32,752 nucleotides of DNA. Origin: Lentisphaerota bacterium. Its GTDB lineage: Bacteria > Verrucomicrobiota > Kiritimatiellia > RFP12 > JAAYNR01. The DNA lies in contig JAAYNR010000029.1 of assembly GCA_012520735.1 (NCBI GenBank), positions 1 to 32,752 of the forward strand, read 5' to 3'. How positions within the stretch are numbered: the first letter of the stretch is position 1; each line of letters begins with the position of its first letter. A program made the position numbers and the translations under genes. Below, piece after piece: positions 1-32,752 of this stretch. The notes under the pieces were generated by a model, which had not been told where the DNA came from, ran no database searches, and saw only the letters and a program-made list of their open reading frames with translations.

Positions 1-78
1 AGGGGGGAGCGACGCAAACCAATGCGCCGTTCCTAACCCTATTACCAGCCTTGGGCAACGATGAGGGCCTTGCCCCGA

Positions 79-105
79 GCTGGTATGTATAGCCCTTTCA
101 GGGCA
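79..105. repeat. 27-bp dispersed hairpin repeat, left copy
   Basis: These 27 bases are identical to 32591-32617. The core is the hairpin GCCCT-TTC-AGGGC (92-104), preceded by GCTGGTATGTATA. Another small GC hairpin lies just upstream at 65-75. Two exact copies in intergenic DNA 32 kb apart point to a dispersed REP-like family rather than chance. Confidence 0.75.
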
Positions 106-181
106 AGAGCACGATTCGGCAGAGCCGCATCTTTGGGGACAGGCAGGAATGCTTATCCTACATTGGGCTTTGTGAACACTC

Positions 182-197
182 CCGCCGGAAACGGCGG
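182..197. repeat. GNRA-loop hairpin
   Basis: CCGCCG-GAAA-CGGCGG forms a perfect 6-bp GC stem closed by a GAAA tetraloop. It lies in the same intergenic block as the dispersed repeat and may be part of it. There is no T-run after it, so it is not an obvious terminator. Confidence 0.5.
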
Positions 198-387
198 TCT
201 CCAGGGCGTGGTGGTTTGCGTTTTAGTAGTTAACCCGTTAGCTACTGTCAAAAAAACAAGAAATTAAGACTGCGGGAGTCCATGCAAGTGCCAGATATGT
301 TAAGGGAACAAGATTTCTATGCTGTACAACATTTGGTTACGGCTGTAAGCAGTTTTAGTGTATTTTGAGGGGTGTTTTAATCTGATA

Positions 388-415
388 TTGTAGGGAGAGT
401 GGATTGTGGTACAAT
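388..415 (+). promoter_or_regulatory. Promoter of the WXXGXW-repeat gene
   Basis: A -35-like TTGTAG (388-393) and an extended -10 TGG-TACAAT (407-415) are separated by 16 bp. The same TGTGGTAYAAT core precedes the genes at 24346 (minus) and 26608 (plus), which strengthens the call. It predicts a leader of about 50 nt before the ATG at 476. Confidence 0.5.
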
Positions 416-475
416 ATTTATATGTGTTCATCCGTTGTATCAAGTGAACACTTGAATTAAGGAAGGGGTGGTAAC

Positions 476-2287
476 ATGAAGAGATATAATATAGTAAATT
501 GGCAAGTAGTGGTGGCTTGTGTTGTAGCTTTGTGGAGTGTGGGGGCGCAGGCGCAGGTGCAACCGCCATTGCCGCAGCAGGAGGAGCCAGAATTTCTGGC
601 GCAGGGGCCTGTGCATGAGGCTTTTGCGGAGCCGGTGGTTTTGAGTGATGAGGGGGTGTTTGTGGTGCCGGTGGCACCTCCCCGGGTGGTTATTGATGAG
701 GCGCCAGATGAGAGGCCGTCGTCGGCGGCGGTGTGGATTGCCGGCTATTGGGCTTGGGATGCGGAGCGTAATCTCTATATCTGGGTGAGCGGGTGCTGGC
801 GAGTGGTGCCGGCGGGTAAGAAGTGGGTGGCGGGGTATTGGAGTGAGACTGACCAGGGGTGGATATGGACGGCGGGTTATTGGGGGGATACGGTGACGGT
901 GCAGCGTGAGCCAGAGTATCTGCCGGCTCCGCCCGCTTTGCCGAGTGTGGCTCCACCGAGTGAGGCACCGAGTCTGAATGTGGTGTGGGTGCCACCGTGC
1001 TGGTATTGGCGTAATAACGGATATGTACTCCGCTCCGGCTACTGGCTGGATGCTACACCGGGGTGGGTGTGGCAGCCATCACACTATGTGCGGACAAGGC
1101 GGGGACATGTTTTTGTGCCGGGGTTTTGGGATTATCCGTTGGCATCACGTGGTACCCTGTTTGCACCGGTGTTGTTGCCGTCGCCTGTGATCAGACGTCC
1201 GAGCTTTTCGCTCTCGCTGGGGTTGTCGGTTAATTTGGGCTGGTTGGAGCTTAATCTGTTTAGCGCGCCACGGTATGGTCACTATTTCTTTGGCGATTAT
1301 TATGACACTTCTTATCTGAGCCTTGGTATTTTTCCGGGATTCCATTATCGCACCACCTGGGGCTGGTATGACTCGATTTATGAGCATCGGCGTTGGAGTG
1401 GGCGTAAGGGTGGAGATAACCGTTGGGACGATCGGGACAGGCACTATTTTACCAGTCGGCGGGATAATAAGACGTTACGACCGCCTAAGACGTATCGGGA
1501 GATGGTTGAGCGTCCGGCAAGACCACCGAGCAATGGGCGAGAGCATGCGTTCGGCGGCGGACGTGGCGGTGGTAGTGGGCGCACTGAGGTGGATCGGCAT
1601 ACGCCGTTGGTGCAGACAAAGAGAGGTGGTCTGGCGACACATGGTATTGCAGCTACAAAACCGGTTGATAAACGGCCGCAGCAGACGGATAGAACCGTGG
1701 CCAATAATAGACCAACCAGTGGGACATCGGTTATGAGACCGGGGGGAACGGCTCACAATAATGGAGGAGAGCGCGCGAAGGATGCAAAGATAGCTGCGAA
1801 TCGGCCGCATAGCACAGAGTCGAAGTCGGCTCCGGTGCAACGGGTGGGCTCAGAGACCCGTAAGGTTACTCCGGTAGGACGGAGTACAGTTGATGATAAA
1901 GCCCGTGAGCCGACAGCGGCGGAGACACGGCGGGAGTCGTCAGTGAATGAGGGTGCGTCAGGGCAGAGGCGTTATACACCGGTGCAGTCGGCACCGCGGC
2001 AGACATTGTCGGGGCGTGGCGGCAGTGAGGGTGGTGCGACGACAGTGACACCGCCGGCAGCGGCGGAGACGCGACGGGAGTCGTCGGTGAGTGAGGGTGC
2101 GTCAGGGCAGAGGCGTTATACACCGGTGCAGTCGGCACCGCGGCAGACGCTATCGGGGCGGAGTGGTGGTGGTAGTTCTACTGTTATGCCTCAGGCAGCG
2201 GCGGGTGTAACAGAGAGTGAGACCGTAGCGCGACCGCCACGGGGGAGGAGCACAATCACGCCGCGCAGTCCGAAGTCTAAACGTTGA
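476..2287 (+). CDS. Secreted WXXGXW-repeat protein
   Basis: This 603-residue protein starts with a signal peptide (residues 1-27, cleavage near AQA). Residues 86-220 are very rich in Trp and Tyr, with repeated units such as WIAGYW, WVSGCW, WVAGYW, WTAGYW, LRSGYW and FVPGFW, which match the WXXGXW (YXWGXW) repeat family common in exported proteins of PVC bacteria. Residues from about 300 to the end are low-complexity, rich in Arg, Ser, Thr, Pro and Gly, and contain a 48-residue tandem duplication (DNA 1914-2160). The start is supported by AAGGAAGGGG at 460-469. The family has no established biochemical function; a surface or cell-wall role is inference. It converges on the EamA gene with only 3 bp between the stops. 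Confidence 0.85.
   Translation: MKRYNIVNWQVVVACVVALWSVGAQAQVQPPLPQQEEPEFLAQGPVHEAFAEPVVLSDEGVFVVPVAPPRVVIDEAPDERPSSAAVWIAGYWAWDAERNLYIWVSGCWRVVPAGKKWVAGYWSETDQGWIWTAGYWGDTVTVQREPEYLPAPPALPSVAPPSEAPSLNVVWVPPCWYWRNNGYVLRSGYWLDATPGWVWQPSHYVRTRRGHVFVPGFWDYPLASRGTLFAPVLLPSPVIRRPSFSLSLGLSVNLGWLELNLFSAPRYGHYFFGDYYDTSYLSLGIFPGFHYRTTWGWYDSIYEHRRWSGRKGGDNRWDDRDRHYFTSRRDNKTLRPPKTYREMVERPARPPSNGREHAFGGGRGGGSGRTEVDRHTPLVQTKRGGLATHGIAATKPVDKRPQQTDRTVANNRPTSGTSVMRPGGTAHNNGGERAKDAKIAANRPHSTESKSAPVQRVGSETRKVTPVGRSTVDDKAREPTAAETRRESSVNEGASGQRRYTPVQSAPRQTLSGRGGSEGGATTVTPPAAAETRRESSVSEGASGQRRYTPVQSAPRQTLSGRSGGGSSTVMPQAAAGVTESETVARPPRGRSTITPRSPKSKR
1914..2160 (+). repeat. In-gene tandem duplication, 144-bp period
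   Basis: Segments 1914-2016 and 2058-2160 are nearly identical (a handful of differences over 103 bp) and lie 144 bp apart, keeping the frame. Each encodes a unit that runs from ETRRESSV through YTPVQSAPRQTLSGR. The few substitutions suggest a recent duplication inside the low-complexity tail. Confidence 0.9.
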
Positions 2288-2290
2288 TGG

Positions 2291-3166
2291 TTACTCTGTT
2301 TTAGCGGCTGGCTTGATGATAGTGACAATAACACCGATGGAGATCAGTACGGCGGCACCGTAGAAGGCGGGGGATGGTATCTCCCGCAGTGATGGGGTGA
2401 GATAGGCTAGTATGGTTGAGAAGATAAACTGTGTTAGGGCACAAACGGCGACGATTTGTCCACGTATTTTGTGCATGGCGAAGTTTATCATGCCGTGACC
2501 AAAAACTGTGGGGATCAGTGCCAGTGCTGCAATGAGGGCGATTTCACGGGGGAGGGAGCTAACAGCGGAGAGGGTGGTGATGCGGGGGAGTGCTGTAATG
2601 AGGGCGAAGATACCGGCGGTGGCGTAGAGGGGAACCAGATAGGTCCAGATTGAGGGGAAGTCGCGATTTGCGCGACCGAGAGCGAGGTAGCCGGTGACAA
2701 ATATCATTGAGATAAAGCAGGTGGCGTCGCCACGGATATAGGCGCTATCGAGTGAGGCGGAGTCGGCGGCGAGGTGCCATAGACCAGCGGCAGCGATAAC
2801 AGTTCCCAGTAATTCGCGGCGGTTTATGACCTCCCTGACGATGGCATAGAGGAAAAACGGCATAGCCAGAGGCATCATGTTGGCAATGAGCGAGGCATTG
2901 GCGGCCAGAGTGAGGCGGGCACCGTAGATCCAGGTGACGAAGTGGAGACCGAGAAAGAGACCGGGGAGGGCTGCACGGCGGATGTAAGGGAGCGGATTGA
3001 CGGCAGAGCGGCGAAAATCGCGTATGGCGAGCGGCAGCAGGATAAGGGCAGCGAAGAGGCTGCGGTAGGCGGCGAGGAGGCCGTAGTCGACCTCGCTGAT
3101 TTTCATCCAGATGATGGCAGTTGAGCCACAGATGATACCGGCAAATAGGATGGCGAGGTATTTCAC
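2291..3166 (-). CDS. EamA-family (DMT superfamily) transporter
   Basis: This 291-residue, very hydrophobic protein has about ten predicted membrane segments in two halves, the usual size and layout of EamA drug/metabolite exporters. The family signature region is near the N-terminus (CGSTAIIWMKISEVD, then AAYRSLFAAL) with a second half starting around residue 145. Family members move amino acids, nucleotides or other small metabolites across the inner membrane; the substrate here cannot be read from sequence. Its ATG overlaps the last 4 bases of recN, so the two are translationally coupled. No cargo clue comes from the neighbours. Confidence 0.85.
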   Translation of the reverse strand: MKYLAILFAGIICGSTAIIWMKISEVDYGLLAAYRSLFAALILLPLAIRDFRRSAVNPLPYIRRAALPGLFLGLHFVTWIYGARLTLAANASLIANMMPLAMPFFLYAIVREVINRRELLGTVIAAAGLWHLAADSASLDSAYIRGDATCFISMIFVTGYLALGRANRDFPSIWTYLVPLYATAGIFALITALPRITTLSAVSSLPREIALIAALALIPTVFGHGMINFAMHKIRGQIVAVCALTQFIFSTILAYLTPSLREIPSPAFYGAAVLISIGVIVTIIKPAAKTE

Positions 3167-4830
3167 AATGCAGCACTTTCCAGCATCTTACGGGCGTGCT
3201 CCAGTGTGACAGGGGTGAGGTCTTTACCGCCCAGCATACGTGCGACCTCTTCAGCCCGGTCGGAACCGCTTACAGGGGTAATACGGGTGAGGGTACGGTT
3301 TTTTTGTACGGCTTTACTGACGACAAAATGGGTATTACCAAAAACGGCGACTTGCGGCAGGTGTGTGATACAGAGGACTTGGCGTGAGGCTGCAACGGTG
3401 CGGAGCTTGCGGCCGACAGCGTGACCGATTTCACCACCGACATTGGCATCGATTTCGTCGAAAACCAGAACCGGTATGCGGTCGTGGGTGGCGAGGACGG
3501 TTTTGACAGCGAGCATGACGCGGGCCACCTCACCGCTGGAGGCGATATCACGCAAGGCGCGCATGGGCTCACCGGGGTTTGGGGCAAAGCCAAAAGAGAC
3601 GACATCGGCACCATCGCTGCGCGGTGTGGTGGGGGTTATTTCGACATCAAAGCCGGCACGGAGAAACCCGAGGTCGTGGAGTTCTTTGGTGATAGCTTTA
3701 GCCAGTTTACCGGCTGAGGTGTTGCGGGCTTTAGTGAGGAGAGCGGCTTGAGCAGTGCGATGGACGACTGCGGCGGCGATCTCATGTTCGAGCGCTTCAA
3801 TTTTCTCATCACGGCGTGAGATGTCATCGAGCCGAGCGCGGCTTTCATCGAGCCGGGCGAGGATATCGGCGATAGTGGAGCCATATTTCCGCTTGAGACG
3901 CTGAACCAGAGTCATACGTTCTTCGAGTTGCTGCAAGCGGGCGGGGTTTGCATCGATACGTTGCAGACGGTCGGCGGCGCTATGGGCTACCTCCTGGACT
4001 TGCGTGGCGGCAGAGGCGAGCTCAGTGCGCCAGTTTTCGGCTTCGGGGAGGAGGTGGGCTAGATCATGGAGACGCTGCTGAAGTGAAGCCAGAGTGTCAA
4101 AGGCGGAGCCTTCGGCATCGGTTAAGCCGTCAAGGAGGATATTACCTGCTGCGAGGATAGCTTCGGCATTGGCAGCTTCGGCGTGACTGGCGATAAGGTC
4201 GTCTTCGTCAGCATCAGAGAGCGAAGCGGCGGTGATTTCATCGACAATAAATTGCAGGCGATCGGCTTCAATGGCGAGGTCACGTTCATTACCGAGGAGG
4301 GCGTCCCGTTGGCGTTCCAGCTCAGAGACACCTTGCCAGGCGGTAGAGTAGGCCTGGCGGAGTTTATGGTGATGGCCAAAGCTGTCGAGGAGCTCGAGTT
4401 GAAAGAGGGGATCGAGCAGTGACTGGTGGTCGTGTGGGCCGTGGATATCGACCAGTAGTGTACCGATACGCCGTAGCGAGTGGACAGTGGCGGTGGTATC
4501 GTTAACGAGGGCGCGTCCGGTACCGGTGGCTGAGATATGGCGGCGGACAATGAGTTGTCCCTCCTCACAGGGAGGGATACCAAACTCGGCGAGTTCGTTA
4601 TCGATAGCGGAGCTGTCTTCAAGAGCGAAGATAGCTTCAACGCGGGCTTCGGGTGCACCGCTGCGGACCAGAGAGCGGTCGGCCCGTCCGCCGAGGACAA
4701 GATCGAGGGCACCCATAAGGATAGATTTACCGGCACCGGTTTCACCGGTAATGGTGTTAAGACCGCTACCGGGAGTGATAGTGGCCTCTTCAACAATAGC
4801 CAGATTTTGAACGCGGAGGTGTGTTAGCAT
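3163..4830 (-). CDS. recN: DNA repair protein RecN
   Basis: This 555-residue SMC-like ATPase is close to the usual RecN length. It has Walker A GETGAGKS at residues 29-36, a central coiled-coil region rich in Glu, Arg, Leu and Ala, an ABC signature region (SSGEVARVMLA) and Walker B (VLVFDEIDANVGG) followed by the conserved switch region (ITHLPQVAVFG). RecN binds DNA ends and helps recombinational double-strand break repair. No strong Shine-Dalgarno sequence is visible. A promoter-like pair and a 6-9-6 dyad sit just upstream. The HAD gene lies 53 bp upstream on the same strand, and the EamA gene overlaps the 3' end. Confidence 0.95.
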   Translation of the reverse strand: MLTHLRVQNLAIVEEATITPGSGLNTITGETGAGKSILMGALDLVLGGRADRSLVRSGAPEARVEAIFALEDSSAIDNELAEFGIPPCEEGQLIVRRHISATGTGRALVNDTTATVHSLRRIGTLLVDIHGPHDHQSLLDPLFQLELLDSFGHHHKLRQAYSTAWQGVSELERQRDALLGNERDLAIEADRLQFIVDEITAASLSDADEDDLIASHAEAANAEAILAAGNILLDGLTDAEGSAFDTLASLQQRLHDLAHLLPEAENWRTELASAATQVQEVAHSAADRLQRIDANPARLQQLEERMTLVQRLKRKYGSTIADILARLDESRARLDDISRRDEKIEALEHEIAAAVVHRTAQAALLTKARNTSAGKLAKAITKELHDLGFLRAGFDVEITPTTPRSDGADVVSFGFAPNPGEPMRALRDIASSGEVARVMLAVKTVLATHDRIPVLVFDEIDANVGGEIGHAVGRKLRTVAASRQVLCITHLPQVAVFGNTHFVVSKAVQKNRTLTRITPVSGSDRAEEVARMLGGKDLTPVTLEHARKMLESAAL

Positions 4831-4832
4831 AA

Positions 4833-4853
4833 TTTGACCGTTTGTTAGTCAAA
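4833..4853 (-). promoter_or_regulatory. Candidate operator dyad at the recN start
   Basis: TTTGAC-N9-GTCAAA is a perfect 6+6 dyad ending 3 bp before the recN ATG, just downstream of the predicted transcription start. recN belongs to the SOS regulon in many bacteria, so a LexA-type repressor site is a reasonable guess, but the motif is not one I can assign to a known LexA class. Confidence 0.35.
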
Positions 4854-4862
4854 GACGGCATA

Positions 4863-4891
4863 AGATTACATTTTGCGTTGGTGTCATGCAA
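4863..4891 (-). promoter_or_regulatory. Candidate recN promoter
   Basis: On the minus strand TTGCAT (4886-4891) and TAATCT (4863-4868) are spaced by 17 bp, giving a start near 4856, about 25 nt before the recN ATG. It overlaps the 3' end of the HAD gene, so recN may be transcribed separately as well as by readthrough. Confidence 0.4.
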
Positions 4892-5789
4892 GCTTGTTAT
4901 GCCAAGGTGGGGTATCTGGCATAGCAGCGAGAAACTCATGGTTAAGGGTAGCACTGTATGTGGAGTCAAACGTGCCATTAAGAAAACGGCTATACGATTC
5001 GTCATGGAAGCGCCGCCAGGAGGCATCTTCCCGGCCGGGGATGATAGGGTAAAAGAGGGTGTTGGCTTCATTAGCGGCAGTGAGATCGCCGGGGGCATCG
5101 CCGATCATGAGGACTCTATCGGAGTCATACCGGCCATTACTGGCTTGAGTGAGGTGGAAGGCTTTAGTGCCGATCTCCTGTCCGGCGATAGCCTTGACCA
5201 AATGGGTTATGTTATGGTGGTTCCACTCTCGCATCAGTGCTTGTTCGGGGGTTTGCGAGACAACAATGGCATCACTGTTAGCGGCGATTAATTTAAGACT
5301 GGTCAAGGCCCAGGGGAAGGGGTCGACCGGTCTCATGTGGTTATCGATAGAGTCGTTAACGGCGAGGCTCCAGCTAAGAAGTCGTTGCAGTTCAGGATCA
5401 TTGGTTCGTTTAGTTTCAGCGATCAGCGAGGGGTTACCGAGGGGGAGGCCGGAGTTGCAATAAGCCCGCAGGGCTTCGAGTTTCGGGAGAGGAGTGCCGG
5501 AATTACGGACTTCATCCCACTGGTGGAGGAGTTCAAAAGTGACGAGTAGATTAGTAAAGCGGTTACGGCCACGGTTTTTAGAGGTGAGATTAACAAACTC
5601 AGCAGCGGCACGGACTTGAGGTTCGAGTACTTCGAGGTTCCAGAAGCGGCAGATAAGCGGGTGAAAATGGTCACGTTGCTTAACGCCCATGGTGTCGAAT
5701 ACACAGCCGTCAGAGTCGATACCGACAAAAGTGGTGTGTTCCGGGCGGAGCCTGGCGAGGTCTTCAGCAGTGGCGCTGCGCATAATCAT
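4884..5789 (-). CDS. HAD-family hydrolase
   Basis: This 301-residue protein has the haloacid dehalogenase signature DSDGCVFD at residues 25-32, with D25 as presumed nucleophile and D27 as acid/base. Later it has a motif-II-like VVSQTP and motif-IV MIGDAPGD, so phosphatase chemistry is likely. A long cap region lies between motifs I and II. The sequence resembles a HAD group I associate with PVC bacteria; the substrate is unknown, with sugar phosphates or nucleotides being usual for the superfamily. AAAGGA lies 7 nt before the first ATG, supporting that start. It lies downstream of the groEL terminator, so it should have its own promoter. Confidence 0.8.
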   Translation of the reverse strand: MIMRSATAEDLARLRPEHTTFVGIDSDGCVFDTMGVKQRDHFHPLICRFWNLEVLEPQVRAAAEFVNLTSKNRGRNRFTNLLVTFELLHQWDEVRNSGTPLPKLEALRAYCNSGLPLGNPSLIAETKRTNDPELQRLLSWSLAVNDSIDNHMRPVDPFPWALTSLKLIAANSDAIVVSQTPEQALMREWNHHNITHLVKAIAGQEIGTKAFHLTQASNGRYDSDRVLMIGDAPGDLTAANEANTLFYPIIPGREDASWRRFHDESYSRFLNGTFDSTYSATLNHEFLAAMPDTPPWHNKLA

Positions 5790-5829
5790 TTAATAATCCT
5801 TTGTTATAAAGGGTGCAATACTACAGTTA

Positions 5830-5874
5830 GCAGATATGGTAGTGGATAGTGGCGTGAGAGTATATGATATCTGC
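5830..5874 (-). repeat. Inverted repeat in the HAD-gene leader
   Basis: GCAGATAT (5830-5837) and ATATCTGC (5867-5874) are perfect 8-bp inverted arms separated by 29 bp, located 40-85 bp upstream of the HAD start. It could be a hairpin in the leader or two half-sites of an operator. No regulator can be named. Confidence 0.35.
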
Positions 5875-5900
5875 CGTAAATTAGCCACTGTTTAACGGTA

Positions 5901-5935
5901 AAAAAGAGACCCGGGGTTTACCCGGGTCTCTTTTT
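5901..5935 (-). terminator. Perfect terminator hairpin after groEL
   Basis: AAAAAGAGACCCGGG (5901-5915) pairs perfectly with 5921-5935 around a 5-nt loop. GC pairs lie at the top of the stem and A/T runs on both flanks, so it can act in either direction. It lies 32 bp past the groEL stop and should end the dnaK-groES-groEL transcript. Confidence 0.9.
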
Positions 5936-5967
5936 GATTTAATGCTATGTTGCATTGTGGTTGGGGA

Positions 5968-7614
5968 TTACATCCCCATGCCACCCATACCGCCCATGCC
6001 ACCATCCATGCCGGGGCCACCGACAGGGGCTTCCTTTTTCTCGGGAAGATCGGTGATCATGCACTCAGTGGTGAGGAGCAGACCAGCGATTGAGGAGGCG
6101 TTTTGCAGTGCACTGCGGGAGACCTTGGCGGGATCGAGCACGCCGGCTTTGATGAGGTCGACAAACTCGCCGGTGGCGACGTTGTAGCCGTTGGCACCTT
6201 TGTCGTTCTTAACCTTCTCCACGATCAGAGCAGCTTCGAGTCCGGCGTTAGCGACGAGCTGACGCAGAGGAGCTTCGAGAGCACTGCGGATGATGGCAAC
6301 GCCGACTTTTTCGTCACAGCAGGCTTCGACATCATCAAGAGCCTTCTGGCAGCGGAGCAGAGCTACGCCACCACCGGCAACCACACCCTCTTCCACTGCG
6401 GCGCGGGTAGCGTGCAGGGCGTCTTCGACGCGGGCTTTCTTCTCTTTCATCTCGGCTTCGGTAGCAGCACCAACTTTAATGACAGCTACGCCACCGGCGA
6501 GCTTAGCCAGGCGCTCCTGAAGCTTTTCGCGGTCGTAATCACTGGTGGTCTCTTCGATCTGACGTTTGATCTGAGCAACACGACCCTGGATGTCGCTGGT
6601 TTTACCGGCGCCTTCGACGATGGTGGTGTTCTCTTTTTCAACGGTGACGCGCTTAGCCTGGCCGAGGTCGTCGATCTTGACGTTTTCGAGCTTGATGCCG
6701 AGGTCGTCGCTGAGCATTTTGCCAGCGGTCAACACGGCGATATCCTCAAGCATGGCCTTACGGCGGTCGCCAAAGCCGGGGGCTTTAACGGCGCAGATGT
6801 TGAGTGTGCCACGGAGCTTATTAACAACCAGAGTTGCCAGAGCTTCGCCTTCGACATCCTCAGCGATGATCAGCAGTGGGCGGCCAGCTTTGGCGACGCT
6901 CTGCAGCAGCGGGAGGAGATCGTTAAGGTTAGAGATCTTTTTCTCAAAGATCAAGATGTAGGGGTTATCGAGTACGCACTCCATCTCTTCGGCATTGGTG
7001 ACGAAGTAAGGAGATAGATAACCTTTATCAAACTGCATACCTTCGACGACATCCATAGTGGTCTCGATGGTCTTGGCTTCTTCGACGGTGATTGTGCCGT
7101 CTTTGCCGACCTTATCCATGGCATCAGCGATAATGGTACCGATTTCGGTGTCACCATTGGCCGAAATAGTGGCAACTTTGGCGATTTCGTCGGCATCCTT
7201 GACCTTTTTGGCCTGCTTATGGATCGCGGCTACCACAGCAGAGGTAGCTTTCTCGATACCACGCTTAATGGCCATGGGGCTGGCTCCGGCGGTGACGTTT
7301 TTCAGACCTTCGCGGTAGATACACTCGGCCAGCAGAGTGGCGGTGGTGGTACCGTCGCCGGCGACATCGCTGGTTTTGCTGGCGACTTCGCGAACCATCT
7401 GGGCACCCATGTTTTCAAACGGGTCGGCCAGTTCGATCTCTTTAGCAACGCTGACGCCATCTTTGGTGATGGTCGGCGAGCCGAATTTCTTATCCAGAAT
7501 GACGTTACGGCCGGCAGGACCGAGGGTGGTCACTACGGCTCTACTGAGCTTCTGGACACCCGCCAAGACGGCCTGACGGGCTTCGCTCTCATACTTGAGT
7601 TGTTTTGCAGCCAT
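5968..7614 (-). CDS. groEL: 60-kDa chaperonin GroEL
   Basis: This 548-residue protein is full-length GroEL. It shows the nucleotide-binding [23 protein letters not shown] region (split here by family knowledge around residues 32-55), [12 protein letters not shown] near residue 87, the hinge/apical [19 protein letters not shown], and the Gly-Met C-terminal tail ending GGMGGMGM. It forms the 14-mer folding chamber that works with GroES in the cytoplasm. AAGGAG lies at 7623-7628, 8 nt before the ATG. It is 30 bp downstream of groES and ends at a perfect terminator hairpin. Confidence 0.98.
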
Positions 7615-7644
7615 TTTTAAAACTCCTTAATTAAACTAGTTAAC

Positions 7645-7932
7645 TTATACAATCACACCCAGCAGGTCCTCTTCACGGACAAGCTGGTACTCTTTGTCAC
7701 CAATTTTGACTTCGGTGCCACCGTATTTAGGCATAAGCACGCGATCGCCAACCTTGACATCAAAATCGACTGGTTTGCCATCGTCATCGACTTTCTTACC
7801 AACGGCAATTACCAGACCCTCCTGGGGTTTCTCTTTGGCGCTGTCGGGAATGATAATCCCGCCTTTGCTCTCTTCTTTTGCGTCGACGGGCTCGACAAGT
7901 ACGCGAGCTCCGAGTGGACGGATTTTAGTCAT
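7645..7932 (-). CDS. groES: 10-kDa co-chaperonin GroES
   Basis: This 95-residue protein is typical GroES: an N-terminal [12 protein letters not shown], a mobile loop with [16 protein letters not shown] (residues about 24-40), and a C-terminal [23 protein letters not shown]. It caps the GroEL ring. A strong AGGAGG at 7939-7944 lies 6 nt before the ATG. The gene sits between dnaK (69 bp upstream) and groEL (30 bp downstream). No CIRCE element (TTAGCACTC-N9-GAGTGCTAA) is present in the gap, so regulation is probably shared with dnaK. Confidence 0.98.
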
Positions 7933-7976
7933 TGTGTTCCTCCTGTTTGTTGTTTAGATCAGTTTGTTGGGTTTCG

Positions 7977-7993
7977 CCGGGAGACTCACCCGG
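7977..7993 (-). other. Small hairpin in the dnaK-groES gap
   Basis: CCGGG and CCCGG form a 5-bp stem around a 7-nt loop, shortly after the dnaK stop. There is no T-run, so it is more likely an mRNA processing or stability element that tunes groESL relative to dnaK than a terminator. This is inference from the structure alone. Confidence 0.35.
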
Positions 7994-8001
7994 GAAAGTG
8001 T

Positions 8002-9927
8002 TTATTTGTCGTCGTCGACCATGGTGTAGTCGGCATCGACGACATCGTCGGCATTGGTGTTGTCGCTGCTATTATCCGCCTGTTGGGCGGAGTCAGCGGC
8101 ATCGGCTGAGGGGCCGGCGTGTGGTTGGTCGCCGGCCTGATCGGCGTAGAGTTCCTGAGCAATGGCACTCATGGCGGTATTGAGAGCCTCCTGTTTGGCC
8201 TTGATGTCGTCGATAGTGCCTGACTTCAGTGCCTCTTTAAGGTCCTCGGTGGCTTTTTCGACAGGCGCCTTTTTGTCGGCAGAGATTTTGTCGCCACTCT
8301 CTTTTAGAGTTTTCTCGACCTGATAGACCAGATTTTCGGCCATGTTGCGCGCTTCGACTTCGTCGCGGCGTTTGGCATCTTCAGCGGCGTGCAACTCGGC
8401 ATCCTTACGCATCTGCTCGACCTCTTCCTTAGAGAGGCCGCTGGAGGCGGTGATGGTGATCTTCTGCTCGCGTCCGGTCCCTTTATCCTTAGCGCTAACG
8501 TTAAGGATGCCGTTGGCATCGAGATCAAAAGTGACTTCGATCTGCGGTACACCGCGTGGGGCGGGTGGGATACCGTCGAGTCCGAAACGTCCGATGGTTT
8601 TGTTATCACTGGCCATTTTACGTTCGCCCTGCAGTACGTGGATATCGACCTGTGGCTGATTATCGGCAGCGGTACTGAAAACTTCGCTCTTCTTGGTAGG
8701 GATGGTGGTGTTGCGCTCGATCAAGGGGGTCATGATACCACCGAGGGTTTCGATACCGAGGGTCAGCGGAGTGACGTCGAGAAGGAGCACATCTTTAACT
8801 TCGCCCTTGAGAATACCGCCTTGAATAGCGGCACCAACGGCGACGACTTCATCGGGGTTAACGCCTTTGTGGGGCTCTTTACCAAACAGCTCTTTGGCCT
8901 GTTCCTGTAGCCTGGGCATACGGGTTTGGCCACCGACGAGGACGACTTCGTCGACTGTTGATAGCTCGGCATCACGCATGCAGTTACGGCTGGGAGCGGC
9001 AGTACGCTCGATGAGGGCATCGGTAAGCTGCTCCAGCTTGGCGCGGGAGAGGGTGACGGTGAGGTGTTTGGGGCCGCTGGCATCGGCGGTGATAAAGGGG
9101 AGGTTGATATCGGAGCTCTGGGCACTGGAGAGCTCACATTTGGCTTTTTCTGCAGCCTCTTTCAGACGCTGCAGAGCCATGGTGTCTTTAGAGAGGTCGA
9201 TGCCGTTATCTTTTTTAAACTCATCGGTGAGCCAACGCATGACGGCCATATCGAGATCATCGCCGCCGAGGTGAGTATCGCCATTGGTGGCTTTCACCTC
9301 AAAGACACCATCGCCGATATCGAGTACGGAGATATCAAAGGTACCGCCACCAAAGTCGTAAACGGCAATTTTTTCGTCCTTCTTCTTATCGAGACCATAG
9401 GCCAGTGAAGCAGCGGTGGGCTCATTGATGATACGGAGGACTTCCAGACCGGCGATGCGGCCAGCATCTTTAGTTGCCTGACGCTGACTGTCATTAAAAT
9501 ATGCCGGTACGGTGACTACGGCCTGAGTGATGGTTTCACCAAGGTAGGCTTCGGCATCGGCTTTCATCTTTTGTAGAATCATGGCCGAGACTTCCGGCGG
9601 GGAGTAGATTTTATCGCCGATTTTGACATGGGCATCGCCATTACTGGCACGGACGACCTCGTAAGGCATAAGTGCGGCCTCTTCAGAGATTTCATCGTAT
9701 TTGCGGCCCATAAAGCGTTTGATTGAGAAGACGGTATTTTTGGGGTTAGTAACAGCCTGCCGTTTGGCAGCTTGTCCTACCAGACGCTCACCATCTTTAG
9801 TAAAAGCGACAATTGACGGTGTAGTGCGCGTCCCCTCAGCACTGGGGATCACGACGGGCTCTCCACCCTCCATGATAGCCATGCACGAGTTTGTCGTGCC
9901 AAGATCGATACCTAAAACTTTTGCCAT
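8002..9927 (-). CDS. dnaK: Hsp70 chaperone DnaK
   Basis: This 641-residue protein has the full Hsp70 layout. The nucleotide-binding domain begins [13 protein letters not shown] and includes the phosphate loop [19 protein letters not shown] and [15 protein letters not shown]. The linker [16 protein letters not shown] leads to the substrate-binding domain, then a helical lid and a flexible Ala/Asp-rich tail ending [13 protein letters not shown]. It binds exposed hydrophobic segments of unfolded proteins in an ATP cycle. No dnaJ or grpE lies beside it in this window. It is the first gene of the chaperone cluster with groES and groEL. Confidence 0.98.
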
Positions 9928-9996
9928 GTTATTGCTCCATTCTACCTCTCTTTAAGGCCGTGTGGTAATGTCACACCAAAGAGGTGCTTATATTAA

Positions 9997-10013
9997 AGCA
10001 GGCAGTGTGCCAA
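9997..10013 (-). promoter_or_regulatory. Sigma-54-like -24/-12 promoter upstream of dnaK
   Basis: The minus strand reads TTGGCACACTGCCTGCT. The GG and GC doublets are exactly 10 bp apart, as in the sigma-54 consensus TGGCAC-N5-TTGC(A/T), with one mismatch. The start would fall near 9986, about 60 nt before the dnaK ATG. A weaker sigma-70 reading (TTGGCA, 15 bp, TATAAG) overlaps, so assignment needs experiment. Confidence 0.45.
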
Positions 10014-10263
10014 GTGGGGTGTAATAATTGTAATATTTTTATAAGTACTTGTGGTGCAGTAAGTTATGAATGTGGAGAAGGAGTATGGATTTTGTGGGTG
10101 ATTAATGGCTGGGTCAAAATGTCACAGTGTGTCGCAGCGGGCGGTGGTTTTTGCATCAATAATGGCGCACGCCGTAATGAGAGCCCGTGCTGCCGGGAAG
10201 GAGTAAGAGGAATGCCTTAATGGGGAATGCCTTAGTGCTCAAGCTGTTGGGAGGAAATTAACC

Positions 10264-10345
10264 TCAAAGAACGCAAAGAGGGCCAAAGAGAGCATGCCAC
10301 TGGAAGGGATAACCACGGAAAACACGGAAAACACGGAAGCTCAAG
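10264..10345. repeat. Degenerate CAAAGAG / ACGGAAAAC short tandem repeats
   Basis: Tracts of the form CAAAGAACGCAAAGAGGGC followed by GGAAAACACGGAAAACACGG repeat in loose tandem. Related tracts recur near 10540-10570, 10772-10815 and 32670-32697. They are non-coding in every frame that I can defend. Confidence 0.5.
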
Positions 10346-11015
10346 CTGCTTGGGAAGGGGAAGGAAAGGAGGGGATTATCTCTTAGAGGCACAGAGAGTG
10401 ACTTCAGACTCGGTACTAGGGACTCGGTGGTAAGGATGACGCAGTGACGTGGTGATTCGCTGATGGGGTGGGCTGATTTGGAAAATGAATTCGGAGTCCA
10501 AAGTACTAGGTCCGGAGTCAAACGGGCTGCCGAGATTAACCACGAATGAACACCAATGGGCACGAATGGTGACTGAATAGGCGATAAAATAAGGTTGAAA
10601 GAGAGGGCAAATAGACTTACTCGCGATCCTTGCTTGATGCCCTTACTCGTATCTTACTTAATCGAGCTCCTTAGTCGTAATATTACCCTTAATCGAAGTG
10701 TGAAGGGTGAAAAGTGGGGGGAAACTTTGTCGTGAGCCTTGTTGTGAGCTTTGTCGGGGCCGGGGGGAGGGTAACCACAGAAGGCAAGGAGAGGGGCGGA
10801 AGGCACGGAGAGGAATGCCCGAGCTACTGTGTCTCCGGGTGCTGCGGAGTAGGGCGTTGCGCCGTTGCGCACCGGGGGCCACCGTGACGGCGGCGGCGTG
10901 GGGAAGCCTCTGGCGGGGTGCATGTTTCCGTAGAGACCGCAGCTACGAGAGTGACCGCAGTGCCGTGGCCGCTTTCATGCTGTGAATGATTCAGATTTTC
11001 GGTGAAAAATGGGGG

Positions 11016-11045
11016 TTGCTTTTTGGGGTGTGTTTGGTGCATAAT
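11016..11045 (+). promoter_or_regulatory. Candidate leu operon promoter
   Basis: TTGCTT (11016-11021) and CATAAT (11040-11045) are spaced by 18 bp, giving a start near 11052. This places the leader peptide and attenuator entirely within the transcript. If correct, the upstream ATG at 11056 would have almost no 5' leader, and the ATG at 11113 would be the normal leader-peptide start. Confidence 0.45.
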
Positions 11046-11112
11046 AGTGGTTCCGATGAAAAAGAGCTTCCATATAGATGGCGTATGCGGCGGCACCACA
11101 CAGGGTGCGGCT

Positions 11113-11166
11113 ATGGCATTCTTTTTCTCGGGCCTCCTCTTGCGTAGCCTATCCCTGTTGGTATGA
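11113..11166 (+). CDS. leuL: leu operon leader peptide
   Basis: A 17-residue reading frame, MAFFFSGLLLRSLSLLV, ends 110 bp before leuA. Six of its residues are Leu, in runs CTC-CTC-TTG, CTA and CTG-TTG, and a Val follows. Its stop codon (11164-11166) directly abuts the antiterminator strand. This is the classic design of an attenuation leader: ribosomes stall at Leu codons when charged tRNA-Leu is scarce. An in-frame ATG at 11056 would make a 36-residue version. No strong ribosome-binding site is seen for either start. Confidence 0.7.
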   Translation: MAFFFSGLLLRSLSLLV

Positions 11167-11229
11167 CAAGGGCGGGTATTGCATGATGCAATAAGAAAGT
11201 AATAGGAAAAAAGAGTGACCCGCTCCTTG
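11167..11229 (+). promoter_or_regulatory. Antiterminator of the leu attenuator
   Basis: CAAGGGCGGGT (11167-11177) pairs with 11218-11229 over 11 bp with only one bulged U (11224). The second arm is the same strand that forms the 5' side of the terminator, so the two structures exclude each other. A small palindrome ATTGCATGATGCAAT (11178-11192) sits in the loop between. Confidence 0.7.
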
Positions 11230-11258
11230 CTGAAGAGGCAAAGGGCGGGTTTTGTTTT
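11218..11258 (+). terminator. Attenuator terminator before leuA
   Basis: ACCCGC-T-CCTTGC (11218-11230) pairs with 11238-11250 (GC-AAAGG-GCGGGT) around a 7-nt loop. The stem has 12 bp with single-base bulges and is followed by the T-rich run TTTTGTTTT. It ends 17 bp before the leuA ATG. It is placed where it would stop transcription when the leader peptide is translated to its end. Confidence 0.8.
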
Positions 11259-11275
11259 ATTAAAACAAGGAGCAA

Positions 11276-12808
11276 ATGATGAAAGAGGCACAAGCTGGAC
11301 GAAGAGTTAAGTTTTTCGATACTACGCTGCGCGATGGCGAGCAATCACCCGGTTGCAGTATGAATCTGCGTGAGAAGCTGTTGGTAGCCTCGCACCTGGA
11401 CGCAATGCAGATGGATGTGATTGAGGCGGGATTTGCAGCGTCGTCGCCGGGGGATTTTGCCTCGGTACAGGCGGTAGCGGAGATGGTAAAGGTGTCGGCG
11501 GTGGCGAGTCTGTGCCGTGCGCTGACGGCAGATATTGATGCTTCATGGGAGGCATTAAAAAAGGCGAAACGGCCGCGGATACACACTTTTCTGGCAACTT
11601 CTCCAATCCATATGGAGTTTAAGCTGCGTATGACACCGGATCAGGTTTATGAACAGGCGGTGGCGGCGGTGAAGTATGCACGGAATCTCTGTGATGATGT
11701 GCAGTTTTCGCTGGAGGATGCGTCTCGCTCTGATCCGGAGTTTATGTTTCGGGTGATTGAGGGGGTGATCAAGGCGGGAGCCGGTACGGTGAACATCCCT
11801 GATACTGTAGGCTATGCCATACCGTCGCAGTTTGGTGAGCTGATTGCCAGTATTTTTAACGCTGTGCCGAATGTGGGTGATGCGGTGATTGCGGCTCATT
11901 GTCATGATGATCTCGGGTTGGCGGTGGCTAACTCTCTGGCGGCAGTGCAGGCCGGTGCAGGGCAGGTAGAGGGGACAATTAACGGCATTGGTGAGCGAGC
12001 CGGCAATGCGGCACTTGAAGAGGTGGCGATGGCGTTGCGGACTAGAGCTGACCTGTTTGGGGTGGAGTTTGGAATAGATACGACCAAAATCTACGCGGCC
12101 AGTAAGTCGGTGCAAGCAGTAACCGGCAGCAGGGTGCAAGCAAACAAGGCGATTGTGGGTGATAATGCCTTTGCGCATGAGGCGGGGATACATCAGCACG
12201 GGGTGATGATGAATGCCGAGACGTATGAGATCATGACTCCGGAGTCGATTGGTATACCGCGCAATAAGATGGTGTTGGGCAAACACTCGGGACGCCATGC
12301 CTTTAATCAGCGGTTGCAGGAACTCGGGTTTAATTTTGAGTCTGATCATGTTAAGGTGCTCTTTGCTGAATTCAAGGGGCTGGCCGACCGTAAAAAGGTG
12401 GTTTCGGATGCCGATATTGAGGCGTTGGCTCGCGGACTTGCAACGCAAGCCGAGGAGAAGGCGCGTCTGGAGCGGTTTGTTATCAACTCTGGCAACACAA
12501 TTACCAGCACCAGTACGGTTAATCTCTATTATGATGGACATACGGTGGAGCAGGTGGCGATTGGGTCGGGCCCGATTGATGCCTCGTTTAAGGCGATTAA
12601 TGCCATTATGGGCTTAGACTTGAAGCTGGAGGCGTTTTCACTGTCGGCGGTTACAGATGATACCGATGCGCAGGGTGAGGCCAATGTTAAGGTGCGTCAT
12701 GGGAAGCGGGTCTATAATGGACATGGCCTTTCGACAGATATTGTCGAGGCGAGTGTACGCGCCTATCTGGCGGCTATTAACGTGCTTTTGAGTGAACAGG
12801 GTGATTAA
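11276..12808 (+). CDS. leuA: 2-isopropylmalate synthase
   Basis: This 510-residue enzyme condenses acetyl-CoA with 2-oxoisovalerate in the first step of leucine synthesis. The HMGL-like TIM barrel begins with [17 protein letters not shown], contains the metal motif [13 protein letters not shown], the [14 protein letters not shown] motif and IHQHGV. The C-terminal LeuA allosteric domain begins around residue 385. Length fits bacterial LeuA, and leuC and leuD follow, which argues against citramalate synthase. AAGGAG at 11267-11272 fits the second ATG (11279, 6 nt away) slightly better than the first. An attenuator lies directly upstream. Confidence 0.95.
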
Positions 12809-12823
12809 AGAGGGGGTCCTGTT

Positions 12824-14086
12824 ATGGGAATGACAATGACACAAAAGATACTGGCCCGTGCGGCCGGTTTGGAGAGTGTGGCCGCAGGGGAGCTGGTTGA
12901 GGCTAAACTCGACTTAGTGTTGGGCAATGATATCACCGCACCGGTGGCGATTAATGAGTTCGCCAAGACCGGTGCGGCGGAGGTCTATGACCGGGAGAAG
13001 GTGGCGCTGGTGCCGGATCATTTCACGCCCAACAAAGATATTAAGGCGGCAGAACAGAGTAAAAAAATGCGTGATTTTGCCGGTAAATACGGGATCACCA
13101 ATTTCTTTGATACCGGAGAGGTCGGTATTGAGCATGTACTGTTGCCGGAGCGGGGTTTGGTGGGACCGGGCGATGTGATTATCGGGGCCGACAGCCACAC
13201 CTGTACTTATGGAGCTTTGGGGGCGTTTTCGACTGGTGTGGGGTCGACTGACATGGCAGCCGGCATGGCACTGGGAACAGCGTGGTTTAAGGTGCCGGCG
13301 GCGATTCGCGTGGAGCTGGTGAATCACTTTAGCGACAAGTGGGTCTCGGGGAAGGATGTGGTGTTGCACCTGATCGGGCTGATTGGCGTTGATGGTGCAC
13401 TTTATCAGTCGCTGGAATACCGAGGCGACGGAGTAGCGGCACTAACAGTTGATGATCGTCTCTGCATAGCCAATATGGCGATTGAGGCTGGTGCCAAAAA
13501 CGGTATTTTTGAGGTAGATGAGGCGACCCGCGCCTTTTTGCGTGAGGTAGGGCGGGATCAATACCGTGAAGTCACGGCCGATAGCGATGCCGTTTATGAG
13601 CGGACAGTGAGGATTGATCTGGCAGAACTGAGTTCTACGGTGGCATTCCCTCACTTGCCGAGCAACACCAGGCTGGCCAGGGAGTCGGGCGAGATTAAGA
13701 TCGATCAGGTGGTGATAGGGTCGTGCACGAATGGGCGTTTGAGTGATCTGCGTGTGGCGGCACAGTTGCTGAAGGGGCGGCGGGTGGCAAAAGGTGTGCG
13801 CTGCATTGTGATCCCGGCGACCCAGAAGATCTATCTTGAGGCGATGCGTGAAGGGTTGCTGGAGATATTTATCAATGCCGGGGCGGCGGTTTCGACCCCG
13901 ACCTGCGGACCGTGTCTGGGTGGTCACATGGGGATACTGGCCAAAGGAGAGCGAGCGGTCTCCACAACCAACCGCAACTTTGTGGGCCGTATGGGGCACC
14001 CGGAGTCGGAGGTTTATCTGACTAATCCGGCAGTAGCGGCGGCCTCAGCTATTACGGGTCGCATTACTGATGCCAATGAGATATAA
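12824..14086 (+). CDS. leuC: 3-isopropylmalate dehydratase, large subunit
   Basis: This 420-residue aconitase-family protein matches the shorter LeuC/HacA type. The [4Fe-4S] ligands are seen in [13 protein letters not shown] (about residues 298-310) and in [11 protein letters not shown] (about 359-369). An N-terminal [22 protein letters not shown] motif (written here in family terms) marks the substrate region near residue 122. With LeuD it isomerises 2- to 3-isopropylmalate. AGGGGG at 12811-12816 lies 7 nt before the chosen ATG; in-frame ATGs at 12830 and 12839 are possible. leuC starts 15 bp after leuA. Confidence 0.95.
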
Positions 14087-14115
14087 TCGGTGCTTGTTTT
14101 GAAAGGTGTAGATCT

Positions 14116-14613
14116 ATGAATGCAAAAGGGAGAGTGTTTCGTTACGGTGACAATGTTGATACCGACGTGATTATTCCGGCGCGTTATTTGACTACTTCAG
14201 ATGCTGCTGAATTAGCGTTGCACTGCATGGAGGATATCGACAAAGATTTTGTTAAAGAGGTGCGGGCAGGCGACATAATTGTGGCTGATGCTAATTTCGG
14301 GTGTGGGTCGTCACGTGAGCATGCCCCGATAGCGATAAGGGCATCAGGGATTGCCTGTGTGATTGCCGCCAGCTTTGCCCGGATTTTTTATCGCAACGCG
14401 ATAAATATTGGCCTGCCGATTCTGGAGTCGCCGGAGGCGGCAGCAGGGATCAAGGCCGGCGATACGGTTGCGGTCGATTTTGACAGCGGGGTTATTGTAA
14501 ACGAGACCAGCGGGGCGTCGTTTAAGGCGGTGCCGTTTCCGGTGTTTATGAAAAACCTGATTGCACAGGGTGGCCTGGTCAATTATGTTAAAACTAAACA
14601 GGCAGGAGTTTGA
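14116..14613 (+). CDS. leuD: 3-isopropylmalate dehydratase, small subunit
   Basis: This 165-residue swivel-domain subunit begins with [16 protein letters not shown] and carries the [17 protein letters not shown] motif (about residues 54-70), both diagnostic of LeuD. It partners LeuC. AAAGGTG sits 8 nt before the ATG, and leuC ends 29 bp upstream. No leuB (3-isopropylmalate dehydrogenase) is in this window, so the third step is encoded elsewhere. Confidence 0.95.
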
Positions 14614-14621
14614 TGTAACCG

Positions 14622-14635
14622 TGGCAATATTGCCA
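14622..14635. promoter_or_regulatory. 14-bp perfect palindrome after leuD
   Basis: TGGCAATATTGCCA is a perfect palindrome 8 bp past the leuD stop and 35 bp before the next gene. Its last six bases, TTGCCA, could be a -35 element for AT-rich DNA near 14650. It may be a repressor site or just a short intergenic hairpin. Confidence 0.35.
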
Positions 14636-14670
14636 GAGACAATGTAAAACAAAAATATAAAGGAGGTACC

Positions 14671-15450
14671 ATGATGGCAGAGAAGAGTTTGGCAGTGATA
14701 AAACCGGGTTTGGTTTCGATCTCATTCCGGTCGCTGACACCACGTCAGATAGTTGACTTGTGCGTACGTGCGGGTCTGGAGGGGATAGAGTGGGGAGGTG
14801 ACGTACATGTGCCACATGGTGATATCTGGGTAGCGAATCAAGTGGCTGAGATGACGGTTGAGGCGGGGTTACAGGTAGCGGCTTACGGCTCTTATTACCG
14901 TGTGGGACAGAGTGAGGCCGACGGCTTAACCTTTAAGGCCGTGCTCAACTCGGCGGTATTGTTGGGAGCACCGCTGATTAGAGTCTGGGCTGGAGTGAAA
15001 GCGTCGGCGGCTACAGACGATGTTACACGTGAGGCTGTAGAGGCCGATGCCCGACGCATTGCGACGATGGCGAGTGAGGTTGGTGTAGCAGTGGCTTATG
15101 AGTACCATGCCAACACCTTGACCGATACGGCCGCGGCTGCGGCCAGTCTGATGGCGGCAACTGCGGGGGCAGGGATGAAGTCCTACTGGCAGCCGTCGTC
15201 GGGGTGGACACACTCTGAGCATATGGCGGCTTTGCGTGATATTTTGCCGCATCTGACCAACCTTCATGTTTACCACTGGGCTAACCGCGAACGCTTGCCC
15301 CTGGCGCAGGGTGCAGAGGTGTGGGCTGATTTTCTGGCTGTTGCGGCTGAGGCGGGTATACCGCGCTGGGCACTGCTGGAGTTTGTACGTAACGACGATC
15401 CGGAGCAGCTTATCGCTGATGCCGCAACCTTAAGTGAGTGGCTTGTCTGA
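14671..15450 (+). CDS. Sugar phosphate isomerase/epimerase-like TIM barrel
   Basis: This 259-residue protein belongs to the xylose isomerase-like (AP endonuclease 2) TIM-barrel fold. It begins PGLVSISFR, has the typical EGIEWGGDVHVP strand (about residues 38-48), then YEYHAN (Glu as likely metal ligand), YWQPSSGW, VYHW (His) and LLEFVRND (Glu). Such proteins isomerise or epimerise sugars or sugar phosphates using a divalent metal; the substrate is unknown. AGGAGG at 14661-14666 supports the first or second ATG (14674). It is 57 bp after leuD and overlaps the antiporter gene by 1 base, so it is likely co-transcribed, though leucine synthesis has no step for it. Confidence 0.8.
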   Translation: MMAEKSLAVIKPGLVSISFRSLTPRQIVDLCVRAGLEGIEWGGDVHVPHGDIWVANQVAEMTVEAGLQVAAYGSYYRVGQSEADGLTFKAVLNSAVLLGAPLIRVWAGVKASAATDDVTREAVEADARRIATMASEVGVAVAYEYHANTLTDTAAAAASLMAATAGAGMKSYWQPSSGWTHSEHMAALRDILPHLTNLHVYHWANRERLPLAQGAEVWADFLAVAAEAGIPRWALLEFVRNDDPEQLIADAATLSEWLV

Positions 15451-17471
15451 TGAATCCATACGCTTTTTTCCAGGATATGTCTGTGATATTGGTGGCGGCG
15501 GGTTTGGTCGCCGCGCTCTTCATGCGTTTTGGCTGGCCCAAGGTTATCGGCTATATTCTGGTTGGAGCGTTCCTTGGTCAATACACTTTTGGAGGGTCTT
15601 TTGTACACGACCCTGAGACAGTCAACGTACTGGGGCAAATCGGGGTGATTTTCCTGATGTTCTCACTAGGGCTGGAGTTTAATATCCGCAAGCTCAAGAG
15701 AGTTGGTCATGTGATTTTCCCGACAGCAGCCTTTGATATGGCGGTGATGATCTGGGCCGGATATATAGTAGGCACCAAGTTTTTAGGCTGGGACACTATC
15801 CCCAGTCTTTTTCTGGGGGCAGCCATCAGCGATTCAGCCACGACGTTACTGGCCAAGACAATTAACGAGATGGGTTGGGGAGCGAGGCGTTTTACCAAGT
15901 ATATCTTCGGGATAACAATTACAGAGGATCTGTTTTGTATCGGTGTACTGGCCTTGCTGACAGGATTAGCCGCTTCGGGGTCGCTCAAGTTTACCGCAAT
16001 GTTGCTGAGTATGGGTGGGCTTCTCCTCTTCTTGGTGGGAGTTTTAATTATTGGTATTCTTATAGTGCCCAAGGTTCTCAACATGGTAGGGCGGCTACAA
16101 GACGATGAGTCTTTATTATTGGCGACCTTGGGGGTCTGTTTTTTAGTAGCGTTTATAGCCTTTCAGCTCGACTTCAGTTTGGCTCTGGGGGCGTTTTTGA
16201 TTGGTGTGGTAGTGGCGGAGAGCGAGCCGCTGAAGCGTATTTATGATCAGTGCGTTCCGCTGCGTTCGGTCTTCAGCGCCATATTTTTTGTAACGATAGG
16301 TTTGCTGGTGGATCCTGCTTCTATGCTGGCCAACTGGAAAACGATTACTGCGTTGACGGCTGTGGTGGTGGTTTTAAAAATAATAAACTGCACGATTGGT
16401 TCCTTCCTTACAGGGCTTGACTTTAAAAACGCCCTGCAAACAGGTATAGGGCTGGCGCAGATTGGTGAGTTTGCCTATCTGGTGGCGTTAATTGCCGTGA
16501 CCAGCGGAGCCGCTAGTAACGAGCTTTATCAGGTGGCGGTGGGGGTGTCGGTTTTGACTACAGTGTTGAACCCCTTTTTATTACGGGCTTCGGATCCCAT
16601 TGCTGACTGGACCCTGAAAAAGATGTCGCCACGTGTCCGTTTAGGTATGGATACATACGCCGACTGGGTTGACCGTTTTATACACACCCGTACCAGTGGC
16701 GCAACGACCCGGCTACTGCGTGTAAACATCGCCTTGCTGGCGTTGCAGATGGTGCTGATTGCGGTCTATTTTGCAGCGGCGGTGATGTTGGCTAAGATTG
16801 ACTATACTAGGTTTTCTCCATTACTTGAGGAGAACAAACGGACATGGCTTTGGGCATTAGCCTGTTTGATTTCAGTGCCTAATGCAGTGATAATGCTGTT
16901 CAGGGCGCGATCATTTGGTGGGGTGGTAACAGATATAATGGTGAGCGGACACACGGCACAGTCGCGCTGGGCTATCTCAATGCGACGTGCCTTCGGGTTA
17001 CTTTTTATAAGTGGTGCGTTGGCGGCACTCTATCTGGAGGTGACATTACTCAGCGGTTTGATTGTGCCGGAACAGGCCTGGGCGCGTGGCGTAGTGGGTT
17101 TAGTGCTGCTGGTAGTGGGGGTTGTCGGGTGGCGCCGCTTCAGACGCTTTGGGGCAGAGTCTCTGCAGACATTAAGCAATGTGTTGACACAAGAGAAGGA
17201 GGCGGGGCATCAGGGGAGATTGTTGCCCCATGCCTGGCAGGTCCATTTTGTATTGCCGCAAGGGTCACTTGCCTGTGGACGGAGTTTACGCGAGCTCGAT
17301 CTGCGTGCCTGTACCGGTGCCAGTGTGGTTGGGCTGGAGCGTGAGGGTGAGATACGGGTAAATCCGTCGCCAAATGACATTTTAAAAAGTGGCGATACAC
17401 TACTTCTGCTGGGTGATGGTACACAGATTGCACATGCACGGGCTATGTTGTCGGAACCGAATGAGGGGTAG
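15450..17471 (+). CDS. CPA2 cation:proton antiporter with C-terminal RCK_C domain
   Basis: This 673-residue membrane protein has an N-terminal Na+/H+ exchanger core of about 12 segments with KefB/KefC-type motifs (FLMFSLGLEF, the ISDSATTLL region, LAQIGEFAYL). Further membrane segments follow around residues 415-565, and a soluble C-terminal domain (about 598-670) resembles RCK_C/TrkA_C. It likely exports K+ or Na+ in exchange for protons. The Rossmann RCK_N domain that normally precedes RCK_C in KefB is not evident. I chose ATG 15450, which overlaps the previous stop (TGATG), over an in-frame GTG at 15438. Confidence 0.85.
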   Translation: MNPYAFFQDMSVILVAAGLVAALFMRFGWPKVIGYILVGAFLGQYTFGGSFVHDPETVNVLGQIGVIFLMFSLGLEFNIRKLKRVGHVIFPTAAFDMAVMIWAGYIVGTKFLGWDTIPSLFLGAAISDSATTLLAKTINEMGWGARRFTKYIFGITITEDLFCIGVLALLTGLAASGSLKFTAMLLSMGGLLLFLVGVLIIGILIVPKVLNMVGRLQDDESLLLATLGVCFLVAFIAFQLDFSLALGAFLIGVVVAESEPLKRIYDQCVPLRSVFSAIFFVTIGLLVDPASMLANWKTITALTAVVVVLKIINCTIGSFLTGLDFKNALQTGIGLAQIGEFAYLVALIAVTSGAASNELYQVAVGVSVLTTVLNPFLLRASDPIADWTLKKMSPRVRLGMDTYADWVDRFIHTRTSGATTRLLRVNIALLALQMVLIAVYFAAAVMLAKIDYTRFSPLLEENKRTWLWALACLISVPNAVIMLFRARSFGGVVTDIMVSGHTAQSRWAISMRRAFGLLFISGALAALYLEVTLLSGLIVPEQAWARGVVGLVLLVVGVVGWRRFRRFGAESLQTLSNVLTQEKEAGHQGRLLPHAWQVHFVLPQGSLACGRSLRELDLRACTGASVVGLEREGEIRVNPSPNDILKSGDTLLLLGDGTQIAHARAMLSEPNEG

Positions 17472-17474
17472 AGT

Positions 17475-20400
17475 GTGGATTTTGATGACCGAGCTATAAT
17501 CACTGACGATGAAGAGCTAGAGGAGTGGGAGCATGAGCGGCGGCGCTGGTTGCCCAATGTGATGTTGTGGCTTCTGTTGGGGCTTGCTGTATTGGGGGTG
17601 GTGCTACTGCCACGCATTCTGTCGTTACCGGCGGTGCGGGAACGGGTGGTTAGCCATATTAATGAAAAAATAGCACCGGCCACGCTGGCAGTTGACGAAT
17701 GGTCGTTATGCTGGCGTCGTGGGCAGCGGGCAAGCGGGGTCAGCTTCAGCGATCCGGAGCGTGGCGTAGATATAGCAATTGGCGACATTGAGGTGTCGGC
17801 GCGATTGTTGAGTTTGCTACCTTACCGCTCTGTTAATACCGGGACAATCACCCTGAGCAACCCTACAGTAAAATTAACACCACAAGAGACAGTTATTGAA
17901 GAGGATTATAACGGCTTTGTGGCTGAGTGTACGCCGACTTTGGTGGACGACGATGAAGAGAGCGATGTTGAGGCTGTTGCAGGTATTACTGATGTAGTTG
18001 AGTCACAGCCGGCGGTGGTGTCGAAAAAGAAAAAAACTGTTGCTACATCTGAGCCATTGGCACGCCTGCGCCGTCTGCCGGTTAAAGGGCGTATCGTGGT
18101 AAACGGTGGGCGGGTGGTTTTGGGTGACGCCACTTTTGGCGCGGTGACACTGCTAGACCAGCTAAGTGGGGCACTTGCTATGAGTGGCTGGAGGGAGCCA
18201 CTGGTGGCTGAGGCTGAGGCTACGGCACCACTGGGCGAGAATAGCGGTACACTGGCTGTGAAAGGAGAGCTCCCTGCACCGGAGTTGCTGATGAGACGTG
18301 AATTCAGCGACCCGGCTTGTCTGGGGAGCGTGCATATGGCTATAGACTCGCTTGATTTGCGTACATTGGCACCACTGCTCGCTTTCTTCAGTGGCAAAAA
18401 ATGGGTCGACAGCGGTATGCTCGACTTGAAAGCAGATATCTCCTTTAAGGGACGGGAGCAGGTTGCGGCGAAGGCTGAACTTGGGGTAGTTGGGTTGGTT
18501 ATGGCTGTGAGTGGTACTGCACCGCCGGCACCGGGCGATGTACATTTGAACTTTGCCGCCAGACGTGACAATCGTGGGGTAGTAGTTGATTCATGTAAAC
18601 TGGTATCACCATGGGGTGAGATACGAGCGGACGGGCGGCTGGAGACTAGTGCCACCGAGGCTACACCTGTGGGAGTTGTTACGGCTCGGGGGCGGGTAGA
18701 CCTGGCGACATTGGTGCGTGATTTCAGACCTTTACTGCGCATCAATGAGGCGCTAGGGGTGAATCGCGGGGAGGTTAGTTTTGACGCGAAACTGAGCGGT
18801 TCAGCACACGAGAGAGGGTTTGTCGGGGAGGTCGCGGCTCATGATCTGGCGCTTGTTTATGATAACAAACCGGTACGTATTTCACGGACGCCACGTTTGG
18901 TACTTGAGATGCGACTACCGTATACCGAGTCACCGATAGTTGACAAGTTTGAGCTGACTCTGCCATTTGCGGCAGCGCGTGGTGCAGGCCGCTTTGACAA
19001 GGGGGCACTGAGTGGTGAGATAGACCTGACAGCGATGTCGCGCGATTACCGCAATATAATAGCGGGGTGTCCATTGATGGTAGGGAATATTATGTTCCGC
19101 ATTGGCAGTACTCGGGTAGGGAGCCATGCCCAGTTAGATACCACAGCGAGTATAGAGAATCTGGCGGTACAACTGCGTCCCAGCAAAAGGGTTGTGGTAG
19201 AGCAGGCAGATATCCGTTTGTTGTGTCGTGTGCCACTTGAAGAGGGATTGCCGCGGCCGGTGATAGAAGACATCTCCTGGACATACGCTTTTGATGCCGG
19301 AGTGGTTAATGGCGGTATTGCACGTGTCCTATTGGCGGCAGGTGGTAAGCCATCTACAGCAGAGGGGATAACGGTGGCGGTTGATCTGGAGTTGGCCAAA
19401 GCGATAGCTGCCTTGGGTACAGTTGTGCCACTGGCTGCCGGGACAACGTTTGAAGGGAGGGCATTGTTTAATACTACTGCCGAGTTTACAGCCGGAACCT
19501 TGGCGGCACGTTATGCAGCGGCTATACACAACTTCCGTTTCAAGAGTGCTAAGTGGGGTCATGAAGAGCGTGAGGCGAGAGCCAATGGCAGTGTAGAGTG
19601 GCGTTTGGGGATGGATGAGTTGAAGATAAATGAAACGGTTGTGTCAGGGGAGTGGCTTGAGGTGGTTAGCAGTGGTATGATTCGCGATTTGGCTGGGAGT
19701 ATGGCTGCCAAGCTGGATGGGACACTCAAAGTTGATTACGATGTTCTGGGGCAACGGATTGCAGCGACAGGGCTGAACATGGCCGGAGCTGCCGGTAAGC
19801 CGGCGGCGCGTAATTTTACATTTCAGGGGAATCTGGCCAATGGGGTGTCGGCACTCCGTTCATACGGAGCGGCAAACGGAAGTCTTGGGGTGGGGAGTCT
19901 CTATTTTCTTGGCCTCGACATAACCCCGGCTGACACCTCATTTAAGCTGAAGGATGGTTTGTTGTCACTGGCTTATCGAACACAGGCGGGGGCAGGGAAG
20001 ATAACACTGTTACCACAGATACAGGTGGCGATCCATCCGCCTGTAATGGAGATCGACGGTACGAGCCTGATATTGGAGCGGGTGCCTCTGACCCAGCCTA
20101 TGACCGACATGCTGTTGGCCATGGCAAACCCACTGTTGCGGGGATGTCTGGCTGGTGAAGGGGGGGTGAGTCTGGAGGTCAGTGAAATGTCAGTGCCTTT
20201 AGCCGCCGGCATGGCAGATCAGATAGAGGCCACATGCAGGATCAAGTTGCACGATGCTCCTTTTGTTATGGCGGGAGTGTTAGGAGAGATACTGGCGATA
20301 AGTGGTGTGGAGGCAAAAGAGGTTCGCTTCAGAGAGACAGAAATTACAGCGGTTTGCCGTGATGGCAAGGTGACAACCTCTCCCTTTGAAGTGAGTATTA

Positions 20401-20675
20401 ACGGTCATATTGTCCGCTTTCACGGTGTGGTAGGGTTTGACCACTCTGTGGCTTATATTGTAGAGGTGCCACTAAGTCGTAAATTGGTAGGCAAGCGTGT
20501 TTGGCCATATGTAGAGGGGATAGTATTACGTTTCCCGGTGGGTGGTACATTGACAAACCTGCAATTCGACAAAGAGGGTGCCAGAAGAGAGGCGCAGCGT
20601 ATATTAAGAGAGGCTGCGGGGCGCGTAGTTGATGGTGGAACAGTACTCGAGGTGCTGGAGACGCTTTTCAAATGA
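17475..20675 (+). CDS. Giant AsmA/TamB-like envelope protein
   Basis: This 1066-residue protein has a short charged N-terminus, one membrane segment (about residues 28-48), and then a very long beta-rich region with a repetitive glycine/hydrophobic strand pattern. The C-terminal 250 residues resemble the AsmA-like C-terminal region (IEATCRIKLHDAPFVMAGVL, VGGTLTNLQFD). AsmA-like proteins are thought to bridge inner and outer membranes and move lipids. Assignment rests on architecture more than on a clear motif. It starts with GTG 3 bp after the antiporter stop, preceded by GAGGGG, so the two are coupled. Confidence 0.6.
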   Translation: MDFDDRAIITDDEELEEWEHERRRWLPNVMLWLLLGLAVLGVVLLPRILSLPAVRERVVSHINEKIAPATLAVDEWSLCWRRGQRASGVSFSDPERGVDIAIGDIEVSARLLSLLPYRSVNTGTITLSNPTVKLTPQETVIEEDYNGFVAECTPTLVDDDEESDVEAVAGITDVVESQPAVVSKKKKTVATSEPLARLRRLPVKGRIVVNGGRVVLGDATFGAVTLLDQLSGALAMSGWREPLVAEAEATAPLGENSGTLAVKGELPAPELLMRREFSDPACLGSVHMAIDSLDLRTLAPLLAFFSGKKWVDSGMLDLKADISFKGREQVAAKAELGVVGLVMAVSGTAPPAPGDVHLNFAARRDNRGVVVDSCKLVSPWGEIRADGRLETSATEATPVGVVTARGRVDLATLVRDFRPLLRINEALGVNRGEVSFDAKLSGSAHERGFVGEVAAHDLALVYDNKPVRISRTPRLVLEMRLPYTESPIVDKFELTLPFAAARGAGRFDKGALSGEIDLTAMSRDYRNIIAGCPLMVGNIMFRIGSTRVGSHAQLDTTASIENLAVQLRPSKRVVVEQADIRLLCRVPLEEGLPRPVIEDISWTYAFDAGVVNGGIARVLLAAGGKPSTAEGITVAVDLELAKAIAALGTVVPLAAGTTFEGRALFNTTAEFTAGTLAARYAAAIHNFRFKSAKWGHEEREARANGSVEWRLGMDELKINETVVSGEWLEVVSSGMIRDLAGSMAAKLDGTLKVDYDVLGQRIAATGLNMAGAAGKPAARNFTFQGNLANGVSALRSYGAANGSLGVGSLYFLGLDITPADTSFKLKDGLLSLAYRTQAGAGKITLLPQIQVAIHPPVMEIDGTSLILERVPLTQPMTDMLLAMANPLLRGCLAGEGGVSLEVSEMSVPLAAGMADQIEATCRIKLHDAPFVMAGVLGEILAISGVEAKEVRFRETEITAVCRDGKVTTSPFEVSINGHIVRFHGVVGFDHSVAYIVEVPLSRKLVGKRVWPYVEGIVLRFPVGGTLTNLQFDKEGARREAQRILREAAGRVVDGGTVLEVLETLFK

Positions 20676-20742
20676 TTTGTGAGTTATTGGCGGGTTCCTT
20701 TGTGGCGATGGTTTTGGGAAGTAGATTTTGAGGAGGATGGTA

Positions 20743-22014
20743 GTGGATAGTTTATTGATACGCAACGCAAGGCTTGATGGACAACTGGTAGATATATTGG
20801 TTGAAGGGGGCGTTTATAAAGAGATTGGTCCGGATGTGGGGGTGTCGGCTGAGCGGGTGCTTGATGCTGGCGGTAAGCCGATAGTACCACCGTTCTACAA
20901 TATGCACACCCATGCGGCGATGTCACTGATGCGTGGTTATGCTGACGACATGGAACTCTTTAAATGGCTTAATGAGTATATTTGGCCGGCGGAGAGAGAT
21001 ATTTCACCGGAAGATGTTTATCATGGTACCCGACTGGCTATTCTGGAGATGATCCGTACAGGGAGCATTTTTTTTAATGACATGTACTGGTATCCTGATG
21101 TTGCACTACAGGCAGTGGAGGAGATGGGTGTACGGGCGGCATTGGGACGGTTTATCATTGAAGAGAGTCCGGGCAGGATACATCGGCTTAACATTGAGGC
21201 CAACAACTCTCTGGAGAAGGCGTATGAGAGGTCGGTGGTGCGTGATCGGGTGTTTCTCACCTGGTCCCCACACGCAATTTATACGGTTTCCGAGGCGACG
21301 TTGCGGCGAATTGGTGAACAGGCTATGGCTACCGGGGAGCACATCAATATTCACGCGTCAGAGACGATACGTGAGGTGGAGGATGCGCTGAAAAAATACG
21401 GGATGTCGCCCATTGCCTGGTTGGATAAGTGTGGTGTTTTGGGACCCAAAACAGTGCTGGCTCACTGTGTACACCTAAGTGAAGCTGACATAAAATTGAT
21501 CCGTGAACGCGGGGCGACAGTGGTGCATATGCCGGTCTCCAACGCCAAACTTGGCAGCGGTAATTTTAACTACCGCAAGGTCGTGGAACTGGGTGGCTGT
21601 AACTTTACCATTGGCACAGACGGCAATGCCTCTAACAATAACCTCTCGATGTTTGATGAGGTGAAAGCCGCAGCATTAGTGGCAAAGCTGACAACGGGTG
21701 ACCCTGCCTGTGGGAAAGATGATGCACTCTGGAAGGCTGCGACCAGAGGTGGGGCGCAGGCCTTTGGTATTAACGGGGGCATTATTGCTGAGGGAGCGGT
21801 AGCTGATGCTTTGCTCATCGACGCCTCTAATGTGCTGATGGTTCCTGAGCATTATCTGGTGGCTAATATGGTCTACTCGGCCGACTCCTCATGTGTAGAT
21901 ACGGTAATTTGCGGTGGCAGAGTGTTGATGGAGGGGCGGCGCATTGATGGAGAAGCCGATATTATTGCCGGAGCCAGAGAGAGGGCGCAGCGGCTCGATC
22001 GGATTCAGTTGTAA
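20743..22014 (+). CDS. mtaD: Amidohydrolase, MTA/SAH deaminase type
   Basis: This roughly 423-residue metal-dependent hydrolase carries the HxH motif in NMHTHAAMSLMRGYADD (His 55 and 57), then NIHASET, LAHCVHLSE and GTDGNASNNNLSMFDE, which match the 5'-methylthioadenosine/S-adenosylhomocysteine deaminase group. It probably deaminates MTA, SAH or a related nucleoside in methionine salvage; other members of the TRZ/ATZ group act on different amines or guanine-like rings. I chose GTG 20743 because AGGAGG (20731-20736) lies 6 nt before it, while ATG 20737 directly abuts the AGGAGG. It lies 67 bp after the AsmA-like gene. Confidence 0.85.
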   Translation: MDSLLIRNARLDGQLVDILVEGGVYKEIGPDVGVSAERVLDAGGKPIVPPFYNMHTHAAMSLMRGYADDMELFKWLNEYIWPAERDISPEDVYHGTRLAILEMIRTGSIFFNDMYWYPDVALQAVEEMGVRAALGRFIIEESPGRIHRLNIEANNSLEKAYERSVVRDRVFLTWSPHAIYTVSEATLRRIGEQAMATGEHINIHASETIREVEDALKKYGMSPIAWLDKCGVLGPKTVLAHCVHLSEADIKLIRERGATVVHMPVSNAKLGSGNFNYRKVVELGGCNFTIGTDGNASNNNLSMFDEVKAAALVAKLTTGDPACGKDDALWKAATRGGAQAFGINGGIIAEGAVADALLIDASNVLMVPEHYLVANMVYSADSSCVDTVICGGRVLMEGRRIDGEADIIAGARERAQRLDRIQL

Positions 22015-22076
22015 GGTGTATTGAATAGGCAGAGGTAGCGAGGCGCAAGATACGGGGCGGAGAAGGGCACGAGATG

Positions 22077-23795
22077 TTACTTGCCGATCTCCATTAACGA
22101 CTGGAAGGCACTCATCAGCAGGAGCTCCTGAATGATAGGTTGGCCGCGGCTGATGGCTGTCTGGAGACTGTTAAGTTCATTAGCGGCAAAGCGGACGTGA
22201 GAAGCAGTGTCGCCGTTTTTGTCGGGTGGTAGGCGAACGGCTATAAAGCCATCACCGGTAGTAGGGATACGGCGCACCATCTCGGTGCGTGACCCCGGCA
22301 ATACTTTGACAAGGTTGTGGAAGAGGCGCACAGGATAGAAGAGTGAGATAGATTCGGCTGTTGGTGGCAGACGGTAGTTACCGGTAGCGGCGAGATGCTG
22401 CAGGTGTTGAGGGTTGGCGGTGGCGTTTTCAAGAGACTTTAAAACATCAGTAATTGAGCCGGGGGGGCCGAGGGTCAGAGCCAGGTTAGATCCGCTGAGT
22501 GCTACCTCACAAGTGAGGCCTTTAGTAGCAAGAGCGATCAATAGCGGTAGGGTGTTGGCATCGATGGTGGCATGGTGTTGCCTTTGAGTGGTGTGGTCGG
22601 TGTCGGTTTTATGATAGACGAGTTGGTATGAGTGTATCTCAACTCCGTTTTCCCTGCGCAGTGGCTGGGTATGGTACGTAAGATCCTTGCCAAAGCTGGC
22701 CGTGGCCAGCGTCTGCGTTACAATATTTAACGCTTGTGAGGGGTAGAGGGAGACGAGGCTTGAGACAAAAAGGAGTGAGTCGTTGTTGGCTGTAGGGGCC
22801 AGGAACGAGGTGTACGAGGTGATGTTTTTGGTAACAATTGTGTTGAGGGTGGGCATACCGGCGACTTGACGGTCAAAAATATTGGATATCCAGTCGCCCA
22901 GTGTAGAGGGGCAGGCATCGACAGCGGCAAAAATAGCATTTTCAGGGATTATGGTGGCTTGCGGCAAAGAGAGGGCTTTATTATGACGATTATGGTGTAG
23001 CTTATGGTTGGTTTTAGGGGTTATTGTAGCTTTCAGCGATAGGGCGATACCATCGGTTTCGGTAGCGAATACAATTTTTTCGACAGTAGGCAAGGAGACA
23101 GCTATCAGACCACTCAATAGTTGAGTCAGGTTATTGCCGGTGAGGGTGGTGGGGGTGGAGGTCTGCACCGGTGTCAATAATTGGGACATAGCGGCGGCAT
23201 TAAAATTTCCGGCAAAGACGCCATCATAGCTGGTGCTGGAGGGGAGTAGGGGGGTAGTGAGGGTATACCACTCGATAAGCATGGCAGACTCGGAGATGAT
23301 GGCTGTCTCTTTATCGAGGCTTACGGTGACGGCTTCAAAAGGCCAGTCAAAACTAGCGCGGGGCTGACTGAAGGTGACGCCCCATTTATGGCGTTCAAAG
23401 GCGGTATAGATGGTGCGCATGGCATCAAAAAGTTGCGCTCCATTGTCGTTAAGCCTACTGAAGACGAGTCTGTGAAAAGTGTTGGTTTCAGTTTGGGGCG
23501 AGGTCTCCTTAAAAAAGTATACCTTCAGGGGTTGGTTCAAATCTATCCCGGCCAGAGCGGGTGTATAGAGTAGGTGGCTGGCAACAGGTCTGATATTTTC
23601 AAAGTCGTAATCGAGAGAGGCTTGGCGGCTGAAGGCGGCGAGGGCATAAGAGAGGTGGGTGTAATTACGTGTCTCCAGATGGCCGACCAGAGTAAAAGGG
23701 GATTTGATGGCACTGGTACCGGCTCCTTTGGCCTGAGCGAATAGCGCTAGAAAAACGGCGAAAAAGAGAGAAAAGAAAATTGGTTTTTGCGTCAT
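22077..23795 (-). CDS. Secreted protein of unknown function
   Basis: This 572-residue protein starts with a clear signal peptide (about residues 1-24, ending AKGAG). I do not recognise a family. The body has no transmembrane segment and no visible catalytic motif; it shows long alternating hydrophobic/polar segments, a His-rich stretch KLHHNRHNK near residue 270, and a segment ENAIFAAVDA of the kind seen in some DUF3352-like proteins, which is only a weak hint. Its start is 5 bp after the stop of the lipoprotein gene upstream, so the two are probably one operon and may act together in the envelope. Confidence 0.7.
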   Translation of the reverse strand: MTQKPIFFSLFFAVFLALFAQAKGAGTSAIKSPFTLVGHLETRNYTHLSYALAAFSRQASLDYDFENIRPVASHLLYTPALAGIDLNQPLKVYFFKETSPQTETNTFHRLVFSRLNDNGAQLFDAMRTIYTAFERHKWGVTFSQPRASFDWPFEAVTVSLDKETAIISESAMLIEWYTLTTPLLPSSTSYDGVFAGNFNAAAMSQLLTPVQTSTPTTLTGNNLTQLLSGLIAVSLPTVEKIVFATETDGIALSLKATITPKTNHKLHHNRHNKALSLPQATIIPENAIFAAVDACPSTLGDWISNIFDRQVAGMPTLNTIVTKNITSYTSFLAPTANNDSLLFVSSLVSLYPSQALNIVTQTLATASFGKDLTYHTQPLRRENGVEIHSYQLVYHKTDTDHTTQRQHHATIDANTLPLLIALATKGLTCEVALSGSNLALTLGPPGSITDVLKSLENATANPQHLQHLAATGNYRLPPTAESISLFYPVRLFHNLVKVLPGSRTEMVRRIPTTGDGFIAVRLPPDKNGDTASHVRFAANELNSLQTAISRGQPIIQELLLMSAFQSLMEIGK

Positions 23796-23800
23796 GAGAA

Positions 23801-24346
23801 TCAGTGGTCTTCCGTGTGGTTCCGCTGATGAGGTGGCGGGAAGAGGGCGATAATGGCTTCGACCACCTCAATCAGTTTGGGGTCTGCGGTGACACAAGAG
23901 AAGACACGGTCGTCGATACGCCCATGCATCTGCGCCACGACAGTGGTGTCGGGGGGGAGATCCTTCGATTTTTTTAAGACATTACGGTTAATCAGTAATT
24001 GGAATATCTGCTGCATATCAGTACGGGAGAGATTTACCTCATCACGCTCATAGTCGCTCCAGTTAGAGCTGTCGACATCGACAGCAAAAGGGTTCAGCAA
24101 TCTGCTGCTGGTACCGCGTGTTAGCACAATATTGCCACTACCAAGTAACGAAAGGCGCACCCCGCTGGTAGTGTTAGTGGTGGTGTAGTACATTTCCGCC
24201 CAGTTTAGCGACGATCCTGTGACGGCAAAGGGTTTAGAGCTTTGGGGCCACATTATACAGCCACAGAGGGTGATACCGAGACCGGCAAAGAGGAGTAACA
24301 GGGTGATAAAAGAGAGGCGGATTATCCCTGTTTTTTGTTTTTTCAT
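23801..24346 (-). CDS. Putative lipoprotein, unknown function
   Basis: This 181-residue protein (from ATG 24346) begins MKKQKTG, has a hydrophobic core and a lipobox ITLCGC, giving a lipidated Cys near residue 30. The mature part shows no family I recognise; it includes the segment GVRLSLLGSGNIVLTRG and a C-terminal hydrophobic helix VVEAIIALFPP. A longer form from ATG 24379 (11 more residues) is possible but weakens the signal peptide. An extended -10 element lies at 24454-24462. It sits directly upstream of the secreted 572-residue protein. Confidence 0.7.
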   Translation of the reverse strand: MKKQKTGIIRLSFITLLLLFAGLGITLCGCIMWPQSSKPFAVTGSSLNWAEMYYTTTNTTSGVRLSLLGSGNIVLTRGTSSRLLNPFAVDVDSSNWSDYERDEVNLSRTDMQQIFQLLINRNVLKKSKDLPPDTTVVAQMHGRIDDRVFSCVTADPKLIEVVEAIIALFPPPHQRNHTEDH

Positions 24347-24453
24347 AGATATTGCGTGGCTACTTAATACTGTACTCATGCCCTTACTTTACATTAATCG
24401 GCGGTGTAATGTCAAACTTCAGCGTCGGTTCAACAAAAGTGAATACTTGGCTT

Positions 24454-24464
24454 ATTGTACCACA
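24454..24464 (-). promoter_or_regulatory. Extended -10 promoter of the lipoprotein operon
   Basis: The minus strand reads TGTGGTACAAT, the same core seen at 405-415 and, as TGTGGTATAAT, at 26591-26601. The transcript would start near 24447, about 100 nt before ATG 24346. A second candidate, TTGACA-N18-TAAAGT, lies closer to the gene. Confidence 0.45.
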
Positions 24465-24549
24465 AAAGCTGGCAGGCGCTGCAGGCCTGTTGTTCAGAGG
24501 TTGCATAGCCCTGGTGTCCCCGACTTGTGTATGCGGAGGCAGAGTCGGA

Positions 24550-25971
24550 CTATTCGGGGAGAATGTATATAGTGGGGAGTATTTTTTGCACCTGCCGCAC
24601 CCCATCCATAAAAGCACTCAATGGGGCATCGGCGGGGACAAAAACCAGCAGTGTGCCGATGCCGGCACCGATCTCGGTGACTTTGGCACTCATGTCTGAC
24701 CAATCTTTAATCTCCATAGGCTGAACAGTCAGCTTAGGGTCGAGGCTGTCGGGGTCGCTCCAGTCTTCATGAATATAGACAAACGTCCGTTTCCAGTTAC
24801 CTGCTTCATCGCGTTCCAGACGCAGCTCATAAGGTTGCAGTAAACGCTTTTCGCGGTCGCGCCACTCTTGCTGCGGCATAAACGCTTTAAGGAAGAGTTG
24901 GTTTGGCGGTGGGCCTTCGAGGCGTGCGCCGTTGTCACCTTCGATTGCCAGAACAACGGCAGCAGCTTCGGTGGCGGCTTTAACTGTGAGGGCATCGTCA
25001 AAATAGAGCGACAGATGAGGTTCTCGTGAAGCGGCGGCCAGTGCCATTATCTCCTTGGCAATTACGTCAAAGGTGGTGTTTTTGTGGTTTTCATTGGCCG
25101 GGGCTGACTGTGATTTGTCAGTGGCAGATTTTGGGTGGTTAACAACTGACCATTGCCATGCCAGATCGGCCAGGCCGGCAGCGGGGGCTTGGAGATTGGC
25201 TGCCGGCACTACTTTTACCTCAATAGAGACGACACGTGGCGGTGCGGCAGCAGGTAGTTCAGGACGTAAAATAAATTGCCAGAGTGACTCTTTCTGCAGT
25301 GGTGTACCGTGGGCAAGGAAACGGCCGTAGGCGGCATTTTGGGTGATCGCATAGGGGAGGTCTATAAGGGTAGAGGGGGCGTTATAGCAGGAGATTATAG
25401 AACCGGGTGTCTCTTCATCGGCTTCGCAAGTGTTGTCGTCTTGCCAGACAGAGCCGACATAAGTGAAGATATTAGTCATGCTGCCACCTCGCTGCTGGTC
25501 GCTGACAAAAGCACCGATTGGTTGTTCGGGGCCGCCGGCAAAGGGACGCATGGTAAAGACGAGGCGCTCCCCTTTAGGCCAGAAGTTAAAGGCACGGGTT
25601 TGTACCGGGCGTCCGCGCGGCATGCCGATGGCTTCAAGGGCATGAGCGATGTCGGAAGGTTTGGCCAAGGCGACTCCGAGGGCTTCGTAATCTTTATCAC
25701 TTACTTCACTGACCAGAACAAACTCTACCACACCACCCTTGCTGAGCCCGACAGCCTCACCGACAACTGTGACAGTACGAGTCTTAAGGTCGGCCACTAC
25801 ACCGGGCCAGACGCAGACATTATCACCGCCGTTTTTACGCTGGGAGTCAGTCCAGCGGCTGACGGCTTCGAGGTTAGCCTGACGTTTATCGCCCGGTCCG
25901 ATGGCCTGAGCCACCACACTTAGAGAGAGCGAAGCGAGAGCTGCGGTCGCGAGCCAAGAGTATTTTTTCAT
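24550..25971 (-). CDS. Exported YdjY-domain protein
   Basis: This 473-residue protein begins MKKYSWL and has a signal peptide ending near AQA (residue 22). Residues about 50-130 match the YdjY domain: a Cys-containing WPGVVADLKTRTVTVVGEA strand, GVVEFVLVSEVSDKDYEAL, then LAKPSDIAHALEAIGMPRG. The remaining 340 residues, with a DWSDMSAKVTEIGAGIGTLL end, are not recognised. YdjY is linked in some genomes to redox proteins, but no function is established. GGGGAC lies 7 nt before ATG 25971, which is preferred over the ATG 12 bases upstream. Confidence 0.8.
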   Translation of the reverse strand: MKKYSWLATAALASLSLSVVAQAIGPGDKRQANLEAVSRWTDSQRKNGGDNVCVWPGVVADLKTRTVTVVGEAVGLSKGGVVEFVLVSEVSDKDYEALGVALAKPSDIAHALEAIGMPRGRPVQTRAFNFWPKGERLVFTMRPFAGGPEQPIGAFVSDQQRGGSMTNIFTYVGSVWQDDNTCEADEETPGSIISCYNAPSTLIDLPYAITQNAAYGRFLAHGTPLQKESLWQFILRPELPAAAPPRVVSIEVKVVPAANLQAPAAGLADLAWQWSVVNHPKSATDKSQSAPANENHKNTTFDVIAKEIMALAAASREPHLSLYFDDALTVKAATEAAAVVLAIEGDNGARLEGPPPNQLFLKAFMPQQEWRDREKRLLQPYELRLERDEAGNWKRTFVYIHEDWSDPDSLDPKLTVQPMEIKDWSDMSAKVTEIGAGIGTLLVFVPADAPLSAFMDGVRQVQKILPTIYILPE

Positions 25972-26005
25972 AATAGTCCCCATATCTGCCTAATGTTGCG
26001 AGTCG

Positions 26006-26035
26006 AGTATACCATTTGACTGCCAATAACAGCAA
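26006..26035 (-). promoter_or_regulatory. Candidate promoter of the YdjY-domain gene
   Basis: On the minus strand TTGCTG (26030-26035) and TATACT (26006-26011) are spaced by 18 bp, giving a start near 25999 and a short leader before ATG 25971. Confidence 0.45.
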
Positions 26036-26188
26036 GTTGCATTTTTATTGCCCCATTACCAAAAAATGCTTTAATATGTTTACCTGAATAACAGATTTTC
26101 TGTGAAGTCCTGAAGGATCAAGGTGGTTTTATTTAAGTGACTCGTTTAAGAATACGCATTTAAGAGTGGCGGCGTGAACGCTGATGGG

Positions 26189-26221
26189 GGACGGAGTATG
26201 GTTATGTGCCGTACTCCGTCC
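26189..26221 (-). terminator. Strong hairpin after the small lipoprotein gene
   Basis: GGACGGAGTATGG (26189-26201) pairs with CCGTACTCCGTCC (26209-26221), 13 bp with one T-G wobble, around a 7-nt loop. It lies just past the lipoprotein stop on the minus strand. There is no T-run on that strand, so it may act by stalling or by protecting the mRNA 3' end. On the plus strand CTTGTTAAGTTTT follows. Confidence 0.55.
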
Positions 26222-26231
26222 TTGTTAAGTT

Positions 26232-26411
26232 TTATTTAGTGTCGACGATAATACCGTCGCCATAAACAGCACTCTCGATGGAGACACCGAAGAAGGTTTG
26301 ATAGTAAACCTTGTTGGCGTTTGCACCGCTACCGGGGGTGCGTAGTGATCCACAGCCGCTCAGCATGGCTACAAGTAGGCCGGCGGCACAGATTGTGAGA
26401 AGCTTCTTCAT
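26232..26411 (-). CDS. Small lipoprotein, 59 residues
   Basis: A short gene encodes a 59-residue protein with a textbook lipoprotein signal: MKKLLTICAAGLLVAMLSGC, lipidated Cys at residue 20. The mature part is only 39 residues (GSLRTPGSGANANKVYYQTF and then FGVSIESAVYGDGIIVDTK). AAAGGG lies about 8 nt before the ATG, and a good promoter (26522-26550) and a hairpin flank it, so it is a stand-alone gene. Function unknown; small lipoproteins of this kind are often found in Gram-negative outer membranes. Confidence 0.85.
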   Translation of the reverse strand: MKKLLTICAAGLLVAMLSGCGSLRTPGSGANANKVYYQTFFGVSIESAVYGDGIIVDTK

Positions 26412-26521
26412 GAAGTTGCCCTTTCGCTGTTGTTAGTTTGTTTGTGTAATTCCGCTGCGTCTCCATCGGTTAATGGTGGCGCAACAGTTACTGTACGACT
26501 CTATTTGAAGAGCCGCAATAT

Positions 26522-26550
26522 AGTATAGCCTGTTGGTGGTATTCTGGCAA
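26522..26550 (-). promoter_or_regulatory. Promoter of the small lipoprotein gene
   Basis: On the minus strand TTGCCA (26545-26550) and TATACT (26522-26527) are spaced by exactly 17 bp. The start near 26515 leaves a 5' leader of about 100 nt before ATG 26411. Confidence 0.6.
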
Positions 26551-26590
26551 GTGGTCTGATTTTCGCTTTTGCTACCATTTAAATCGGGGC

Positions 26591-26601
26591 TGTGGTATAA
26601 T
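26591..26601 (+). promoter_or_regulatory. Extended -10 promoter of the lyase/GRE operon
   Basis: TGTGGTATAAT contains a perfect TGn-TATAAT extended -10, ending 6 bp before the ATG at 26608. Transcription would start at or next to that ATG, implying a leaderless or nearly leaderless mRNA. There is no Shine-Dalgarno sequence, which fits. Confidence 0.55.
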
Positions 26602-26607
26602 TGGCAC

Positions 26608-27420
26608 ATGAAATTAAAAATTATTAGATTGTTGGTGTGTAGTATGACTATGGCAGTAGGTTTCGCAGTGGCTGAGGGGCCGTGTGTTTTGTTTGAGGAC
26701 GATTTTAATGGTGATGGTACGTCGCCATTAATGAAGGGTTTACTGGCTAAGGAGTATGTCAGCGTGGATAAGGAGGGGGGGCCGGATGGGTCGCCGGCGA
26801 TCAAGGTGGCGTACGTAGGCTATGAGTTGGGGAGCCGGCGGGTGGTGCATAGGGTTGACATGGGCTGTCTGGTTGAGGATGCAACGCTCTCTTATGATGT
26901 TAAGTTTGATGAAGATTTTCAGTGGACACATGGCGGTAAGTTGCATGGTGTGGGACCTCGAGTAGCTGTGACGGGTGGTAACAAGAGGGTGCCGGAGCGG
27001 TGGAGCTCGCGGGTAAACTTTGCGGCAGAGGGACGGTTGAAGACATATCTGTATGATCAGAATCCCGACAAGAAGTGGGGGGTGGGGACTACCACTGAAG
27101 AACCCGTTTTAAAGCGGGGTGTGTGGCATCGGGTTCAGCTTTATACAAAATTGAATACACCCGGTGAGAGTAATGGCGAGGCGGCGGTGTGGGTTGATGG
27201 TCGGGAGGTGGTCAGAACTGAGGGTGTTATGTTCCGCGGTGTAGGGGGGAATAAGACGCTGATAAGTAGTTTTATGTTCAGTACGTTTCATGGTGGTAAT
27301 ACTGACAAGTGGACACCGCGTGATGCGGCAGGGAAGCCGACTACGGTTTATGCCTGGTTTGACAATTTTAAAGTGACTGAGGGAGCACCGGAAAAAGGAG
27401 TCGATGATGAAAAAAGGTAA
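26608..27420 (+). CDS. Secreted polysaccharide lyase, family-14-like
   Basis: This 270-residue protein has a signal peptide (residues 1-22) and a single beta jelly-roll domain of the PL14 alginate/glucuronan lyase type. Marks are THGGKLHGVG (107-116), RWSSRVNF (131-138), KTYLYD, TPGESNGEAAVWVDGRE (184-200) and FSTFHGG (224-230). K111, S133, R135, Y147 and Y149 keep the spacing I recall for the catalytic residues of the Chlorella virus lyase vAL-1 (K197, S219, R221, Y233, Y235). It would cleave uronate-containing polysaccharide outside the cytoplasm by beta-elimination. I prefer ATG 26608 over 26569 for the signal peptide and promoter position. It overlaps the next gene by 17 bp. Confidence 0.75.
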   Translation: MKLKIIRLLVCSMTMAVGFAVAEGPCVLFEDDFNGDGTSPLMKGLLAKEYVSVDKEGGPDGSPAIKVAYVGYELGSRRVVHRVDMGCLVEDATLSYDVKFDEDFQWTHGGKLHGVGPRVAVTGGNKRVPERWSSRVNFAAEGRLKTYLYDQNPDKKWGVGTTTEEPVLKRGVWHRVQLYTKLNTPGESNGEAAVWVDGREVVRTEGVMFRGVGGNKTLISSFMFSTFHGGNTDKWTPRDAAGKPTTVYAWFDNFKVTEGAPEKGVDDEKR

Positions 27421-28513
27421 AGCGGCTGTGTTTATGCCAGAGACGCGCAGTTTTGATGTGCGTGAGTATGAAGTGAGCTCACCGGCAGCGGGCAATGCAG
27501 GGTTGTCGTTGCGGTTTAGTGGTGTGTGTGGTACTGATGTCCATATTTATGAGGGTAAGCTTGGCCCGATGCCATTTCCGATGATTCTGGGGCACGAGTT
27601 TGTGGGGCGGGTAGAGGCACTTGGTGAGGGGGTAACAGTTGATGGACTGGGAACTCCGCTGGCGGTGGGTGATGATGCTATTGCCTGCGTGGCGATTCCG
27701 TGCGGTAAGTGTTTGAGTTGTACAAAGGGAGAGACAGCCAGTTGCATGGCGTTTGGTGTTACGTACAGCAAGCCGGCTGACGAGGCACCTCATTTTCATG
27801 GTGGCTTTGCAGAGTATCAGGAGATACCGGCAGCCAATCTGGTTAAAATAGCCCCAGGGCTTGATGTGCGGGCAGCAGCGGCGTTTCCGTGTGGCGGGCC
27901 AACCATTATCCGCGCCTGTACTTATGGTGGCGGTCTAGCCAAGGGCGAACTGGTGGTGGTGCAGGGCAATGGAGCCTTGGGACTCTTTGCCGTGGCTTAT
28001 GCCAAGGCGCAGGGGTGTCGGGTGATATGTGTAGGTTCGGCGGCCAATGAGAAGCGTCTCAGTGCCACGATGGAGCTGGCACCCGATATTTTTGTAGACT
28101 TCCGCAAGACCGGTAATGAGGAGTTGCAGGCATTGGTGGTTGAAGAGGCGAAAAAATTGGGGCGTGGTGATGGTGCCGACGTGGTGATCGAGACGAGTGG
28201 AGACCCGAACGCCTTTCAGACGGGGCTGGTACTGTTGCGGACTCGTGGGCGTTATCTGGTGCCGGGACAATACTCTAATCGTGGTGATGTGGCTATACCG
28301 CCACACCTGATCACCTTCCGCGCTTTAAGTGTTATTGGCAGTGGTCAATACACCATGGCTGACATAGCGGTTTATCTTGAATTTCTGGCGGCACACCCGG
28401 ACCTGCAGCGCATTTTTTCGGGGATGGTTGCCACCTATGCGGTATCGGATATCAACACGGCTATTGCTGATGCAGCGGCCGGGTGTGCCATAAAGGCTGC
28501 TTTTACAGTGTAG
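27404..28513 (+). CDS. Zinc-dependent alcohol/polyol dehydrogenase (MDR family)
   Basis: This 369-residue medium-chain dehydrogenase has catalytic zinc ligands C42 (GVCGTD) and H64-E65 (GHEFVGR), a structural zinc site with C100, C103, C106 and C114, and a Rossmann nucleotide loop GNGALG (188-193). It should oxidise a secondary alcohol or polyol, or reduce the matching carbonyl, with NAD(P). Relatives include threonine and sorbitol dehydrogenases. AAGGAG inside the end of the lyase gene serves the ATG pair at 27404/27407, and the 17-bp overlap points to coupling. It lies 56 bp before the glycyl radical enzyme. Confidence 0.85.
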   Translation: MMKKGKAAVFMPETRSFDVREYEVSSPAAGNAGLSLRFSGVCGTDVHIYEGKLGPMPFPMILGHEFVGRVEALGEGVTVDGLGTPLAVGDDAIACVAIPCGKCLSCTKGETASCMAFGVTYSKPADEAPHFHGGFAEYQEIPAANLVKIAPGLDVRAAAAFPCGGPTIIRACTYGGGLAKGELVVVQGNGALGLFAVAYAKAQGCRVICVGSAANEKRLSATMELAPDIFVDFRKTGNEELQALVVEEAKKLGRGDGADVVIETSGDPNAFQTGLVLLRTRGRYLVPGQYSNRGDVAIPPHLITFRALSVIGSGQYTMADIAVYLEFLAAHPDLQRIFSGMVATYAVSDINTAIADAAAGCAIKAAFTV

Positions 28514-28569
28514 ATGAGAGTTACGGACAGGGTAAATATTTGTCCATATTTCTTGGCAAGGAGGGCAAA

Positions 28570-30615
28570 ATGAGAGATTGGAGAGAGGTGCGTCAGACCA
28601 AGACCAGAAATGATCGCAGTTGCTCTATGTTTGCCTGGCTGGTGGGGAAATACCTGCTTGATCATCCATATGGCAGCGAGCCGGAGGCTTTACGCAATGC
28701 CCGGGCCCGTGAATATGCGCTGGCACGTTTGCCGTTGCATGAGGAGATGTGCGATGAGTTTTGGGGTGGCCCGGCTACCTGCTATCGCATCCCTTACGCG
28801 GCGGCTGATTTTGTCGTGCCGGGGGCATCGTATAAGGAGTGTGCCGCAGCTTATGGTGCCACTACCAGGAGCTTTGCTTCTGGAGTAAACCACACTGTCC
28901 CAGATTATGAGATGGTGATTCTTCAAGGATTAGGCGGCTTCATTGAACGCGCCGAGGCGGAGTTTGCGCGGGACCCTGCACCATACCGCGAGGCGATGTT
29001 AATCTCTTTGCGGGCTCTCTCAGATTATATGGTACGAGCCGCTACTTTCTGTGAATCGTTCCATCCCGAAGCGGCACGCCGCTTGCGCAAGGTAGCCACG
29101 GAGCGCCCCGAGACTCTGGCTGAGGGGGTGCAACTGGTGATAACAGTGCAGGATATGCTACTGGTTGACAACGGTTATGCCAATGCTCTGGGTCGGCTCG
29201 ATCAATACCTTTATCCACTTTATAAAGCCGACGAAGAGGGGCGTGAACAGGCTCTCGATATGATGTGCCACTTGATGATGATTGTGGATCGCTACCATGA
29301 GATTACCAACATCGCTATAGGTGGGGTAAAAGCGGACGGCACAAACGGCGAGAACGAGTTGAGTCTGCTGATATTAAAGGCGGTTGATGCGGTCCATTCG
29401 CCATCGACCAACCTCTCGGCCCGGTTGCATGATGGAAGTTCAAAAGAGTTTCTGCAGGCTTGTGTGCGGTTAATCGCCACCGGGATAGGGTTTCCGGCAG
29501 TTTTTAACGATAATATAAATATTACCATGCTGGTTGACGCCGGGATACCGCTGGAGGCAGCGCGCGATTACGCTCTGGTGGGGTGTGTGGAGACTGTGGT
29601 TGCGGGGCGTCAGGTGCCGTGGGGTGATGGGCGTTTCAATATGCCGGAGATTTTCTGCGATGTGGTGCGACGTCTCGCCGAGTTCGATACATATGAAGCT
29701 GTGGTAGAGGCACTGAAAGAGGGGATCAGTAAGGGGTTGATGGTTTATCGTGACAACTACCTTGCGGGGCTGGCTGCCTACCCGCCGGAGAAGTTCCCCA
29801 TGCCGCTGTTATCGGCACTGACACGTGATTGCATTATGCGTGGTCTTGATGTTAATGACGGTGGTGCGGAGTTTCCCCGTTTTCATGGGGTAGGGATGAT
29901 GGGGCTGGCGACCTTGGCCGACTCTTTGGCTGTAGTGAAGAAGTTGGTTTTTGAGGAGAAACGGATCACAGCGCAGGAGCTGGTTGAGGCGGTAGAGAGC
30001 GATTTTCAGGGGCATGAGGAGTTGCGGCAGTTGTGCCTTAATCAGGTGCCGAAATATGGAAATGACGACGATTATGTAGACTCGATAGCGGCTGAGATTG
30101 TGGCGATAGGGACAGGTGAGGCCGTAGCGATGGGGCTCCCTTGCGGTGGGCGTATATTCGGGTGTATGGCTTCGAATGTACAGAATGTCTCGGCTGGTGC
30201 CCAGACACCTGCTACGCCGGATGGGCGGCATGCCGGAGCACCGCTCTCTGATGCGGCATCGCCCTCGGGGGGGCGCGACCGTGAAGGGCCGACTGCTTTT
30301 GTCAATTCTATCATTAAGCCCGACTACACCGCACAGAACTGCACAGTCGTGAACATGCGCTTCACACCGGAGATGTTTAAGGGTGAAGAGGGTGTTGACC
30401 GCATGGTGGCACTTCTGCGCCGGTTTGTGAGCGGTGGTGGGCATGAGATGCAGTTTAACGTAACTGATAACGCTGTACTCGAAGCGGCAATAGCCAACCC
30501 GGAAGAGTATGGTGACCTGATTGTCCGTGTCAGCGGTTTTTCCGACTATTTTATTAATCTGGCCCCCGGGGTACAGCGCGATATTTTACGTCGCAGCATA
30601 CATGGAGCAAATTGA
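28570..30615 (+). CDS. Glycyl radical enzyme, dehydratase-like, unassigned subfamily
   Basis: This 681-residue protein is a pyruvate formate-lyase-family glycyl radical enzyme. The radical-bearing Gly656 is in RVSGFSDYF. The thiyl Cys339 and Glu341 are in VGCVET, the Cys-x-Glu form typical of dehydratases and C-X lyases rather than PFL (Cys-Cys). Other family blocks are HTVPDY (108-113), LGRLDQYLYP (207-216), TPDGRHAGAPLSDAASP (549-565) and GGHEMQFN (623-630). It is shorter than glycerol dehydratase or CutC. The substrate is unknown. I chose ATG 28570 because AAGGAGGG (28558-28565) precedes it; the open frame extends upstream to 28483 without support. Its activase is encoded two genes downstream. 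Confidence 0.93.
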   Translation: MRDWREVRQTKTRNDRSCSMFAWLVGKYLLDHPYGSEPEALRNARAREYALARLPLHEEMCDEFWGGPATCYRIPYAAADFVVPGASYKECAAAYGATTRSFASGVNHTVPDYEMVILQGLGGFIERAEAEFARDPAPYREAMLISLRALSDYMVRAATFCESFHPEAARRLRKVATERPETLAEGVQLVITVQDMLLVDNGYANALGRLDQYLYPLYKADEEGREQALDMMCHLMMIVDRYHEITNIAIGGVKADGTNGENELSLLILKAVDAVHSPSTNLSARLHDGSSKEFLQACVRLIATGIGFPAVFNDNINITMLVDAGIPLEAARDYALVGCVETVVAGRQVPWGDGRFNMPEIFCDVVRRLAEFDTYEAVVEALKEGISKGLMVYRDNYLAGLAAYPPEKFPMPLLSALTRDCIMRGLDVNDGGAEFPRFHGVGMMGLATLADSLAVVKKLVFEEKRITAQELVEAVESDFQGHEELRQLCLNQVPKYGNDDDYVDSIAAEIVAIGTGEAVAMGLPCGGRIFGCMASNVQNVSAGAQTPATPDGRHAGAPLSDAASPSGGRDREGPTAFVNSIIKPDYTAQNCTVVNMRFTPEMFKGEEGVDRMVALLRRFVSGGGHEMQFNVTDNAVLEAAIANPEEYGDLIVRVSGFSDYFINLAPGVQRDILRRSIHGAN

Positions 30616-30623
30616 GGAGAGTT

Positions 30624-31580
30624 ATGAAATTAGCGACTACTACTGGTGAATTTAGCGACTACAGCGAGAGTCTGGCTGAGGTTGTGGCCTGCTTTGAGGG
30701 AACCGGGTTTCGCAACCTCGATCTCAGTCTATATCATACAATTTACAATGGTTCACCATTTCTGGCTGATAACTGGAAGGAGTGGATAGAGGCGGGTGGG
30801 GTTGAGGCTGAGCGTCGGGGGGTTACATTCATGCAGGCGCATTCGCCGAACGGTAACCCATACAGCGAAGGCGAGACATATGAAGTTTTCATAAAAGCTA
30901 CTATACGCTCGATTGAGGCATGCGGCATACTCGGTATACCACACATTATTGTGCATCATTGTGATATTGGTGGTTACCCTTCGGCAGCTAACAGGAGGCT
31001 TAATCTGGAGCGGAACCGTGACTTTTTCGTCAAGCTGTTCCCCATGATGGAGAGAACCGGTGTACGGGTGTTGTTGGAGAATGGACCTGACACTCATGCG
31101 CCGACACCACATGAGAATCGGCGCTGTTTTGGCTCGTTGCCGTCTGAACTGCTGGAGCTGCGTGAGTTTCTCAACCATCCGCTGATTGCCACTTGCTGGG
31201 ATACCGGCCATGCCAACATTCAGCAGCTCGACCAGTACGAGAGTATTATGGAATTGGGCGAGGCTTTGCACGGGGTACACATTGCCGATAACTATGGTGA
31301 TGTAGATTCGCATGTGTCACCATTTATGGGGACAGTAAACATAGATTCGGTGATGCAGGGATTGCTCGACAGCGGCTACAAAGGGTACTTCACTTTTGAG
31401 TCTAACCGGATGCTCCACAGCAGCGACACCTGGCCTCATTACCGTCGTAAGTGGTCGTACAAAGGTGAGCCGGTGGAGAGGCTGGCTTATGTGCCACGAG
31501 AGCTGAAGTGGCACACCATAGTACTGCAATATCAGATTGGGAAGCATATCCTCTCGACGTATGGTTGCTACGAAGAGTAG
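30624..31580 (+). CDS. Sugar isomerase/epimerase-like TIM barrel
   Basis: This 318-residue protein has the xylose isomerase-like TIM-barrel fold. Likely metal ligands are E152 (LLENGPDTH), D193 and H196 (CWDTGHANIQ), H219 (HGVHIADNYGD) and E259 (TFESNRM). Such proteins epimerise ketoses or isomerise sugars, dehydrate inositol derivatives, or act on related polyols. Its place between the glycyl radical enzyme and its activase suggests it handles the substrate or product. GAGGAG (30614-30619) supports ATG 30624, 8 bp after the radical enzyme stop; an in-frame TTG at 30612 is less likely. Confidence 0.82.
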   Translation: MKLATTTGEFSDYSESLAEVVACFEGTGFRNLDLSLYHTIYNGSPFLADNWKEWIEAGGVEAERRGVTFMQAHSPNGNPYSEGETYEVFIKATIRSIEACGILGIPHIIVHHCDIGGYPSAANRRLNLERNRDFFVKLFPMMERTGVRVLLENGPDTHAPTPHENRRCFGSLPSELLELREFLNHPLIATCWDTGHANIQQLDQYESIMELGEALHGVHIADNYGDVDSHVSPFMGTVNIDSVMQGLLDSGYKGYFTFESNRMLHSSDTWPHYRRKWSYKGEPVERLAYVPRELKWHTIVLQYQIGKHILSTYGCYEE

Positions 31581-31608
31581 CCGGTAAAGAGGGCGCGGTG
31601 GTGTCTGT

Positions 31609-32478
31609 ATGGGTAAAAGTGACAGCCTGAGTGTTATGGGGCGTGTATCGCGGATTCAGCGGGCCTGCACAGGTGACGGACCGGGGTATCGGACAACAGT
31701 TTTTTTCCAAGGGTGCCACCTTCACTGTCCTTGGTGTCACAACCCCGATTATCGTCCCTTTGGCGAGCGGTTGAGTCGCAACACAAACCGTTGTTTAGGT
31801 TGCGGTCGCTGTGACGATATTATGGCACCGGACAGCGTTGGGGATATCGGCAAAAGAGTACGAGAGTGTCCGGCAGGGGCTTTAAGCTTGTTGGGGCGGG
31901 AGATGAGTGTGGCTGAGGTGATAGGGGTGGTGCGGCGCGACATCTCTTATTATCGTGATACCGGTGGCGGGGTTACTCTCTCCGGCGGTGAGCCGCTGAC
32001 GCAACCTGAGTTTGCCCTGGCACTGGCTGATGCGGCTCGGGCAGAGGGGATAAGCGTGGCGATAGAGACCTCCTGCGCGGTGCCGGAAAGTGTAGTTGTA
32101 CGGTTTGCCGACGCTTGCATCGATCTTTTTCTGTGCGGCATCAAAGCCTCACGTGCCGACTATCAACGGCTCATTGGAGTCGACCCTGATCTGGTACTGA
32201 AAAACATATTTACATTGGCTGCTTCAGGGAGAGCGGTAACACTTAGAGTGCCATGTGTGGTGGGTTTGAACTTCAACGAGGGGTTGGCAGAGTTTATAAA
32301 CGAAGCGGCTGCGATAAAGGGGGTTGGCGGGGTAGAGCTGTTGCCTTATCACAACTTCGGTAGAGGCAAAGCGACGATGGCCGGTCTGCCCGAGCCCGAC
32401 TGGTCGGAGATGCGTGCACCTGATGAAGAAGAGTTGGTTGAATTTGCGCGAGGGCTGAAACTGCCGGGAAAGAGGTAA
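31609..32478 (+). CDS. Glycyl radical enzyme activase (radical SAM)
   Basis: This 289-residue radical SAM enzyme has the cluster motif CHLHCPWC (C36, C40, C43) and GGGVTLSGGEPLTQPEF (about 118-134), the hallmark of glycyl-radical activases. An insert carries C62, C65, C68 and C87 (CLGCGRC, then ECPAG), enough for one extra [4Fe-4S] cluster, whereas glycerol dehydratase activase has two and PFL activase none. It would abstract hydrogen from Gly656 of the enzyme at 28570 using SAM. It lies 28 bp after the epimerase gene; no strong ribosome-binding site is seen for ATG 31609. Confidence 0.93.
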   Translation: MGKSDSLSVMGRVSRIQRACTGDGPGYRTTVFFQGCHLHCPWCHNPDYRPFGERLSRNTNRCLGCGRCDDIMAPDSVGDIGKRVRECPAGALSLLGREMSVAEVIGVVRRDISYYRDTGGGVTLSGGEPLTQPEFALALADAARAEGISVAIETSCAVPESVVVRFADACIDLFLCGIKASRADYQRLIGVDPDLVLKNIFTLAASGRAVTLRVPCVVGLNFNEGLAEFINEAAAIKGVGGVELLPYHNFGRGKATMAGLPEPDWSEMRAPDEEELVEFARGLKLPGKR

Positions 32479-32533
32479 GTAATAGGTGATAGGTAATAAG
32501 TTCCGAAGTCCGGCGTCAAATGAACTGGGTTAT

Positions 32534-32617
32534 GTCACGCCCTTTAGGGCTAAATTTATTATGTGACGTAAATCCGTGGCATTGTCACGGGCTGGTATGT
32601 ATAGCCCTTTCAGGGCA
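32534..32617. repeat. Cluster of hairpins with the 27-bp dispersed repeat
   Basis: Three hairpins follow the activase gene: GTCAC...GTGAC (32534-32567) enclosing GCCC-TTTA-GGGC, then CCGTG...CACGG (32574-32590), and GCCCT-TTC-AGGGC (32603-32615). The last sits in 32591-32617, identical to 79-105. The cluster could stabilise or terminate the operon mRNA, but no T-run follows. Confidence 0.65.
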
Positions 32618-32705
32618 GAGAGGGTAGATAAGTAGTGGAGCGGGCTGGTGGCGGGGGCTATGGTTTTGCGACCACGGAGTGGACGCAAAGGAGTGGTTAA
32701 GCGGT

Positions 32706-32734
32706 TTGACATTTAGCTGGTTTTTTGTCATAGT
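32706..32734 (+). promoter_or_regulatory. Possible promoter leading out of the window
   Basis: A perfect -35 TTGACA (32706-32711) is followed by CATAGT at 17 bp or TAGTAT at 19 bp. No gene starts before the window ends, so this is tentative. Confidence 0.35.
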
Positions 32735-32752
32735 ATTGGTATTCGGAACAAC

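Follow-up and report, generated by a model that had tools for sequence, protein, structure and literature searches.

Ribosome-mediated attenuation is a textbook mechanism. Among the described systems closest to the locus considered here, the LEU element of Actinobacteria lies upstream of leuA and forms a pseudoknot in which Leu codons are paired to the Shine-Dalgarno sequence, with no terminator (PMC1262725). In mycobacteria, attenuator ORFs can be leaderless, according to work cited in a study of the ilvB1 upstream ORF (uORF) attenuator of Mycobacterium tuberculosis (PMC13236596). Until Naville and Gautheret added a his example from Firmicutes in 2010, Proteobacteria and Actinobacteria were, by their statement, the only groups with known amino-acid leader-peptide systems (PMC2965389).

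How does the leader upstream of leuA in a PVC-type genome compare with these systems? By all the sequence evidence, the element is a leucine attenuator of an already known type, and it very probably acts as a ribosome-mediated transcription attenuator that couples the expression of leuA-leuC-leuD to charged tRNA-Leu. An ORF, its Leu codons, three competing helices and a terminator can all be read from the window (the whole 32.7-kb stretch of DNA that was analysed; Table 1), and the same layout recurs before leuA in the lineage. The first-pass annotation had placed the attenuator in front of leuA, and NCBIfam assignments of leuA, leuC and leuD to the genes downstream agree with it. The genes of the cluster follow in this order without leuB; upstream of the element, on the opposite strand, lie dnaK and groEL.

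Table 1. Coordinates of the leader features and of the genes downstream of them in the window
Feature	Position	Strand	Basis or remark
Promoter-like TTGCTT-18-CATAAT	11016-11045	+	ATG-anchored scan, consensus match only
Leader ORF, 36 codons, MKKSFHIDGVCGGTTQGAAMAFFFSGLLLRSLSLLV	11056-11166	+	Stop TGA 11164-11166; sequence, ATG position relative to promoter
Leu control region CTC CTC TTG CGT AGC CTA TCC CTG TTG	11134-11160	+	Six Leu codons
Strand 1, 5' arm of 1:2 hairpin; Leu codons 27-29 and part of the CTA codon	11132-11149	+	Fold of 11130-11180, -17.0 kcal/mol
Strand 2, CAAGGGCGGGT	11167-11177	+	Abuts the stop codon; alternative partners are strands 1 and 3
Palindrome-like TATTGCATGATGCAATA between strands 2 and 3	11177-11193	+	Small hairpin stacked on antiterminator in folds
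Strand 3, ACCCGCTCCTTG	11218-11229	+	Common to antiterminator (2:3) and terminator (3:4)
Intrinsic terminator hairpin (3:4)	11217-11251	+	-21.5 to -22.0 kcal/mol, by stretch folded
Terminator U-tract TTTTGTTTT	11250-11258	+	Sequence; ends 17 nt before leuA
Shine-Dalgarno AAGGAG of leuA	11267-11272	+	Sequence
leuA, 2-isopropylmalate synthase (ATG 11276 or 11279)	11276-12808	+	NCBIfam NF002086, TIGR00973 above cut-off
leuC, 3-isopropylmalate dehydratase large subunit	12824-14086	+	TIGR02083 above cut-off
leuD, 3-isopropylmalate dehydratase small subunit	14116-14613	+	TIGR02084 above cut-off

How long is the leader peptide? The frame with the C-terminal end ...MAFFFSGLLLRSLSLLV closes at TGA 11164-11166, and Leu accounts for six of its final ten codons (CTC, CTC, TTG, CTA, CTG and TTG, starting at 11134, 11137, 11140, 11149, 11155 and 11158). 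When all stop-terminated frames of at least 17 codons on both strands of the window were surveyed (n = 993), this frame alone had at least six Leu among its last eleven residues, the number given in the first-pass annotation. A short ORF with codons for the product of the operon, which marks ribosome-mediated attenuators, is thus present as a Leu-rich frame upstream of leuACD. The leader had been described as having 17 residues; an ORF of this length does run from an internal ATG at 11113, but it is the C-terminal part of a frame that is open from ATG 11056 and has 36 codons. The 17-codon ORF has been set aside as the full leader, which is probably better taken as 36 codons, because ATG 11056 fits better with the promoter spacing and with relatives, whose leaders are longer.

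The promoter-like sequence was found by a scan anchored at the ATG; it is not listed by a consensus promoter scan of the window, the rules of which are stricter. Its -10 element ends 10 nt upstream of ATG 11056, so that transcription would begin around 11052, 4 nt ahead of that ATG, and the leader mRNA would have almost no 5' UTR. A Shine-Dalgarno sequence is absent at this ATG, and leaderless initiation is predicted there from the promoter spacing. The spacing recurs in many relatives: of the 66 leaders with a scorable promoter, 37 have a -10 element whose end lies 6-11 nt upstream of the ATG. In a second group of leaders (family f3, MNTNLLL type), it lies about 22-32 nt upstream.

Folding of the leader gives three mutually exclusive helices, with energies of -17.0 (1:2), -20.4 (2:3) and -22.0 kcal/mol (3:4). 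The 1:2 hairpin (11132-11177), which is new relative to the first-pass annotation, has CTC-CTC-TTG in its 5' arm and strand 2 in its 3' arm; together with the antiterminator and the terminator, it provides the window with all three classical helices. In the antiterminator, strand 2, which resembles the 3' arm of the terminator, is joined to strand 3 by 11 bp with one bulge. The energy of this duplex is -18.6 kcal/mol, compared with a mean of -10.4 for 5000 dinucleotide shuffles of the intervening stretch that were scored for binding the strand 3 arm; 13 of the shuffles were as good. An antiterminator strand abutting the stop codon, and a partner that doubles as the 5' arm of a terminator ending 17 bp before leuA, had both been proposed, and both were recovered, the latter as the stem at 11217-11251 with its U-tract. 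The leader ORF and the first gene are separated by this intrinsic terminator (11217-11258, -22 kcal/mol plus U-tract), and the antiterminator is exclusive with it in pairing and position; the distances suggest that a ribosome would mask strand 2. The unconstrained fold favours the terminator with the 1:2 hairpin. When only the RNA between the leader end and 11235 is folded, as it would exist before synthesis of strand 4, the antiterminator comes out best. The palindrome-like TATTGCATGATGCAATA would shorten the antiterminator loop.

The scheme predicted from this arrangement includes a promoter, leaderless initiation, stalling, masking and a response to leucine. RNA polymerase would start near 11052, and a ribosome would load at the nearly leaderless ATG 11056. 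If leucyl-tRNA were sufficient, the ribosome at the stop codon (11164) would cover strand 2, strand 3 would pair with strand 4, and transcription would terminate at the U-tract near 11258. If leucyl-tRNA were scarce, the ribosome would stall at CTC-CTC-TTG or at CTA, occupying strand 1 and breaking the 1:2 hairpin; strand 2, thus freed, would pair with strand 3, the terminator would be blocked and leuACD would be transcribed. If no ribosome were loaded, 1:2 and 3:4 would form and transcription would stop. A ribosome stalled at the last two Leu codons would mask part of strand 2, which lies very close to them.

Could the leader control translation in place of termination, or on top of it? As has been proposed for the actinobacterial LEU element, the structure of the leader would then hide or expose the Shine-Dalgarno sequence of leuA. 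A portion of strand 3, GCTCCTTG (11222-11229), can form 8 bp with the region of this Shine-Dalgarno sequence, CAAGGAGC (11266-11273), at -14.8 kcal/mol, and therefore 2:3 pairing would also free the Shine-Dalgarno sequence. However, strand 3 contains CTCC, so some complementarity to any Shine-Dalgarno sequence is expected. The stem of -22 kcal/mol with an immediate U-tract is an intrinsic terminator and outcompetes the pairing of strand 3 with the Shine-Dalgarno region, and a terminator with a U-rich tail is retained before leuA in relatives. Translational control as the explanation of the leader is very unlikely. Transcription attenuation is the preferred reading; through the complementarity of strand 3 to the Shine-Dalgarno region, a second, translational layer is possible.

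Is the leader of the window an isolated case? In the order, 103 of 162 genomes yielded a LeuA, as did 55 of 145 sampled across the phylum, and the stretches upstream were extracted. A strict rule (an ORF from ATG of 10-60 codons with at least five Leu in 12, then a hairpin of -14 kcal/mol or better and a T-rich tail) was satisfied before leuA in 69 of 100 stretches from the order, compared with 1 of 300 shuffles. In the rest of the class this was the case for 7 of 22 stretches (shuffles, 0 of 66), and in the rest of the phylum for 0 of 10 (shuffles, 0 of 30). Under a looser rule that allowed four Leu, judged by eye, the pattern was seen in about 15 of the 22 class stretches. The leader peptides of relatives include the types MKRKDFALGLRLSLLPLLGGGS..., MNTNLLLNGLLLLALTRRGAVLLV, ...LRLTGLWLLCGHG... 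and MKANIIVSQFSSRLTNLALLS, and long leaders like that of the window also occur, for example MKAHFVHTVRLSRATGVGQGARLPGMILGLLLPGLLGLIIPSGRIGLA. Judged by these counts, the element of the window is one of many in its lineage and not isolated.

A search for the leader DNA of the window in 20 relatives matched only the window's own genome, and the comparison with relatives was therefore made by architecture. Two genomes of the same family (L002 = G002 and L003 = G001; LeuA 78-80% identical) lack both a leader ORF and a terminator in front of leuA, and they retain a promoter-like sequence upstream of leuA similar to that of the window. Since these genomes are without the element and the leader DNA is unmatched, the window's copy is not open to a test of conservation at close range. 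The element is also missing in most genomes of genus f5 g6 and in several of f3. Either the sister genus has lost the element, or the genus of the window has gained it anew. Leader and alternative pairing are thus conserved as an architecture in the order and are absent in the two nearest genomes.

The competing strand was compared in 87 leader-terminator pairs, using the region from after the first Leu codon against the 5' arm of the terminator. In 54 pairs the best duplex surpassed its shuffles at p<0.05, and in 25 at p<0.01; as the sequences compared are related and many of them rich in G+C, this result is taken as support and not as a probability. Strand 2 of relatives usually lies in the final 30 nt of the ORF or just past the stop, where a ribosome terminating at the leader stop would cover it. 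The sequences of the strands differ wholesale between families and complementarity is retained: the pair CAAGGGCGGGT / ACCCGCTCCTTG of the window is replaced by GCGGANGGCC / GGCCTCCGC in f4, by CGCGGGGC / GGCTCCGC and CCACGGGA / ACTCCCGTGG in f3, and by GCGGTGGGT / ACCCACCGC elsewhere in the class. The first-pass annotation had made its reading of a leucine attenuator before leuA depend on the conservation of the Leu codons and of the alternative pairing in relatives. Both were found, with the leaders in 69 of 100 order genomes and the competing strand in most; Leu-rich leaders and terminators across the order, the 54 of 87 pairs and leuACD downstream thus support that reading.

Covariation in related genomes, which had been proposed as a check, was followed in an alignment of 14 sequences of family f4. 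In the terminator, pairing is complete (100%) and two changes are two-sided; in a hairpin across the late Leu codons, pairing stands at 98% and 12 cells are two-sided, a value reached by 0 of 500 shuffles. Both covary. The 2:3 helix is 84% paired, compared with 41-51% for slid partners, but it is kept without two-sided changes in the 14 sequences, and covariation is not claimed for it for this reason. A separate feature of the leader ORFs of f4, f5 and f3 (for example L025, L009, L007 and L011) is the nearly invariant CGACTTA, composed of the codons CGA-CTT plus A. It joins a rare Arg codon to one Leu codon and is conserved at the nucleotide level amid varying surroundings.

Do other biosynthetic genes have attenuators of this kind? 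The window's own genome contains a candidate upstream of ilvB (L146, G000:C301), with an ORF, MFSHHSNLSTFKAVLQSSLMLLVVVAVIIITVGAEYGLV, at -241 to -121 relative to the ilvB family match and then a U-tailed terminator, GCACCCACCGC...GCGGTGGGTTTTTT (ACCCACCGC/GCGGTGGGT). A promoter-like TTGACG-17-TAAAAT ends 7 nt before the leader ATG, and GGTGGGTGC within the ORF duplicates the 3' arm of the terminator. Like the leu element, the candidate thus has cognate codons in its leader, a strand 2 that copies the terminator 3' arm and a promoter close to the ATG; unlike it, strand 2 lies inside the ORF and not past the stop, and the codons are rich in Leu, Val and Ile. A similar ilvB terminator is present in 4 of 7 other genomes examined. 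A candidate trp attenuator was found in a genome of the same order (L156, G009:C66), where the ORF MQHTHDKQDWWWRNRYSRSR upstream of trpE is followed by a strong terminator. No hisG attenuator was found in eight genomes, and none is visible at trpE, the citramalate-synthase-like gene or the leuB-like gene of the window's genome.

The ilvB candidate bears on a further explanation, in which the terminator is real and the leader only fixes a constant level of read-through, for example by poor translation of the leader, with no response to leucine. ATG 11056 has no Shine-Dalgarno sequence and leaderless initiation there is a prediction, and the sister genus manages without the element, as this explanation would allow. 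However, Leu richness before leuA recurs across the order far above chance, whereas the leader before ilvB in the window's genome is enriched for Leu, Val and Ile, and this combination is hard to account for without codon sensing; constant read-through is likewise very unlikely. A chance neighbourhood of a Leu-rich frame, a complementary stretch and an unrelated terminator would agree with the absence of the element from the nearest relatives of the window, but it can practically be dismissed given the uniqueness of the frame in the window (1 of 993), the 13 of 5000 shuffles that match the antiterminator, and the survey of the order (69 of 100 stretches against 1 of 300 shuffles).

It is fairly probable that ribosome-mediated attenuators govern the synthesis of branched-chain amino acids, and in some places also that of tryptophan, throughout a class-level PVC-type lineage, and that their leader peptides are often leaderless and begin at the transcription start. 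No description of attenuators in this bacterial group was found in the open literature searched, including a search for 'Kiritimatiell' with 'leader peptide', most subscription journals being outside this search; their lineage-wide presence in PVC-type bacteria thus appears undescribed so far. A leu family that spans the lineage and has an ilv counterpart widens the known range of leader-peptide systems, and such attenuators imply transcription-translation coupling in the PVC-type group. The leaders also form a natural series in which three competing strands keep their complementarity while their sequences turn over. Interest in the element is raised by its recurrence across the lineage and by its predicted leaderless start.

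How close is the element to the systems already described? In the window and 16 relatives, no Rfam family scored above threshold for the leader. The window was unmatched by the Leu_leader model (RF00512) even at E up to 5, and one relative scored 30.8 bits against a gathering threshold of 50; membership in RF00512 is rejected by the model score. The enterobacterial leu attenuator (leuL-leuABCD, RF00512) has in common with the window a Leu-rich leader peptide, alternative hairpins, a U-tailed terminator and an operon in which leuA is first. By contrast, the window belongs to another phylum, has no sequence or model match, uses mixed Leu codons including common ones, has a predicted leaderless start and has a cluster without leuB. 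With the actinobacterial LEU element it shares a leader ORF with a run of Leu codons before leuA (PMC1262725); assignment to this element is rejected, as a terminator is present and the Leu codons pair weakly with the Shine-Dalgarno sequence, at only -7.4 kcal/mol. Compared with the leaderless attenuator ORFs of mycobacteria, the leaderless start is here a prediction from promoter spacing. The ilvB1 uORF attenuator of M. tuberculosis (PMC13236596) differs from the window in phylum, gene and sequence, and shares with it branched-chain codons in an upstream ORF and an antiterminator/terminator switch.
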